Shown here: in pieces, positions 1 through 64,000 of the stretch | Layout: the number at the start of each line of letters is the position of its first letter | Position numbering within the stretch: the stretch's first letter is position 1 | Assembly (NCBI GenBank): GCA_017537025.1 | Contig: JAFWCB010000005.1 | Coordinates: 712,104 to 776,103, forward strand | Direction: 5' to 3' | Length of the DNA stretch: 64,000 nt | From: Sediminibacterium sp. | GTDB taxonomy: Bacteria > Bacteroidota > Bacteroidia > Chitinophagales > Chitinophagaceae | Program-made: the position numbers and the translations under genes | The notes under the pieces: generated by a model | Databases searched by the model: none | Told to the model about the DNA's origin: nothing | The model's input: the letters and a program-made list of their open reading frames with translations, nothing else

Positions 1-243
1 ACCCCCTTCTTTACAATAATTAAATAATTGTTGAATAGAATCGGCTTCCGGAAATACACTTAGGAGTTTTCCGGCAGCACCGTATATCTGTAAATCAATC
101 AAAGATGGCGCTATAATCGGAACTGCGTTTTTGTCTTCCCTTTGTTCTATCGCAACAATAATATTATTTTCTACAACAAGTACTCCGTGATCTATCCATT
201 CGGTTCCGGTAAATAATTTTTTAGCGGCGTAGCTATACTTCAT
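1..243 (-). CDS. nagA: N-acetylglucosamine-6-phosphate deacetylase, N-terminal part (cut by window edge)
   Basis: The first 81 codons are visible and read off the left edge. The protein starts MKYSYAAKKLFTG, has the short beta-sandwich start typical of amidohydrolase-fold deacetylases, and carries IDLQIYGAAG at about residues 50-59. NagA proteins have a Q-x-x-G sequence where most amidohydrolases have HxH, so the absence of HxH is normal for the family. The expected role is removal of acetate from GlcNAc-6-phosphate in amino-sugar recycling, in the cytoplasm. The ATG overlaps the end of the upstream nitrilase-family gene by 11 bp, which suggests translational coupling. Without the catalytic C-terminal region the assignment rests on the N-terminus only. 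Confidence 0.72.
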   Translation of the reverse strand, partial: MKYSYAAKKLFTGTEWIDHGVLVVENNIIVAIEQREDKNAVPIIAPSLIDLQIYGAAGKLLSVFPEADSIQQLFNYCKEGG

Positions 244-1039
244 TACTATCGTTTGAATGTATCATAAATCGATCTGCGTCTTTCCAAAATGGGAATTTAT
301 TTCTTACTGTTTCTAAGGCTTCCTTATCGAGTGTATGTGTGAAAATATCTGATCCATTCGATTTGGTGTAAATCACTTCTCCTAATGGGTCTATAAGCAT
401 ACTATCGCCACTATGTTCAATTCCATTTCCATCTTCCCCAATTCTATTTACCCCAATTACATAGCACTGATTTTCTATGGCTCTCGCTATGAGTAATTGT
501 TTCCAGGCATAGCTTCTGCGAGCAGGCCAATTGGCTACATAAATCAATACATCATACTCCGGACTATCTGTTGATTGTTGCCTTGCCCATACAGGGAAAC
601 GCAAATCGTAACACACATGTAAGTTTAGCTTCCAGCCATTTACTGATGTAATCAGTCTTTTATTGCCGGCTGTATATTGTTGATCTTCTCCCGCAAAGGC
701 AAATCGATGTCGCTTATCATAGTGGGCTATTTGTCCGTTAGGTAAAACCCATAAAAGGCGATTATAATAATTTCCTTTTTCTTCAATGATAACACTTCCC
801 GTTATAATTATTTTCTTTTCGGCTGCTATTTTTATCATCCATGAAACCGTTTCTCCGTCCATTTTTTCTGCCAGTAACGCCGGTTGCATGCTAAAGCCGG
901 TAGAAAACATTTCAGGCAAAACAACAATATGGGTAGGTTGTTTTATGGCATCGATTTGTTTTTCAAAATGATTTAAATTGGCTTCTTTATTTTCCCAATG
1001 AAGATCCGATTGTATAAGCGTGATGGTAAGTGGCAACAT
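233..1039 (-). CDS. Carbon-nitrogen hydrolase (omega-amidase, YafV type)
   Basis: This 268-residue protein has the nitrilase-superfamily Glu-Lys-Cys triad: E43 in LPEMF, K109 in DKRHRF and C143 in HVCYDLRFP. The length and the CYDLRFP signature fit the omega-amidase/YafV branch, which hydrolyses alpha-ketoglutaramate or alpha-ketosuccinamate to the keto acid and ammonia as metabolite repair. There is no signal peptide, so it is cytoplasmic. Its stop codon lies inside the start of the downstream nagA-like gene (11-bp overlap). The upstream LpxR-like gene ends 10 bp before its start, so the three may be cotranscribed. The exact substrate is inferred from family resemblance. Confidence 0.85.
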   Translation of the reverse strand: MLPLTITLIQSDLHWENKEANLNHFEKQIDAIKQPTHIVVLPEMFSTGFSMQPALLAEKMDGETVSWMIKIAAEKKIIITGSVIIEEKGNYYNRLLWVLPNGQIAHYDKRHRFAFAGEDQQYTAGNKRLITSVNGWKLNLHVCYDLRFPVWARQQSTDSPEYDVLIYVANWPARRSYAWKQLLIARAIENQCYVIGVNRIGEDGNGIEHSGDSMLIDPLGEVIYTKSNGSDIFTHTLDKEALETVRNKFPFWKDADRFMIHSNDSNEV

Positions 1040-1049
1040 ACATACAAAG

Positions 1050-2009
1050 TTAGTGCATCCTATAACACAACTGTATCACGCCATATCGTTGCGGATTAGT
1101 TTGCGAGGGCGTTTCTTTAGATTGATATACCAGTTCCAAGCGGGTTGTCCATCTTGCTTGAGCATAACAGAGCCCCCATGCCTGTTGAAACATAATGGGA
1201 GCTATTGCTGCGGTAACCTGTGTTGTACTCTTTGTGCCTAGTCCGCCCAAAATAGTAGCATTATAAGTTTGCGCCATAAAAAAGGGTTGCCAGTAAAAAA
1301 ACAATTCATGATTCCTATTTCTGACTACCTTTTTGTTATCTATTCTAGCATTCCATAAAGCGCTGTTTTCATTTTTTTCGAACAACCCAAGTACAAGGGT
1401 TCCTCCAAGTTTAGCATTGGTATATATGGTTCCCAGATTTGCAGTTATATGCGGTATAATTTTTAACCGGTTTTTATCATACAGCGTATAGGCATAAGTT
1501 ACCCCTGCATTAACACCCACCGCATTGCTTATTTGATATTGCCAGCCTTTAAATTTAGAAAAGCCAAGTAAATCGTGATACCAATTTTGCATCCACTCAC
1601 CTCCGGATGCTTTACCAATCACGCCTAACGTTCCGGTAAACCTAACAATAGCTTTATTGGAAAAACGGGTATTATGATATTGGGCGTATAAATAGCCGCA
1701 GTAGGGCCTGTCTATTCCTTCGGGTACTTGAGCTGTTCTGTTGAGGGGGGTAAAAATTTGTTGCGATAACTCAACACCTTGAATAATTTTCTGTTTAGCG
1801 CCTTTTGGAGTCCATTGATAATTCAGGAAAAAACCATTTGTATAATAGGCGTCTTTCAACTGAAACAAATAAGCATCATTTTCTGTTTTAAAAGATATTT
1901 CTTTACTGTAAACAGAGGTACTGTCCTGCGATTGCAGGCTACCGGATAATGCTACCCCGAATAGTAAACCGATCCAGTTTTTACGATATATCTTATTATT
2001 TTGCCTCAT
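1050..2009 (-). CDS. LpxR-like lipid A 3'-O-deacylase (DUF2219 outer-membrane barrel)
   Basis: The 319-residue protein has an N-terminal signal-like segment (about residues 12-27), then a beta-barrel-type sequence. The residues reported as active-site residues in Salmonella LpxR have counterparts here: N44-D45 in ENDAY, T57 in YYTNG, and Q141 with H145 in QNWYH at the same spacing. The family motif DRPYCGYLY (about 100-108) is also present. The expected role is removal of the 3'-acyloxyacyl chain of lipid A in the outer membrane. The start overlaps the 3' end of recX by 14 bp. Whether the substrate here is lipid A is an inference from the retained residues. Confidence 0.75.
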   Translation of the reverse strand: MRQNNKIYRKNWIGLLFGVALSGSLQSQDSTSVYSKEISFKTENDAYLFQLKDAYYTNGFFLNYQWTPKGAKQKIIQGVELSQQIFTPLNRTAQVPEGIDRPYCGYLYAQYHNTRFSNKAIVRFTGTLGVIGKASGGEWMQNWYHDLLGFSKFKGWQYQISNAVGVNAGVTYAYTLYDKNRLKIIPHITANLGTIYTNAKLGGTLVLGLFEKNENSALWNARIDNKKVVRNRNHELFFYWQPFFMAQTYNATILGGLGTKSTTQVTAAIAPIMFQQAWGLCYAQARWTTRLELVYQSKETPSQTNPQRYGVIQLCYRMH

Positions 2010-2529
2010 CTCTTATTATTTTGATCAGCTCTTGAACCAGTACCGGCTCAAAGCCTTTTTGAACAAGATAGGCCTGTGTTTTGGCTTCTCGTACACGATA
2101 CTGCTCTTTTTTTAAGGCCGTCCATTTTGTTTTTATCAGTTGCAAAGCAGTTTTACGATACGCTTCGTCTTCTATTTCTAAAAGACCCTTTTTAATATTA
2201 TAGGCGCTAACCTGTTTTTGTTTAAGCGCATATGTAATTTTAATAATCCCCCATTTTTTGAGTCTAAAATGACCCCCTACGAACTGTTTGGCGAAACGTT
2301 CTTCATTCAGATAATCTTCTTCTATCAATCTGGAAACCAGCTGTTCTACCTCGGATTTTCGCAACCCAAAGCTATATGCTTTTTCTTTCACCTCTTGATG
2401 ACAGCGTTCTTGATAGGCACAATAATGCTTTAGCTTCATAAATGCCTGCTCTGGGGTGAGGGATTGAGTGCGTAAAATCAACTGCTTTTTTTTGGGAAAG
2501 TAGTTATATTTGTTTAGACTATGCAACAA
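1996..2529 (-). CDS. recX: RecX-family regulatory protein
   Basis: The protein shows the RecX three-helix repeats: LTPEQAFMKLKHYCAYQ near the start, then VSRLIEEDYLNEERFAKQF, and RLKKWGIIKITYALKQK. RecX modulates RecA filament growth in the cytoplasm. It is not next to recA, which lies 21 kb away in this window. The start is uncertain: the longest frame begins with a TTG that falls inside the first codons of the divergent receiver gene. A TTG at 2481 or the ATG at 2439 would avoid that overlap. The 3' end overlaps the LpxR-like gene by 14 bp. Confidence 0.85.
   Translation of the reverse strand: MLHSLNKYNYFPKKKQLILRTQSLTPEQAFMKLKHYCAYQERCHQEVKEKAYSFGLRKSEVEQLVSRLIEEDYLNEERFAKQFVGGHFRLKKWGIIKITYALKQKQVSAYNIKKGLLEIEDEAYRKTALQLIKTKWTALKKEQYRVREAKTQAYLVQKGFEPVLVQELIKIIRDEAK
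2505..2512 (+). promoter_or_regulatory. Candidate -7 promoter box for the receiver gene
   Basis: TATATTTG matches the Bacteroidota consensus TAnnTTTG and ends 8 bases before the ATG at 2521, so transcription would begin almost at the start codon. No TTG-type -33 element is seen at the usual spacing. Such an octamer also occurs by chance in AT-rich DNA. Confidence 0.35.
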
Positions 2530-2940
2530 CCTTTACATAATGTTTGCTTAATAGACGACGATAAAATTTACCAATTTACCGCCCGTAAAATATTAGAGAG
2601 CACCGGGTTAGCCAAAAAAATACTTTCCTTCTATAATGGGAGTGAAGCTATTGGTTTTTTAAAGCAGAGTTTTACTACCGACCAGAATGAATTGCCTGAT
2701 GTTATTTTTCTAGACATCAACATGCCTGTTATGAATGGCTGGCAGTTTTTGGAGGAGTACCATAAAATCAACGACCGGTTCCAAAAAACCATCACTATTT
2801 TTGTAGTAAGCTCTTCGGTAGATGATTGCGATATAAAGCGTTCTAAAGAATTTTCCGAAGTAACCGATTATATCGTAAAGCCAATCAATCGCCTCAAATA
2901 CCAGCAGTTGATAGAGGGTTTAAAACCGGCATCTAGCTAG
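2521..2940 (+). CDS. Single-domain response regulator (CheY-like receiver)
   Basis: This is a 139-residue stand-alone receiver domain. The acidic pocket is D12-D14 in IDDDK, the predicted phosphoacceptor is D65 in FLDINMPVMNGW, the conserved Ser/Thr is around S97, and the conserved lysine is K120 in YIVKPI. No output domain follows, so it should act by protein contact or phosphotransfer. No kinase is adjacent; the nearest kinases are in the island at 34-42 kb. It is divergent from recX and overlaps the longest possible recX frame by 9 bp. A TAnnTTTG box lies just upstream and would give a nearly leaderless mRNA. Confidence 0.85.
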   Translation: MQQPLHNVCLIDDDKIYQFTARKILESTGLAKKILSFYNGSEAIGFLKQSFTTDQNELPDVIFLDINMPVMNGWQFLEEYHKINDRFQKTITIFVVSSSVDDCDIKRSKEFSEVTDYIVKPINRLKYQQLIEGLKPASS

Positions 2941-3021
2941 CAAATTCACATTCGTTGCACAAATCGTTGTTTTTCAGCGAAAAGCATATTATTTTGATTC
3001 GGAAAATTAATCATTTTACAT

Positions 3022-3029
3022 TAGGTTTG
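3022..3029 (+). promoter_or_regulatory. Candidate -7 promoter box for dnaN
   Basis: TAGGTTTG fits TAnnTTTG and lies 21 bases upstream of the preferred dnaN ATG. A TTTTG about 25 bases further upstream could be a loosely spaced -33 element. Confidence 0.4.
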
Positions 3030-3050
3030 TTGCAGTCTTAAAACGTGCAT

Positions 3051-4166
3051 ATGAAATTTATCGTTTCCTCCACCTCTTTATTAAAACACTTACAGCAAAT
3101 TAGTGGTGTTATTAATGCCAATACCGTGTTACCTATTTTAGAAGATTTTTTATTTGAAATTCAGGATAAGAAATTAAGCGTTGTAGCTACCGATTTAGAA
3201 ACAGTTATGCGGGTACAAATGGATGTGGAGAGTAAAGCGAATGGAAAAGTGTGTATTCCTGCCAAAATATTATTGGATTCTTTAAAAAATATTGCCGATC
3301 AACCACTCACTTTTACGATTGATAAGAATTTTGCGGTAGAAATTACCAGCGATAACGGAAAGTATAAAGTAATGGGAGAGAACCCCGATAACTTTCCTAA
3401 AGAGCCAACAGCAGATGACACAACCGGTTTTACGATGACAAGCAGCGCCCTGCTTACCGCCATTAATAAAACCTTATTTGCAGTGAGTAGTGATGATTTA
3501 AGACCGGCTATGACGGGGGTGTTTTTTGAATTGAGTAAGGATGGGGTTCAATTTGTGGCTACCGATGCCCATCGTTTAGTTCGTTATAAGCGTACCGATG
3601 CATCTGCTACTAAGGCCGATTCTTTTATTGTACCAAAGAAGCCATTGAATTTATTAAAGAATGCATTGCCTGATAATACCGATGAAATTACGATCAGCTA
3701 CAACAGCAATCATTTATTTGTACAACATGGTTCTACACATATGATTTGTAGATTGATCGATGCGCGTTTCCCGGATTACAAAGTGGTAATACCGGGAGAT
3801 AATCCTTATAAATTGGTTGTAAACAAACACGATTTTCAAAATGCCTTACGTCGCGTAAACGTCTTCAGTAATAAAAGTACCAATCAGGTAGCATTAAATA
3901 TTACCGGTAGTGAATTACAAATGGCTGCACAAGATGTTGATTTTAGTTTTGAGGGAAATGAGCGTATGAACTGCCAATACGATGGGGAAGACTTACAAAT
4001 AGCCTTTAATGCGCGCTTTTTAATTGAAATGCTTAATGCCGCTGATACTGACGATGTGAAAATAGAGCTTTCCACTCCTACCAAGGCCGGTTTAATTAAA
4101 CCAACAGAGCAGGGTGAGGGAGAGGACCTCTTAATGTTAGTGATGCCGTTGATGTTGAATAATTAA
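3051..4166 (+). CDS. dnaN: DNA polymerase III sliding clamp, beta subunit
   Basis: The protein of about 371 residues begins MKFIVSSTSLLKHLQQI, and shows NTVLPILEDFLF, LRPAMTGVFFE, ATDAHRLV and a C-terminal LMLVMPLMLN typical of the beta clamp. It forms the ring that tethers the replicative polymerase to DNA. I start it at the ATG at 3051; a GTG two codons earlier (3045) is in frame but MKF is the usual clamp N-terminus. dnaA is not next to it. The stop overlaps the stop of the convergent adenosine deaminase gene by 4 bp, leaving no room for a terminator between them. Confidence 0.97.
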   Translation: MKFIVSSTSLLKHLQQISGVINANTVLPILEDFLFEIQDKKLSVVATDLETVMRVQMDVESKANGKVCIPAKILLDSLKNIADQPLTFTIDKNFAVEITSDNGKYKVMGENPDNFPKEPTADDTTGFTMTSSALLTAINKTLFAVSSDDLRPAMTGVFFELSKDGVQFVATDAHRLVRYKRTDASATKADSFIVPKKPLNLLKNALPDNTDEITISYNSNHLFVQHGSTHMICRLIDARFPDYKVVIPGDNPYKLVVNKHDFQNALRRVNVFSNKSTNQVALNITGSELQMAAQDVDFSFEGNERMNCQYDGEDLQIAFNARFLIEMLNAADTDDVKIELSTPTKAGLIKPTEQGEGEDLLMLVMPLMLNN

Positions 4167-5200
4167 TAGGCCTCTTCAATCAATTTACTAATTTTTGTTT
4201 TTATTGCATCAGATGCAAAAGAATGCTTAATGCCTTCCAAATTACATTTTTTGATATGTGCTTTATCCCATCCAAAGTTTTTTTCCATTACACCATATTC
4301 TTTAGCTAGTGTAGTATTTGAAATGGTGCGGGCATCTGTATTAATACTCATAGAAACCCCCGATTGGTAAATTTTATCCCCTGTATGGTTCTCTATTTTA
4401 TCAAACACATTTGTTTGAATATTACTAGTAGGACAAACCTCTAAATGAATATTATGTTCTTTTAAAAAGTGGAGCAAGGACGTATCCTCTGCGGAACGAA
4501 CTCCATGACCAATACGCGAAGGGTGAAAATTTTGAAGTGTTTCCCAAACACTTTCAGCCCCTTTTGCTTCACCTGCATGTGCTGTACAAGCTATTTGATT
4601 ATCATTTGCAAACTGAAAGGCCTTGATATGATTGGTAATCGGAAAGCCAGCTTCATCTGCGGCAATATCAAAACCAACTACATTTGTTCCTTTAAACTGT
4701 TTAGCTAAAGATACTGTTTGCATACTCTGTTCTTCAGTATAATGTCGTAGTGTACATAAAATTATGCCCGCATCTACTCCATAGGTTTTAATGCCTTCAG
4801 TTGTAGCCTCATTTACTATTTGTACTACTTCTTCTGGTGTAAGTCCTTTATATATATGCTGTAAAGGCGCAAATCTAAACTCGGCATATACTACATTATC
4901 GGCCTTAAGCTGTTTGAATAAATCGAGCGTAACCAACCGCAATTGTTCTTTGGTTTGCATGAGCTCAAAACCTTTGATAGCGCGTTTAATATAGTCAGCC
5001 AAATCGGTACATTTTGGAGGAGCAATAAAAGAATCGGAATACTCTTTTTCTGTTATGGAAGGGTTTAACTGCTTTACTACATCATAACTCAATGAACAAT
5101 CTAAATGTAGGTGCAGCTCAACTTTAGGCAGTTTCGTATAATCTGTTTTCATTTTACAGGCAGTTACAAAGAAAATAATCAACAAAAAAAGGCGATTCAT
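4163..5200 (-). CDS. add: Adenosine deaminase, possibly a lipoprotein
   Basis: Adenosine deaminase motifs are intact: KVELHLHLDCSLS (HxH metal ligands), TAHAGE with the metal His and catalytic Glu, RIGHG, and SINTDARTIS with the metal Asp. It deaminates adenosine or deoxyadenosine to inosine. Three starts are possible. The longest begins with TTG at 5227, which overlaps a -7 box. The ATG at 5200 gives MNRLFLLIIFFVTACK, which looks like a lipoprotein signal with the lipobox VTAC. The ATG at 5152 gives an ordinary cytoplasmic enzyme starting MKTDYTKLPK. I chose 5200 because the -7 box lies just ahead of it, but localisation remains open. Confidence 0.9.
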   Translation of the reverse strand: MNRLFLLIIFFVTACKMKTDYTKLPKVELHLHLDCSLSYDVVKQLNPSITEKEYSDSFIAPPKCTDLADYIKRAIKGFELMQTKEQLRLVTLDLFKQLKADNVVYAEFRFAPLQHIYKGLTPEEVVQIVNEATTEGIKTYGVDAGIILCTLRHYTEEQSMQTVSLAKQFKGTNVVGFDIAADEAGFPITNHIKAFQFANDNQIACTAHAGEAKGAESVWETLQNFHPSRIGHGVRSAEDTSLLHFLKEHNIHLEVCPTSNIQTNVFDKIENHTGDKIYQSGVSMSINTDARTISNTTLAKEYGVMEKNFGWDKAHIKKCNLEGIKHSFASDAIKTKISKLIEEAY

Positions 5201-5224
5201 AATTTGTAGTTGGGGATATTCTTT

Positions 5225-5232
5225 CAAAGATA
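5225..5232 (-). promoter_or_regulatory. Candidate -7 promoter box for add
   Basis: Read on the minus strand the bases are TATCTTTG, a match to TAnnTTTG. A transcript would start near 5218, about 18 bases before the ATG at 5200. This favours that start over the longest frame, whose start codon falls inside the box. No -33 TTG is seen at good spacing. Confidence 0.4.
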
Positions 5233-5274
5233 GTCTGTTCGCTACAATTTTGTATCTTCATAAAAACGATTGCG

Positions 5275-6093
5275 ATGGAACAGATTGTACAATATTTTAG
5301 TACGATACCTAGTTTGCATAGGGCGTTGATACTTGCGGGTGGTATTACTTTTTTTTGGGTGATAGAGGGCATTGTGCCCTTATTTAGTTTTCGGTACAGC
5401 AAATGGAAGCATGCTTCTATTAATATCTTTTTTACCATCACCACTATCGTCGTCAATTTTGCATTTGCCTTGCTCATTGTAAAAACAAGTGATTGGGCAA
5501 TCGCTAATAAATTCGGTTTATTACAAATTGTAGTACTGCCTACTTGGGTGATAATGATTGGGGGTATGTTATTGCTCGATTTAGTAGGTGCTTATTTTAT
5601 TCATTTTATTGAACACAAGATAAAATGGATGTGGAAGTTTCATATGGTGCATCATGCGGATACTTATGTAGATACTACAACGGCGAACCGCCACCACCCA
5701 GGTGAAAGTGTATTTCGTGCCGTATTTACTACTATTGGGGTTTTAGTTTGTGGTGCCCCTATGTGGTTGGTAATGTTATACCAGAGTATGAGTGCTGTGC
5801 TGTCTCAATTTAACCATGCGAATATGCGTATTCCTTTATGGATAGATAATGCATTGAGTTGGGTGATTGTTTCTCCTAATATGCATAAAGTGCATCATCA
5901 TTATGTTCGTCCGCAAACCGATAGTAATTACGGTAATATCTTTTCCATTTGGGATAGGCTATTTGGCACTTTTAACTACACCCCTGTTGAACAACTACGA
6001 TATGGTTTAGATGTATTGGAAGATACCACACACCAAGACTTGCGTTATCAATTAAATATTCCATTTGATGGGAGTATAAAGACGGATAGATGA
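5275..6093 (+). CDS. Sterol desaturase / fatty acid hydroxylase family membrane enzyme
   Basis: The 272-residue protein has about four hydrophobic segments and the histidine clusters of di-iron membrane hydroxylases: H110-x3-H114, HMVHH at 123-127, a HH pair at 140-141, and HKVHHH at 204-209 followed by [10 protein letters not shown]. The family hydroxylates or desaturates lipid chains, using oxygen in the membrane; the substrate cannot be told from sequence. Its stop overlaps the start of kdsB (ATGA), so the two are coupled, which hints at a lipid A or other envelope lipid. A distant paralogue is at 51142-51930. Confidence 0.85.
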
Positions 6094-6806
6094 GACAAAT
6101 TGCTATGATCCCCGCGCGCTATGCCGCAACGCGCTTTCCCGCCAAGCTTATGCAAATGCTGGGTAACAAAACTGTTATTAGGCACACTTACGATAATACG
6201 GTAGCTACCGGTTTATTTAATGAAGTAGTTGTTGTAACAGACAGTGATATTATTTTTGATGAAATTACAAGTAATAGCGGTAAAGCTATTATGAGTAAAA
6301 GAAATCATGAGAGTGGAACTGATCGTATTGCAGAAGCTGCGGCCGATTTAAACGTTGATATTATTGTAAATGTTCAGGGAGATGAACCTTTTGTACAAAA
6401 AGAACCTTTAGAAAAGCTATTAGCCTGTTTTAACGATGATAAAGTACAGGTAGCCTCTTTAATGCAATTACTAACAGACCAGAAAAATATTGATGACCCT
6501 AACTATGTAAAAGTAGCTGTAGATAGAAATAACAATGCCTTATTTTTCTCTCGTAGTGTAATTCCTTACCCGCGTAGTAAAGATATAGCCATTCATTACT
6601 ATGAGCATATTGGTGTATACGCGTTTCGTAAAAAAGCCCTGATCGATTTTACAAATTGGCCCATGACGCCATTAGAATCAGCAGAAAAAATTGAATGCCT
6701 GCGGTATTTAGAATATGGTGTTCCTATAAAAATGGTGCTCACGCAATATATGGGTGTAGAAATTGATACGCCTGAGGATTTAGTGAAAGCAGCAAAGCTT
6801 TTATAA
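6090..6806 (+). CDS. kdsB: 3-deoxy-manno-octulosonate cytidylyltransferase (CMP-Kdo synthetase)
   Basis: The 238-residue protein has the CMP-sugar synthetase start [13 protein letters not shown] (R10, R15, K19), [11 protein letters not shown] at about 74-84, VQGDEPF with D98, and a C-terminal EIDTPEDL with the metal Asp. It activates Kdo with CTP for lipopolysaccharide inner-core assembly in the cytoplasm. It overlaps the upstream hydroxylase gene by 4 bp and the 3' end of the convergent dehydrogenase gene by 6 bp. Because that neighbour resembles KdnB, the true substrate could be Kdo8N rather than Kdo, as in Shewanella. Confidence 0.95.
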
Positions 6807-7874
6807 TTTCTCATATAAAGCCCGAAGCTTTTCGCGGGTCATTATCTTTTCCCAGTCTTTCCCTAAAGCGTTCTCCCATAAGGGTTTCATGCCTAATGAT
6901 ACATTCATCATAGCATCGAACTGTTCATCGGTTAGTCCTTTACAAATACCTTGTGGTATGTCAATATTATTTTTCGCTACCATGTGCTTAAACTCTTTCA
7001 CACCAGCCGGGTAGTATTCTTCCAAATGATTCATCACAATACAATTACCTATGCCATGCTTAGTCCCTAATAAATAACTCAATCCATAACTCACTGCATG
7101 TGCCACTCCAACTTGTGAATAAGCTATACTCATTCCGCCTGCATAGGAGGCCATCATTAATTGATCATCGCTTTCGTTATCCCAATGATCTTTTTCTACG
7201 AACACTTTCTGACATAACTGCAATGCTTTTTCCCCATAACTCTTAGAGAACTCATTCAAATAGGTTCCTTCTAAACTTTCAATACAATGGATATAACAAT
7301 CCATACCTGTATAGAAGCGTTGGTTCGCAGGCACGTCTTTTGTTAATTCAGGATCTAACACGATTTGATCGAAGGGCGTGAAATCGCTATTCATTCCGAG
7401 TTTACGTGTGGGTCCGGTTAACACCGTTGTTCGGCTTACTTCAGCGCCGGTACCGCTTAATGTAGGAATACCCACTTTATATACTCCCGGCTGTTTTACT
7501 AAGTCCCAGCCTTGATAATCTGCAGATGACCCCGGGTTAGTCATCATTAAGGATACAGCTTTAGCCAGATCCATTACAGAACCACCTCCAATACCAATCA
7601 CACCATTAATAGTGCCGAATTCGTCTTTAATAGCTTTCGCTAATGCATCTACCTGAGTAGTTTTGGGTTCATGGGTAACATCGGCCAATATCACTTTATC
7701 TTTCCCGCGAAGCGGAACCCTATTTAACAATGCCTTGCCTTCGAAAAAATGATCTACTAAAAATATCATCGGCGCCTCTCCTTTACGATGAGGGGCTAAA
7801 ATTTCGTCTAACTGATTAAAGCTTCCGCGGCCAAATACCACATAGCTTACCATTTTAAAATTTCTAAAACTCAT
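6801..7874 (-). CDS. kdnB: Iron-containing alcohol dehydrogenase, probable Kdo 8-oxidase KdnB
   Basis: The 357-residue group III alcohol dehydrogenase has the NAD-binding GGGS at 96-99 and the metal ligands D192, H196 (DCYIH), H259 (VAHAVSYG) and H273 (KHGIGN). Its length and its position beside kdsB match Shewanella KdnB, which oxidises C8 of Kdo so that the aminotransferase KdnA can form 8-amino-Kdo. The enzyme family is certain from the motifs; the KdnB identity is an inference from context and length. No KdnA-type aminotransferase gene is in the window. Upstream, 13 bp from its start, lies the inverted repeat bounding the GxxExxY gene. Confidence 0.75.
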
Positions 7875-7887
7875 AAAAGTTATTTTA

Positions 7888-7923
7888 CCGCAGATTAATC
7901 AGATTAATTCGCAGATTACACAG
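7888..7923 (+). repeat. Inverted repeat arm beyond the 3' end of the GxxExxY gene
   Basis: This 36-bp sequence pairs with 8301-8336 in inverse orientation at 28 of 36 positions. It contains three copies of CAGATT separated by 3 to 10 bases. Its last 8 bases include the stop codon and final codons of the GxxExxY gene. Confidence 0.8.
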
Positions 7924-8293
7924 TAGAATTAATAACCCGCTTAATGCCTTTTTTTAAATCTGCTACATTAAAATTAATCAACAAACCTAATGTAGATTTA
8001 GTTAATTTCAAATAAGTTAGTATTTGCGCCAAATGAACTTCATTGATTTGCTCTACCGCTTTAATTTCCACAACTACTTGCTTATTAACTAAAATATCTA
8101 TTCTATAGCCAATTTCAAGTTTTACCTCTTCATAAACGAGCGGTAAGGGTTTCTCTTTTTCAACTTCTAATCCAAGTTTATTTAGCTCGTAAAAAAGACA
8201 TTCTTTATATGAGCTTTCCAATAATCCTGGTCCTAAGTTTTTATGTACAAGGTATGCCGCTCCAATTACTTTATACGTGATTTCGTTGATCAT
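7916..8293 (-). CDS. GxxExxY family protein (PD-(D/E)XK-like)
   Basis: The 125-residue protein carries the naming motif GLLESSYKECL (GPGLLESSY at about 21-29) and a nuclease-like core: GYRIDILVNKQVVVEIKA (D and ExK in PD-(D/E)XK spacing), then a helix with HLAQILTYLKL. The family is widespread and has no established function. The gene sits between 36-bp imperfect inverted repeats, one ending 8 bp upstream of its ATG and the other containing its stop codon. The whole 449-bp unit (7888-8336) therefore looks like an inserted cassette between kdnB and the GH32 gene. Confidence 0.85.
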   Translation of the reverse strand: MINEITYKVIGAAYLVHKNLGPGLLESSYKECLFYELNKLGLEVEKEKPLPLVYEEVKLEIGYRIDILVNKQVVVEIKAVEQINEVHLAQILTYLKLTKSTLGLLINFNVADLKKGIKRVINSTV

Positions 8294-8300
8294 TACGCTT

Positions 8301-8336
8301 CTGTGTTATCCGCGTAATAATCTGTGTTATCTGTGG
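8301..8336 (-). repeat. Inverted repeat arm upstream of the GxxExxY gene
   Basis: This 36-bp sequence is the inverted partner of 7888-7923 (28 of 36 matches). Internally it repeats CTGTGTTATC twice, 20 bp apart, so each arm is itself built from short repeats. Confidence 0.8.
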
Positions 8337-8374
8337 TTTAAAAAAGAGTATAAACACTTCACCGCCCCCGTTTT

Positions 8375-9901
8375 TTAACGGTTACGATTCATCCTCCAAA
8401 ACCAAACATTATCAAATATTGCCGTATTGCCATCACTAAAAAAGCTGATTCCTGTATCTCCCGACTCAGGAAATATTTGCGAAGTAAAAACAAGTTCCCC
8501 GTCATTTGCAAATATTTCTACAATACTTTTATCAAAGAAAATGTGCAATTTAATTTTTTCATTCTTTGCTTTTAGATAGGCGCTTTTCTTAGCGAAATAA
8601 GGATACTGGCTACTAAAGCCGGATGGTGTATTAGCTCTATCAATAGTTAGTTGTTCTAACGTGGCATCATAGCTGATGCTGAAATAATGTTTCTTCCCAA
8701 CAGCAATTTTTACCCCTGCAATACATGGTGCGGATGCTTTCATTTCCAATTCCATTTCGAATTGTTGTCCGCTAAAAGGCACTTTATAATTTGTTTGTAC
8801 CGTAATCGGTTGCTTTAATACTTCTGCGGTTGAACGTAAGCTTCGCAAAGCCTTTACAGGCTGCTGTAAGAGTATCCACTCATTACCCATTTTCTTTACA
8901 GCTATTTCTCTTGGCAAACTCATCGCACCCTTCCAGGGATTTGTTGGGATCTCATTTGCATAATTCCAATTATTAACCCAACCAATACTTACCGGTATTT
9001 TATCGGGTGTGTTTTTATAAGTTACAGCAGCATAATAATCCGGACCATAATCGGGTCTGAATATTTTATTATAGGGGTTCTCGTTAAAGAAATGAGTGCC
9101 ATTAAACTCACCCACAAAATATTGCATACTGCTATTCTGAGAAACAAACATCACCCATTTTTTTTGATCGGGCTCACCAACAACGGGTACTTGAAAAATG
9201 TCCGGACATTCCCAAACACCCGATGTATCTGCTTGTGGACCAAAATCACTTTCAAACGACCATTGTTTTAAACTATAAGACGAATAAATAGAAACCATCT
9301 TTTCATTTGGCATAGCAACTGCCATGATCCAACGCTTATCTTTTTCAAACCAAAAAACATTGGGGTCCCGAAAATCCTTGGTATGTAAATCCAAAACAGG
9401 GTTACCCGAATATCGTTGAAAAGATTTAAGATTATCAATGCTATATGCCAAATGCTGGCTCTGACTTACACTATCATGTGCTGTAAAAATAGCTACATGA
9501 GGAGGTTGGTCTTTACTTTTACCAAAGCCACTTGTATTTTTTGTATCCTGCACCATAGAACCTGAAAAAACCATTTTATCATTTTCTTCTCGAAGTGCTA
9601 CCGGCAATTCTTTCCAGCGTATCAAATCCTTACTCACAGCATGCCCCCAGCTCATATGGCCCCATTTGTTTTCAAAAGGATTATGCTGATAAAACAAGTG
9701 GTACTCTCCATTATGATAAATCAATCCGTTAGGATCATTGATCCAAAATTTTTGCGGTGTAAAATGAAATTGTGGCCGGAATGGTTCATTATAATACACT
9801 TGCTGCATTGATTTTTTAACGGGTGGGTTAGCAGGGATTTTTTGCTGCGCCAAACCCGCTGTAATTCCAATAAAAAGAAAACAGAACAACAATTTTTGCA
9901 T
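8375..9901 (-). CDS. Secreted glycoside hydrolase family 32 (fructan or sucrose beta-fructosidase)
   Basis: The 508-residue protein has a signal peptide (about residues 1-18, ending GLAQ) and all three GH32 catalytic blocks: WINDPNG with nucleophile D56, RDP at 178-180, and ECPD with acid/base E231. The five-bladed propeller region (about 40-350) is followed by the GH32 C-terminal beta-sandwich (about 365-505). It should release fructose from sucrose, inulin or levan outside the cytoplasm. No SusC/SusD, fructokinase or sugar transporter lies beside it, so it is not in a standard utilisation locus here. It ends 38 bp past the GxxExxY cassette. Confidence 0.92.
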   Translation of the reverse strand: MQKLLFCFLFIGITAGLAQQKIPANPPVKKSMQQVYYNEPFRPQFHFTPQKFWINDPNGLIYHNGEYHLFYQHNPFENKWGHMSWGHAVSKDLIRWKELPVALREENDKMVFSGSMVQDTKNTSGFGKSKDQPPHVAIFTAHDSVSQSQHLAYSIDNLKSFQRYSGNPVLDLHTKDFRDPNVFWFEKDKRWIMAVAMPNEKMVSIYSSYSLKQWSFESDFGPQADTSGVWECPDIFQVPVVGEPDQKKWVMFVSQNSSMQYFVGEFNGTHFFNENPYNKIFRPDYGPDYYAAVTYKNTPDKIPVSIGWVNNWNYANEIPTNPWKGAMSLPREIAVKKMGNEWILLQQPVKALRSLRSTAEVLKQPITVQTNYKVPFSGQQFEMELEMKASAPCIAGVKIAVGKKHYFSISYDATLEQLTIDRANTPSGFSSQYPYFAKKSAYLKAKNEKIKLHIFFDKSIVEIFANDGELVFTSQIFPESGDTGISFFSDGNTAIFDNVWFWRMNRNR

Positions 9902-9929
9902 AGCAATACTTATATATGCACAATTTACT

Positions 9930-11966
9930 TTATTTCATGCCTTCTAACTCTTTTTGAAGCCTAAACATTTCGTCTCTCAATCTTGCGGCTTCGATAAAAT
10001 CTAAATCACGGGCTGCCTTTTCCATTTCTTTTTTAGTTTTTTGAATCGCTTTTTCTACCTGGGGAATCGTTTTATATTCCAATTGCTCTTCGGCTGCCAT
10101 AGTTACCAATCCTTGGTCTTGCTGCAATGCGTATGGGTTTGAGGGATCATATCCCTTAATATCGAGAACGGATGTTTGTGCAAATACCTGTTCTTTACTT
10201 TTTATAACTGTTTGCGGAGTAATTCCATGAGCTATATTATAAGCGATCTGTTTTTCACGACGGCGGGCAGTTTCATCAATAGTGCGTTGCATACTCTCGG
10301 TTATCTTATCTGCATAGAATATCACTAACCCGTTTACATTTCTCGCCGCTCTGCCTGCTGTTTGCGTAAGCGACCTTTCATTTCTTAGGAACCCTTCTTT
10401 ATCTGCATCTAAAATAGCTACTAATGATACTTCCGGTAAATCCAGGCCCTCTCTTAATAAATTTACCCCAACCAATACATCTATCACACCTAACCGTAAA
10501 TCTCGCAATATTTCTACCCGCTCTAATGTGTCTACATCACTATGAATGTATTTTGATTTGATATTAATTCTACCCAAATACTTATCCATTTCTTCAGCCA
10601 TTCTTTTGGTGAGTGTGGTTACCAATACCCTATCTCCTTTTTTAACCCGTTCATCGATGGCTTCTAATAAGTCATCGATTTGGTTCACACTGGGTCTAAT
10701 TTCAATGGGTGGGTCAAGTAATCCGGTTGGGCGCACCACTTGTTCCACTACTACACCGCCTGTTTTTTCCAATTCATAATCGCCTGGGGTAGCGCTTACA
10801 AAAATGGTTTGCCCTATTAGGCTTTCAAATTCATGGAAATTAAGTGGACGATTATCCATGGCACTAGGTAACCGAAAACCATAGTCTACCAACACTAATT
10901 TTCTACTTCTATCACCCCCGTACATGCCCGCTACTTGTGGAATGGTTTGGTGACTTTCATCGATCACACATAAAAAATCTTTTGGAAAATAATCTAGTAA
11001 GCAGAAAGGGCGCGTACCCGGTTTTCTTCTATCAAAAAATCGAGAATAGTTTTCAATACCATTACAATATCCTAATTCCCGAATCATTTCTAAATCATAT
11101 TCTACGCGTTCTTTTAATCGCTGCGCTTCAATAAATTTTCCGCCGGCTTTAAAATATGCTACCTGTTGCATCATTTCATCCTGAATTTCATGCATCACTT
11201 GTGTGATCATATCCTTGGGGGCTAAATATAGGTTTGCGGGGAAGATAGCCGCATTATCCATGAGCCCAATACGCTTGCTGGTAGCTGTTTCTATGCTTTC
11301 TATTTCCTCTATTTCATCACCAAAAAAACTAATCCGATAGCCAAAATCTACGTAGGGTAAATTGATATCAACCGTATCTCCTTTTACCCTAAACGTGCCT
11401 CTGGTAAAATCTCCCTGAGAGCGATTGTATAAAGAATTTACTAGGGAGTGTAGAAAAGCCTGGCGGGATATTACCTGTCCTTTATGAATACGTACAATAC
11501 CATTTTCGTATTCGGTAGGGTTACCCATACCATAAATACAACTCACACTGGCAACTACAATAATATCTCTTCTCCCACTCAATAGTTGAGAGGTAGCTTG
11601 CAATCGCAGCTTATCTAATTCCTCATTAATACTTAGGTCTTTTTCTATATACACATCACTCACGGGCATATAGGCCTCCGGCTGATAGTAGTCGTAATAA
11701 CTTACAAAATAACCCACCGCATTATCCGGGAAGAACTGTTTAAATTCCCCATAAAGTTGTGCAACAAGGGTTTTATTATGGGTGAGTACTAGTGTTGGTC
11801 GTTGTACATTTTGAATAACATTAGCAATAGTAAATGTTTTACCACTACCTGTTACGCCTAAAAGCGTTTGGTATTGTTCTCCGGTCTCAACGCCGTTAGT
11901 AAGTTCTTGTATGGCACTTGGTTGATCGCCAGCCGGGGGGTATGGCGCTTTTAATTGAAAAGGCAT
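9930..11966 (-). CDS. uvrB: Excinuclease ABC subunit B
   Basis: The 678-residue protein is full length for UvrB. It shows Walker A GVTGSGKT at 37-44, the beta-hairpin YYDYYQPEAY at about 89-98, the Walker B-type CVIDESHQT, helicase motifs VLVTTLTKRMAEE and QTAGRAARN, and a C-terminal UVR motif (ARDLDFIEAARLRDEM). It verifies DNA damage with UvrA and recruits UvrC in nucleotide excision repair. The gene appears to be transcribed alone or with the GH32 gene 28 bp downstream. I see no distinctive regulatory site in front of it. Confidence 0.98.
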   Translation of the reverse strand: MPFQLKAPYPPAGDQPSAIQELTNGVETGEQYQTLLGVTGSGKTFTIANVIQNVQRPTLVLTHNKTLVAQLYGEFKQFFPDNAVGYFVSYYDYYQPEAYMPVSDVYIEKDLSINEELDKLRLQATSQLLSGRRDIIVVASVSCIYGMGNPTEYENGIVRIHKGQVISRQAFLHSLVNSLYNRSQGDFTRGTFRVKGDTVDINLPYVDFGYRISFFGDEIEEIESIETATSKRIGLMDNAAIFPANLYLAPKDMITQVMHEIQDEMMQQVAYFKAGGKFIEAQRLKERVEYDLEMIRELGYCNGIENYSRFFDRRKPGTRPFCLLDYFPKDFLCVIDESHQTIPQVAGMYGGDRSRKLVLVDYGFRLPSAMDNRPLNFHEFESLIGQTIFVSATPGDYELEKTGGVVVEQVVRPTGLLDPPIEIRPSVNQIDDLLEAIDERVKKGDRVLVTTLTKRMAEEMDKYLGRINIKSKYIHSDVDTLERVEILRDLRLGVIDVLVGVNLLREGLDLPEVSLVAILDADKEGFLRNERSLTQTAGRAARNVNGLVIFYADKITESMQRTIDETARRREKQIAYNIAHGITPQTVIKSKEQVFAQTSVLDIKGYDPSNPYALQQDQGLVTMAAEEQLEYKTIPQVEKAIQKTKKEMEKAARDLDFIEAARLRDEMFRLQKELEGMK

Positions 11967-12032
11967 ATGTGAAATTACTAGCTCTTTATCGTAAAAACCT
12001 TCTCTGTATAATAAATCTTACCGTTTTCCGGC

Positions 12033-12617
12033 TTAAAACTTCTTGAGCTTATTAACGATTGCCTCCACATTTCTATCGATTTCTTTATCGGTTATTTTCT
12101 TTCCATAGATTTCCGTTGTGCTCCATCCCTGCCAAATCGTTTTATCGGTTTTAGGATCCATTAGTGTAATTGTTAATGTTCCTTCCTTTACCGTTTCGGT
12201 ACGATTATTATATCCTAAAAAGTTTGAGGGGTACATAATGGGTACCCATCTACCTCCCACCGGGTTATAATACCATCTGGTATAGGGCTGGGAATATACC
12301 GGTGTGCTGATATCTTTTTGTTCATTTTCCACAACTACATCAAAAACCATATATACATCAGGGTTTTCTTTTACTTCTCTCCATCCGTGAGCCTGTAAGT
12401 ATTTATTGATGGTTTCGTGAATTTTTCTATCGCGTAAATCATTTTGATTAGGTCGCTTGGTATTATAATTTTTATCATCATCTCCATCGGCCCAACTATA
12501 GGTGTTAATTGCAGAAAAGTTAACCGTTTCGTCTTTTTGAACATAGGCTTTTTGCATACAGGAAGTAAGCATAATGATTGCCACTGTGGCTGCGGATATT
12601 TGCATTTTGTGTTTCAT
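12033..12617 (-). CDS. DUF4136 lipoprotein
   Basis: The 194-residue protein has a lipoprotein signal ending MLTSC (Cys at about 20), then a DUF4136-type domain: an aromatic YSWADGDDD stretch, DLRDRKIHETINKYL, and a C-terminal LTITLMDPKTDKTIWQGW followed by VEAIVNKLKKF. Function is unknown; the family is periplasmic or outer-membrane anchored. It is the third gene of a compact operon, 2 bp downstream of the cyclophilin gene, all three products being exported. Confidence 0.8.
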   Translation of the reverse strand: MKHKMQISAATVAIIMLTSCMQKAYVQKDETVNFSAINTYSWADGDDDKNYNTKRPNQNDLRDRKIHETINKYLQAHGWREVKENPDVYMVFDVVVENEQKDISTPVYSQPYTRWYYNPVGGRWVPIMYPSNFLGYNNRTETVKEGTLTITLMDPKTDKTIWQGWSTTEIYGKKITDKEIDRNVEAIVNKLKKF

Positions 12618-12619
12618 AT

Positions 12620-13204
12620 CTACTTTCTTTTAATTGAAAATATGGTTATAGGTGGATCAAAGTATTGATCTACCTCGTTTTGCCTATAAATTTTTAATAC
12701 AATATCCATGCCGTGAATGACTTTTCCAAAAGCAGCATAGCCTTGTTTATCAGCTATATTTTCACCTCCAAAATCAAGTCCGGGTTCATCGTTAATACAA
12801 ATAAAAAACTCAGTGCTCGCAGTTCCCGGTTTTGTTCTGGCTAATGAAATAACGCCTTTTTTATGTTTTATTCCGGTTAGGTTCGTTGGTTCATGCGGTA
12901 TCCCCTGTATATGTATTGCTTTGGCTTGATTTGATTTCCAAATACCTCCCTGAATAAGTGCAGATTTTAGTGCATCGGAAGGCTGATTGCCATCGTTAAA
13001 CACTCTATAGAAAGAGGCTTTTCTATAAAATCCACTATCTATAAAATTCAAAAAAGAAGCTACCGTTTTTGGTGCTTTATGAGGATATAGTTCTACTTCA
13101 ATATCGCCATAAGTTGTTTCAATAATAATATGTGGTGTATTAGAATCCACGGCTCTGCAGCCAACGAAAAAACAAACAAAACAAATGGCTACCCATTTCA
13201 TCAT
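12620..13204 (-). CDS. Cyclophilin-type peptidyl-prolyl isomerase, lipoprotein
   Basis: The 194-residue protein has a lipoprotein signal ending FFVGC (Cys at about 16), then a cyclophilin fold. It shows IIIETTYGDIEVELYP, the active-site Arg in FYRVF, Gln in LIQGG, EFFICIND and AAFGKVIHGMDIV. An insertion of about ten residues separates the Arg and Gln blocks compared with the commonest bacterial forms. It should catalyse proline isomerisation of exported proteins. It overlaps the end of the upstream phytase-like gene by 4 bp. Confidence 0.9.
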   Translation of the reverse strand: MMKWVAICFVCFFVGCRAVDSNTPHIIIETTYGDIEVELYPHKAPKTVASFLNFIDSGFYRKASFYRVFNDGNQPSDALKSALIQGGIWKSNQAKAIHIQGIPHEPTNLTGIKHKKGVISLARTKPGTASTEFFICINDEPGLDFGGENIADKQGYAAFGKVIHGMDIVLKIYRQNEVDQYFDPPITIFSIKRK

Positions 13205-14349
13205 GAAATAATTTCCATCAAAATAAACTGTGTTTCTTCAAACTGACTAAAATTATTATCAACTACCAATACAATTGTTTGATGGCCATTAGGCAAAACC
13301 GGACCCAGGGTTATTCCTTCTACGTTATCAATAAATTGATCTACATTATCAAAATTAAACAGTAGTTTTTTAGTCATTGGATAAGCGGGAGCATCGAGTA
13401 ACAAGGAGGGAACATCCTTAATATTCGAAGCCTTAGAGGCATTGGCTAAAAATATTTTAATGGTACATTTTTGACGTCCTGTGGAGAATGCCCTTTCAAC
13501 CACTAAAAACTGTTTATTACCTATATACAGCATTTCAGAAATCCCATTTATTTTAAACGCACTGAGGGGTTTTGGTAGGGTATCGATTTTTTCAGGCATG
13601 TAGGCATATTGCTCTACATTTGTTTTGGTGTCTACATTAAATTTAAAAAAGCGAAGCCAGGTTTTTTGAGTAAAGGTTTCCACTAGAGGCCCGTCCTCAT
13701 ACAAAGGCTCTTCTACACTTACATATAAATCTTTATACTTATTTCCGAAGCTCATCCCTTCTAAAACACCGTTTTGTCTGGGTCCGAATGAGTTGGGTCG
13801 CATGACCAAGTTTTCAGGCAAGCGAAAAGTATCTATAAAATTCCCTTTAACATCCATAATCATTATAGCGGGATTTACTAATACGGTGTCTTTATTTGTA
13901 ATCATTCGCTCACCCTCACTAGTCCATACAAAATAATTTTTGTTAGGATTAAATCGAAGTGATTCTGGGTCTACAGATTGCTTAGGATTTTTATGATAGT
14001 CGGGAAAAGTATCACCCGAAGGTGTACGCAAAAATTGTACATCGGTAAAGACAACAGTATCGATCTTATTTGCTTTAATAACAATATTGGTTGTATAAAA
14101 ACGTGCAGGGTTTATATTAGACCTATCGTCGCTAATACAATAATATTCGTTTTTCTGAGGGTTATAATCAATACTAGATAATCCTCCAACTGTTGTGCCT
14201 TTATATTGCAGATTATGCGGAACAACATATTTATCGAGAAGCTTCAGTTCGCTTAAAGCTGTAGTTTCGGCGCTTGCTATTTTTTTGCTAGTAGTACAGG
14301 ATGAGATCAGCGCAAAGAGCGCTATAATGGCGACAGCATTTCTTACCAT
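13201..14349 (-). CDS. Phytase-like esterase family lipoprotein
   Basis: The 382-residue protein has a lipoprotein signal ending LISSC (Cys at about 18). The body matches the family annotated as esterase-like activity of phytase: VGGLSSIDYNPQKNEYYCISDD, SVDPESLRFNP, FVWTSEGER, GVLEGMSF and VEGITLGP. It is probably a beta-propeller that cleaves phosphate esters or acts as a scaffold in the periplasm. The activity is a family inference; there is no nearby phosphate uptake gene. It is the first gene of the exported-protein operon that ends with DUF4136. Confidence 0.75.
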   Translation of the reverse strand: MVRNAVAIIALFALISSCTTSKKIASAETTALSELKLLDKYVVPHNLQYKGTTVGGLSSIDYNPQKNEYYCISDDRSNINPARFYTTNIVIKANKIDTVVFTDVQFLRTPSGDTFPDYHKNPKQSVDPESLRFNPNKNYFVWTSEGERMITNKDTVLVNPAIMIMDVKGNFIDTFRLPENLVMRPNSFGPRQNGVLEGMSFGNKYKDLYVSVEEPLYEDGPLVETFTQKTWLRFFKFNVDTKTNVEQYAYMPEKIDTLPKPLSAFKINGISEMLYIGNKQFLVVERAFSTGRQKCTIKIFLANASKASNIKDVPSLLLDAPAYPMTKKLLFNFDNVDQFIDNVEGITLGPVLPNGHQTIVLVVDNNFSQFEETQFILMEIIS

Positions 14350-14402
14350 AGATATGGTGTTATGTGGTTGTTTTTAGTAAGGTTTTTTGTATTATAGTTC
14401 TT

Positions 14403-16052
14403 TTATTTAAATTTCGGAGGATGTAAATCGTCCCAACCAGTATTTTCCTGATACCTTTTGGCTGCTAACAAAATACTGGCTTCTCCATAAATATTACCCA
14501 AAAAAGTGATGGACTGTGGAAACCCACTTCTTTTGTCGAAGCCGATAGGTACGCATACAGCCGGCTGTCCGGTTAAGTTAGTGATGGCGCTCTGATTCCC
14601 GCTTCCTCGCGTGGGGCAAATTAGTACATCTATTTGTTGCATTGCCTCTTTTATTTTTTTCATTAAGCTATACCGGTGTCTGTTTGCATTAACATATTCT
14701 ACTCCTGTCATCAATCTGGAAACCCTAAAACTATTCGGCCAATCGAATGGCGTTTGTCTTGTCATTTCATCGTCCACATTATTCCTTGTGAATTCATCGA
14801 AAGCAGCGGCAGATTCAGCACTAATCACGATATCCATGATATTAAAATTGTATACCCCGCTATCAGGAAAAACAATAGGTATCAGCTCAACCCCCATATC
14901 TTTAAATGTTTGCAATACTTTTAACTCTAAACGAGCCGTATCGGTAATTCTATCAAAATAGTTTTTTGCATATCCTATTCTTAGTTTTTTGATATCGAGG
15001 GATGGGTTGTAATTGAAGGGTTTATTTACTGCAGAAGCATCTAATCCATCTGTACCATGAATGGTAGAAAATACAATAGCTGCATCTTCTGCCGATCTGC
15101 AGATAGGGCCTATTTTATCAAGGCTCCAACTAAGGGCCATGGCACCCGTTCTGCTGATTCGTCCGAATGTAGGCCTAAGCCCTGTTGCACCACATGTAGA
15201 AGAGGGGGAAATGATAGAGCCCCATGTTTCCGTACCAATAGCGAATGGAACTAAGCCAGCAACTGTTGCCGAGGCAGAGCCAGCCGATGAGCCCGACGAG
15301 CCGCTATTTAAATTCCAAGGGTTTTTCGTTCTGCCTCCGTACCAATAATCTCCCATGGCCAATGCGCCTAATGTGAATTTTGCTACAAGTACCGCTCCCG
15401 CCTCTTTTAGTTTTGTATACACATACGCATCTTCTTCTATTTGTTGATTTTTATAGGGTGCTGCGCCCCAGGTTGTTTTTGTAGACTTTACAGCGAAAAG
15501 GTCCTTTAATCCATACGGTATGCCATGTAACAGGCCCTTGTATTTACCTGCGCTAATTTCATCATCTGCTTGTTTGGCCTGTGCGAGCGCAATAGAGTCA
15601 GTAATACTGATCACACAAGCTAGTGTGTCTCCATATTTTTTAATCCGATCAATAAAGAAGTTGGTGAGCGCTACTGAAGTAATTTGTTTTGTTTTTAGTA
15701 AGTAGGCTAATTGAGATATGGAGTAGAAAGCAAGCTCATTTAAATTTGAAGGCAGGCTTGTTTTCTCTATAACCCATTTTATTTTCTCTTGCTTGGTAGG
15801 GAAAATCATTCCCGGTAATACCGGGTTTTGAGCCATACTCATTTGTACACTATTATCGATAGTGTACTTGTGCATTTGCCTGTATCCAATTAAATTTTCT
15901 TTGACCCCTGCATACATGGTATCAATTTCTTTTTCAGTAAATGAAAGATCAAACAACTTTGATGCTGCTGAAATATCTTTTTTTGTTATCGTGTCTTGGG
16001 CAAATACTTTAGTGGCTACACAAAGCAATAAAAACAGTAATCCTTTTTTCAT
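14403..16052 (-). CDS. Secreted amidase (amidase signature family)
   Basis: The 549-residue protein has a signal peptide ending VFAQ (about residues 1-19). The amidase-signature Ser-cisSer-Lys triad is present: K183 in YGLKDLF, S252 in the GSSGSS block, and S279 in TWGSI. This is followed by CGATGLRPTFGRISR. The long N-terminal region (20-120) is typical for exported Bacteroidota members. It probably hydrolyses an amide outside the cytoplasm; the substrate is unknown. It lies 49 bp downstream of the acyltransferase that ends the esterase-barrel operon and may be read from it. Confidence 0.9.
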   Translation of the reverse strand: MKKGLLFLLLCVATKVFAQDTITKKDISAASKLFDLSFTEKEIDTMYAGVKENLIGYRQMHKYTIDNSVQMSMAQNPVLPGMIFPTKQEKIKWVIEKTSLPSNLNELAFYSISQLAYLLKTKQITSVALTNFFIDRIKKYGDTLACVISITDSIALAQAKQADDEISAGKYKGLLHGIPYGLKDLFAVKSTKTTWGAAPYKNQQIEEDAYVYTKLKEAGAVLVAKFTLGALAMGDYWYGGRTKNPWNLNSGSSGSSAGSASATVAGLVPFAIGTETWGSIISPSSTCGATGLRPTFGRISRTGAMALSWSLDKIGPICRSAEDAAIVFSTIHGTDGLDASAVNKPFNYNPSLDIKKLRIGYAKNYFDRITDTARLELKVLQTFKDMGVELIPIVFPDSGVYNFNIMDIVISAESAAAFDEFTRNNVDDEMTRQTPFDWPNSFRVSRLMTGVEYVNANRHRYSLMKKIKEAMQQIDVLICPTRGSGNQSAITNLTGQPAVCVPIGFDKRSGFPQSITFLGNIYGEASILLAAKRYQENTGWDDLHPPKFK

Positions 16053-16101
16053 ATTGTATTCATTAATAGTAATAGATATAGGTCGATGCCGGTATATGCA
16101 A

Positions 16102-16974
16102 TTATAATTTTGATATAAAGTAGATAAAAGTACTAAAAACTAAAAAAAACCATATCGGCAATATAAAGAGTAGCACCCCAAACAAAACCGAGTCAAAAAA
16201 AACGGTACCTTTTGTTACAGCATATACCATTCTTCTTATAGGCCAAAAAATGGGTAGCACAACATATTTTATTATTTTTCCCAAGGCGGGGTATTGACTC
16301 TCCTCTACACTGGCAAGTTCAGAAGACTTTACCAATAGTGATTCTAACGCTGATTTGATTGTCGAATTAAACCCTTGAACTGTTTTTACTGTATTTTTCT
16401 CCTTCAAAAACTCATCTGCTTCAAAAAGTTGTCCTGCACTTACAACCACTTTTTTAAAAACAGCAGGTATTTGCGAATAAAAAACACAAACAGGTAAAAC
16501 CTTTAGTGGCACCGCCCCTTCATATCCCATTATTATACGCGCAGCTCCTTTTTGAAATGACTGTAACTGATGGCTGTTAATACAAATACCTTCAATAAAA
16601 ATCAATACAATTCCGTTTTTATTTAGCACTTCCTGTGTTTTAGCAAAACTACTGGCATTCAGCTGAATTTTATCGCGCCCCTCGCGCATGCGATAAATGG
16701 GGATCATTTGTAATCCATTTAGCAATATTCTGTAGTGGCTTTTTTGGAAAGCGTCGCCCCTTGCTAAATAATGTACGGGGTATTTACAGGTAGCGCCAAT
16801 GATAATAGCATCTAAAAAGGAATTTGGGTGATTTGCCACTAATAGCAATGGACCGCGGGTTTCAAATAGTTCCGTAGCCGCAATAACTTTTTTTTGAAAA
16901 AAAATTTTTAAAAGAAGCCTTGCCGCTATTTTAATTATAGTATACAAATTATCACTGATATATAAATTTACCAA
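16102..16974 (-). CDS. Lysophospholipid/glycerol-phosphate acyltransferase family protein
   Basis: The 290-residue protein has the PlsC-type blocks ANHPNSFLDA (His and Asp spaced HX5D, as in one subgroup), FQKSHYRILLNGLQMIPIYR, and VLIFIEG. A hydrophobic C-terminus (about 250-288) suggests membrane anchoring. It should move an acyl chain onto a glycerophospholipid or another lipid hydroxyl. No ATG is available near the 5' end: TTG at 16974 overlaps the preceding gene by 23 bp, and a TTG at 16947 would not. As the last gene of the operon it links that locus to lipid acylation. Confidence 0.8.
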   Translation of the reverse strand: MVNLYISDNLYTIIKIAARLLLKIFFQKKVIAATELFETRGPLLLVANHPNSFLDAIIIGATCKYPVHYLARGDAFQKSHYRILLNGLQMIPIYRMREGRDKIQLNASSFAKTQEVLNKNGIVLIFIEGICINSHQLQSFQKGAARIIMGYEGAVPLKVLPVCVFYSQIPAVFKKVVVSAGQLFEADEFLKEKNTVKTVQGFNSTIKSALESLLVKSSELASVEESQYPALGKIIKYVVLPIFWPIRRMVYAVTKGTVFFDSVLFGVLLFILPIWFFLVFSTFIYFISKL

Positions 16975-17353
16975 TCTGTTTTTCCGTATGCTGTGGGAAG
17001 TTTATATCAAACTCAATCCTATAAATTCCTGGTTTAGAAAAATTGATTAAAAACCCTTCTTTAAACTTTTTCCCAGCGCTTACGAGTACTTCCATTTTAC
17101 CGGCCTGCTCAATTTCATCCAACAAGTTCTTTATCGTATAGTCAATATTTCCTTTTTGTGCCGTGTTTAAATTATTTTTTGCTATTAGAAAAAACTTAAC
17201 CGGATGTTTTTTTGAGAAGTCGCCATTTACCCTTGCAGGATAGATTGAAATGTCGATAGCAGCATACATTTTGGGTTGCTGCGTATATCCCATTAAAACT
17301 ATCGAATTAAGAAGGAATAGCCATAAAATCTGCTTCTGACCGAACTGTATCAA
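16952..17353 (-). CDS. Secreted protein made of a single Ig-like domain shared with neighbouring esterases
   Basis: The 133-residue protein has a signal peptide (about 1-24, ending GYTQ), then one beta-sandwich-type domain. Its pattern repeats that of the N-terminal domains in the two esterase-like neighbours: HPVKFFLIAKNN here, KPVKFRIGLRNN in one esterase and KVGYDVRLKNN in the other. After that come a conserved Gly and a closing PGIYRIEF. No enzyme motif is present, so it may be an adaptor or binding subunit for the same ligand or barrel. It does not match a named family that I recognise. The ends lie 23 bp after the barrel gene and overlap the acyltransferase gene. Confidence 0.7.
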   Translation of the reverse strand: MIQFGQKQILWLFLLNSIVLMGYTQQPKMYAAIDISIYPARVNGDFSKKHPVKFFLIAKNNLNTAQKGNIDYTIKNLLDEIEQAGKMEVLVSAGKKFKEGFLINFSKPGIYRIEFDINFPQHTEKQIGKFIYQ

Positions 17354-17376
17354 AGAGAATAAATTAATTCTCTAAT

Positions 17377-18195
17377 TTATGGAAGCTTTATGATAAAGAA
17401 AAGGTTTCCGCCAAATCCAATACCCATATTAGTTCCATAAAGTGTATAGAAACCTTGTATGAATGGGGTAATGGTGCGTGTAATCCTCCGACCATATGCC
17501 ATGGTTAATCTTCCGGAGGTGAAATTTTTATTTACCAATACATTTTGGTTAAAGTTTGTGCTAATACTATTGGATACTTGATGATTAAAGCTAAATGTGA
17601 CCATACTATACTTATTCAATTGCTTTCCAAATGTGGCAGTAGCCCCAATTTGTTCGGGCCCGTCTGAATAATCAACATAACGAGTATAAGTACCTTCAAG
17701 AATCGCAAAGCTTTGTGGTGCGGGAGTAAAAGAATAATTTATAGCTCCCTGAAATCCTTTTGAAGCAAACCCTAAGTAAGGCGTATTTACATTTTCGTAG
17801 GCCGGTATTATAATATTTGCCTTAAGCGTAAGATGTCTTTTATATAATTCCGAAGGAAAGTGAAGCGCCAAGCCAATAGAAACATCGCCAAATCCTGAAT
17901 TCGTTTCTCGTTTACCGTTATTAACTAAATCTTGCATTATGAATGGAATACCTACTGTTAAATCCAATCTTCTTGTAATACCATGCAAGGCTGTTAGCCC
18001 AATAGTATGAGATTTAAAATTATCACCGGGTGTGAACTTGGCAATCTTTCCGGTAGAATCAAAGTACTTAGAGGAATAGAAAAACCCATATGATAATATC
18101 ATACTTGTTCTACCCTTACCAACGGGCCAATCGGCTCGTGATGGAATCACAATTGTAATGATTAGGAGTAGTATGATAATTTTTTTAATCCTCAT
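17377..18195 (-). CDS. Outer-membrane beta-barrel protein, copy A
   Basis: The 272-residue protein has a signal peptide (about 1-21, ending PSRA) and alternating beta strands ending in a C-terminal hydrophobic strand. It resembles the transporter-type barrels with the block FGDVSIGLALHFPSE. It is paralogous to the barrel at 21275-22102: both have a start of the form DWPVGKG or DFPLAKKG, a central FGD or LGDATLGLR block, and similar length. Each barrel directly follows an esterase-like gene. Here the overlap is 4 bp (ATGA), so barrel and esterase are translationally coupled. It could be an export or uptake channel for the esterase substrate; the cargo is unknown. Confidence 0.75.
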   Translation of the reverse strand: MRIKKIIILLLIITIVIPSRADWPVGKGRTSMILSYGFFYSSKYFDSTGKIAKFTPGDNFKSHTIGLTALHGITRRLDLTVGIPFIMQDLVNNGKRETNSGFGDVSIGLALHFPSELYKRHLTLKANIIIPAYENVNTPYLGFASKGFQGAINYSFTPAPQSFAILEGTYTRYVDYSDGPEQIGATATFGKQLNKYSMVTFSFNHQVSNSISTNFNQNVLVNKNFTSGRLTMAYGRRITRTITPFIQGFYTLYGTNMGIGFGGNLFFIIKLP

Positions 18196-20060
18196 TTTCT
18201 ATTAATCTTTTTAGCTACCATTTCAGCAAACCAAATGCTTACCAGCGCCTGATGGCTTTCCGGAACTTCATGGCCTAACGTAGGGAATACATATAAATCG
18301 CTTCGGGCTAAAATACTTGGGCTTAATTTGTTATAGGCTGCAATTTGTGCGCCGGGCGGACAAAATGGATCCAATAAGCCAACAGCATATAATACCGGGC
18401 ATCGAATACCGGGCATAAAATTTTGTAGATCAAAATAATTTAGCGTTTCTAATATATTCTCTTGTTTTACTCCCTTATGCTCTTTTTGATAGTCAACTAA
18501 ATTCTTAATGGGAAAAGAACGTTCTCTTTTAGAGAGCCCAATATCAAATGTACTTTTCCAGTCTGCAAATACCGGATTATTGGCAACTACTGCATTAATT
18601 TTCCCGGGCATTAAAGCTGCGGTAATTAATGATAGGGTTGCCCCCTGGCTACCACCAAACGCAATAATCCTTCCTAAATCAAACCCCATATCAGCATGAC
18701 TATAAATAAACTCTAAGGCCCTTACACAATCCATGTATATTCCCTTATATACGTAAGCATCCTTATCTTCTAAGCCAACCGTTATCTGTTCTTTATTCTC
18801 CGGATTAATTTGTTTGTACACTTTGGGGTCAATACCTCGTACATTCACGGTGAAGATTACGTAGTCGTCGTAGTAAAGTGGGTTCAAAGGAATTTTATAG
18901 CCGCCATAACCAATTAATACCGGGTATTTGCCTTTGGGTTTGGGTATAGAAAGCCATCCATAGCAATTAATATTCCCCAGTGATACCCAATCTACACGAT
19001 ATACCATATGATAATAGGTGCTGAGTCCCTCATCTAGTGTTACTTTAAACTGGGGATCAGTTTGATCTAGTTCTTGTTTTGCATTTTTCCAAAAATCTTC
19101 AAAGTCTGGCGCTCTCCTATAAGGCGTTCCATAATTAGCAACACGATATCCGAATGCATGTAAACTGGTATCGTCGTATGATGTTGTATTTAACGCCGCT
19201 TTTAAATTATAGATGCCCGGATCGGTAATAGCGGGTAATGTTATATTAAAACTTCGTTGCCCTTTTCTACCCAGTTTAATTTTTACTTGTTTTGAATTCA
19301 CCTCTTTCCCGTCTTCCGTTTCAATGAGTAAAGTGAAAGTGCCTTCTTGCTTGGTTTTATATTTATTCTGAATATTAACCGAATACTTAATACTGTTGCC
19401 ATTCATGAAAATACCGTCTTTTTCAGCGGGTTTTAGTTTCACAATAATTTCTCCCTCATCTTCACTGCCATTTCCTTTATCCGTATTTTCTTCTTGATCA
19501 TTATTAGCAGATTCTGCCTCTTTAACAAGTGTTTGTTTTGGAACAGGCGGACCAGGCTTCACATTATCGGCTATCCAATTTTGAATATAGGGGTTACGCG
19601 GTGTTTCCCTCCGATCTTTCGGTTTTCTGGGCGGGCCGCTGTAAGTAAACCCTCGTGTAAGTGTTTCGTTATATTCTGTTAAGTCAACCGTTGCTGTTAG
19701 CGAATAGGTGCCTTCTTCGTCTACATTTACATCAAACGAAGACACAAGGGTTTTACGCGCATTCACCCGAACATCTAACGAACTTGTTAGCACTTCATCC
19801 CCCTTACCATTCACTACCTTATACACGATGGTTCCTTCCTGATCAGATGAGAAATTATTCCGCAAACCTATTCTGAATTTAACCGGCTTTCTGGCAGAAA
19901 AACTACCCTTTTTATTATTGGGCTCTAACAAAATTTCAACCCCTTTCTGTTCCGTTTTTGGCTTACGCTGAAAGGCATACGAAGGTGCATAAGTAAGCAA
20001 TAGGCTTACTAAAGCAACTGATATAAAAACAAAAAATCGATATGTTTTTGCCATTCCCAT
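18192..20060 (-). CDS. Secreted acetylxylan-esterase-like alpha/beta hydrolase with two Ig-like domains
   Basis: From the ATG at 20060 the protein has about 622 residues: a signal peptide (about 1-29, ending SYAF), two tandem Ig-like domains (about 40-145 and 205-305) split by an acidic linker, and an AXE1-type hydrolase (about 315-620). The catalytic triad is intact: S471 in GGSQG, D564 in GLLDPF, H597 in LGHE. It should cleave acetyl or other short acyl esters outside the cytoplasm. A longer frame starts 75 bp upstream, but 20060 gives a TAATG stop-start junction with the acyltransferase gene and the proper signal peptide. Substrate is unknown. Confidence 0.82.
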   Translation of the reverse strand: MGMAKTYRFFVFISVALVSLLLTYAPSYAFQRKPKTEQKGVEILLEPNNKKGSFSARKPVKFRIGLRNNFSSDQEGTIVYKVVNGKGDEVLTSSLDVRVNARKTLVSSFDVNVDEEGTYSLTATVDLTEYNETLTRGFTYSGPPRKPKDRRETPRNPYIQNWIADNVKPGPPVPKQTLVKEAESANNDQEENTDKGNGSEDEGEIIVKLKPAEKDGIFMNGNSIKYSVNIQNKYKTKQEGTFTLLIETEDGKEVNSKQVKIKLGRKGQRSFNITLPAITDPGIYNLKAALNTTSYDDTSLHAFGYRVANYGTPYRRAPDFEDFWKNAKQELDQTDPQFKVTLDEGLSTYYHMVYRVDWVSLGNINCYGWLSIPKPKGKYPVLIGYGGYKIPLNPLYYDDYVIFTVNVRGIDPKVYKQINPENKEQITVGLEDKDAYVYKGIYMDCVRALEFIYSHADMGFDLGRIIAFGGSQGATLSLITAALMPGKINAVVANNPVFADWKSTFDIGLSKRERSFPIKNLVDYQKEHKGVKQENILETLNYFDLQNFMPGIRCPVLYAVGLLDPFCPPGAQIAAYNKLSPSILARSDLYVFPTLGHEVPESHQALVSIWFAEMVAKKINRK

Positions 20061-21256
20061 TAATCCCTCTTTTTTGTTTTCTTTTCTAATAATGCAGATT
20101 TTCGGATATAGAGATTCACCGGTTCTTCTATACACTTATAAAGTATAATTGATACAATATTTAGCAAGATAAAGACTATCCCAATCGATACGAATGCGTA
20201 ATCGATATGCTCCGATAACCACCAATATTCTTTTGCGTCTAACCAATCAAAAAAACGAGTGGTGCTTTTCTCGCTGAATTCACTTAGCAACGCAGAAATG
20301 AATCCAATATGTATCAGGTAGAAGATGTAGGAACTCTTACCTAATAATTGCATCAAAGGGGCAGATAACAAATACCGAATCAACGATTTTTCTTTCATTA
20401 AACCATAGAAGAATGCTACCACCCCAATTGGTAAAACGATATTATTTGCGAAAATACCTACAGGTTGGTACAGGCCAAATGGTGTTTTTTCATCAATTGG
20501 CTGAGTGGCCATAATAGCTACTCCCGCTGCTATCCCTAAGATTCCGAGCAAAGTGAATAGGGGGAATTTCTTAATCGTATCATCGCTTTTTAAAATGATC
20601 AAAGCCAATCCCATACCCAAAAAAAACTCTACACATCTTCCTAAAAAAGTATAGAGAAACATGAATTTAAAATTTCCAAAGAATCCAAAGAAATGCACAT
20701 TACTAAAAATCAATACTAACAATGAACCTGTGCCAAGTAAAATCAGTGGCAAATAAATTAATGCTGTTTTTCTTTTTTTGATATGCATGAAAAAAAACGG
20801 TGCTAAAAAATAGAAGCATTCTTCTACCGTTAATGACCATCCCTGACTAACTCCTGTAAATTTTAAGTCATCAAAAAAGCCTCTAAGAAAAAAAATATTC
20901 ATCAGCAAAATCGCAACCGGTGCCGATAAGCCGTTCTGAACATTATTACCGCCAAAGATCCAGAAATAGGCAAACGTAGCGATTGTTAAAATCAGGTACA
21001 TCGGATAGATACGTGCAATCCTATTTTTAATATATTTTCTGAACCAGGTGCCATTTATTTCACAAGTATCATAATAACGCAAACAAATTAGAAAACCGCT
21101 CAGTACAAAAAATAAAGTAACACCCATGTGAAATTCATTGAGTGTTCTAAAAACAGGATAGGAAAAGTCTGTCCGGTTAAAGTGATGAAAAAAAACCAGA
21201 AAAGCGGCAATTGCCCTCACGCCGGTTAGTGCCGGTATATATATGTTTGATTTCAT
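20060..21256 (-). CDS. Membrane O-acyltransferase (acyltransferase 3, OafA/YrhL type)
   Basis: The 398-residue protein has about ten hydrophobic segments and the family start TGVRAIAAFLVFFHHF with the conserved histidines, GVTLFFVLSGFLI, and SLTVEECFYFLAPFF. This family transfers acetyl or other acyl groups across the inner membrane to sugars of surface or secreted polymers. It sits between the two esterase/barrel pairs, 18 bp after barrel B, and touches the start of esterase A (TAATG). An acylating enzyme next to deacylating ones suggests control of O-acylation of one polymer or lipid. Confidence 0.93.
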   Translation of the reverse strand: MKSNIYIPALTGVRAIAAFLVFFHHFNRTDFSYPVFRTLNEFHMGVTLFFVLSGFLICLRYYDTCEINGTWFRKYIKNRIARIYPMYLILTIATFAYFWIFGGNNVQNGLSAPVAILLMNIFFLRGFFDDLKFTGVSQGWSLTVEECFYFLAPFFFMHIKKRKTALIYLPLILLGTGSLLVLIFSNVHFFGFFGNFKFMFLYTFLGRCVEFFLGMGLALIILKSDDTIKKFPLFTLLGILGIAAGVAIMATQPIDEKTPFGLYQPVGIFANNIVLPIGVVAFFYGLMKEKSLIRYLLSAPLMQLLGKSSYIFYLIHIGFISALLSEFSEKSTTRFFDWLDAKEYWWLSEHIDYAFVSIGIVFILLNIVSIILYKCIEEPVNLYIRKSALLEKKTKKRD

Positions 21257-21274
21257 ACACGATTTCGACCGGGA

Positions 21275-22102
21275 TTACAGTTTTGCCACCAATGATATGG
21301 ATCCGCCTCCGCCCTTACCTGTATTTTTTCCGGTTATATCTGAGAAGATAGTAAAGAAAATTTGATAATTCTGATCAATCTTTCTACCATAACCTGCTTG
21401 CAGTCTGAAGTACGAGAACTGTCTGTTTAAAAACAAGTTATTGGGATTAAATGTATTAAGTGAACTGGTGGAATTAACACCGCTCATAGAAAATGTGACT
21501 TTATTAAAATCATCTAGCGGTATCCCAAATAAAGCGTCGAAAAATAATTGGGTGGGGCCTTCTGAACTAAAATATTGACGTAGTCCCGCATTCACATCAT
21601 AATATGTATTTTTTAATCTTTCCCTATTGGTTCCTGATAGGCTCATCTTTACTTCTCCACCAACTTGTTGAAAGCCGGTATAGGGAAGTTTTGTACTTGC
21701 GTTTGAATATAAAGGAACAATCAATGATCCTGTAATAGTTAAAAACTTATAGTAGTCGAAGCTATTAAGCAAATACCTTAAACCAAGTGTAGCATCACCA
21801 AGACTGGCATTTTGTTCGGTTAAATTATTTTCTTGCCTACGTTGTATTACATAGGGTAAGCTAGCAACAAAATCTGCTTTATCCGAAAGTCCATATCCGC
21901 CATATAAACTAAAATAATGTGATGTGAATCGGCCGTTATTATTAAAGCTTTGATAGTTTCCACTATTGTCCCAATAGCCTTTTGCCTGGTATAAATTGTA
22001 GGATGGTACGATTAGGTATTTGCCTTTTTTAGCGAGTGGGAAGTCGGCAAAGCAATTTGCTGTAATAAAAAGTGCAACAACAAGGATTAGTTTATGTTTC
22101 AT
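21275..22102 (-). CDS. Outer-membrane beta-barrel protein, copy B
   Basis: The 275-residue protein has a signal peptide (about 1-19, ending CFA) and a beta-strand pattern with a closing strand SISLVAKL. It is the paralogue of the barrel at 17377-18195, sharing overall layout (ADFPLAKKGKYLIVPSYN at the start, SLGDATLGLRYLL in the middle, YGRKIDQNYQIF near the end). A Gly-rich GKGGGGS precedes the last strand. It follows the pseudoesterase gene by 33 bp, as copy A follows the active esterase. Confidence 0.75.
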   Translation of the reverse strand: MKHKLILVVALFITANCFADFPLAKKGKYLIVPSYNLYQAKGYWDNSGNYQSFNNNGRFTSHYFSLYGGYGLSDKADFVASLPYVIQRRQENNLTEQNASLGDATLGLRYLLNSFDYYKFLTITGSLIVPLYSNASTKLPYTGFQQVGGEVKMSLSGTNRERLKNTYYDVNAGLRQYFSSEGPTQLFFDALFGIPLDDFNKVTFSMSGVNSTSSLNTFNPNNLFLNRQFSYFRLQAGYGRKIDQNYQIFFTIFSDITGKNTGKGGGGSISLVAKL

Positions 22103-22135
22103 TAGTATTTTTATTTATCAATCTTCTAATTAACG

Positions 22136-23476
22136 TTATAATATTTTTTTGATCCAAAAGTTTTCAAACGAATAATATATATAGTTCATGCCTTCTTCGT
22201 CTGGCGCCATATATATTTCCCGATTATCAATCCGAATTTGATTATATAATGCAATAGCGGCTTGCGGTGGACAAGTCGTATTTTTCATATTATGACCAAA
22301 TAAAACCTTGCAACGAATATTCGGCGCGAAGTTTACCGGATCGAAATAATCCCATATTCTAAACAGGTTTTCTTTATTCAACCTATTTCTTGGATTATTG
22401 ATATATGCCTGAAAATTTAGAACCGGCCAGGGTTTTACTTTCTGTGTTTCTGCCATGAAAAACAGGGTACGCATATCTACATATACTGGCCGCTCTAACA
22501 CACATCCTTGGGGACGATTATCTAGTGCGCTAACCACCGCTGCCAGTACTGCTCCTTGTCCTTCTCCTTTTACAACTACTTTCTTAATATCTAATTTTAA
22601 GTGCTCATGGCGGTAAATAAATTCTAATCCTCGAAGCGCATCCATATACACACCCCGATAGATATATTTATTTTTATCGTTTAGGTTGATGATATTAAAT
22701 GTGTTGAAGTCGGCATTAGTATTGTCTTTACTATTGCCGTGACCTCTTACATTAAGCCTAAAAACTGCCATATCTTTTCGTAAAGAGTCGGGGCGCATAT
22801 CTTGCAAATAGCCCGGTAGTTCATACATAACTTTAAACTTCCCCTTTTCTTTTGGCACAGATAACCAACCTCTTATCGTTTGATAATCGAGTGATTGAAA
22901 TTCTACTAAAAAAACATCTACTTCTCTTGTACTTTGATCTCCTCTTCTGGTGACACGAAATTTCGGATCAATATTTATCAAATCTCTTTTCGCGTCTTCC
23001 CAAAACTGATCAAAGTCTGAAGGTCTGTTTACGTTAGAGTAAATTTTTTCAGGGTCTACTCCATACCCATAATACAATGTATCGTTATACCTACCTGCAT
23101 TGATAGCGATCATTAATTGGTAAAACCCCGGAACGGTGAGATTATTTTCCAGCTTAAGATCGGTAGAAAAACCACGGCGGGCGTCCATCGTAAACCCCAT
23201 CTCCTGATTAAATACCTGCTCGCCTTTATAGTTCTTTACGAAGGCCTTTAATGTGCCTCGTATTTTTTCGCCTGTGTTATTTTTTAAGCGAACATCATAA
23301 CCTACTTTTTCATCATTGCGAAAAATGGCTTCTTTTCTGAATGGTCGTATATCGTAAGATATGCCTTTGAGTGGGGGCTGGGCTATACAAAACACCGATA
23401 TGCTTGTGAATGCAAGCATATAGCAGCACCATAGCGCAGTACTGAGGCGTATTTGTTTGGGTACCCTACTATTCAT
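22136..23476 (-). CDS. Esterase-like protein lacking the catalytic triad (pseudoesterase)
   Basis: The 446-residue protein has a signal peptide (about 1-32), one Ig-like domain (about 38-140) and an AXE1-type hydrolase domain (about 150-446) clearly related to the gene at 18192-20060. All three catalytic positions differ. The nucleophile block GGSQG is GEGQG, so Ser becomes Gly306. The Asp in LLDPFCPP is N399 in MKNTTCPP. The His after the conserved Gly is M430. The surrounding fold motifs (LNVRGHG, YRGVYMDALRGLEFIY) remain, so the domain is probably folded but not a Ser hydrolase. It is the first gene of the operon and may bind the substrate or act with barrel B. Confidence 0.82.
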   Translation of the reverse strand: MNSRVPKQIRLSTALWCCYMLAFTSISVFCIAQPPLKGISYDIRPFRKEAIFRNDEKVGYDVRLKNNTGEKIRGTLKAFVKNYKGEQVFNQEMGFTMDARRGFSTDLKLENNLTVPGFYQLMIAINAGRYNDTLYYGYGVDPEKIYSNVNRPSDFDQFWEDAKRDLINIDPKFRVTRRGDQSTREVDVFLVEFQSLDYQTIRGWLSVPKEKGKFKVMYELPGYLQDMRPDSLRKDMAVFRLNVRGHGNSKDNTNADFNTFNIINLNDKNKYIYRGVYMDALRGLEFIYRHEHLKLDIKKVVVKGEGQGAVLAAVVSALDNRPQGCVLERPVYVDMRTLFFMAETQKVKPWPVLNFQAYINNPRNRLNKENLFRIWDYFDPVNFAPNIRCKVLFGHNMKNTTCPPQAAIALYNQIRIDNREIYMAPDEEGMNYIYYSFENFWIKKIL

Positions 23477-23602
23477 TTTAGGATGCGATTAACCAATTAC
23501 AACCATTTAACAATATCTACTCATACAGATATCTGAAAATAGCTGCTCGGCACTCTTAAAACGCTGAATATTAGGTTAATATTTTATGTCATTACATAAA
23601 AA

Positions 23603-23634
23603 AGTCCCGATTGCCAAGAAGGCTTACCGGGACT
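23603..23634 (-). terminator. Rho-independent terminator after recA
   Basis: On the minus strand AGTCCCG pairs with CGGGACT, with an inner GCC/GGC stem and a short loop, followed by TTTTTT. It lies 24 bp past the recA stop. Confidence 0.85.
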
Positions 23635-23657
23635 GTATTACTAACCCAACCAAAAAA

Positions 23658-24680
23658 CTATTCTTCTTCCTGTTCAACAGGGGCAGGAGCGTCTACAATG
23701 AGCTTGGCTCTAATTTTTCCTTCTATTTCTTTAGCCAATTCTGGATTATCGTTTAATAGTGTTTTTACGGCGTCTCTACCCTGACCGAGTTTATTCGATT
23801 CGTAGCTAAACCAGCTTCCACTTTTTTGAACGATACCCAGTTCAACACCCATATCTATTATTTCCCCTACTTTAGAAATACCTTCTCCAAATACTAAATC
23901 AAATTCAGCTGCACGGAAAGGGGGGGCTACTTTATTCTTTACCACTTTTACTTTTACGCGATTGCCGATGGCTGCGTCACCATCTTTGATCTGCGTCATT
24001 CTCCGGATATCCAAACGAACCGATGCATAGAATTTAAGCGCATTACCGCCGGTAGTGGTTTCCGGGTTGCCAAACATTACTCCAATTTTTTCCCGGAGTT
24101 GATTAATAAATATGCAAATCGTATTTGTTTTATTAATAGTAGCAGTGAGTTTACGAAGGGCCTGGCTCATCAAACGTGCTTGTAAACCCATTTTGCTATC
24201 GCCCATCTCGCCCTCCAATTCTCCCTTTGGTACTAAGGCGGCAACCGAGTCGATCACTACCACATCTAATGCCCCCGATAGAATTAACCTATCGGCAATC
24301 TCTAATGCCTGTTCGCCATAATCAGGTTGGGAAATCAATAAATTATCTACATCTACGCCTAGTTTCTGAGCGTAAGCACTATCAAATGCATGTTCTGCAT
24401 CTATGATTGCGCACATACCACCCTTTTTCTGTGCTTCTGCTATCACATGAATGGCAACAGTAGTTTTACCCGAAGATTCCGGACCATATATTTCTACAAT
24501 TCTTCCCTTCGGTAAGCCGCCTACCCCAAGGGCTGTATCTAACCCAATAGAGCCAGTTGATATAACCTCCATGGGATCTTGACTTTTTTCATTCATGAGC
24601 ATCACACTGCCCTTGCCAAAGTCTTTATCAATCTTATCTATCGTTAGTTTTAACGCTTTTAGTTTTTCTGCATTACTCAT
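23658..24680 (-). CDS. recA: Recombinase A
   Basis: The 340-residue protein has the canonical RecA core: Walker A GPESSGKT at 66-73, [12 protein letters not shown], the L1/L2 loop regions with [27 protein letters not shown], and an acidic C-terminus VEQEEE. It catalyses strand exchange and LexA-type co-cleavage in the cytoplasm. It stands alone with its own -7 box and a strong terminator. recX is not adjacent but lies at 1996-2529. Confidence 0.99.
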
Positions 24681-24699
24681 GATGTTTAATTTAATGGGT

Positions 24700-24707
24700 C
24701 AAATTTA
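24700..24707 (-). promoter_or_regulatory. Candidate -7 promoter box for recA
   Basis: The minus strand reads TAAATTTG, matching TAnnTTTG, 19 bases upstream of the recA ATG. A -33 TTG is not evident at the usual distance. Confidence 0.45.
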
Positions 24708-24805
24708 ATGGGATGGTAAAAGTAGTAATTTTTAATTATTAACACTAATTTTTTTAGTATTTTTTTACTAACGCATTTAGTTTTTTAATTATTGTGCTAA
24801 AATAA

Positions 24806-24831
24806 ACGCCCCGACCATTGCGTCGGGGCGT
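24806..24831 (-). terminator. Rho-independent terminator after the gamma-glutamyltransferase gene
   Basis: A perfect 10-bp stem ACGCCCCGAC / GTCGGGGCGT with a 6-base loop is followed on the minus strand by TTTATTTT. It lies 36 bp past the stop of the upstream gene. Confidence 0.85.
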
Positions 24832-24866
24832 ATTTATACTCGTTTTCTGTATTTTTTCACGGTATT

Positions 24867-26777
24867 TTACCAGCCTATGCCATAATCTTCTCCATTATTG
24901 GAAGATCCTCCCCAAATACTGCCATGTTTTTTATCTAGAAATATGGCGTTGATGGGGCCACTGGTTCGGTCGCCGAGGCTTATTTTGTATCCCATTTTTT
25001 TCAGTCCATCCTGCGTAGCTGCGGGCGTAGTTCTTCCCAATAAAATTTCGCCCGGTTTAGGCTTACGATCTCCTGGCTTAGAGCCTCCAAGCGATAACCA
25101 CAATTGATTCGTATTTACATTGGCGGCTTCTGTAGCTTGTTGTACGGTCATTCCAAACTCGGTCATATTTAAAAAGAACTGTAATAGATTTTGATCCTGT
25201 GTATCCCCGCCTTGCACCGCAAAAGAAATATAGGGCTTACCCTCTTTTAAAGCCATACTCGGTGTTAGCGTAACGCGTGGGCGTTTACCTGGAGCCACTA
25301 CATTAAAGGGGTTCAAAGATGCATCTAACACAAAGCTCTGCATTCGCTGACTCATACCAACGCCGGTATTACCCGCAATACAGGCCGGTAACCAACCACC
25401 ACTGGGTGTTATTGAAACCACCCAGCCCTCGGCATCAGCAGCTTCTACGCTGGTGGTCCCGCGCCATAACCGATCCATATATTCTTCTCTTTCTTTTTTC
25501 TCACTTGGGCTCAACATAGCAATGGATACACTATCATGTGAGGGAACGAAATTTCGCTTACCCGTATCGGCCATCATATTTTTCCAGCCTTTTAATTGAT
25601 CAACATAAGGATTCGCGCGCCCTTCAAAAAGATAGGGATCCCCGGGAAAAATATCATTGTTGGCTTTGTCTTGCGTAATTAATGATGCACGTTGTTTGGC
25701 ATACTCCTTACTCAATAAACCTTTCATTGGTTGGGGCGTTGGTGCATAAGCGGGATCTCCATAATAAAAATCGCGATCTGCAAAACTGAGGCTCATACTT
25801 TGGTAAACCGTATTAATATATTGCGGAGAATTATAGCCCATTTTTTTCAGATCGAAATTTTCTAAAATATTCAATGCCTGTAACAGGGACGGGCCCTGTG
25901 TCCACTGATTTAACTTATACACATCAATGCCTTTATAATTTACATGTGCAGGATCTTCTTCCTTTACTTTCCAATTGGCTAAATCCGCCATGGTAAATAA
26001 TCCGCCTTGCTCTTGATTACCGCGTACAATTTCTTTAGCAATATCTCCTTTATAAAAACGATCGTATGCGGCTTGTATGGCTTGCTTGCGTGTTTTCTTT
26101 TGCTTCAATGCTTGTTGTTCCGCTTCAACTAATTTAGTAAGTGTATTTAATAGGTCTTTTTGCACAAAAATTTCTCCCGCCTCCGGCGCTTCTCTTTTTT
26201 CCCCTTCGTGTACTAAGAATACTTTTTTACTATAGGGCCATTGTTTAATGCGCTCTTTATTTCTTTCGATGCTATTGGCGGTTTCTGCTTCAATAGGATA
26301 GCCGGAAGCCAGATCCATAGCAGGGGCTAATACTTGTTTTAAACTCATAGTACCATATTCCATGAGCATATGGCAGAGCCCTCCCACCGTACCGGGTGTA
26401 ACCGCTGCGAGTGGACCGTATTCCGGCGGATACCCAAAGCCCTTCGATTTAAAAAATTCAGGAGTAGCGCCCGTTGGTGCTACACCCAATGCATTGATGC
26501 CAATTACTTTTCCCGTTTTAGGGTTATAGATAATGGCCTGTGTTTCGCCTCCCCAACTGAGCACATCCCACATGGTGCAAGTGGCGGCTAGCATGGCACA
26601 AGCAGCATCTACCGCATTTCCACCTTGTTGAAAAATCATTGACCCTGCAGTAGCTGCTAATGGTTTGCCGGTAACTGCCATCCATTTTTTTCCGTGAAGC
26701 GGTGGCTTTTGTGTGCGTTGGGCGTAGCTGGCCGATAAAGAAAGGATGGCCAATGCCCATACAAATAGTTTTCTCAT
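24867..26777 (-). CDS. ggt: Secreted gamma-glutamyltransferase family protein
   Basis: The 636-residue protein has a signal peptide (about 1-19, ending SYA) and the Ntn-hydrolase GGT layout: AVTGKPLAATAG, GGNAVDAACAM, MWDVLSWGGE, and the autocleavage/nucleophile site RGTTS with T441 as the expected N-terminal Thr of the small subunit. The closing region SGPINAIFLDKKHGSIWGGSSNNGEDYGIGW fits the family. It should act on glutathione or gamma-glutamyl peptides in the periplasm. The region of about 60 residues before T441 is longer than in E. coli GGT and rich in charged residues, so the substrate may differ. Confidence 0.88.
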   Translation of the reverse strand: MRKLFVWALAILSLSASYAQRTQKPPLHGKKWMAVTGKPLAATAGSMIFQQGGNAVDAACAMLAATCTMWDVLSWGGETQAIIYNPKTGKVIGINALGVAPTGATPEFFKSKGFGYPPEYGPLAAVTPGTVGGLCHMLMEYGTMSLKQVLAPAMDLASGYPIEAETANSIERNKERIKQWPYSKKVFLVHEGEKREAPEAGEIFVQKDLLNTLTKLVEAEQQALKQKKTRKQAIQAAYDRFYKGDIAKEIVRGNQEQGGLFTMADLANWKVKEEDPAHVNYKGIDVYKLNQWTQGPSLLQALNILENFDLKKMGYNSPQYINTVYQSMSLSFADRDFYYGDPAYAPTPQPMKGLLSKEYAKQRASLITQDKANNDIFPGDPYLFEGRANPYVDQLKGWKNMMADTGKRNFVPSHDSVSIAMLSPSEKKEREEYMDRLWRGTTSVEAADAEGWVVSITPSGGWLPACIAGNTGVGMSQRMQSFVLDASLNPFNVVAPGKRPRVTLTPSMALKEGKPYISFAVQGGDTQDQNLLQFFLNMTEFGMTVQQATEAANVNTNQLWLSLGGSKPGDRKPKPGEILLGRTTPAATQDGLKKMGYKISLGDRTSGPINAIFLDKKHGSIWGGSSNNGEDYGIGW

Positions 26778-26850
26778 GTGCGTAATTTGAGCCGTTAATT
26801 TACATCATAAAAAATTCGGGGCAATATTTTGTTGGATGAGTGGGTGACGT

Positions 26851-26933
26851 ATATGTCACCCTGAGCCTGTCGAAGGGTAGACAAACCATTTACAATAAAG
26901 CATCTAGGCTTCGACAGGCTCAGCCTGACATAT
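26851..26933. repeat. Inverted repeat of the CCTGAGCCTGTCGAAG type, possible terminator
   Basis: The 25-bp arms 26851-26875 and 26909-26933 are inverted copies with 2 mismatches. The core CTGAGCCTGTCGAAG is a familiar dispersed intergenic palindrome in many bacterial genomes. It stands between the end of one minus-strand gene (26936) and the start of the next (26777), so it may end transcription of the DUF6090 operon. Confidence 0.75.
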
Positions 26934-26935
26934 TG

Positions 26936-27673
26936 TTATTCGAGGTGGTATTCTTTTTTAAGATATTCCAAAAGCGCTTCTCCATTCTTTTTTATTTCCT
27001 TTTCTGCTGCAATAATTCCTTTACATGTTCCTCTTATATAAACCGCATTCACAGATAACTCTTTTAGTAAATCTAAGTTATTAGAATGCAGCGGAGAATT
27101 GTTAGCCCCCATTAAAACCTCATTATCTTGTCCTTCATTTTGTAAAAAAACATTGGGGTCAAAAATTTTAGCTGCAATTTTTTGATATTCGATTTGTTCA
27201 GACTGCCTGATGGTTTCCAACATCAACAGCGCTTGAAATTTCAGATAATAGCCCATTATCTTATTTGAGGTCTCTAGCTTTTTTATTAGTCTGAAATTTC
27301 CTGAGTTTTTAAGCTGCTCTATTGTTCTGGTGTTATAAGCTAACGTAGTAAGTCGAGGCGCAATTCTTGCCAAATAATAAAGCTTTTTTGTGCTATCTTT
27401 TAAATTTGGTTCTTTGTACACTAACTGAATAAGGCTGTCGAGTATTTCTACTTTAGACTTTGTAAATGCAATATGTGCTGCAATAACTTCTTGATCAGCT
27501 TTTATATCTGCATATAATGATTCAATATATTCTTTCGCTCTATCTCTCTCAATTTTATGTTCTAATTGATACTCAGCCAAAAACCCACAGAACACCGCTA
27601 AGAATAACATAAAAAATTCCCAGAAATATTCTTTCCATTTCTTGGGATGGTGGGTGTGGTGGTGTACTTCCAT
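26936..27673 (-). CDS. DUF6090-type membrane-anchored protein, copy A
   Basis: The 245-residue protein starts MEVHHHTHHPKKW, followed by one hydrophobic segment (about 18-32) and a long mainly helical charged region. The first 34 residues are identical to those of the gene just upstream (27739-28491), but the remainder has diverged widely. This His-rich start plus single membrane helix is common in Bacteroidota proteins of unknown function. Most of the protein probably faces the periplasm. It is the last gene of the set that begins with the DUF5686 gene. Confidence 0.75.
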   Translation of the reverse strand: MEVHHHTHHPKKWKEYFWEFFMLFLAVFCGFLAEYQLEHKIERDRAKEYIESLYADIKADQEVIAAHIAFTKSKVEILDSLIQLVYKEPNLKDSTKKLYYLARIAPRLTTLAYNTRTIEQLKNSGNFRLIKKLETSNKIMGYYLKFQALLMLETIRQSEQIEYQKIAAKIFDPNVFLQNEGQDNEVLMGANNSPLHSNNLDLLKELSVNAVYIRGTCKGIIAAEKEIKKNGEALLEYLKKEYHLE

Positions 27674-27674
27674 G
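27572..27674. repeat. 103-bp perfect direct repeat, copy 1
   Basis: These 103 bases are identical to 28390-28492, offset 818 bp. They encode the start of the DUF6090 protein (about 34 residues) and identity includes every synonymous position; it ends one base beyond the start codon. Confidence 0.95.
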
Positions 27675-27738
27675 TCTTATAAGGTTGAAGGTGTAAGCAT
27701 TAGGTTGGACTCTTGACTTTTTTCTACTTTGTTCATAG

Positions 27739-28491
27739 TTATTCCAAATGATACTCTTTTTTGATGAGGGCGATTAACCGTTCAGCAGACTTTTCTATTT
27801 CTTCATACGTTCTTTTGTCTTGTGATGTAGTATTTGCTTGATCGGACAAAAAGTTGAGGTAAGGGCTCAATAATTCTCTGTTGATACGAATGTTTTCAAT
27901 AGTTACACTATCTGGCGCTGGGCGGTATGGGCTGAAATAGGGACGGCGACGGTAAATCGAAACAGCGTCTTCTGCTTGAATAATATGCTGTACAAACTCT
28001 TTTCCTCTATCCTGTGTTTTGAAATAAAGTTCCTTGAAAAAGTCAGCACGATCCCATAATAAATCCAGCGCTGCAATAGAATCTCTTACATTTTTCTTCC
28101 TTATCAACCGGAGGCCTCCCGCATTCTTTAATTGCGTCATAGTAGTATTATTTCTGCGGTAGTGTCTGTCCCATAAGGATCTGCCCATTAAACGAAAAAT
28201 ATTTCTTGGAATAGCTTTTGCTCCCGGATTGGTTTCAAAAAAGAGTAATAGAGAATCAATAGCAATTATTCGCTGATCTTTTCTTGGAAACCCTTCTTTT
28301 AAAAGAGCCGTATCGCTTTCAAGATCATCTACCAGCGACAACATATACTGCTTCTCCCTTTGATGCTCCACATAGTGCTCCACTTGTATCTCAGCCAAAA
28401 ACCCACAGAACACCGCTAAGAATAACATAAAAAATTCCCAGAAATATTCTTTCCATTTCTTGGGATGGTGGGTGTGGTGGTGTACTTCCAT
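27739..28491 (-). CDS. DUF6090-type membrane-anchored protein, copy B
   Basis: The 250-residue protein has the same 34-residue N-terminus as copy A (His-rich tail, membrane helix through VFCGFLAE). The charged helical body that follows includes VEHQREKQYMLSLVDDLESD and ends EKSAERLIALIKKEYHLE. Copy A ends in the same KKEYHLE, so both ends are conserved while the middle differs. Function is unknown. It lies 35 bp downstream of the DUF5686 gene and 65 bp ahead of copy A. Confidence 0.75.
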   Translation of the reverse strand: MEVHHHTHHPKKWKEYFWEFFMLFLAVFCGFLAEIQVEHYVEHQREKQYMLSLVDDLESDTALLKEGFPRKDQRIIAIDSLLLFFETNPGAKAIPRNIFRLMGRSLWDRHYRRNNTTMTQLKNAGGLRLIRKKNVRDSIAALDLLWDRADFFKELYFKTQDRGKEFVQHIIQAEDAVSIYRRRPYFSPYRPAPDSVTIENIRINRELLSPYLNFLSDQANTTSQDKRTYEEIEKSAERLIALIKKEYHLE

Positions 28492-28492
28492 G
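28390..28492. repeat. 103-bp perfect direct repeat, copy 2
   Basis: Identical partner of 27572-27674, covering the 5' end of DUF6090 copy B. The first mismatches flank the repeat on both sides (28389 and 28493). Confidence 0.95.
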
Positions 28493-28526
28493 GTTTGATA
28501 TTATACGTATAGGGCTGTAAACAAAT

Positions 28527-31109
28527 CTATTGTAAACTAAACTTAAATCCAATACTAATATTGCTATTATCGTTAAATGTTGGCAGGCTATTTGGCCCAT
28601 ACCTATAAAAATAACCTAACCCGATCCCCCAATACAGTGTTTTGAAATAAATAAACCTTACAATATTATCTACAATAATACCCGATTCAAAAAGCCCTTT
28701 ATCAAACGGTTTGAAGTTGGTGTTGATATGTCGTTGCCTATTGTAAGCACTACCAAAAGCAAGTGAATTGGTTATAGTAATTTCAGGTTTACTGTACTTA
28801 CTATTTGTTTTAAAAAACAGGCTCCCGAATTCTTGCCGATGATGTAGCGTAATCATTTCGTTTGCAGCAAATTCATATAAGCCTACCGTTTGGAAAGTAT
28901 TAGGTATAACAATATTACCTCTACGATTTTCCAAATCTCTACTAGCTGATACATTAAACATGTACGCATAAGGAACATCTCCAAATACTTTACCAGCATT
29001 TAACTGCAGTTGGGTTATACCAAATTTTCGCGTTGTAAAAGATTGATTCCATTGCAAGGCAATTTTCTGATATTGCAATTCACTACTCATGATATTGGGC
29101 ACTCCGGCACTAGCTTGAAATAATATTTCGGTAGTTGGCTGCTTTGCTAAGATCTTTGCCCTACCCATTTTCAAATAACTTTCTCCAATCGAATATTTTA
29201 ACCCAAATCCAACCTCTGTATTTATAAACCGGTGTTGATGTATATAATCCCCTTTTATATCAAAGGCATAATCGTTATAGGATGGGCTTCTATTTTCATT
29301 TTGCATCCAAATATTCAACCTTATATTAAATAATGGTTTGGTATAAAACCCTAGTTTTATTTGCTTGACACTGTCCATCTTATTTGCCAAAAAATTACGG
29401 AAACTATTTAGTTGCAATGCTTTTGATTCCTGTACAAAAAAGGGGACATTACCCGGCTCTTCTATTGTTTGCTTATAACTTAATTCAAAATAACTTGTTC
29501 TTTTTATATTAAAATACCCGCGAAAATTGGCTCCATATTTCCAGGCCTTATCGCTTGTTCCGTATCCCAAAAATCCTCCCAACGATATCCTTTTATTAAA
29601 GTATTCATTGGTTTGTAGCCCAAAACCTAACCTGAGTTTTTCAAACCGGTTAACCCCGGCTAATATGGTTCTAAAGGGAATATCAACTTTACCCCAGGGT
29701 ATCGCCTCCAATGCAAGTGCTTCGGTAATGGCCGGTATTTTATTAAATGCATTTTTCGCCTTTTGAGGCATTAAACTGTAGGCTTTATACGTATTTGTCA
29801 ATTTATTATCTAGCGTATCGGCTCTCCATTTTTCCCAAACACTATCTTTTTTCTGATTAGCATCAGTATCGAAATCTACGCTTATATCGTCGAAAATATT
29901 TTTAGGTAAGGGCTTGTTAATCGCTACATTGGAAATATAGGTTTTGGCATCCCAATATAAATGCGTAGAATCCGTTTTACTATCTATTTGATTAATGATC
30001 GTATTTAATTGCTTAGGAAACCATCCTTCTTCTTGTTTTTGATATAATTGTTGAATTTTAAAACTGAAAAGGGCAAATTTATCATTGGCTGGTTCTGCAA
30101 TTACACTGGAAATAGCCCAATTATTACTACTAATATGCAGCGTACCTTTTAAGCCAAGGAAATTCTTATTGTTCTTGGGTTTATACGTGATAATAAAAAC
30201 CGTGTCGCCTTCTATCAGTTGCTTTTCTATTAACCGAAATTTATAATCATTTTTACAACCATTTGTAAGCGGACTTTGATACTCTTTGTTAAGCATTTTT
30301 ATAAAATTGCTATAAAAGCCAAAAGGTTGAAAGTTGCTTCCCGCAAAAGCAAAATTAGGCTTATCGAATCCTGATATTTTATTGGCCTCTATAATTTCCT
30401 TCGTTCGGTTGGGCGATTGATAATATCGCTTTGTATAATTTTCAGAAGCAAACAGATAATTCTGTCTTATTAAACTATCCATCTTATCCAGGCTTTCGTT
30501 CTCGGCCTTTCTTTTTGCTTGCTTTACAGTATCCTTTTTTTCTGCCTCTATTTTTTTCTTTATTCTTTCTACTTCAGCTTTCGAAAGCTTTCTCTTTTTC
30601 GCATTTTTTTCGCTAATGGAATCAAGCCTGTCGTTTTTGTCCCAAAACTCTTTGGTGGCCGCAAGTACTGCTTTTGTATAGCTGTTATAACTATATGTTT
30701 TATAGTTCTCCTGATTATTAATATCCTTATACCGCAGCACACTATCAATAATTCTGTGGGCTGGGTTTTCTTTGTTAGCAACAACTACCTCTATTAAGGT
30801 GTTTGCCTCGTGTTGTAAATAAATAGTGTATTCCCGTTGGGGCGGTTCTATATTTATAATAGCTGTTTTATAGCCAATATATTTGATCTGAAGTTTTTTA
30901 TTTTTATCTGTTGCGGCAGTCAATGAAAATTTACCATCAATATCAGTAACTGCTCCTTTTTCTTGATTCAGTATTTTAACACTTGCAAATGCCAGTGGTT
31001 GTTTGGTGTTTATATCGATTACGGTTCCTTTAATTATGTTCTGGGCGCGTACATTATACGCGGCCATAAAAATTAATAAGCAACTAAGAAGTGTATAGTT
31101 TTTTTGCAT
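28527..31109 (-). CDS. DUF5686 outer-membrane protein with carboxypeptidase-regulatory-like domain
   Basis: From the ATG at 31109 the protein has about 860 residues: a signal peptide (about 1-22, ending VRAQ), a CarboxypepD_reg-like domain (about 23-110, with IKGTVIDINTKQPLAFASV and DIDGKFSL), a Lys/Glu-rich helical stretch (about 165-215), and a DUF5686 body predicted to form an outer-membrane barrel, ending FKFSLQ. A GTG three codons upstream is possible but less likely. The family is common in Bacteroidota and related in layout to TonB-dependent receptors, without a plug. Function is unknown. It heads a likely operon with the two DUF6090 genes. Confidence 0.85.
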   Translation of the reverse strand: MQKNYTLLSCLLIFMAAYNVRAQNIIKGTVIDINTKQPLAFASVKILNQEKGAVTDIDGKFSLTAATDKNKKLQIKYIGYKTAIINIEPPQREYTIYLQHEANTLIEVVVANKENPAHRIIDSVLRYKDINNQENYKTYSYNSYTKAVLAATKEFWDKNDRLDSISEKNAKKRKLSKAEVERIKKKIEAEKKDTVKQAKRKAENESLDKMDSLIRQNYLFASENYTKRYYQSPNRTKEIIEANKISGFDKPNFAFAGSNFQPFGFYSNFIKMLNKEYQSPLTNGCKNDYKFRLIEKQLIEGDTVFIITYKPKNNKNFLGLKGTLHISSNNWAISSVIAEPANDKFALFSFKIQQLYQKQEEGWFPKQLNTIINQIDSKTDSTHLYWDAKTYISNVAINKPLPKNIFDDISVDFDTDANQKKDSVWEKWRADTLDNKLTNTYKAYSLMPQKAKNAFNKIPAITEALALEAIPWGKVDIPFRTILAGVNRFEKLRLGFGLQTNEYFNKRISLGGFLGYGTSDKAWKYGANFRGYFNIKRTSYFELSYKQTIEEPGNVPFFVQESKALQLNSFRNFLANKMDSVKQIKLGFYTKPLFNIRLNIWMQNENRSPSYNDYAFDIKGDYIHQHRFINTEVGFGLKYSIGESYLKMGRAKILAKQPTTEILFQASAGVPNIMSSELQYQKIALQWNQSFTTRKFGITQLQLNAGKVFGDVPYAYMFNVSASRDLENRRGNIVIPNTFQTVGLYEFAANEMITLHHRQEFGSLFFKTNSKYSKPEITITNSLAFGSAYNRQRHINTNFKPFDKGLFESGIIVDNIVRFIYFKTLYWGIGLGYFYRYGPNSLPTFNDNSNISIGFKFSLQ

Positions 31110-31191
31110 TATAAGCACTAGGCCTTATAGTACAAAATAGTGGATCTGCTTGAAATGATATTGTTAAAATTGATCATAAGTTATTATCAAC

Positions 31192-32652
31192 TTAATGCCT
31201 TCCGATCTTCTTTAAAATTCCGCCCGATGCCTCACGAATAGTGCTCGCATAAATAAAGGCTTTGGGGTCTACCTCACTTATGAGGTTTTTTAGTTTGCGT
31301 AATTCTAAACGGGTAATAACCGTAAAAATAATATCGCATTCTGTACTCACATCAAATTTGCCAGGTAAAAATCCGCGCTCGCCTTTATATACGGTAATCC
31401 CTCTTCCTAATTTATTTACCAGTTGATATTTGATAGCATCGCTCTTAGCAGATATAATAGTTACACCGGTATAAGCTTGCACCCCTTCCACCACATAGTC
31501 TATACAGCGAGTGGCTGTAAAATAAGTGAGAATGGAATATAGCGCCGATTCAATTTTAAAATTAAAAGCAGCAATAATAAAAATGAGTGTGTTAAATGCT
31601 AAAATGATTTCAGTAATGGTAAAAGAAGTTCGTTTTAGGGTATACAATGCAAATACTTCTATGCCATCTAATGCAGCACCAGCGCGCATTACAAGCCCGA
31701 TTCCTGTTCCCAAAAAAGCACCGCCAAAAATGGATATTAATAATTTATCGTGAGTTAAACTTAATTCGGGCAGCCACTCTAAACAAATACCTAACAGTAT
31801 TACACTAAGCATCATACGAACCGCAAACCGCTTCCCAACAGAAAAAAATGAAATCACCACCAATGGCAAGTTAAAAAGTATAATATTTAATGCCAGGTTC
31901 CAATGATAGAGCTCATGCACTAATAGCGACATCCCCGTTACGCCTCCGTCGAAAAAATGATTGGGTACCAAAAATCCTTTCAAAGCTATACCCGCCATAA
32001 CCACTCCTAAGAGAACCTGTGCGGCATCTTGTACTATTACCCAATTCGAATCTTTGTGTTTTTCTTCAGCACTTGGGAGAAGGGTTTGCTCAAGCTTTTT
32101 CAGATTCTGTTGTTTAACGGTATCTAGCTCTGCCTTGGCGGTTTCTGTAAAATATTGATGTGATGTTAGAAAACCTATTTGTTGAATCAACCATTCTGTT
32201 TTGCTTTTATACAATCCGATTTTTTTATTCTCACTAAACAGCTTATCGGCATTAGCGGTATAATCAGGTCCACCTAAATAATATAGATCCGCATCACACA
32301 AAATTTTAGCCAGATGATTTTTGGGTGACTGTGGTAATTTTGTTGCCATAATCATGGCGGCAATTTTTTCGATCTGTTCCTCTGTATAGCCAAAAGCGGG
32401 TAAATGCTTTTTTGCCAGTGAAACAGATATCGATTCATGTTGCTGATAATCTTGCAAAAATCCGCTATCATGAAAAAGGGCAGCTGTTTTTAAAAGTAAA
32501 AGTTCGTTGCCATGTATTCCTTCTCTGGCAGCTATTAGTTCCGAAGCCTCTATTACGCTTTTAGTATGATCAATATTATGATAGCTTAAGTATGGCGGTA
32601 ATCCACTTTCCAGCTTATTTATCATGAATTGATACGCTTCTTGATACTGCAT
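31192..32652 (-). CDS. HD phosphohydrolase fused to YitT membrane domain and DUF2179
   Basis: The 486-residue protein has three parts. Residues 1-190 form an HD domain with a complete metal set: H29 in NIDH, H61-D62 in FHDSG, H72 and D120 in LCDAD. Residues 205-395 form a YitT-type membrane domain with five or six helices. Residues 396-480 are DUF2179, with the signature SAKSDAIKYQLVNKLGRG and FTVITRLELRKL. YitT-DUF2179 proteins are common; the fused HD enzyme is unusual. It follows the receiver-cyclase gene by 2 bp, so the HD domain may cut the cyclase product or another nucleotide at the membrane. Transport activity is unproven for this family. Confidence 0.85.
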   Translation of the reverse strand: MQYQEAYQFMINKLESGLPPYLSYHNIDHTKSVIEASELIAAREGIHGNELLLLKTAALFHDSGFLQDYQQHESISVSLAKKHLPAFGYTEEQIEKIAAMIMATKLPQSPKNHLAKILCDADLYYLGGPDYTANADKLFSENKKIGLYKSKTEWLIQQIGFLTSHQYFTETAKAELDTVKQQNLKKLEQTLLPSAEEKHKDSNWVIVQDAAQVLLGVVMAGIALKGFLVPNHFFDGGVTGMSLLVHELYHWNLALNIILFNLPLVVISFFSVGKRFAVRMMLSVILLGICLEWLPELSLTHDKLLISIFGGAFLGTGIGLVMRAGAALDGIEVFALYTLKRTSFTITEIILAFNTLIFIIAAFNFKIESALYSILTYFTATRCIDYVVEGVQAYTGVTIISAKSDAIKYQLVNKLGRGITVYKGERGFLPGKFDVSTECDIIFTVITRLELRKLKNLISEVDPKAFIYASTIREASGGILKKIGRH

Positions 32653-32654
32653 AA

Positions 32655-33686
32655 TTATTGTATTACTTCATAAAGCTTAACTGCTGCTTCTTTATTTTTC
32701 AGGCTAAAGGAGCCCATTTCTGCACACTCAAAGGCCAGTTTTACTTTCTCGTAATCGTCTGCGGCAATTGCAATTTGATTTTTGCCCGCTACCGATTGTA
32801 TGCGTTGTGCTGTGTTAACAGTATCGCCAATTACCGTAAAATCTAATCTTTTCAATGTTGCTGAACCAATATTGCCAGAAACCATTTCGCCACTACGTAT
32901 ACCAATAGATACTTGTGGAACAAAAGAGTGTTCAGCTGGTAGAGCAGCAATATTTTTACGGATTGCTAGAGAAGCGTCAATGGCTCTATCTAAATGATAA
33001 TTACCCTTAAATACGGCCATTACACAATCTCCAATAAACTTATCTATTACTCCGCCTTGGGCCAGTATCTCTTTTACCATCAAATCAAAATAAGTATTCA
33101 ACATTCTTACTACCGTATCGGGTTTTTCTTTTTCACTGATCGCCGTAAATCCACAGATGTCTATAAAAGCAACGGCAGCTTCAATATTTTCATTAGCCAT
33201 CAATGATTCTTCATATTCTTTTGTACCCATAAAGTTGAGTACGTTTTCATCTACATACATTTTAAGAATATTATTCTCCTTAATGGCCTGTAGTGTTTGC
33301 TTTAATTGCAAAACATGTTTAATGGTTTTAGCTACTGTTATTTCTAGGTCTTCGAAATTTACGGGCTTGGTTACAAAATCAAAGGCCCCCCTATTCATGG
33401 CAGTACGTATGTTATCCATATCGCCATAGGCAGATACCATTACCGTTTTAATCAATGGCGTATTTTCACAAATTTTGGATAATAACGTAAGGCCGTCCAT
33501 TTCCGGCATATTGATATCGCTCAATACTACTGAAACATCAGGATTGTCAACCATTTTTTCCAAGGCCTCCTTCCCGTTTGTGGCAAATACAAATTCGTAT
33601 TCGTTCTCTCTTATCTTTTGGCGAAATTTCTGTCGGATCAGGGTCTCCAAATCCGCCTCGTCATCTGCTACTAGGATCTTCGTCAT
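32655..33686 (-). CDS. Response regulator with class III adenylate cyclase output
   Basis: The 343-residue protein has a receiver (1-125; D57 in [12 protein letters not shown]107) and a class III cyclase domain (about 165-340). The catalytic set is complete: metal Asp D176 and D220, adenine-contact K216 (KFIGD) and T284, N291 and R295. The Lys/Thr pair matches the class IIIb pattern, so ATP is the expected substrate and cAMP the product. A helical linker (125-160) joins the domains. It overlaps the preceding receiver gene by 4 bp and precedes the HD-YitT gene by 2 bp, forming a three-gene operon. Confidence 0.92.
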
Positions 33687-34060
33687 GCGACAATATGTTT
33701 TAGTTTTTCTTTCAAAGAAATAAAATCAACCGGCTTTGTTAAAAAATCATCCGCCCCCAGCTCTGTGGCCTGACGATGATTTTCAGCATCGCCATAAGCG
33801 GTGATCATCATCACCACAGGAGGTGGTGTAGCATATTCTTTTTTAATCTTAGCCAGTAGTTGTAACCCGCTCATCCCGGGCATATTAATATCGGAAAGAA
33901 TTAAAACGGCTTCTTGATGATGATCGGTCATATAGGCTAATGCCGCTTCTCCGGAAGAAGCAAAAGCAAAATCGAATTCCCCTTCTTTTATTTCCTTTCT
34001 GAATTTTTGTTGAAAGAGCGTTTGTACATCAAGCTCATCGTCTACAACCAATATTTTCAT
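33683..34060 (-). CDS. Single-domain response regulator (operon leader)
   Basis: The 125-residue receiver has D57 in [11 protein letters not shown], the Thr near 87 and K109 in FLTKP. It closely resembles the receiver half of the next gene (both with SDINMP and [10 protein letters not shown] or KFRQKIREN), so it probably arose by duplication. It is the first gene of the minus-strand operon and is divergent from the six-GAF kinase, with about 206 bp between. I see no clear promoter box in that gap. Confidence 0.9.
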
Positions 34061-34266
34061 TATTTTTCATTTATTATTGCGTTAAGATACTTAAAAACCT
34101 AGTCCGTTATATTGCTTTAGAATTAATATCGTTGATAGTATTCGTAAAAGGTACTAAAAAGACTGAAAATATAATTTTTTTTAATTATATTCAATGTTCG
34201 TGGGGTTAATTTATAGTAGTATTCCCTTTTTCATAGTCAGCTACCTTATTCTTAAACCAATTGTTT

Positions 34267-37200
34267 ATGGATTTTGAAACACAAAGGATTATTGAACTTG
34301 AAAAATTACTTGAGCAAAGAAATGCTGAATTAAAACAAAGAAACGAAGAGTTGGGAGTTATAAAAAGCGTTCAAGAAGGCCTTGCAAATGAATTAGATAT
34401 ACACGGGATCTATCATCTGGTAGGTGATAGGATTCAACAATTATTTAATGCTCAGGTAGTAATTATTGCAAGCTTTGATATTGAGAACAAAGTTGAATCT
34501 TTTAATTATTTCTTTGAAAATAATGAAAAAATTAATGCTGCATCTCGGCCTATCAATAAGCTCCGGCAGTTATTGATTGATAAAAAACACACTATCTATA
34601 TTCCCAGCGAGGAAATTGCTCTTAATGATTATGGGGTAACTGCTATTGGTGACACCAAAATGCCTAAGTCTTTTTTGTTTGTACCATTATTATCAGGGTC
34701 GGCCATAAAGGGTTATGTTAGTCTTCAAAATTTAGATAGTGATAATGCGTTTTCCAACTCGGATATTCTTTTATTAGAAACCCTTGCCAACAGTATGAGT
34801 GTGGCTTTAGAAAATGCCAGGCTATTTGATGAAACCAACCGGCTACTAAAAGAAACAGAGCAGCGCACAGCGGAACTTGCGGTAATTAATAGTGTACAGG
34901 AGGGGCTGGCAAAAGAACTGGATATCCAAGCAATTTATGATTTAGTGGCAGAGCGAATAATAAAGGTTTTTCAAGCGCCAAGTTTAGTGATAAGAACTTT
35001 TGACCTCAAAGATGAAACGGAGACTTGGCGATATTCAATGGAAGATGGCAAAAGGCAATTTGTTGAGCCCCGTCAAATTATGTGGGCAAATAAATATCTC
35101 ATTAAAACCAAGAAGTCCATACATATCAATGAAAATTATATAGAATCGGCAGTTCAATATGGCGCTGTTAAAGGTGTAGGATACGTTATTGGCAAAACAC
35201 CGAAATCAGCAGTATGGGTGCCTATGATAATTGGCGATGTAGTAAAGGGTTCTGTAAGTCTACAGGATGTAAATAATGAAAATGCTTTTAGTGAATCTGA
35301 TGTTAGACTACTAACGACTCTTGTTAATAGCATGAGTGTGGCTTTAGAAAATGCCAGGCTATTTGATGAAACCAATCGATTATTAAAAGAAACCGAACAG
35401 CGAACAGCAGAGCTTGCTGTGATTAACAGTGTACAAGAGGGGCTTGCAAAAGAATTGGATATGCAGGGCATATATGATTTGGTTGGCAATAGATTGTGTG
35501 AGCTTTTTCCTGATTCTCAAACTCTAGTTATTCGCACTTTCAATTATGAAACCCAGATGGAGCATTGGCATTATTCGATAGAAAAGGGGCAAAAACAAAA
35601 TGTACCACCTCGTCCATTAAATTGGAACAGTAAATTACTTATAAATACCAAGAAACCGCTAAACATTAAAAGAGATTACATTGAAACATCAAAAAAACAC
35701 GGAGGAACTGGGGTAACTTTTGGTAAGCCCCCGAAGTCTGCATTGTTTGTTCCCATGATTTCCAGTGATATTGTAAAGGGTTCTATCAGCTTGCAGAATA
35801 TTGATGAAGAAGACGCTTTTAGTGAGTCTGATCTTCGTTTACTAACTACCCTAACCAATAGCATGAGTGTTGCCCTAGAAAATGCTAGGCTATTTGATGA
35901 AACTAACCGATTATTAAAAGAAACCGAACAGCGAACAGCAGAGCTTGCCGTAATTAATAGTGTACAAGAGGGGCTTGCCAAGGAATTGGACATGCAAGGC
36001 ATATATGATTTAGTTGGCGACAGGGTACAACAATTATTTAATGCTGAAGTAGTTATTATTGCCGGTTTTGACTATGACAATAATTTGGAGTTTTTTCATT
36101 ACAGATTTGAAGAGGGAAAAAGGAATACAACAGATCCCAGACCCATTGGAAAACTTCGGCATCATTTAATTGAAACCAGAAAAAAAATAGTAATAAATAC
36201 AATAGAAGAAACCATTAGTTGGGTAGGTAAAAATACGATTGCCGGAACAGGTATTATGATGTCTGGCATATTTGTTCCGCTTATAATTGGAGATAACGTA
36301 ATCGGATATGTGAGTTTGCAAAATTTAGGAAAAGAGTATGCTTTTTCCGAAACTGATATCCGCTTACTGGAAACCCTATCCAACAGCATGAGCGTAGCGC
36401 TTGAAAATGCCAGGCTATTTGATGAAACCAACCGGCTACTAAAGGAAACGGAGCAACGCACAGCAGAACTTGCGGTAATTAATAGTGTACAAGAGGGTCT
36501 TGCCAAGGAATTGGACATGCAGGGTATTTATAATCTTGTTGGCGACCGTATTCAGAAATTGTTTCATACACATGCTGTTGTTATTGCAACTTTCGATTTA
36601 AAAAAGAAGATCGAGCGTTTTAATTATGTTTTTGAAAATGGAGAAAAGTATGAAATAGATTCCAGGCCAATTAATAAACTAAGGCAGTTGCTAATCAGGG
36701 ATAAACAAACCATTTATATAAGAACAGAAAAAGAGGCAGCAGAAAATTATGGTATTACTGCTTTAGGAGAAACAAAAATGCCCAAATCTCTTATGTTCGT
36801 ACCGTTGATTGCCAGCGATTCAATCAGGGGTTATGTAAGTATTCAAAATGTAGAAATAGATAACGCTTTTTCATTGTCTGATATTCGTTTGTTGGAAACA
36901 CTCACCAATAGCATGAGTGTAGCTTTGGAAAATGCCCGATTATTCGGAGAAACAACCAGATTGCTGGCAGAAGCAAAGCAAAGTGCAGTAGAACTAACCA
37001 CCGTTAACTCCATCAGCAAGGCGCTTGCGTCACAGTTAGATGCCGCTGATTTGATTAAAATGGTAGGAGATCAATTGAAGGATTTATTTAAAGCCAATAT
37101 TGTATACCTAGCCCTATACAACCCATCTACAAAAATCATCCATTTTGCGTATCAGTACGGAGAAGAAATGCCATCCAGAATTATTGGCGAAGGCCTGACA

Positions 37201-38943
37201 TCTAAAATTTTACTGAGCGGGGAGCCGCTACTGATCAATAAAGATTTGCAGGAGCAAACTTTACAGATGGGTATTCAAAGGATGGGTATAGATGCGTCTT
37301 CCTACCTAGGCGTACCCATTCCCGTTGGAGATAAAATCATTGGCGTATTAAGCGTACAAAGTACCGAACAAGAAAACCGTTTTAATGAGAATGATTTACG
37401 CTTGCTAACCACTATTGCTTCTTCTGTAGGTGTAGCATTAAATAACGCGACTTTATTTAATGATGTTAAAAAAGCAAAAATGGAAGCCGAGGCTGCCAGT
37501 AAAGCCGCCGAAAAAGCCAATGAAGCCAAAAGTGCCTTTCTGTCAACCGTAAGTCATGAACTAAGAACACCCCTAACTTCTGTTCTCGGATTTACAAAAA
37601 TTATCCGCAAACGATTAGACGAAAAAATATTTCCGTTGATTGAAAAAACAGATGTGAAATCTGTAAAAACGATTACTCAAATTAATGAAAACCTAAATGT
37701 AGTAATTTCAGAGGGTGAAAGGCTTACCAATCTCATTAATGATGTGCTTGACCTTGCAAAAATTGAAGCCGGGAAAATGGAGTGGAATCAGGAGAAAACA
37801 TCCATGGCCGATGTTGCTGAAAGGGCTATTGCCGCAACCTCCTCTTTATTTGACCAGAAGTCTTTACAATTGATAAAGGATATTGACTATAATCTGCCTG
37901 AAATAACCGGCGACAGAGACAAGCTTATACAAGTCATCATTAATCTTATTTCTAACGCTGTTAAGTTTACAGAAAAAGGTACCGTTACATGCAAAGTGTC
38001 TAATGTAGAAAATGAGATTGTGGTTAGTGTTTCAGATACTGGTATTGGCATTGCAACTGAAGATTATGGCGCCGTATTTGAACAATTTAAACAGGTTGGC
38101 GGTGATACCCTTACAGATAAACCAAAAGGAACAGGATTGGGTTTACCCATTTGCAAAGAAATTGTTGAGCACCACGGGGGAAGGATTTGGTTAGAGAGTG
38201 TCGTTGGCAAAGGCAGTACTTTTTCCTTTTCGCTACCAATTATTTCAACAAATACACCAACAATCCCTATGCATTTGGAAGACTTGGTAAAGCAATTAAA
38301 AGAACAAGTAGCTTTTTCTCAAATCGCCTTAAAAAGCAGTTCCGCTTCGATATTAATAGTAGACGATGATGATGCCATCCGCTCTTTATTAAAACAGGAG
38401 TTAGTAGAAGCGGGTTATGCCATTGACGAGGCATCTAATGGAAAAGATGCCTTAGAGAAGGTGCGTGCCAAACGACCCGATTTAATTATTTTAGATGTGA
38501 TGATGCCCGAGATGAATGGATTTGATGTGGCTGCGGTTTTAAAAAATGATCCTCAAACCATGGATATCCCAATAATTGTTCTATCCATTGTACAAGATAA
38601 AACAAGGGGATTTAGAATTGGGGTGGATCGTTATCTTACAAAACCCATAGATACAAGGATTTTATTTGCAGAGATTGGTAATTTGCTGGAGCAGGGTAAA
38701 TCAAAAAAGAAGGTAATGGTGGTAGATCAGGATACTACTACTGTCGGTAGCATCATGGATGTGCTACAGGCAAAGGGTTATGTTGTAACGGAAGCAAATG
38801 AAACAAATTTATTGGAAAATGCAGTTGTCCATAAACCAGATATTATTATTATGAATTCTGTTATTTCTGGCAAGCATGATATTGTACAATCGCTTCGTTT
38901 CGAAAAAGGATTGGAAAATGTGTTATTCCTTGTTTATCAATAA
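34267..38943 (+). CDS. Hybrid histidine kinase with six GAF domains
   Basis: This soluble protein of about 1558 residues has no membrane segment. A short coiled start (1-30) precedes five closely related GAF units of about 175-179 residues each, a sixth more divergent GAF (about 905-1060), a HisKA helix with H1097 in SHELRTP, and an ATPase domain (NLISNAVKF, DTGIGIA, GTGLGLP). A receiver (1359-1475, D1410, K1459) follows, then a degenerate receiver (about 1480-1558) whose Asp is N1530. It probably senses a soluble ligand and phosphorylates receivers nearby. I start at ATG 34267; a TTG two codons earlier is possible. Receiver and GAF-cyclase genes follow it. Confidence 0.93.
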   Translation: MDFETQRIIELEKLLEQRNAELKQRNEELGVIKSVQEGLANELDIHGIYHLVGDRIQQLFNAQVVIIASFDIENKVESFNYFFENNEKINAASRPINKLRQLLIDKKHTIYIPSEEIALNDYGVTAIGDTKMPKSFLFVPLLSGSAIKGYVSLQNLDSDNAFSNSDILLLETLANSMSVALENARLFDETNRLLKETEQRTAELAVINSVQEGLAKELDIQAIYDLVAERIIKVFQAPSLVIRTFDLKDETETWRYSMEDGKRQFVEPRQIMWANKYLIKTKKSIHINENYIESAVQYGAVKGVGYVIGKTPKSAVWVPMIIGDVVKGSVSLQDVNNENAFSESDVRLLTTLVNSMSVALENARLFDETNRLLKETEQRTAELAVINSVQEGLAKELDMQGIYDLVGNRLCELFPDSQTLVIRTFNYETQMEHWHYSIEKGQKQNVPPRPLNWNSKLLINTKKPLNIKRDYIETSKKHGGTGVTFGKPPKSALFVPMISSDIVKGSISLQNIDEEDAFSESDLRLLTTLTNSMSVALENARLFDETNRLLKETEQRTAELAVINSVQEGLAKELDMQGIYDLVGDRVQQLFNAEVVIIAGFDYDNNLEFFHYRFEEGKRNTTDPRPIGKLRHHLIETRKKIVINTIEETISWVGKNTIAGTGIMMSGIFVPLIIGDNVIGYVSLQNLGKEYAFSETDIRLLETLSNSMSVALENARLFDETNRLLKETEQRTAELAVINSVQEGLAKELDMQGIYNLVGDRIQKLFHTHAVVIATFDLKKKIERFNYVFENGEKYEIDSRPINKLRQLLIRDKQTIYIRTEKEAAENYGITALGETKMPKSLMFVPLIASDSIRGYVSIQNVEIDNAFSLSDIRLLETLTNSMSVALENARLFGETTRLLAEAKQSAVELTTVNSISKALASQLDAADLIKMVGDQLKDLFKANIVYLALYNPSTKIIHFAYQYGEEMPSRIIGEGLTSKILLSGEPLLINKDLQEQTLQMGIQRMGIDASSYLGVPIPVGDKIIGVLSVQSTEQENRFNENDLRLLTTIASSVGVALNNATLFNDVKKAKMEAEAASKAAEKANEAKSAFLSTVSHELRTPLTSVLGFTKIIRKRLDEKIFPLIEKTDVKSVKTITQINENLNVVISEGERLTNLINDVLDLAKIEAGKMEWNQEKTSMADVAERAIAATSSLFDQKSLQLIKDIDYNLPEITGDRDKLIQVIINLISNAVKFTEKGTVTCKVSNVENEIVVSVSDTGIGIATEDYGAVFEQFKQVGGDTLTDKPKGTGLGLPICKEIVEHHGGRIWLESVVGKGSTFSFSLPIISTNTPTIPMHLEDLVKQLKEQVAFSQIALKSSSASILIVDDDDAIRSLLKQELVEAGYAIDEASNGKDALEKVRAKRPDLIILDVMMPEMNGFDVAAVLKNDPQTMDIPIIVLSIVQDKTRGFRIGVDRYLTKPIDTRILFAEIGNLLEQGKSKKKVMVVDQDTTTVGSIMDVLQAKGYVVTEANETNLLENAVVHKPDIIIMNSVISGKHDIVQSLRFEKGLENVLFLVYQ
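34801..37010 (+). repeat. Tandem GAF-unit DNA repeats, period 525-537 bp
   Basis: Near-identical linker segments recur at 34801, 35338, 35869, 36394 and 36919, each beginning with codons for VALENARLF. The first four continue through DETNRLLKETEQRTAELA and INSVQEGLAKELD. The linkers are far more alike than the GAF cores between them, and the fifth begins to diverge. Confidence 0.9.
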
Positions 38944-38971
38944 AACGTATTAAAACATTAAAATGAACTAA

Positions 38972-39355
38972 ATGGAACATAAAATTTTGATAGTAGATGA
39001 TGAGGCTCATATTCGCATGTTAATAGGGCAAACCCTAGAAGAACTAGAAGAAGAAGGGGTTGAATTTCTTACTGCTGAAAATGGAGAAATTGCACTAGAA
39101 ATTATTCAGCAAGAAAAACCACAGCTTGTTTTTTTGGATGTGATGATGCCTAAAATGAATGGTATGGAAGTGTGCAGAAGAATAAAAAAAGAGTTGGCAT
39201 TAAACGAGGTATTTATCATACTACTAACGGCCAAAGGGCAGGAATTGGATCGTCAAAAAGGAGTAGAAGTAGGTGCCGATATTTATATGACAAAACCGTT
39301 TGATCCCGAGGTTTTATTGAGTAAAGCAAGGGAGATTTTGGATCTTACTCAATAA
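38972..39355 (+). CDS. Single-domain response regulator
   Basis: The 127-residue receiver has D9-D10, D56 in FLDVMMPKMNG, T86 in LLTAKG and K108 in YMTKPF. It starts 28 bp after the hybrid kinase gene and ends 43 bp before the GAF-cyclase gene, so it is a likely phosphate carrier between them. No DNA-binding domain is present. Confidence 0.92.
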   Translation: MEHKILIVDDEAHIRMLIGQTLEELEEEGVEFLTAENGEIALEIIQQEKPQLVFLDVMMPKMNGMEVCRRIKKELALNEVFIILLTAKGQELDRQKGVEVGADIYMTKPFDPEVLLSKAREILDLTQ

Positions 39356-39398
39356 AGAAGATAAACATAATCCTATAAATATTATCTAGTTCTGAGGC

Positions 39399-41078
39399 AT
39401 GGCTATTGTTAGTTTAAAATCGCTGATTGGCAAAAAAAATGAACCTGCTACTTCGTTGCTTTCTTTAATGGACAATTTTGCTTCGGATGTTTGGATTGAA
39501 GACCATCTGGGAAATATTTTATTAGGAACCGCGTTTATGCACCCGGATCAGTGCATCAATATTTATGTTGAAGATGAACTAGTTGGTTATGTAAAAGGCA
39601 AACGTTCAGCCGATTCCATTGCTTCCATACTTTCACTTCTATTGAACAAAGAAGTAGAAAGAAAAAAACTGGGTGCTGAGGTTCTAAACTTATACAAAGA
39701 GATAAATATCATCTTCAATTTTTCTGAAAAACTTGCCGAAACAATTGATCCGGATTTAATAATACAAATGACGTTGGATGAAGCCATGCGTAGTATCAAA
39801 ACCAGTGCGGGTGTGGCTTTATTGTGGGACGAAGAAAGAAGGGTACTACTAGTTCCTGCGGTGGCAGGAGAACCCCTGTTTAACTCCAAAAAAATAAAAC
39901 GTAATGTAGAACTGCTAACCAATATCGGATTAAGTGGGCAATCCGAAATAATGACAAATATTTCATCCCTTACAGAAAAAGAAATTATTCATCCTACCGT
40001 ACAAACTATTATATATGCATCCTTAAAAGTAAAGCACCGTATCATGGGAGCTATTATTTTAGCAAGTAAAGAAACTCAGGCTTTTTCTGCGGGAGACATG
40101 AAGCTATTAGTAACACTTGCTCTTCAGTCGTCCTCGGCAATTGAAAGCGCTTTGCAATATGAAAAAAATATAAAACAAGCTAGAGATCGGGAAGAAACTA
40201 TGCGAAGAATTTATGAGGCTACCAATAAATTCGTTCCTCATGAATTTATTAATTCCTTAGGGCACAATCTAATAACAGACGTTAAACTTGGCGACCATGT
40301 TGAAAAAATTGTAACTGTATTATTTACTGATATACGGGATTTTACTACTATTTCAGAAAAAATGACGCCTCAGGAAAACTTCCAATTTGTATCCTCTTTT
40401 AATGAGAAACTTGGTCCCATAATAAGAGATCACAACGGATTTATTAACCAATATCTTGGCGATTCAATAATGGCAATTTTTCCAAAAGATCCGATTGATG
40501 CACTAAAAGCTGCCATTGGCATGCATAAAGCAATTAATGACTTAAATAAAAATAGGATTTCTGTTGGATTACCAATAATTAAGGCAGGAATTGGAATGCA
40601 TACCGGTCCTTTGGTGATGGGCATTACGGGTGACGAAAAAAGACTGGATGCAGCGACCATATCTGATACTGTAAATACAGCTGCAAGAATTGAGAGCCTT
40701 ACGAAACATTATCATTCCCCATTGCTATTGAGCTATGAAACCATGCAATATGCAGTAACCAATACCGAATTTTTGTTCAGAGAATTAGGTTCAGTTCGAT
40801 TGAAAGGGAAAGCAAAATTATTGAGTATAGTAGAGTGTGTGAATGCTTTTGAAGATCACATAATAGAAAAAAAATTAGCTACCCTTCCTCATTTTAATCA
40901 TGCGATGAGGGCTTACCTGAATGGTGAATTTGAGGCGGCGGCCAATCTATTTGGCTCCGTAATATCTTCTGATTTAGAAGATCAAACTGCTCATTTCTTT
41001 TATAATAATGCAAAAAATTATTTAGAGGAGGGGATACCCGAAAACTGGACAGGCGCTGTTGAAATGATGAATAAATAA
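39399..41078 (+). CDS. GAF-domain class III nucleotide cyclase with altered base-specificity residues
   Basis: The 559-residue protein has an N-terminal region (1-90), a GAF domain (about 105-255), a helical linker with TNKFVPHEFINSLG (about 265-290), a cyclase domain (about 300-475), and a C-terminal helical tail resembling a TPR-like stretch (about 490-555). Metal Asp D311 and D355 and the transition-state N426 and R430 are present. The adenine-contact Lys is Q351 (QYLGD), and the Thr/Asp position is A419. It is likely catalytic, but whether on ATP, GTP or another nucleotide cannot be read. It ends 1 bp from the stop of the convergent histidine kinase. Confidence 0.88.
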   Translation: MAIVSLKSLIGKKNEPATSLLSLMDNFASDVWIEDHLGNILLGTAFMHPDQCINIYVEDELVGYVKGKRSADSIASILSLLLNKEVERKKLGAEVLNLYKEINIIFNFSEKLAETIDPDLIIQMTLDEAMRSIKTSAGVALLWDEERRVLLVPAVAGEPLFNSKKIKRNVELLTNIGLSGQSEIMTNISSLTEKEIIHPTVQTIIYASLKVKHRIMGAIILASKETQAFSAGDMKLLVTLALQSSSAIESALQYEKNIKQARDREETMRRIYEATNKFVPHEFINSLGHNLITDVKLGDHVEKIVTVLFTDIRDFTTISEKMTPQENFQFVSSFNEKLGPIIRDHNGFINQYLGDSIMAIFPKDPIDALKAAIGMHKAINDLNKNRISVGLPIIKAGIGMHTGPLVMGITGDEKRLDAATISDTVNTAARIESLTKHYHSPLLLSYETMQYAVTNTEFLFRELGSVRLKGKAKLLSIVECVNAFEDHIIEKKLATLPHFNHAMRAYLNGEFEAAANLFGSVISSDLEDQTAHFFYNNAKNYLEEGIPENWTGAVEMMNK

Positions 41079-41079
41079 C

Positions 41080-42522
41080 TTAATTGTTTATTGATAGTTG
41101 TATAATAAAAGTTGTCCCCTTTCCTTGCTCACTCTCCACAGTTAGCTTACCTCCATGCACTTTCGTAACAATATCATAAGCCAAGCTTAATCCCAATCCC
41201 GTTCCTTGTCCGGTGGGTTTGGTGGTGAAGAAAGGTTGGAAGATCTTCTCTTTGATTTCGCTTGGTATCCCCGTGCCGTTGTCGGATACACGTATTTCTA
41301 TTTTGTTCCCCAAGTTTTTGGTGCTTACGGTAACTGTTGGGCTGTAAGGTGTAGGCTGTAAGCCGGAAGGAATAACTTTTTCCTCACTACTTATTGCTTC
41401 AACCTTATGGCTTATAGCCTCTTCCTTCCCCCTTTCGCCTACGGCGAAAAAAGCATTATTAATCAAATTCAATACCACCCTCCCCATATCCTGAGGTACA
41501 ATATTTATTTTAGGTATGGTTTCATCAAAATCCGTTTTAAACTCCGCATTAAAGCTCTTGTCTTTGGCTCTTAGTCCGTGGTAGGCTAGTCGTAAATATT
41601 CATCACATAAAGCATTGATGTCTGTTGGTTCTTTGGTGGCACTGCTGCTTCTACTATGTTGCAACATTCCTTTCACTATCGATGCAGCTCTTTGTCCGTG
41701 ATGATTGATTTTTTCAGAGTTCTCTTTTATATCATTCAGTATTTCTTCTTCTTGTTCTCTATTTCCTATTCCCTGTATCCTATCGCCTTCCACCTTTTTC
41801 CTTATACCTTTTAGCTCTTCTATCAACTCCACATTCAACTCACTGAAATTATTCACGAAGTTGAGTGGATTCTGTATCTCATGCGCAATACCAGCAGTAA
41901 GTTCCCCCAAGGAAGCCATCTTCTCCGATTGGATGAGTTGTTGCTGGGTCGACTTTAATTCTTCAAGGGTTTTTTCAAGTTCCTCTTTTTGTTTACTTAT
42001 TTCTGCCGTTCGTTCTTGTACCAATACTTCCAACTCCACTTTTCGTAGCGCTATGGCTCTATTTCTCGCCTCTTCTTCTTTTCGTTCCTTCCTTTCTTTT
42101 TCTAATTGTTTATTCAATTTATTTTGACTAAACAAAATAGCAAGCATCCATATAAATGCTATCCCTTCTGCATTATCATAGTAGCCCTTCCATTTATCAT
42201 AAAAAGATCCGCTGATCAACCAACTAATGTTAGATATAACACTTGCCACTAAAATAGGAACTGCCGACCAAATTAATCTGCGTTGCGTTTGTAATTGATT
42301 TTGATTAAAACAATAATATAGCAAGCACCCTAATCCAATAACCCAGATCCATCTGGCAACTTTTTCATGCGGCAAATAACTGAATAGATAAACACCAATA
42401 CATATGTATAGTAATAATTGGAAGTTGCGAAAGATCTCGTTTAATTGTTCTCTTTTGCTAAATCTTCTTATTCTCTCTATTAATATTAGAGATACCAAAA
42501 AAAGTACAAACGACCCCGACAT
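41080..42522 (-). CDS. Membrane sensor histidine kinase
   Basis: The 480-residue protein has about five N-terminal membrane helices (4-130), a coiled coil (about 135-200), HisKA with H214 in IAHEIQNPL, and an ATPase domain ([25 protein letters not shown]). Two stretches do not fit the domain: about 245-258 ([14 protein letters not shown]) and about 365-395 (from GKEEAIS to TPYSP). Both are encoded by short, repeat-like DNA and sit in surface loops. No receiver is adjacent on its strand. It is read after the dipeptidase gene (8 bp gap) and converges with the GAF-cyclase gene. Confidence 0.9.
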
Positions 42523-42530
42523 AATTGCTT

Positions 42531-43724
42531 TTATTTATTTTTTTCATTGGCCGCCAACACTCGCCAAAAATTTCCCCCCATTATTTTATAAATATCTTTT
42601 TTACTGTAGCCCCTTTCCAATAAGGCTTTTGTAATAAGCGGATAATTTGTTACATCATCTAACTGTTGTGGAGATGATGTAATACCATCAAAATCAGAGC
42701 CCATTCCAACATGATCCACCCCTGCAATTTTTACGATATAGTCCAAATGATCGAGCAAGGCACTTAAGGGCGGACGTAAAGCATTTGATTCTTCCTGGTA
42801 TTTACTCGTTATAATACTCATGGCATATTCTTGTTGCATACCTGTTTGCTTCAGAGAATCAATTTCTTTGGCATGAGAAGCCATAAATGCGATTTCTCTC
42901 TTCTTAAATCCACTATCTACAAATCCGGAATAAAAATTCAGATGAATAACACCTCCGTTTTGAGCAACAGCTTTGATCTGTGCGTCTTTTAGATTTCTAA
43001 AAACGGGGCAAAGTGCATAGGCATTGCTATGGGATACCAAAACAGGTTTGTTAGTTGTTTTGATGGCATCCCAAAAAGTTTGTTCCCCAACATGACTCAA
43101 ATCAACTAGCATCCCTAATTGATTCATTCTTTGCACTACCTGAACACCAAAGTCGGTTAACCCCTTTTTTCCATCCAAGCTCTGGTTGGGTGTACCTTTT
43201 AATGCTGGCATGTTTTCTGTCATAGCAGAACTCGCCCAATTGGTGGAATTATTCCATGTGAGTGTCATATAACGAACACCTCTTGCATATAAACTATCGA
43301 GTTTGTTAATATCGTTTTCAATCATATGTCCACCCTCTACACCAAACATGGCAGCTATTTTTCCGGCCTTAATGGTTTTAAAAGCTTGTTTACTATTGGC
43401 TACGATCGTTATTTTATCTGGATTTCGTGCGGCTACCGCATATAATGTATCTATTTCTCTATTAGCCCAGGCATAAGGGTGTTGTTTTTCTCCATCGCAC
43501 CAAACGGAGAATAACTGACAATCAACTCCTGCCTCTTTAAATCGGTTAAGGTCGGAATGTGTTTTTCCCCTGAGATCGGCGTCCATCAATAGGTTCTTCT
43601 CTATCACTGCTGTAAGTAAATCGTTATGTGTATCTACCATTTTTGCTTTTTGGTGAATAGTCACAAAACGTTGGGCATTTACCACACTGCTTATGCATAA
43701 GCTTAGCCATAATACAGCTTTCAT
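42531..43724 (-). CDS. Membrane dipeptidase (M19 renal dipeptidase family)
   Basis: The 397-residue protein has a signal peptide (about 1-17, ending VVNA) and the zinc ligands of M19 peptidases: H33-N-D35 (MVDTHNDLL), FGVEGGH with the bridging Glu, VDLSHVGEQ, VLVSHSNA, and GMGSDFDG with the Asp. It should split dipeptides outside the cytoplasm, including D-amino-acid-containing ones. It lies 32 bp after the HAD gene in the nadA operon. Confidence 0.93.
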   Translation of the reverse strand: MKAVLWLSLCISSVVNAQRFVTIHQKAKMVDTHNDLLTAVIEKNLLMDADLRGKTHSDLNRFKEAGVDCQLFSVWCDGEKQHPYAWANREIDTLYAVAARNPDKITIVANSKQAFKTIKAGKIAAMFGVEGGHMIENDINKLDSLYARGVRYMTLTWNNSTNWASSAMTENMPALKGTPNQSLDGKKGLTDFGVQVVQRMNQLGMLVDLSHVGEQTFWDAIKTTNKPVLVSHSNAYALCPVFRNLKDAQIKAVAQNGGVIHLNFYSGFVDSGFKKREIAFMASHAKEIDSLKQTGMQQEYAMSIITSKYQEESNALRPPLSALLDHLDYIVKIAGVDHVGMGSDFDGITSSPQQLDDVTNYPLITKALLERGYSKKDIYKIMGGNFWRVLAANEKNK

Positions 43725-43756
43725 ATGATTGCTTTGTGCTAAAGCTAAAAAAATTG

Positions 43757-44413
43757 TTAGTATAACTCGGTAAAATCTTTAATAATTAAATCGGCAGCCG
43801 TTAACTCCTCTTGTGTTTGTGTTGTTAATAAAGCAATCGTATACATGCCTGCAGATTTTGCTGACGACACGCCTACTGCTGCATCTTCAAATGCTATACA
43901 GTATTTGGGTGCTACTTGTAATTCCTCTGCTGCTTTCCTATAGATCTCCGCATCCGGCTTTCCTTTTGTAATATGCTGCGAGTGAATTATTGCAGTAAAA
44001 TAATCTTTAATAGGAATATGTTCAAATAGAAACTCAATATTTACAGGAACACCTGAAGTAGCCATTCCTATTTTAATTCCCGAAGATTGCAGTAATGTTA
44101 AAAGAGGAATTAATCCATTTACCGGTTTAATATAAGGAGCATACATTTTCCGATAAACAGCTTCTTTTTCCAGAGCATAAACCATAGCCTCTTCATCAGA
44201 CATTTTACGTTGATAGATGTATTCAATTGCATCTTTATTGGTTCTACCATTAATATATCGTCTATAATTTTCTTCGGAAATATCAATTTTCTTTTCTTCC
44301 AGATATTTTCTCCAGGAGGCTAAGTGATAGGCATTATTATCTACCAAAGTGCCATCTAAATCAAAGATGGCAGCTTGTATCTGTAGTGAACTGATGAGGG
44401 TTCTGATATTCAT
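43757..44413 (-). CDS. HAD-superfamily sugar phosphatase or beta-phosphoglucomutase-like enzyme
   Basis: The 218-residue HAD protein has D18 and D20 in FDLDGTLVD, a helical cap (about 25-95), the Thr/Ser in GMATSG, the Lys in TKGKPDAEIY and an acidic FEDAAVGV. The form is that of beta-phosphoglucomutase or small sugar phosphatases. Without the full cap signature I cannot choose between phosphatase and mutase. It follows nadA by 14 bp. Confidence 0.85.
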   Translation of the reverse strand: MNIRTLISSLQIQAAIFDLDGTLVDNNAYHLASWRKYLEEKKIDISEENYRRYINGRTNKDAIEYIYQRKMSDEEAMVYALEKEAVYRKMYAPYIKPVNGLIPLLTLLQSSGIKIGMATSGVPVNIEFLFEHIPIKDYFTAIIHSQHITKGKPDAEIYRKAAEELQVAPKYCIAFEDAAVGVSSAKSAGMYTIALLTTQTQEELTAADLIIKDFTELY

Positions 44414-44427
44414 GGTATAAGGCAGCT

Positions 44428-45435
44428 TTAGCCGATTAAACCCGCTGCTCTGCTTATTTCCAACATTCTATCCATTGGTTTTTTAGCCGCTAAACGTAAA
44501 GATTCTTCCATGGTTATTTCCGGTACCTCATAGGCCATACAACCATATAATTTTTCGAGTGTATTAAGCTTCATATGCGGACAATCATTACAAGCACAAC
44601 TATTATTTGGCGGAGCGGGAATAAAAGTTTTTGACGGCGATGCTTGTTGCATTTGGTGTAGTATACCGGTTTCAGTTGCTACGATATACTGTTGATAATT
44701 ATCTATTTTAGTATATTTCAACAACTGGGTAGTGCTGCCGATAAAATCCGCCATTGAAAGAATCACTTCTTCACATTCCGGATGGGCGATAAGTTTAGCT
44801 TGAGGATGCCTGATCTTAAGTTTTGTAATTTTTTCAGCACTAAATATCTCATGTACCATGCAAGCTCCGTTCCATAAGAGCATATTACGACTCGTTTTTT
44901 TATTCAAATAAGCCCCTAAGTTTTTATCCGGCGCAAAGATGATGGGTTGGTCTACAGGTACTGATTCAATTATTTTTTCAGCATTTCCACTTGTGCAAAT
45001 GATATCACTTAATGCTTTTATTTCGGCCGTGCAATTGATGTATGAAATAACCAAATGATCGGGATATTTATCCTTAAACGCTTTAAATAAAGGCGCCGGC
45101 GCGCTATCTGCCAAGGAGCAACCGGCATTCAAATCCGGTAATAAAACTTTTTTTGTTGGGTTTAAAATTTTAGCGGTCTCTGCCATAAAATGAACCCCGG
45201 CAAAAACAATCATATCGGCATTTGTTTCAGCCGCTTTTTGTGCTAATCCCAAACTGTCGCCAATATAATCTGCCACATCTTGAATATCGGGTTCCTGGTA
45301 GTAGTGTGCGAGCAGTATGGCATTTTTTTCTTTTTTTAATTTTTCTATCTCTGCAAATAAATCTAATTGTGGGTCGATATCCAAATCTAAAAATCCTCGT
45401 TTCTTAATTTCAGTATTTGCTATGTTAATATTCAC
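44428..45435 (-). CDS. nadA: Quinolinate synthase
   Basis: The 335-residue protein has [19 protein letters not shown], and the three cluster cysteines C106 in NAGCSLAD, C192 in GACMVHE and C285 in CNDCPHM. It makes quinolinate from iminoaspartate and dihydroxyacetone phosphate with a 4Fe-4S cluster. The start is GTG at 45435; no ATG is available in the first 40 codons. nadB and nadC are not in the window. It heads a minus-strand operon and faces the long intergenic region. Confidence 0.96.
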
Positions 45436-45989
45436 GGTAATATTCTTTAATAATATATTTTTATAAAAACACTTACTACTATTAGGAGTGTGTATTTCGG
45501 GAAAACTTTCTTATTCACAAAGAGCAAAGTTAATTAACTGGTAGTTATTCCCCTTTTTTCACCAAATAGTTAACATCTATAAGTAACAATACACTTAGGC
45601 TTCCCTTAGTTTTTAACAGCTATGGATAACCTAGTTCACAATTAAGTTATACACCTAATCACATCATACACACTGTTAATTAACGGAGCTTAAAAAGAGA
45701 AAAAAATGGATAGAAAAGAAAAATGATTTAAAAACTTGGTTTTTATTCCATTTCTACTCACAAAAAAAATTACAAAAAATCGAATTTCCCCCACAAAACA
45801 GGGGTTACCCACACCGTGATGTGGATTTTATTTCGGGAAATAGAAGTTGAATATAGGATCGTGCCTTACCTAATTCTTTTAAAACCCTTACCATTCCTAA
45901 TAAAAGGATGGTTTTCCACATCTTATTCTACCTGTTTTTCCCTTATTTTTGCCCCCCGTAACAAAACGGATAATTCTAATTTTTGTACT
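45436..45989. other. AT-rich divergent intergenic region, candidate replication origin
   Basis: This 554-bp gap has no convincing gene. It contains DnaA-box-like 9-mers: TTATTCACA at 45511-45519, TATGGATAA (reverse) at 45621-45629, TTATACACC at 45647-45655, TCATACACA at 45664-45672, TTACCCACA at 45805-45813, TGTGGATTT (reverse) at 45820-45828, and TTTTCCACA at 45912-45920. The palindrome GTTAATTAAC occurs twice (45529-45538 and 45675-45684). These fit an origin, but most boxes have one or two mismatches, dnaA is not here, and gene orientation over the window does not switch at this point. Confidence 0.35.
45944..45951 (+). promoter_or_regulatory. Candidate -7 promoter box for the PpiD-like gene
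   Basis: TATTTTTG fits TAnnTTTG and ends 38 bases before the ATG at 45990. A clear -33 element is not visible. Confidence 0.4.
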
Positions 45990-48080
45990 ATGTCTGTTAT
46001 TCAAAGTATTCGCGACCGTGGTGCCTGGATTATTTTCGGCATTATAGCATTAGCACTTATTGCCTTTATTTTACAGGATGGTTTAGGAAGGAAAGGCTCC
46101 AGAATGAGCACTAGTTCTGTTATTACCAAAGTGGATGGAAAAGTAATTGAAAGAGGCGCTTTTGAAGAAAAGCTAAAAATGGCTGAAGCCATGTATGCGC
46201 AGCAAGGGGCTACTCGTGATCAGCTTATAGGTTCTGTTTGGACCCAGGAAGTAGAATCGATCGTGCTCTCTAATGAATATGAGAAATTAGGGTTGGTTGT
46301 TTCTCCCAAAGAACTAAATGATATTCTTTTTGGAGAAAACTCTCCTTTTCGCCAGGAATTTACAGATCCTAAAACAGGGGAATTCAAAGTTGATGATGTA
46401 AAGCGAATAGTTGCTCAAATTAAAAAGAGTAAGAATGTTGAACAGAACAAAATGATCATAGAGGGGTACATTAATCCGGCTATTCAAAACGCTTTGAGAA
46501 CCAAATACCAGACTCTTTTAATCCAATCTGCGTATGTTCCGAAATGGCTTACAGAAAAGCAACAAGCCGATAATAATGCTATTGCTTCCATTTCTTATGT
46601 ATACTATCCGTACCAAGCCATTGCTGATAGTACCGCAAAAGTTACCGATAGTGAAATTGAAGCCTATGTGAAAAAGCATGCTTCAGCATTCAAAAAAACA
46701 GAAGAAACCAGATCTATATCTTTTGTAACGTTCAGTGCTGCACCCTCTTCGGCAGATTCAAGTGCTGTATTAAATCAATTAAAAACACTAAAGAAAGATT
46801 TTCAAGAAGCTGCCGATCCCGCTGCTTTTATTGCAAAAAACGGTTCTCAAATACCATATTATAACAGTTATTTCAGCAAGAACAAATTGCAAATGGCTTT
46901 AAAGGATTCTATCACGAAGCTTCCGGTAGGAAGCATTTTCGGGCCATATTTAGATGGAGGCAATTATGTGTATGCAAAGATGATTGGCATTAAACAGTGG
47001 CCCGATAGCGCCAAAGTGCGTCATATTTTAGTAGCTACTTCTAATCCACAAACCGGACAAGAAATAAAACCCGATTCCGTAGGTAAAAAACTAATAGATA
47101 GTATTGAAACGGCTGTTAAAGCCGGCGCCGATTTTGCAAGCTTGGCCACTAAATATTCAGATGATCCCGGAAGCAAGGCAAAAGGTGGTGTGATAGAATT
47201 TTTTCCGCAAGGACAAATGGTGGGAGCTTTTAATGATTATGCGTTCGATAAACCTGTTGGAAGTAAGGGAGTTGTGAAAACAGAATATGGTTATCATTAT
47301 ATAGAAGTACTCGGTCAAAAAAATATCAATCCGGCATATAAAGTAGCCTATTTGGCAAAACAAATTGTAGCAAGTAACGAAACGGATAATGCCGCAAGCA
47401 CCGCTGCAGCTAAGTTTGCCGCCGAAAGCAAGTCTGCAAAATCTTTCAATGAGAATGCAGCTAAGCAAAACAAACAAATTTTGGTTTCGGGTGAAATCAA
47501 AGCCAATGATTTTACGATTGCCAGTTTAGGCCAAAGCAGATCGCTGGTTCGTTGGGTGTATGAAGGGAAAGCGGGAGATGTTTCTGATCCTACCTCAATC
47601 AATGATATGTATGTTGTTGCGCTTATTACGGCTGTTAATAAAGCGGGTTTAATGGGAGTTAATGAAGCACGCCCTGTTGTAGAGGGAATTATTCGGAATG
47701 AGAAAAAGGCAAAACAAATTATCGATACTAAAATAAAGGGAAATAGTTTGGAAGAGATTGCTAAGAATGCAGGCTCTCCGGTTTTAAGAGCAGATAGTTT
47801 AAGCTTTGGGGCTTCTTTTATCGCTGGTGTCGGTAGTGAGCCAAAGGTAGTTGGGGCGGCGTTCAATAAAAGCATTGCTTCAAAAATTTCCCCGGCCATT
47901 GATGGCAACAGCGGTGTATTTGTTATAAAAACGGCATCAACCGGTGCTAAAGCCGATTTAGCCGGACCCGAAGCGGCCAAGCAAGGATTGTTGCAAAGCC
48001 GTAAAATGGGGGTATACCGTAGTTTAGAGGCATTACGCAAAGCAGCTACGATCAAAGATTACCGGTCTGATTTTTACTAA
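45990..48080 (+). CDS. PpiD/SurA-type peptidyl-prolyl isomerase
   Basis: From the ATG at 45990 (MSVIQSIRDRGAW) the protein has 696 residues. One N-terminal membrane helix (about 12-29) is followed by a SurA-N-like helical region and a parvulin domain at about 343-445 (VRHILVA, KYSDDPGSKAKGGVIEFF, GYHYIEVLGQ). It is probably an inner-membrane foldase facing the periplasm, helping outer-membrane proteins. A longer frame starts 174 bp upstream, but its extra residues are unlike the family and cover the -7 box. It stands alone with its own terminator. Confidence 0.92.
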   Translation: MSVIQSIRDRGAWIIFGIIALALIAFILQDGLGRKGSRMSTSSVITKVDGKVIERGAFEEKLKMAEAMYAQQGATRDQLIGSVWTQEVESIVLSNEYEKLGLVVSPKELNDILFGENSPFRQEFTDPKTGEFKVDDVKRIVAQIKKSKNVEQNKMIIEGYINPAIQNALRTKYQTLLIQSAYVPKWLTEKQQADNNAIASISYVYYPYQAIADSTAKVTDSEIEAYVKKHASAFKKTEETRSISFVTFSAAPSSADSSAVLNQLKTLKKDFQEAADPAAFIAKNGSQIPYYNSYFSKNKLQMALKDSITKLPVGSIFGPYLDGGNYVYAKMIGIKQWPDSAKVRHILVATSNPQTGQEIKPDSVGKKLIDSIETAVKAGADFASLATKYSDDPGSKAKGGVIEFFPQGQMVGAFNDYAFDKPVGSKGVVKTEYGYHYIEVLGQKNINPAYKVAYLAKQIVASNETDNAASTAAAKFAAESKSAKSFNENAAKQNKQILVSGEIKANDFTIASLGQSRSLVRWVYEGKAGDVSDPTSINDMYVVALITAVNKAGLMGVNEARPVVEGIIRNEKKAKQIIDTKIKGNSLEEIAKNAGSPVLRADSLSFGASFIAGVGSEPKVVGAAFNKSIASKISPAIDGNSGVFVIKTASTGAKADLAGPEAAKQGLLQSRKMGVYRSLEALRKAATIKDYRSDFY

Positions 48081-48101
48081 TAACAAAAGCTTAGATAAAT
48101 G

Positions 48102-48136
48102 AAAGCCCTTCCCTGAAACGGAGGGGCTTTGTTTTT
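48102..48136 (+). terminator. Rho-independent terminator after the PpiD-like gene
   Basis: AAAGCCC pairs with GGGCTTT around a partly paired TTCC/GGAG inner stem, followed by GTTTTT. It lies 21 bp past the stop codon. Confidence 0.75.
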
Positions 48137-48186
48137 CGGGTATCGAAACTATCTATTTATGGCTTTATTGTAATTTTACAAGTAAT

Positions 48187-48690
48187 ATGGAAGCGATCGT
48201 AAACAAAGTTGCCGAAAGCGGTATTCTTAGTGTTGATTTGGAAACCTTTCTTCCCAAAGAAAAAATAATGGTTTTTGATTTAAAAGACTATTTATTCATG
48301 GGGTTGATTTTAAAAGAGAAAGATTTTAGAGCCGCTTTGCAATCTATTGACTGGAATGCGTTTGCTGATGCCCACGTAACCATTACGTGTTCTGCCGATG
48401 CGGTAATACCTATGTGGGCCAATATGCTGGTGGCTTCTAATCTGCAGCCGGTTGCAGCTTCTATCCATTTTGGAACAGAAGAGCAACTGCGCAATAAACT
48501 ATTGTTAAATAACATTGAAAAGATCGACCCAGCTGAATTCGCAGATAAACGTGTGGTGGTAAAGGGATGTGGAGAAACGCCCATACCCGAAGAGGCCTAT
48601 GTTTCCATTACTAATAAATTAAGGGCGGTTGCCAAGAGCATTATGTATGGCGAGCCTTGTAGTACCGTACCTATTTTTAAGCGTAAGTAA
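48187..48690 (+). CDS. DUF2480 family protein
   Basis: The 167-residue cytoplasmic protein matches DUF2480: GILSVDLETFLP, FDLKDYLFMGLILKEKDFR, and VVVKGCGETPIPEEAYVSIT. A conserved lone Cys in KGCGE and another in GEPCSTVP could bind metal, but this is only a guess. The function of the family is unknown. It is followed 39 bp later by the small secreted protein gene. Confidence 0.88.
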   Translation: MEAIVNKVAESGILSVDLETFLPKEKIMVFDLKDYLFMGLILKEKDFRAALQSIDWNAFADAHVTITCSADAVIPMWANMLVASNLQPVAASIHFGTEEQLRNKLLLNNIEKIDPAEFADKRVVVKGCGETPIPEEAYVSITNKLRAVAKSIMYGEPCSTVPIFKRK

Positions 48691-48729
48691 GTTTGGTACT
48701 TGTTTTGTGGTATATTTAAAAAATATGTT

Positions 48730-49113
48730 ATGATACGATTTCTACTTATTGGCGCATGCTTGGTTTTGGCTTTGGGTAGTTTCGCTCAAACCCAAGAATT
48801 ATTACCAGATCAAAACCCTAATTATTTAATTAGTCAGCATAAGTACACCCAATTCCGCGACTCACTGTTGCAGTTTTCAAACACAACTATCGATCAATCT
48901 TATAAGGCCTACGATTGGTACCAGGCCCGGGAGGAAAGAAGAAATGCCCGAAGGAATGCGAGATGGCAGAGAAACTATACGAGCAACGGCTGGAATAACC
49001 GACCGAATTGGGGATATTATAACAATGGATGGGCCTATAATAATGGTTGGAATAGTTGGGGATGGAGGCCTTATATTGGTTTTAGAACCGGCAATTGGTA
49101 TTTCGGATTTTAG
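48730..49113 (+). CDS. Small secreted Trp/Asn/Tyr-rich protein
   Basis: From the ATG at 48730 the protein has 127 residues: a signal peptide (about 1-19, ending GSFAQ), a charged middle with EERRNARRNARWQRN, and an aromatic tail in which W, N, Y and G dominate (WGYYNNGWAYNNGWNSWGW), ending GNWYFGF. I recognise no domain. A longer frame begins 30 bp upstream, but its extra residues would precede and hide the signal peptide. Its place before an LpoB-like gene suggests a cell-envelope role, without direct evidence. Confidence 0.65.
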   Translation: MIRFLLIGACLVLALGSFAQTQELLPDQNPNYLISQHKYTQFRDSLLQFSNTTIDQSYKAYDWYQAREERRNARRNARWQRNYTSNGWNNRPNWGYYNNGWAYNNGWNSWGWRPYIGFRTGNWYFGF

Positions 49114-49137
49114 ATAGATAATAATAAATACATATTC

Positions 49138-49722
49138 ATGAAAACAATGCAGCGCATTTTTTGCTTTCTATTAATCTTGGTTTTTGTTTCCTGTGCTCAA
49201 CGTAAAGTAACCAGAATTGATCCTGCTGAGCAAATCGATATTAGCGGAAGTTGGAATGCTACAGATAGCAGATTAACAGCCGAAGAGATGACTCGGCAAA
49301 TTCTTAGTGAAAAATGGATATTGAATCATGTTAGTACAAAAGGGAAAAAGCCCGTTGTAATAGTTGGCTTAATCACCAATAAAAGTCACGAACATATTGA
49401 AGCCGAAACTTTTATGAATGATTTGGAAAAATCTTTTATTCAAAGTGATAAAGTAGGATTGGTACAAAGTGGTAAAAAGCGCGAAGAGTTGCGTGCTGAA
49501 AAAGCAGATCAGCAAACGAATGCCACGCAAAGCACGATCAAGAAATTTGGGATGGAAAGGGGCGCCGATTATATTTTGCAAGGCTCTATCAACTCTATTG
49601 TAGATGCTTTTAAAAAGAGGAAAACAGTTACTTATCAGGTTAATTTAGAATTAACCAATATAGAAACAAATGAAGTTGTATGGATAGGCGATAAAAAAAT
49701 CGCCAAATACGTGAAGAACTAA
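49138..49722 (+). CDS. lpoB: LpoB-like lipoprotein (penicillin-binding protein activator family)
   Basis: The 194-residue protein has a lipoprotein signal ending FVSC (Cys at about 19) and an LpoB/FlgO-type fold. Features are SGSWNATDSRLTAEEMTRQI, KKPVVIVGLITNKS, a long helix with AEKADQQTNATQSTIKKFG, GADYILQGSI, and VNLELTNIETNEVVW. LpoB activates a bifunctional peptidoglycan synthase in E. coli; the partner is not evident here. The next gene, a COG3014 lipoprotein, is a frequent neighbour of this family. Confidence 0.8.
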   Translation: MKTMQRIFCFLLILVFVSCAQRKVTRIDPAEQIDISGSWNATDSRLTAEEMTRQILSEKWILNHVSTKGKKPVVIVGLITNKSHEHIEAETFMNDLEKSFIQSDKVGLVQSGKKREELRAEKADQQTNATQSTIKKFGMERGADYILQGSINSIVDAFKKRKTVTYQVNLELTNIETNEVVWIGDKKIAKYVKN

Positions 49723-49758
49723 GTGAGTGGCATGCTATTTTTTTACGGAAAACAAAAA

Positions 49759-51168
49759 ATGAATGGTAGGGCAGGAGTGGTATTACTACTCTTGCCTTTT
49801 TTATTTTCCTGTGCTACTTATAATAATAAACTAGCTTCTTATTATAGTCATATTGGCTCGGGTAACTACATAAAAGCGCAAAGCGATTTAGCGAGTAATA
49901 GTTTTATCCAACAACCCCGCAATAAACTCATATACTATATGGAGCAAGGAAAGCTTTGTCATTTATTGGGTTTATACGACAGCAGTAATCATTTCTTTAA
50001 TTTGGCGGATGCTTTTATAGAAACTAAAAGAAAAAGCGCCGGAGATGTAGTTACGGGAGGGCTCCTCAATCCGATGACGCAAAGCTATATGGGAGAAGAC
50101 TTTGAGCGCTTTATGATACATTATTATAAAGCGCTTAATTATTTGTATTTACATGAGCCCGATGGAGCAAGGGTAGAAGCCAGAAGAATAACGCTTAGTA
50201 ATAATGCGCTGGAAGATAAAACCCGAAGTAAAAATAAGTACCAGGAAGATGCTTTTTCTTTAATTGTTCAGGGATTGATATATGAGTTGAATGGCGAGCC
50301 TAATAATGCATTTATATCGTATCGAAATGCAGTAGATCTTTTTCTGGGTAATGAATCAAAATCGTATTATGGAGTTACATTACCAACCTCGTTGGTTAAG
50401 GATATGTATAATACTGCTGCGGCAGTAGGCTTTACGGATCAGATCAATTTATATGAAAGGAAAACGGGCATTAAGTATGAAAAAAGCGAAGCCGCCGAAG
50501 GCGGCGAGCTGGTGATTTTTTTAGAGAAAGGTATGGCACCGGTAAAAATGGACCAACGTTTTACACTTACGAATTCGGGTGGCAATACATTTTTCTTCAA
50601 CGGGCCCTATGGCGGGATTAATATACCATTCGATTATGGTTATGCCGGCTGGAATCAACCACGACCGCTACATGAGTTCAGGGTTATAACGGTTGCTATT
50701 CCCGTTTACAATGTAACACCCATTCCTTTTGTTCCTGCACAAGTTACAGTTGGTAATCTAAATTATACCGCCGAAAGAGTTCATAATATTAATGAATTAG
50801 CGGCGGCTGTGTTAAGCGAAAGGATGTTGAAAGAAGTATCTGCAGCACTGGTTCGAGCGATTGTTAAAAAAACAACTGAAGTAGCTGCAGCAGAAGCAGC
50901 CAAAGCCGCTGCAAAAAATGATAAGAAAAAGGAATCTGGTGAAGCGGCCGGATTGGCCGCGGGGCTTCTAGTGAATATGATCAATACCGCTACAGAAAAA
51001 GCCGATACGCGTAATTGGCAGTCGTTACCAGGAACAATACAATATGTGCGAGTGCCGTTACAAAAAGGAGAAAATCAAATTACCATCAACGCTATGGGGA
51101 AACAAAAGAAAATTACCGTTACCGGTAGCGGGAGATTACAATTATATAACTGGTGCCTCTTGCGGTAA
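49759..51168 (+). CDS. COG3014-type lipoprotein
   Basis: From the ATG at 49759 the protein has 469 residues: a lipoprotein signal ending FLFSC, a helical TPR-like region (about 25-220), a beta-rich part (about 240-350) and an Ala/Lys-rich stretch with EVAAAEAAKAAAKNDKKK. A GTG at 49723 directly after the LpoB-like stop would extend it by 12 residues, but the lipoprotein signal favours 49759. Function is unknown; pairing with LpoB-like proteins suggests envelope assembly. Its 3' end overlaps the convergent hydroxylase gene by 27 bp. Confidence 0.8.
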   Translation: MNGRAGVVLLLLPFLFSCATYNNKLASYYSHIGSGNYIKAQSDLASNSFIQQPRNKLIYYMEQGKLCHLLGLYDSSNHFFNLADAFIETKRKSAGDVVTGGLLNPMTQSYMGEDFERFMIHYYKALNYLYLHEPDGARVEARRITLSNNALEDKTRSKNKYQEDAFSLIVQGLIYELNGEPNNAFISYRNAVDLFLGNESKSYYGVTLPTSLVKDMYNTAAAVGFTDQINLYERKTGIKYEKSEAAEGGELVIFLEKGMAPVKMDQRFTLTNSGGNTFFFNGPYGGINIPFDYGYAGWNQPRPLHEFRVITVAIPVYNVTPIPFVPAQVTVGNLNYTAERVHNINELAAAVLSERMLKEVSAALVRAIVKKTTEVAAAEAAKAAAKNDKKKESGEAAGLAAGLLVNMINTATEKADTRNWQSLPGTIQYVRVPLQKGENQITINAMGKQKKITVTGSGRLQLYNWCLLR

Positions 51169-51930
51169 GTGTTGCGTTCTTGTTGTAGCGTCTTCAAACC
51201 GTGCATCATAATCACTTCGAATGGTTCCAAAAACACGATCCCATATAAGGGTGTACAAACCGTAATTTCCTTTAAAATATTGATGATGTTGATTATGATT
51301 AGTAGAAGTGTTTACATACTTGCCTATCCATGTTTTATTAAACCCATTCGGATATAACTCGTACCCTAAATGCCCATAAATATTATAAATAATGGAGAAT
51401 AAGAAGAAGATCAATAAATGAGAAATATGAATAGGAATCGTGAAATAAAAAATTACCGTGATTCCCACTTCCACAACAGCCTCTAAAGGATGAAAAGCAT
51501 AAGCTGCCCAGGGAGAGGGATTTGTAGAATGGTGGTGCACAAGATGTACATATTTGAAAATACGTTTATTGTGCATAATGCGATGTGAAACATAAAAATA
51601 CAAATCGTGCATAATGAACATTACGGGAAACAACGCAAAATAATAAACCCAACCTCGGTCGCTTATATGCTCATAGCGCGTTGTATGCTCATAAATGCCA
51701 GGCCAGTTTAACAATACAATTACTGCACTGAAAATAAACATGGTTATAACAGAATAACCAATCTCTCTTAAATAGTCGTTATTCTTTGGGAACTTGTGTT
51801 GAATTTTTTTATAAGCCAATTGTTTTCTAAACAATACATAGAATATTAAAAAAGCGGCTAATGCAATTAAAAAATAGCGAGAGCCAATATTTCTGTATGC
51901 AAAGAATATTTTTTGCCAAAGCTGGTTCAT
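51142..51930 (-). CDS. Sterol desaturase / fatty acid hydroxylase family membrane enzyme, second copy
   Basis: The 262-residue protein has about four hydrophobic segments and the di-iron His clusters HRIMH, HLVHHHS and HNQHHQY, with LIWDRVFGTI near the end. It belongs to the same superfamily as the protein at 5275-6093 but is not closely similar. It is 10 bp downstream of polA on the same strand, which is likely a chance pairing. The lipid substrate is unknown. Confidence 0.85.
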   Translation of the reverse strand: MNQLWQKIFFAYRNIGSRYFLIALAAFLIFYVLFRKQLAYKKIQHKFPKNNDYLREIGYSVITMFIFSAVIVLLNWPGIYEHTTRYEHISDRGWVYYFALFPVMFIMHDLYFYVSHRIMHNKRIFKYVHLVHHHSTNPSPWAAYAFHPLEAVVEVGITVIFYFTIPIHISHLLIFFLFSIIYNIYGHLGYELYPNGFNKTWIGKYVNTSTNHNQHHQYFKGNYGLYTLIWDRVFGTIRSDYDARFEDATTRTQHLPQEAPVI

Positions 51931-51940
51931 ACATTTTTAT

Positions 51941-54769
51941 TTAGTGTGCTTCTAACCAATTTAATCCGCTTCCTACTTCTGCCTCAACAGGAACATTATT
52001 TGGCAGGGGCAACGCTTCAACCATACAATTTACAATCAGTTTTTTTAACGCTTCTGCTTCACCTTCCACTGCATCAAAAACCAATTCATCGTGTACTTGT
52101 AAAATCATTTTAGATTCCCATTTGCCGGCGCTCATTTCTCTATGTATCCGAATCATTGCCATTTTAATCATATCTGCCGCAGTTCCTTGAATAGGTGAGT
52201 TAATGGCATTTCTTTCGGCATAACCCCGCACCGTAAAGTTACTACTATTTATATCTCTGAGCCAACGCTTTCGCCCCATTAGTGTTTGTACATATTCATG
52301 CTCTTTGGCAAAATTTATTTGTTCATCCATATAGCGTTGAATATTCGGAAACTCTTTTTTATAGTTATCGATAATTTCCTTGGCTTCCGTTCTGCTAATA
52401 CCCAGGTTATCTGCAAGCCCGAAAGCGCCCTGTCCGTATATAATGCCGAAGTTTACACTCTTAGCTTTATACCTCATTTCTTTGGTTACTGCTGTTTCAG
52501 GAACACCGTATACTTTGGCCGCTGTAGCGGTATGAATATCTTTTCTTTGTTGAAAAGCATCGCACATATTCGGATCGCCGCTAATGGCCGCCACGATGCG
52601 TAACTCAATTTGTGAATAATCGGCACTTAGTAACACCCGGCCGGCCCCTCGAGGAACAAAAGCCTTTCTTATTTCTCTTCCTCTTGCTGTACGTATGGGT
52701 ATATTTTGCAGGTTGGGATTATTACTGCTCAGCCTCCCCGTAACCGCCACAGCTTGCGCATAGCTGGTATGTACTCTTCCCGTTTTCGGATTAATCATTA
52801 ATGGCAGCGCATCCACATAAGTAGATTTTAGTTTTGTTAACTCTCTAAAACCTAAAATATCATCTACAATGGGGTGTTGATTGGCGAGCTTTAACAGCAC
52901 ATCTTCACCAGTAGCGTATTGCCCTGTTTTTGTTTTTTTTGCTTTCGGGTCGAGCTTCAGTTTTTCGAATAGCACTTCACCCAGTTGCTTTGGCGATGCT
53001 AAATTAAACCTCACCCCCGCCGCTTCATATACTTTCCGTTCGCACTCATTGGCTTCTTTTTCTAATTCCTTACTATAGTCGTTCAAAAAACTTTCATCAA
53101 TTTTAACACCCTCAAATTCCATATCGGTAAGTACCCGAACCAACGGGTTTTCAACTTCCGTAAATACTTTTTCAACCTCTTTCTTTTTTAATAATGGCTC
53201 GAATACCTTTTTTAATTGAAGGGTAATATCTGCATCTTCTGCTGCGTATTCTTTTATTTTTTCTATTTCTACATCACGCATACTACCCTGATTTTTTCCC
53301 TTCTTTCCAATCAAGGTTTCTATAGACACGGGCGCATAACCTAAATATTGAGCACTCAGCAAATCCATACTGCGCCTGCCTTCCGGCTCAATCACATAAT
53401 GTGCCAACATAGTATCGAAAAGAGAACCTTTGGGTTCAATACCATACCATTTTAGTACCAGCAGATCGTATTTGATATTTTGTCCGACCCAAGTAATTTT
53501 CGGATTATCAAATAAGGGGATCAATAGCTGTAGTTGTTTTTTTGCTTGATCCTGATTAGCTGTAAAGGGAATATAATACCCGGTTCCTTCTTTTGCAGAA
53601 AAGCTTAGCCCAACGATTTCTACATTATTAGCATCGGTACCTGTTGTTTCGGTATCAAAACAAATTTCAGCTTCTTCCGACAAGGTTTTAACTAATTGTA
53701 GAATGGCGTCTTCGCCGATAATAGTTTCGTATTGATGAGGGGTATTCTCAATATTTTTCTCTGCAATGATACCGCTAGATCTTTCTTCTTCATTATCTTC
53801 CACTACTTGTTTTTTAGGAGCCGATTTCTCCTCTACTGCATTCCCAAATAAATCTGTTTGAACCCCTTCCGGTGCCGACTGAAAAGCATTATAGGTTTCT
53901 CCTAAAATGCGCTTACCCAGTGTTTTAAATTCCAGTTGTGTAAATACTTCGGTGAGCTCTTGTGTATTCCATTCTTTCAGTTTATAATCCTCTTCATGAA
54001 ATTCTACCGGAACGTCGGTAATAATAGTAGCGAGCTTTTTACTCATAATAGCCAGCTCTTTACCGTTTCTTATTTTTTCTCCTAATGCCCCTTTAATATT
54101 ATCTGCATTTGCTAAAACACCCTCCAGCGTATCATATTCCTTCAATAGTTTAGCCGCTGTTTTTTCACCCACACCCGGTATGCCGGGAATATTATCAACA
54201 GCGTCGCCCATTAACCCCAGTATGTCAATCACTTGATCCACCCGCTGAATATCCCATTTAGCACACACTTTTTCAGCAGTTAAAATTTCTTCGGGGTTTC
54301 CTTGAAAGGGGGGCTTATAGATATATACATTTGGTTTGATCAATAATTGACCATAATCTTTATCGGGTGTAACCATATATACCTCGTAGCCCGCAGCAGA
54401 CGCTTGCCAAGCCAGGGTACCAATAATATCGTCTGCCTCGTAACCATCTACTTCTACTACCGGAATATTAAACCCACGTATAATGCGTTGGATATCGGGG
54501 AGCGAAGCCAAAAGATCTTCCGGAGCTTCCTGTCTGTTTGCTTTATAGTCTGTGAAGTCGGTATGCCTTTCAGTGGGTGCATGCGTATCAAAACAAACGG
54601 CCAGATGTGTTGGCTTTTCTTTATTGATTAAATCGAATAAAGTGTTTGTAAAACCAAATTGTGCATTTGTGTTTATACCTGTAGAAGTAATTCTTGGGTT
54701 GCGAATTAATGCATAGTAAGCCCGGTAAATGAGTGCTAATGCGTCGAGTAGAAAAAGCTTTTTAGCCAT
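51941..54769 (-). CDS. polA: DNA polymerase I
   Basis: The 942-residue protein has all three domains. The 5'-3' exonuclease (about 1-290) shows LLDALALIYRAYYA and PGIPGVGEKTA. The 3'-5' exonuclease (about 350-540) retains FDTETTG and a YAAEDADIT block, so proofreading residues appear intact. The polymerase shows SADYSQIELR, YKAKSVNFGIIYGQ and LQVHDELVFD. It fills gaps in repair and removes RNA primers. The Glu-rich linker (about 300-345) is longer than usual. Confidence 0.98.
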   Translation of the reverse strand: MAKKLFLLDALALIYRAYYALIRNPRITSTGINTNAQFGFTNTLFDLINKEKPTHLAVCFDTHAPTERHTDFTDYKANRQEAPEDLLASLPDIQRIIRGFNIPVVEVDGYEADDIIGTLAWQASAAGYEVYMVTPDKDYGQLLIKPNVYIYKPPFQGNPEEILTAEKVCAKWDIQRVDQVIDILGLMGDAVDNIPGIPGVGEKTAAKLLKEYDTLEGVLANADNIKGALGEKIRNGKELAIMSKKLATIITDVPVEFHEEDYKLKEWNTQELTEVFTQLEFKTLGKRILGETYNAFQSAPEGVQTDLFGNAVEEKSAPKKQVVEDNEEERSSGIIAEKNIENTPHQYETIIGEDAILQLVKTLSEEAEICFDTETTGTDANNVEIVGLSFSAKEGTGYYIPFTANQDQAKKQLQLLIPLFDNPKITWVGQNIKYDLLVLKWYGIEPKGSLFDTMLAHYVIEPEGRRSMDLLSAQYLGYAPVSIETLIGKKGKNQGSMRDVEIEKIKEYAAEDADITLQLKKVFEPLLKKKEVEKVFTEVENPLVRVLTDMEFEGVKIDESFLNDYSKELEKEANECERKVYEAAGVRFNLASPKQLGEVLFEKLKLDPKAKKTKTGQYATGEDVLLKLANQHPIVDDILGFRELTKLKSTYVDALPLMINPKTGRVHTSYAQAVAVTGRLSSNNPNLQNIPIRTARGREIRKAFVPRGAGRVLLSADYSQIELRIVAAISGDPNMCDAFQQRKDIHTATAAKVYGVPETAVTKEMRYKAKSVNFGIIYGQGAFGLADNLGISRTEAKEIIDNYKKEFPNIQRYMDEQINFAKEHEYVQTLMGRKRWLRDINSSNFTVRGYAERNAINSPIQGTAADMIKMAMIRIHREMSAGKWESKMILQVHDELVFDAVEGEAEALKKLIVNCMVEALPLPNNVPVEAEVGSGLNWLEAH

Positions 54770-54795
54770 TGGGCTAAGGTAATAAATGCCGCGAC

Positions 54796-55713
54796 TTAAA
54801 ACTTATAAAAAACACCAACTTCCACATAAAATTTATTGCTTATTTGTTCTGTTTCATAACTCACAACTCCCGGGCCGGTTGCTCCGGATACCTTTGTTGT
54901 TGTTTTATAGGTAGTTGGGCTATACGGCAAGGCAAATGTTGGTGTGATTGTAAAGCTCCATTTGCTTGTTTCGTATTGCAGCGGGCTGGAGAATTCTACC
55001 ACCTGTAGTTTTAAAGTAGAGGGGTTTAATGATTCAACAGTGGTTATTATAGAAGAAGATGGCGTTCGACCACTCTTCTTTGTTTTTCCACTTACATATT
55101 GTTCATGATAGTTTTGAGAGCCGATAATACAATTAACACCGGGTAAAATACTCCAGTTTCCACCTTCCCCTTCAATATATATTGGGGCAGAAAACCCGCC
55201 ATTAAAAAACATATCGGGATTACCGGTTGTAAAAACCATATTAGGGCCGGCCTGTAAGCTAATAGGGCCGACCGTATAACTCAGTGTTACACTGGCACTA
55301 CCCTTGATGCCCGACTGAACATTCACACTCTCTTTATTATAAAAATCCCGCGCAGCATAAACAGAAATATCAAAATTTTTGAATAAGGTTTTATCATAAC
55401 CCGCCTCTAAAGAAAAGAAATCAAACCGATTAGCTACAGCGTTTTTTAAGTAGCCGGCAGAAGTATTGATATAAAACCCTGATGAGCTAAAATAGCCGAT
55501 AGAGGGAATGATATATGGCACTATCATGGAATCGGCTCTTCCGTTATAAACATTATTCGACAAATAGTTTATCCCGGCTTTGAAATAACTTTTTTTAGTT
55601 TCAGTTACCTCCTTTTTGGCAGAAGCACTAGTATCTTGAATCTGGGCCCATAACCTGCCGGATACTAAGAGGAATAAAATAAATAAAAACGATGCGGTAA
55701 AGATATTTTTCAA
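54796..55713 (-). CDS. Predicted outer-membrane beta-barrel protein of unknown function
   Basis: The 305-residue protein has a signal peptide (about 1-23, ending LWAQ), then many alternating aromatic strands (YFKAGINYLSNNVYNG, FYINTSAGYL) and a closing strand VEVGVFYKF with a terminal Phe, typical of outer-membrane barrels. I recognise no family. It lies 26 bp ahead of polA and 45 bp downstream of the DUF5916 gene, with which it may be cotranscribed. Confidence 0.7.
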   Translation of the reverse strand: MKNIFTASFLFILFLLVSGRLWAQIQDTSASAKKEVTETKKSYFKAGINYLSNNVYNGRADSMIVPYIIPSIGYFSSSGFYINTSAGYLKNAVANRFDFFSLEAGYDKTLFKNFDISVYAARDFYNKESVNVQSGIKGSASVTLSYTVGPISLQAGPNMVFTTGNPDMFFNGGFSAPIYIEGEGGNWSILPGVNCIIGSQNYHEQYVSGKTKKSGRTPSSSIITTVESLNPSTLKLQVVEFSSPLQYETSKWSFTITPTFALPYSPTTYKTTTKVSGATGPGVVSYETEQISNKFYVEVGVFYKF

Positions 55714-55758
55714 GGGTAGCTTTTATTTACCCAAATAGACAAACAAATTTTCAATTAG

Positions 55759-58215
55759 TTAAGTCCGCCGATTCTTTTTAAGGGATAAATAATCTAAGAA
55801 ATAAATAATCCTAACCGATAAGCTGTTCTGTTGGGCAGATTCAACCGTATTTCCAAAGTTTTTAAAATAATTGGTTTGAACATCTGTATTGAAGGTGCTA
55901 ATGGCATCTTTCCAAACTACATTTATAAAGCTACCCAATGCAAATTGCCAGGTATATACCATATCTATATTAAAATAGTTTACATTAAAATTCACATCTC
56001 TATCAATTCCGCCGGGAATAGGCATTAATCCACCATCGTTCTGTAGGCTGAAGAAGGCATTGTTGTTCACTCTGCTCCAGTAGTGCCTGGCCCGAAAAGT
56101 AATCCCCATTTTATTGTTGAAATTATATTTGGCATTAAAAATATTTTCAATCGTCACTCTTTTTCTGAGTGCAAATATGATACTGTCGTTATTATACATT
56201 GTTGCATAGCCAAGATTATTATTACGTAATTGTAAAGAGCTATTTATACTTAATGTAAGCTTTTGATTAAAGCGATATTGGTTGCGGATAGAATAGTCTT
56301 GACCATTGCTTCCATAGCGATTACTAAATCGATTAAAAAACTCAACAGAAGCAGAATATTTTTTAGCACGGTTGGTTTCAACCCAAAAGCCATGCGCTAA
56401 AGAAGCGGGTCGCCGAAATACTTTTCCCTCTACGCGCGGCTCATAAAAATCATTATTCTCAAAAGCATTTGCATTAAGATTCACACCCGCCCACCATAAG
56501 TTTTTGAATTGTCCATTAACATTTGCATTCATCCAACTATTTTGAAAATCCCAGGGCTTATATCGCATAGAAACACCCCCATTTATATTTACATTTATTC
56601 TGTTATACCATTTCTTGGGTTCTAACCAACGATAGCCCATCCAAAAATAATTATCCATATAGTTGTTATTCGTAAAATAACCCAAATCGTTATGGTTATA
56701 TTTATGGTCGGCAAAGTCTTGCGAAATCTCAAAATTAAAACGGCCACTTCTCTTTGCGAATGAAAGGCTATGCGCATAACCGTTTTCATTTTGCCCCGGA
56801 CCATTATACCCTAGTAATTGACTAACTGCTGTTTTACCGGAAAAATTCCATTTATTTCCTTTCGAATAAAGATCCCATAAACCTGCTGTTACATTAGCAT
56901 CGTAAGCTGCGCCGGCGCGGGTAACATTCGTGTTGATAAGGGATACGCTAGAATTATTTTTTAAGGTTTGATCCAATACGAGAATATTATAGTTAGTGAG
57001 GGGGTTTGTTTCAATTCTTCTACTCTCTTTGCCATCTTTTTCTATAATAGCATATTGGGGACTGATAACCGCATTGAAGAAACCAATCCCTAAACCTGAT
57101 TGAGTTCTACCACTAATTTTGCTTGCATTGATGAGTTTTGTTTCGGAGGGGTTTTTAGCAATTGTTTCGCCCGGGAGTAATTGTGATTGTACCTCGCCGT
57201 AGTGTAGTGGTTGACCGCCAATGCGCCTGCTGTAAAATAGATTTCCTTTTCCAAACAATTCAGTGCCTTCTGTAAAAAAACTTCTGTTTTCGTTATAGCG
57301 AACTTCAAAAGGGGTTAAATTTAAAACCTGGTTATCGCTTTGAACCTGACCAAAATCCGGTATCAAGGTCATATCCAATGTAAACGCTTGGTTAATTCCA
57401 TATTTTACATCTACTCCCCCATTTATAGAGGTTTTTGTATTGTTTATACCTGGCGTATTATAGGGATAATGATTGGCGTAGGTAGAAAGGTAAGGTGAGA
57501 AGGACAGGCGAATAGGCGCTTTAATATCTTGTACCCCGCTCCAGGTTCCGAATTGCGCTAAAAAATTCCCTCCGATTTTGGGATCAACCGGATTCCACAT
57601 TAATTGCTTTCCACTTTTATTGCGCCGTCTGGTAATATTAATTCCCCAATCTTGAACTTTTTTGTTTCCAAAACGAATGGCAGCATATGGTATGCGCATT
57701 TCAAAAACCCAGCCGTCGTTTACAATTTTAGAGTTGGTTTCATACACACTATTCCAGCTTCCGTCTTCTCCATCAGAAGAATATTTGGCATCAAATTGTT
57801 CGCCCAGTGGTGTTACGTAATAACCAAATCCGTTTATTTTATCATGATAGGTATCAAAGATAATTCCCACAAAATCGTTCACGCCAACCACATCACGACC
57901 TACAAGCTCTTTTGTAATACTATCAATACTGGCTTCGTGAACATACCCTGAAATGTAAATAGCGTCATTGTCATACAAAATTCGGATTTCTGTTTTATTG
58001 GCGGGATCCTCCTTTAAGCCGAACGACGGCCTCCATTCTACAAAATCTGTTGCGATAGGAGCCGATTTCCAAGCCTCATCATTTAGTACGCCATCTATTT
58101 TGATCTTTCCTGTTGTGCGTGTAGCAAACAGCTTTTTATGTTGAAGAGAATCATGTTGTGCATGTATTTCCGAAACAAATAATATAATGTATAAAAATGT
58201 TGTAAGCAGTTTCAT
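55759..58215 (-). CDS. DUF5916 secreted protein with CBM9-like domain
   Basis: From the ATG at 58215 the protein has 818 residues: a signal peptide (about 1-19, ending IHAQ), a family-9 carbohydrate-binding-like domain (about 25-205, with KIDGVLNDEAWKSAPIA and RILYDNDAIYISGYV), and a DUF5916 region predicted to be an outer-membrane barrel (FNRFSNRYGSNG, YLSLKKN at the end). The family is common in Bacteroidota and has no proven function. A longer frame starts 66 bp upstream, but only 58215 yields the signal peptide. Confidence 0.85.
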   Translation of the reverse strand: MKLLTTFLYIILFVSEIHAQHDSLQHKKLFATRTTGKIKIDGVLNDEAWKSAPIATDFVEWRPSFGLKEDPANKTEIRILYDNDAIYISGYVHEASIDSITKELVGRDVVGVNDFVGIIFDTYHDKINGFGYYVTPLGEQFDAKYSSDGEDGSWNSVYETNSKIVNDGWVFEMRIPYAAIRFGNKKVQDWGINITRRRNKSGKQLMWNPVDPKIGGNFLAQFGTWSGVQDIKAPIRLSFSPYLSTYANHYPYNTPGINNTKTSINGGVDVKYGINQAFTLDMTLIPDFGQVQSDNQVLNLTPFEVRYNENRSFFTEGTELFGKGNLFYSRRIGGQPLHYGEVQSQLLPGETIAKNPSETKLINASKISGRTQSGLGIGFFNAVISPQYAIIEKDGKESRRIETNPLTNYNILVLDQTLKNNSSVSLINTNVTRAGAAYDANVTAGLWDLYSKGNKWNFSGKTAVSQLLGYNGPGQNENGYAHSLSFAKRSGRFNFEISQDFADHKYNHNDLGYFTNNNYMDNYFWMGYRWLEPKKWYNRINVNINGGVSMRYKPWDFQNSWMNANVNGQFKNLWWAGVNLNANAFENNDFYEPRVEGKVFRRPASLAHGFWVETNRAKKYSASVEFFNRFSNRYGSNGQDYSIRNQYRFNQKLTLSINSSLQLRNNNLGYATMYNNDSIIFALRKRVTIENIFNAKYNFNNKMGITFRARHYWSRVNNNAFFSLQNDGGLMPIPGGIDRDVNFNVNYFNIDMVYTWQFALGSFINVVWKDAISTFNTDVQTNYFKNFGNTVESAQQNSLSVRIIYFLDYLSLKKNRRT

Positions 58216-58390
58216 TCCGATTTTTTTAAAGGACTCTTTATACTTAATCGTTGCGCTTGTAAAAATGTTACAAGAACACAATGCGAAAAACGTTAAAGCT
58301 TTATAATCGGCAGTAAGAGGTGCTCAACGGAAAAATGATGGAATATTATTTTAAAAATATTTGTTAAAGGAATACTATGGCAGCTAAAAA

Positions 58391-58424
58391 AAGAAACCCT
58401 TCTAAATTTTTAGAAGGGTTTCTT
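58391..58424 (-). terminator. Rho-independent terminator after the amidohydrolase operon
   Basis: A perfect 16-bp inverted repeat (58391-58406 and 58409-58424) carries AGAAACCCTTCT and its complement; on the minus strand it is followed by TTTTTTT. It lies 16 bp past the stop codon. Confidence 0.85.
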
Positions 58425-58440
58425 ACAAAACAGTATTTAA

Positions 58441-59754
58441 TTATTTTATGTTGTATTTAGCCTTATATCTTTCATATAGTTGTTTGTGTTTATCGTCTAA
58501 CACAATTTTTCTTCCCTGTATAAAAGCATCGGTAATGACACTGCTCTTCATATCTAAAATATCTCCAGTACTAATAACAATATTCGCGTCCTTACCTTTT
58601 TCTATAGAACCGGTTACATCATCAATTCCTAATACTTTTGCGGCACCAAGTGTAATGGCCGTGAGGCCTTCTTCTTTAGTAAGACCGTAAGCAACAGCAG
58701 TACCCGCATTAAATGCTAAATTTCTACCTCTATTTTGTGGATCATCATCATTGATGCAAAAACTAACGCCCGCTTTTTGTAGCGCGGCTGCAGCTTTATA
58801 TGGCTGATCTACATCGTCGTCGTCAAGGGTAGGTAGGTTGTGGGATTGCGTAAGAATAACGCCAATATTATTTTGCTTCAGTAAATCTGCGATTTGCCAA
58901 CTTTCAGATGCGCCCACCAAAACAACATCGAATCCAAATTCTTTTGCAAAGTCGATAGCTAAGAGCATCTGCTTTACTTGGTTGCAGTGTACAAAGAGTT
59001 TTTGTTTTTTTGTAAACAAAGGTTTTGCGGCTTCAAATTTTAAATTAGGAACCTTTTGTTCTGTTTGAGTATAAGCTTTCGCCTCACGGAAAAAAGTTTT
59101 AACTGCTTCTAGTTTTTCCAGTGCTTCTTTTGTTGGATCTCCTTGTTGTGTAAAGAACTGTGCAAATAAGGCTCCAAATCTTCCTCCGGGTCTGCCCAAT
59201 AAGCTCGGCATATACAAATTCATACCCATATCTAAACGATATGCCGCATCCTCCCAATTCCAGGCATCTAGTTGAACAATGCTGGAAGTGCCGCCAACCA
59301 AGGATCCTACGGGAGCAGTATGTGCAAGTAGAATACCATTAGAGCGAAGTGTATTAGTAATTTTTGAATCGGCGTTATAAGCAACAATGGAGCGTACGCT
59401 CGGATTCACTTCTCCAATTTCTTGAAAATCTGAAGATGAACGTATACCACTGATTTCTTGTAACCCTAGGGTGGAGGCCGGTAAAATTAATCCCGGATAA
59501 ATATGTTTACCCTTGGCATCATATACTGCTACATTATCTGCGGGTATAGCAATGTTGGTGCCCACTTCTTCAATTTTTCCATTTTGTATTTTTACGATAG
59601 CATTCTCAATAACTGTTCCGTTACCTACGTGTACAGTACCGTTTTTAACGAACGCTAAGCCTTTCTGCGCTTTGGCAGGATATACTGTTTCTTGTGCTGA
59701 AATAGCAGTTGCTAACAGTAATAAACCACTTAGTATGTGAATTGATTTTTTCAT
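58441..59754 (-). CDS. Amidohydrolase-like secreted protein without the HxH motif
   Basis: The 437-residue protein has a signal peptide (about 1-19, ending ISA) and the amidohydrolase fold, with NGTVHVGNGTVIENA at the start and DVTGSIEKGKDANIVI near the end. At the strand-1 site where active enzymes have HxH, the sequence is PGLILPASTLG, with no histidine. The region with NDDDPQNRGR resembles the late metal Asp block. Catalysis by the usual route is therefore unlikely. It follows the larger amidohydrolase gene by 11 bp and probably works with it. Confidence 0.85.
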   Translation of the reverse strand: MKKSIHILSGLLLLATAISAQETVYPAKAQKGLAFVKNGTVHVGNGTVIENAIVKIQNGKIEEVGTNIAIPADNVAVYDAKGKHIYPGLILPASTLGLQEISGIRSSSDFQEIGEVNPSVRSIVAYNADSKITNTLRSNGILLAHTAPVGSLVGGTSSIVQLDAWNWEDAAYRLDMGMNLYMPSLLGRPGGRFGALFAQFFTQQGDPTKEALEKLEAVKTFFREAKAYTQTEQKVPNLKFEAAKPLFTKKQKLFVHCNQVKQMLLAIDFAKEFGFDVVLVGASESWQIADLLKQNNIGVILTQSHNLPTLDDDDVDQPYKAAAALQKAGVSFCINDDDPQNRGRNLAFNAGTAVAYGLTKEEGLTAITLGAAKVLGIDDVTGSIEKGKDANIVISTGDILDMKSSVITDAFIQGRKIVLDDKHKQLYERYKAKYNIK

Positions 59755-59765
59755 GATTATAAATT

Positions 59766-62700
59766 TTAGTGGTTATCAGAATTTAGTATAACATCTTCCA
59801 AATCTACTTCCAACATGCCCAGTTTATGACCATGATCTAAACAGGTACTGATATATTTATAGCTTGGAGTAAATGGCATAACAGGTGAGCCGGATCTTTT
59901 TTCACCAATCAGTTTTCCAATCAACCTTGTTCTTTCTGCTTTTACTTGTTTGCGCATTTCAGCATCTTTTTCACGATCGAAGTAAATAGTTCCATCCACC
60001 ATAGTGTATAAGGATTTGGCATAAATGCTTAGCGGATGATCGCTCCACAAAACAAGATCTGCATCTTTACCTTCTTTAATGCTACCAACCCTATCATCTA
60101 CGTGTAGCATTTTAGCGGGGTTGATAGTAACCATTTTAAGGGCATCTTCTTCACTGATACCGCCATATTTTACACTCTTGGCTGCTTCCTGATTTAGGCG
60201 GCGTGCCATTTCTGCATCATCTGAATTGATGGCAACATTTAATCCCACTTTTTGCATGATGGCTGCATTATAAGGAATGGCGTCTTGCACTTCATTTTTA
60301 TAAGCCCACCAATCTGAGAACGTAGATGCATTAGCCCCATGTTCTTTCATTTTATCGGCTACTTTATAGCCCTCTAAAATATGGGTAAAAGTATTGATTC
60401 GGAAACCAAAACGCTCTGCAACCCGCATGGTTCCTATGATTTCGCTGGCAACATAACTGTGGCAAGTAATAAATCTTTTCTTATTGATAATTTCTGCTAA
60501 CGCATCTAATTCAAGATCTCTTCTCACAACAACAGGGGTTGCGCCTTTCTTTTTATTATTAGCTTCAGCTTCTTTCCATTCTGTATCATATGCTTTAGCT
60601 CTTGTGAAAGCATCGATCAACACTTGTTCAACACCCATTCTTGTATCGGGAAATCTGGTATTACCTTGTGTAGACGAGGAACGTTTTACATTTTCGCCTA
60701 AAGCAAACTTGATAAAAGGATCCCAGTTTTTAAACATCAACCCTTCATCATCAGCTCCCCAGCGAAGTTTAATTAACTGTGTTTGTCCGCCAATGGTATT
60801 CGCAGAGCCGTGTAAAATATGAGAGGTTGTAACCCCGCCGCTAAGTTGACGATAGATATTAATATCATCTGGATCCAAGTTGTCTTTAATACGTACTTCA
60901 GATGTTACTGATTGCCCGCCTTCATTAGTAGAAGCCGAAGCAATATGTGAGTGCTCGTCAATAATACCCGCTGTTAAATGTTTGCCTGTTGCATCAATGA
61001 TACGTGCGCCGGCGTCACTTAGATTTTTACCAACTTTTGCAATCTTTCCATTTTTCACTAACACATCTGCTCCTTCTAATTTTCCTTCTTTATCGCTGGT
61101 CCATACCGTTGCATTTTTAAAAAGAACGGTTTCTTGTTTTGGCAAAGTGCTATCACTATTTCCAAATGCAGTGAATGGATATAATGTACCATTTACTTTT
61201 GGTACTGGTTTTGCCTTTATACTATCTGCTTTAGCTACGGTTAAAGAAATAGGTGTTGCGCTCCAGGTAAGCATGTTACCTGATGAATCTACGCCGGTTC
61301 CATTCCAAATACTACCATTATTAAAACCACTTAGTTTGGTTGCATTAGCCGGTAATGAAGCGGCTCCTGCCCCTCCCATCATAGCTTGCATATTTGCCAT
61401 ATTTGGCATGCCCCCACTTCTTCTAGCGCGCATGCTAGGCGAATAACCAATTTTCACGGTTTTGCCATCGTAACTAAAGCGAGGAGTTAGGGTATCTTTC
61501 CCTGTAAGGAGAGAGGCGCTGCTATTTGACTTTACATCGAGTGTAAAAGCTTGTGAACCCGCAGGAGTGTTTACTACTAAATTATAAGTGCCGGCAATAG
61601 AAGACCAAGCATCTTCTTTAACGGCATATTTCTCTCCATTTACCCAGTTGTGTAAAATGGTTGCTTTTTCTGAAAAAACGGGAGCGGTAGTGATTACGAA
61701 ATTGGCAATTTTACCCGCTTCAATACTTCCTACTTTATCATAAACCCCTAACCAGGTTGCCGGATTTTTTGTGAGCGCTTCCATTGCCCCCTTTTCTGTT
61801 AGGCCATATTCAATAGCTTTTCTTACTGCTGCTAAAAATGTTTTTGGGTCGCGCAAATCAGCCGCAGTTAAGCAAAAAGGAATTCCTGCTTTTTCGATAG
61901 CAGCCGGATTTGTAGGCGCTAATTCCCAGGCCTTCATATCTGCTAACGAAACAAGTCTGGCATCGTTAGGGTCCTCTACGTCTTGTGCTTGCGGAAAGTT
62001 TACTGAAACAATAAGCGGCGCTTTTGTGGCAGCTACTTCTTTAATGCGCTGGTATTCTCTACCGGTTGCCTTAATAATATATTGCACACCAAATTCATCG
62101 CCTATTCTATCTGCCCGCATTACATTCCATAAATCAATCCCACGATCTTGTGTATCAAAAATTTGTGGGAGCGATTGATTATCGTTGAAATTTTTTAAAC
62201 TCAGATTTACACCTTCTTTTTTAGCATCCTCAGGGTTTGATTTATACCATGATGCATCATAATATGTTTGTCTAAGCAAGGCAATATTGCCCATCATGGA
62301 AGCGGGGTAAGCAACCGTAGAAGTTCCTTTGTTAAAGGATAGGTTAGCGCTAGCTTTTTCTTTTACAATTACTAAATTGTCTTTTTCATTTGCCAGCGTT
62401 ACTAATGCACCCGTACCTCTTACGATACCATCTTTTTGATGTGTAAGTACGGTTCCAAATCCTGCCTCTCTAAGTGGCTTAGCTCTGGCATCATCTACGC
62501 CAAATAACCGAATGGCGTCGACCTCCGGTTTAATGGCCGGGTTCCAACCCATTACTCCTTTCTGCGCCGGTGCGGCCTGTGGGCCACCTAGCCCAAACGC
62601 AGCGGCGAGCTGAGCCAGGTTGGGCTGTCCGCCGCCTGCGCCCTGACCACCCGCTTGACGTTGCGGCTGTGGCATACCATAATCGGTATAGATATCAATG

Positions 62701-62969
62701 AATGAAGGATAAATAAATTTGTCTTTACAATCTACCACTACCGCTTCTTTAGGAACGCTAATTCCTGTACCTACACTAACGATTTTGCCATCCTTAATAA
62801 TAAGTGTAGCATTTTGTAATGTGGTTTGAGCATCTTTTACAATAGTGGCATTTGTAAATGCGTAGTAACCATCTCGCTTATCGGCTACCCCATTTACAGG
62901 AAAGGTTTCCTGAGCTTGTAGCATGGTTGCTAATAACAAGCCCGAAAACAACAGCTTAAATTTTCTCAT
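59766..62969 (-). CDS. Double amidohydrolase: degenerate first domain, intact second domain
   Basis: The 1067-residue secreted protein has a signal peptide (about 1-19) and two amidohydrolase halves. In the first (about 20-470) the HxH site is FIDIYTDYGM, without His, and is followed by a Gln/Gly/Ala-rich insertion (about 100-140). The second (about 620-1030) has an intact IDEHSH motif, FTHILEGYK with a His, and NSDDAEM with the Asp. A low-complexity PNMANMQAMMGGAG segment sits between the halves. The second half is the likely enzyme, of the imidazolonepropionase-like group; the first may support folding or binding. Confidence 0.85.
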   Translation of the reverse strand: MRKFKLLFSGLLLATMLQAQETFPVNGVADKRDGYYAFTNATIVKDAQTTLQNATLIIKDGKIVSVGTGISVPKEAVVVDCKDKFIYPSFIDIYTDYGMPQPQRQAGGQGAGGGQPNLAQLAAAFGLGGPQAAPAQKGVMGWNPAIKPEVDAIRLFGVDDARAKPLREAGFGTVLTHQKDGIVRGTGALVTLANEKDNLVIVKEKASANLSFNKGTSTVAYPASMMGNIALLRQTYYDASWYKSNPEDAKKEGVNLSLKNFNDNQSLPQIFDTQDRGIDLWNVMRADRIGDEFGVQYIIKATGREYQRIKEVAATKAPLIVSVNFPQAQDVEDPNDARLVSLADMKAWELAPTNPAAIEKAGIPFCLTAADLRDPKTFLAAVRKAIEYGLTEKGAMEALTKNPATWLGVYDKVGSIEAGKIANFVITTAPVFSEKATILHNWVNGEKYAVKEDAWSSIAGTYNLVVNTPAGSQAFTLDVKSNSSASLLTGKDTLTPRFSYDGKTVKIGYSPSMRARRSGGMPNMANMQAMMGGAGAASLPANATKLSGFNNGSIWNGTGVDSSGNMLTWSATPISLTVAKADSIKAKPVPKVNGTLYPFTAFGNSDSTLPKQETVLFKNATVWTSDKEGKLEGADVLVKNGKIAKVGKNLSDAGARIIDATGKHLTAGIIDEHSHIASASTNEGGQSVTSEVRIKDNLDPDDINIYRQLSGGVTTSHILHGSANTIGGQTQLIKLRWGADDEGLMFKNWDPFIKFALGENVKRSSSTQGNTRFPDTRMGVEQVLIDAFTRAKAYDTEWKEAEANNKKKGATPVVVRRDLELDALAEIINKKRFITCHSYVASEIIGTMRVAERFGFRINTFTHILEGYKVADKMKEHGANASTFSDWWAYKNEVQDAIPYNAAIMQKVGLNVAINSDDAEMARRLNQEAAKSVKYGGISEEDALKMVTINPAKMLHVDDRVGSIKEGKDADLVLWSDHPLSIYAKSLYTMVDGTIYFDREKDAEMRKQVKAERTRLIGKLIGEKRSGSPVMPFTPSYKYISTCLDHGHKLGMLEVDLEDVILNSDNH

Positions 62970-63111
62970 ATGTTTTGGTTTAGGAAGAGTTTCTAAAGCT
63001 ACAGAGAACTATCTGCAGGCAGAAATAATTTGCTAATTAAGTGATGAATGGATGAAACAGGGAGAAATGACCTTAAAAGTCTAACAATGTTGTAGGAGTT
63101 TCGGATATAAG

Positions 63112-64000
63112 TTATCTTCCCATGTATACCATTAATATTTGCACGTCACTTGGATTAACACCGCTTATTCTACTTGCCTGACCCAGCGTTTCGGGTTTTA
63201 TTTTACTCAGCTTTTGAACAGCCTCATTAGATAATGCAGATAGTTTTTTGTAATCAAAGTTGGCCGGAATGCGCATGTGCTCTAACTCACTCATCTTTTC
63301 AACGAGTTGATACTCCTTTTCTATATAGCGCTCATATTTAATTTGAATTTCGGCCTGTTCAATACTTTCCGAAGGAATATTATTAAGCTTTTCTGCCAAA
63401 GATGGTATGGCGTCTTTTAGCGCTGTTAAGCTCACATTCGGACGAAGTATAATTTTTGCAGCTTTTTGCTTTTCTGTTAGGGCGGCTGATTGTATCGTTT
63501 CAAAATAGGAGTTAATATCTTCCGGGTCGATGCTGGATTCTATCAGAATATTTTTTACCATAGCCACTTCCTGAGTTTTTCTTTCTACCTGATCTATTCT
63601 CTCCTTACTGGCTAATCCAAGATCATAACTTTTTTTGGTTAATCTAAGGTCGGCATTATCTTGGCGAAGCAATGTTCTAAATTCTGCTCTACTGGTGAAC
63701 ATTCTATATGGCTCATCGGTACCTTTATTAATTAAATCATCTACTAGCACACCCATATAAGCCTCGCTTCTTTTTAGCACAAACGGTTCTTTATGAGCAA
63801 CTTTTTGATGCGCATTGATTCCTGCGATTAAACCTTGACAAGCCGCTTCTTCATAGCCTGTGGTTCCGTTTATTTGTCCCGCAAAAAATAAGTGACTTAC
63901 TAATTTAGTTTCTAGTGCATGTGTTAATTGCGTTGGCATAAAGTAGTCGTACTCAATGGCGTAGCCCGGACGAAAAATCCTTACATTCTCAAATCCCGGA
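63112..64000 (-). CDS. mnmG: tRNA uridine-5-carboxymethylaminomethyl modification enzyme, C-terminal part (cut by window edge)
   Basis: The last 296 codons are visible and continue off the right edge. They show EYDYFMPTQLTHALETK, LFFAGQINGTTGYEEAACQG, ITSRAEFR-type MFTSRAEFRTLLRQDNADLRLT, and the C-terminal helices ending SRISGVNPSDVQILMVYMGR. MnmG works with MnmE to modify the wobble uridine of several tRNAs. The ATG at 63939 is internal, not a start. The gap of 142 bp to the amidohydrolase gene holds nothing recognisable. Confidence 0.96.
   Translation of the reverse strand, partial: PGFENVRIFRPGYAIEYDYFMPTQLTHALETKLVSHLFFAGQINGTTGYEEAACQGLIAGINAHQKVAHKEPFVLKRSEAYMGVLVDDLINKGTDEPYRMFTSRAEFRTLLRQDNADLRLTKKSYDLGLASKERIDQVERKTQEVAMVKNILIESSIDPEDINSYFETIQSAALTEKQKAAKIILRPNVSLTALKDAIPSLAEKLNNIPSESIEQAEIQIKYERYIEKEYQLVEKMSELEHMRIPANFDYKKLSALSNEAVQKLSKIKPETLGQASRISGVNPSDVQILMVYMGR

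Follow-up and report, generated by a model that had tools for sequence, protein, structure and literature searches.

A conserved esterase-fold pseudoenzyme paired with a COG4313-like predicted outer-membrane barrel in a Sediminibacterium gene cluster

What can an esterase fold be kept for once the residues that carry out catalysis are gone? The question is raised by a single gene in a 64,000-nucleotide stretch of Sediminibacterium sp. DNA, the whole of which we call the window. The initial annotation had described the open frame at positions 22136..23476 as a paralogue of a neighbouring esterase that lacks all three catalytic residues. Both the locus and the observation were confirmed by our analysis, with the correction that the gene lies on the minus strand. 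We asked whether the loss is shared by related proteins, whether the gene is still under selection, and which genes accompany it.

The pseudoesterase and its catalytic positions

The product of this frame, P0001, is 446 amino acids long and consists of a hydrophobic leader, a sandwich domain at about residues 39-140 and an AXE1/CE7 alpha/beta-hydrolase domain at about residues 149-446. By our own reading the leader ends in CIAQ, which would fit export with a mature N-terminal Gln, and the seven strands that the structure model predicts at about residues 39-140 would form an Ig-like sandwich. P0001 has the CE7 alpha/beta-hydrolase fold and matches the Pfam AXE1 profile with 131.3 bits, as compared with 150.7 bits for the active paralogue P0002 and a cut-off of 21 bits. 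P0002 (18192..20060, minus strand; 622 amino acids) carries two N-terminal copies of the sandwich followed by an AXE1 domain with an intact Ser/Asp/His triad, and it is 32% identical to P0001 over 376 aligned columns.

When the triad columns were located in an alignment of 84 AXE1 sequences, P0001 was found to hold Gly306 at the Ser position, Asn399 at the Asp position and Glu428 at the His position. The nucleophile motif GGSQG of P0002 has become GEGQG, and Gly306 is aligned to Ser185 of PbAcE, a CE7 enzyme of solved structure. The changes from Ser to Gly and from Asp to Asn had been read correctly from the outset. The third catalytic residue is lost as well, but not by replacement with Met as had been supposed: the column of P0002 His597 is occupied by Glu428, and Met430 falls two columns away, on the Val/Ile that follows 'HE'. 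This placement rests on the 84-sequence alignment, since the C-terminal end is poorly aligned when P0001 and P0002 are compared as a pair. In the structure model, the loops that carry Asn399 and Glu428 (residues 398-400 and 427-429) have pLDDT values below 50. For PbAcE (6agq), the single substitution Ser185Ala is reported to have abolished activity on all tested substrates (PMC6209228).

Homologues at this locus that mostly keep the triad had been named beforehand as evidence against a pseudoenzyme, and none of the 35 members of the clade to which P0001 belongs keeps any of the three residues. The Ser column holds Gly in 35/35, and the GxSQG motif is therefore absent from the clade; Gln307 is retained in 30/35, and the residue preceding the former Ser varies (E in 15 members, V in 7, I in 5 and S in 3). 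At the Asp column we found Asn in 28 and Ser in 7, and at the His column Asn in 20, Glu in 5, Thr in 5 and five other residues once each, with His in 0/35. Outside the clade, the same alignment showed Ser/Asp/His in 49/49 rows, namely 39/39 sister paralogues, 9/9 more distant Bacteroidota AXE1 proteins and a single copy from genome G138 (1/1). The rows left out comprised three duplicates, six frames that were short, the three loci of the window itself and a further two duplicate loci.

To see if this count reflected a biased selection of loci, we read further matches. The triad was kept in all 41 assessable proteins among 42 from 40 further stretches (one row repeats an earlier one), in 11/11 esterases from other families of the class, taken from long regions and one locus, and in all 26 assessable of the 27 rows of a last batch that were not marked as repeats. 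Two of these 26 are nevertheless repeats, and the batch contained another 14 rows that had been read before. All matches to the AXE1 domain in the family and genus samples were read except three: those of G127 and of G366 contig 134, which were too short to judge, and a 42-residue match within a 1683-amino-acid frame of G213. When 298 genomes of the order were searched with a profile, ten genomes from outside the family had matches, none stronger than 147 bits, and one match read from each of these ten had an intact triad (10/10). A class-wide search of 395 genomes found closer relatives in another family; both searches are samples of their group with some weaker matches left unread, so that absence there is not proof. 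Among the proteins read, the substitution of all three triad residues is confined to one clade.

This clade forms a single branch even when the triad columns are removed, with support of 100/98 in a tree of 66 rows, for which 18 near-identical rows of the 84 had been taken out, and of 100/99 in a tree of 68 rows, for which 27 of the 84 were removed, including two long-branch outgroup rows, and 11 were added. The triad-intact proteins of G718 and G958, from another family, and the triad-intact copy of G138 diverge before the clade in the 68-row tree, where the larger lineage has support of 97/91 and the position of the G138 copy next to the clade 95/55. In a FastTree phylogeny the G138 copy was the clade's sister (0.966), and the careful tree with fewer outgroups was equivocal on its place (85/43). 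The G138 copy lies outside the clade, and its exact place is not settled. Most simply, the tree would point to one loss of the triad on the stem of the clade, inside the family of the window genome and long ago. Members of the clade were found in 22 of the 294 sampled genomes of that family and in 8 of its 101 sampled genera, and also in 13/101 genomes of the window's own genus.

The gene shows the marks of strong purifying selection. Full or near-full frames were present in 34 of the 35 members, from eight genera, and dN/dS was between 0.005 and 0.036 in ten of 14 pairs, the remaining 4 giving no value for the pseudoesterase; 6 of the 14 gave none for the active esterase. These values are incompatible with decay. 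Of the eight pairs computable for both genes, six showed a lower dN/dS for the pseudoesterase and two a slightly higher one (0.019 vs 0.017 and 0.024 vs 0.020); this comparison is a description rather than a test, because dS is above 1 in several cases and the same rows recur in different pairs. Since the triad was lost in one clade whose dN/dS is low, we regard P0001 as a selected pseudoenzyme and not as a decaying gene, in agreement with what the initial annotation had proposed: the catalytic residues are lost relative to active homologues, and the protein is kept by selection.

The gene cluster and the partner barrel

Downstream of P0001, and like it on the minus strand, lie the other genes of the cluster. 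The first encodes barrel A (P0003, 275 amino acids; 21275..22102), a predicted outer-membrane barrel and the constant partner of the pseudoesterase, and is followed by an integral-membrane acyltransferase of the Acyl_transf_3 type (P0006, 398 amino acids; 20060..21256). After P0002 comes barrel B (P0004, 272 amino acids; 17377..18195), which adjoins the active esterase and is 31% identical to barrel A. P0005 (133 amino acids, with a TTG start as listed; 16952..17353) resembles the N-terminal sandwich domain only, and may be a binding protein in its own right or what is left of a third esterase copy. Next to it lies a PlsC-type acyltransferase (PF01553; 16102..16974).

Upstream lies recA (23658..24680, minus strand), after which a hairpin followed by T's (23598..23634, minus strand; folding z -4.62) forms a probable intrinsic terminator, setting the cluster apart from recA. 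The gaps downstream of the pseudoesterase measure 33, 18, -1, -4, 23, -23 and 49 nt. Given the hairpin on the recA side and downstream gaps of at most 49 nt, the pseudoesterase probably heads a separate transcript, which supports its earlier description as a first gene with its own barrel. A simple terminator scan performed at chance level (9 found vs 8.4 expected) and missed this hairpin, probably because its loops were limited to 3-8. A scan for sigma-70 promoters was likewise at chance level (36 found vs 37.3 expected), and a Bacteroidetes-type promoter pattern had no match within the 181 bp that follow recA. Neither P0001 nor P0003 had a match in PHROGs, and none of six proteins scored above the NCBIfam cut-offs.

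The linkage of the pseudoesterase with barrel A is the constant feature of these loci. A barrel A gene was present in the cluster in 35/35 cases and directly downstream in 33/35, counting one that is split over two frames (G073) and two that are cut by a contig end (G154, G315); in the remaining two, G066 and G207, it is not adjacent but lies at the opposite end of the cluster. The pair stays constant as its surroundings vary. It lies directly after recA in 23/35 loci; in genus g48 it adjoins what we take to be a helicase-like gene (4 loci), and in g45 what we take to be an adenine-deaminase-like one (4 loci). The barrel A proteins that partner pseudoesterases form a clade of their own (100/99); barrel frames of fewer than 200 amino acids (L071, L106, L108) were left out of the barrel trees, and thinning left 52 rows in the careful one. 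A separate clade that has lost the triad and has a barrel gene alongside, as had been anticipated, is thus real.

Pairwise distances of the pseudoesterase and of barrel A were correlated (r 0.85, n=16), and the partial correlation given RecA was 0.46, a value reached by 1 of 2000 permutations (n=16). As controls, the pseudoesterase and a nearby amidase gave a partial r of -0.51 (n=12), and barrel A and the same amidase a weak 0.20 (100 of 2000 permutations, n=12). The linkage between the pseudoesterase and barrel A can be explained partly by operon structure.

Two genomes, G037 and G128, have a barrel A that is 46-47% identical to that of the window and no AXE1 match. The G128 barrel lies directly after recA (L156:1-1547), and the G037 barrel (L155:4509-10494) is beside genes that we take to be DNA methyltransferase-like and DUF262-like. 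Both barrels nest inside the barrel A clade, which, together with the recA position in G128, indicates that the pseudoesterase was probably lost there. As barrel A occurs in these two genomes with no AXE1 match, the barrel can work alone. In a third genome, G296, barrel A stands at the start of a contig with its upstream gene out of view.

The solved structure nearest to the predicted fold of barrel A is 4rl8, a 12-stranded channel of the COG4313 family. Barrel A resembles these channels (Pput2725, SphA and TcpY among them) in its length of about 275 amino acids, and its predicted structure has the 12-stranded barrel of 270-320 amino acids that marks the family. In COG4313 channels an N-terminal segment folds into the lumen; in barrel A residues 1-20 are modelled with pLDDT below 50. 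It differs from them in that its sequence identity to 4rl8 in the fold alignments is only 12-14% and in that it matches no Pfam family above cut-off, a result that held for both window barrels and for four relatives.

Clusters of esterase and barrel genes also occur outside the window's family. In family f61 of the same class (L169-L174) their esterases have intact triads, and an Acyl_transf_3-like gene is found in five of the six clusters (G718, G805, G832, G879 and G900). Two esterases and two barrels each are arranged in tandem in G718 and G958. Relatives such as L069 have two copies of the active-type esterase. Genome G138 has three tandem pairs: an intact esterase with barrel B, the intact copy mentioned above with a barrel that is basal to the A clade, and a dead copy with barrel A.

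Possible roles of the pseudoesterase

We propose, with moderate confidence, that P0001 works in the periplasm as a subunit that binds or gates, without catalysis, for a COG4313-like outer-membrane channel, a role suggested by sequence and gene context. Several findings speak against this proposal: barrel A occurs without a pseudoesterase in G037 and G128 and apart from it in G066 and G207, the Asn399 and Glu428 loops have low model confidence, the residue preceding the former Ser varies, the barrel has no Pfam match, operon structure accounts for part of the linkage, and two of eight pairs show the slightly higher dN/dS for the pseudoesterase. Its ancestor would have been an exported AXE1/CE7-fold esterase with an N-terminal sandwich, already paired with a COG4313-like barrel, such that an ester-bearing ligand crossed via the barrel and was deacylated by the esterase; the triad-intact clusters of family f61 would still show this unit. 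Ser, Asp and His would then have been lost and the pair with the barrel kept as a unit, leaving an A lineage in which fold, leader and partner are retained and the catalytic residues are gone. The periplasmic protein could use the former ester pocket, the sandwich domain or both, either to hold the channel ligand, which may be acylated or amphipathic, or to dock on the barrel. It would thereby serve as gate, loader or sensor of the channel without hydrolysis, and the active esterase/barrel B pair would still deacylate its own ligand.

A stronger form of this proposal, which we advance tentatively and with less than even confidence, is that the dependence runs one way: a dead esterase would have been recruited as a channel subunit, its gene being seen only together with that of the barrel (35/35 clusters), and the barrel survives alone in two genomes. 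On this one-way reading the pseudoesterase might act in the periplasm much as a receptor does, for small molecules or lipids that pass the outer membrane, and the active, triad-intact and dead copies standing in tandem in G138 might be steps of the recruitment that are still visible.

Two other explanations appear to us unlikely, and to the same degree. The barrel could be a partner for secretion or display, FapF-like or as one half of a split autotransporter, in which case the pseudoesterase would be a surface adhesin or lectin. Alternatively, P0001 could bind an envelope polysaccharide or exopolysaccharide during its acylation and export, as the non-catalytic member of a cluster for synthesis and modification. 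The Acyl_transf_3 gene of the cluster speaks for such a role, as does a large protein that lies between the pseudoesterase and the rest of the cluster in G066 (1141 amino acids; L097:9691-13113) and in G207 (1132 amino acids, at the same place in L098); by our own reading the G066 protein would combine a glycoside hydrolase 18, a polysaccharide deacetylase and a glycosyltransferase 2. However, the acyltransferase is not adjacent to the pseudoesterase where the pair stands alone, 5 of the 18 genomes searched had no acyltransferase match at E 0.001, and the large gene occurs in one genus only.

The pseudoesterase is independent of its active paralogue. In 14 of the 22 family genomes with a pseudoesterase, searches with P0001 and P0002 as queries revealed no other AXE1 match, although completeness reaches 93% or more in 12 of the 14. 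In the window's own genus, G367 (L078:8626-10804) has recA, the pseudoesterase, barrel A and a 140-amino-acid sandwich-like frame, and this region contains no acyltransferase, active esterase or barrel B. We therefore consider it improbable that the pseudoesterase is a regulatory subunit of P0002, either tuning it by co-assembly or competing for its substrate. Such an arrangement would suit the CE7 enzymes, which are described as hexamers with active sites facing a central tunnel (PMC6209228), and where a genome of the window's genus has the pseudoesterase, the two genes mostly lie in a single cluster. Against it, besides the genomes just described, the loop that replaces the CE7 beta-interface is shortened in some members, for example L105. 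A role as subunit or decoy for the active esterase cannot be general, and a hetero-oligomer with it was rejected as the general function. The binding or regulatory role first suggested for P0001 on account of its own barrel is thus supported overall, except that control of the neighbouring esterase does not hold as a general role.

It is less probable still that the P0001 family has acquired a new catalysis through different residues in that pocket. None of nucleophile, acid and base is left, no His column reaches 60% conservation among the 35 members (His246, the one column counted, is His in 17/35), and from residue 150 onwards His is absent altogether in three of them (G151, G199, G247). 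A shared substitute Ser/His/Asp set is thereby excluded, on the basis of residue conservation across the clade, and the alternative set in the same pocket that might have undone the initial interpretation was not found. In favour of a new activity one could cite two conserved serines, Ser195 (35/35) and Ser249 (34/35), and a CxxC at the lost-His loop in 13/35 members (for example L105, L107, L110, L112 and L114), which the window protein lacks. But Ser195 is also Ser in 33/39 active paralogues and is thus likely structural. Ser249 is not kept in the active paralogues. The CxxC is possibly a disulfide or a metal site that replaces the His loop. Cys389 is conserved in 34/35 members of the clade and in 38/39 active paralogues.

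Lastly, the idea of a decaying gene or an assembly error, for which one could cite the pseudoesterase of G328 (L044), broken near its N-terminal end in a single case that may be a sequencing error, has a negligible chance of being right, refuted as it is by open frames in eight genera and by the low dN/dS.

Relation to known systems

Esterase folds without a working triad are familiar from eukaryotes, where the neuroligins and GID1 are alpha/beta-hydrolase folds turned to binding. The pseudoesterase is like them in combining an esterase fold with a dead triad; it differs in that they are eukaryotic and belong to other hydrolase families, whereas the partner here is a bacterial barrel. The likeness to the SusC/SusD glycan importers of Bacteroidetes (PMC7618045) is one of working principle only, a barrel with a dedicated binding protein. 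In those systems the barrel, SusC, is large and TonB-dependent, and SusD is a lipoprotein of the cell surface; neither kind of protein was seen in our cluster.

Compared with the CE7/AXE1 esterases and cephalosporin C deacetylases of known structure (6agq, 1ods, 1vlq, 3fyt), P0001 lacks Ser, Asp and His, adds a leader and a sandwich domain, and is encoded by a gene paired with a barrel. Few substrates are known for the COG4313 family (PMC4493636). We met no esterase-fold partner for these channels, and the main text of that article does not use the word 'esterase'. Among the titles and abstract openings listed by searches of the open-licence literature, none reports a conserved CE7-fold pseudoenzyme linked to a COG4313-like barrel. 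Pseudoenzymes and CE7 enzymes are already known, and it is their combination, a CE7-fold pseudoenzyme with a COG4313-like barrel, that is apparently undescribed in that literature.

The locus offers a bacterial pseudoenzyme family that forms a single clade, has triad-intact sister lineages and comes with a defined candidate partner. As active and dead pairs stand side by side in the window genome, the fate of a hydrolase fold after the loss of catalysis becomes directly testable, and P0001 is itself a candidate accessory subunit for a COG4313-like channel. There is also a consequence for annotation: pipelines that use the AXE1 profile would name the members of this clade acetyl xylan esterases, which is an unlikely identity.

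A separate observation concerns another part of the window. At 26936-27673 and 27739-28491, on the minus strand, two neighbouring genes encode proteins whose His-rich first 34 residues are identical and which diverge thereafter.
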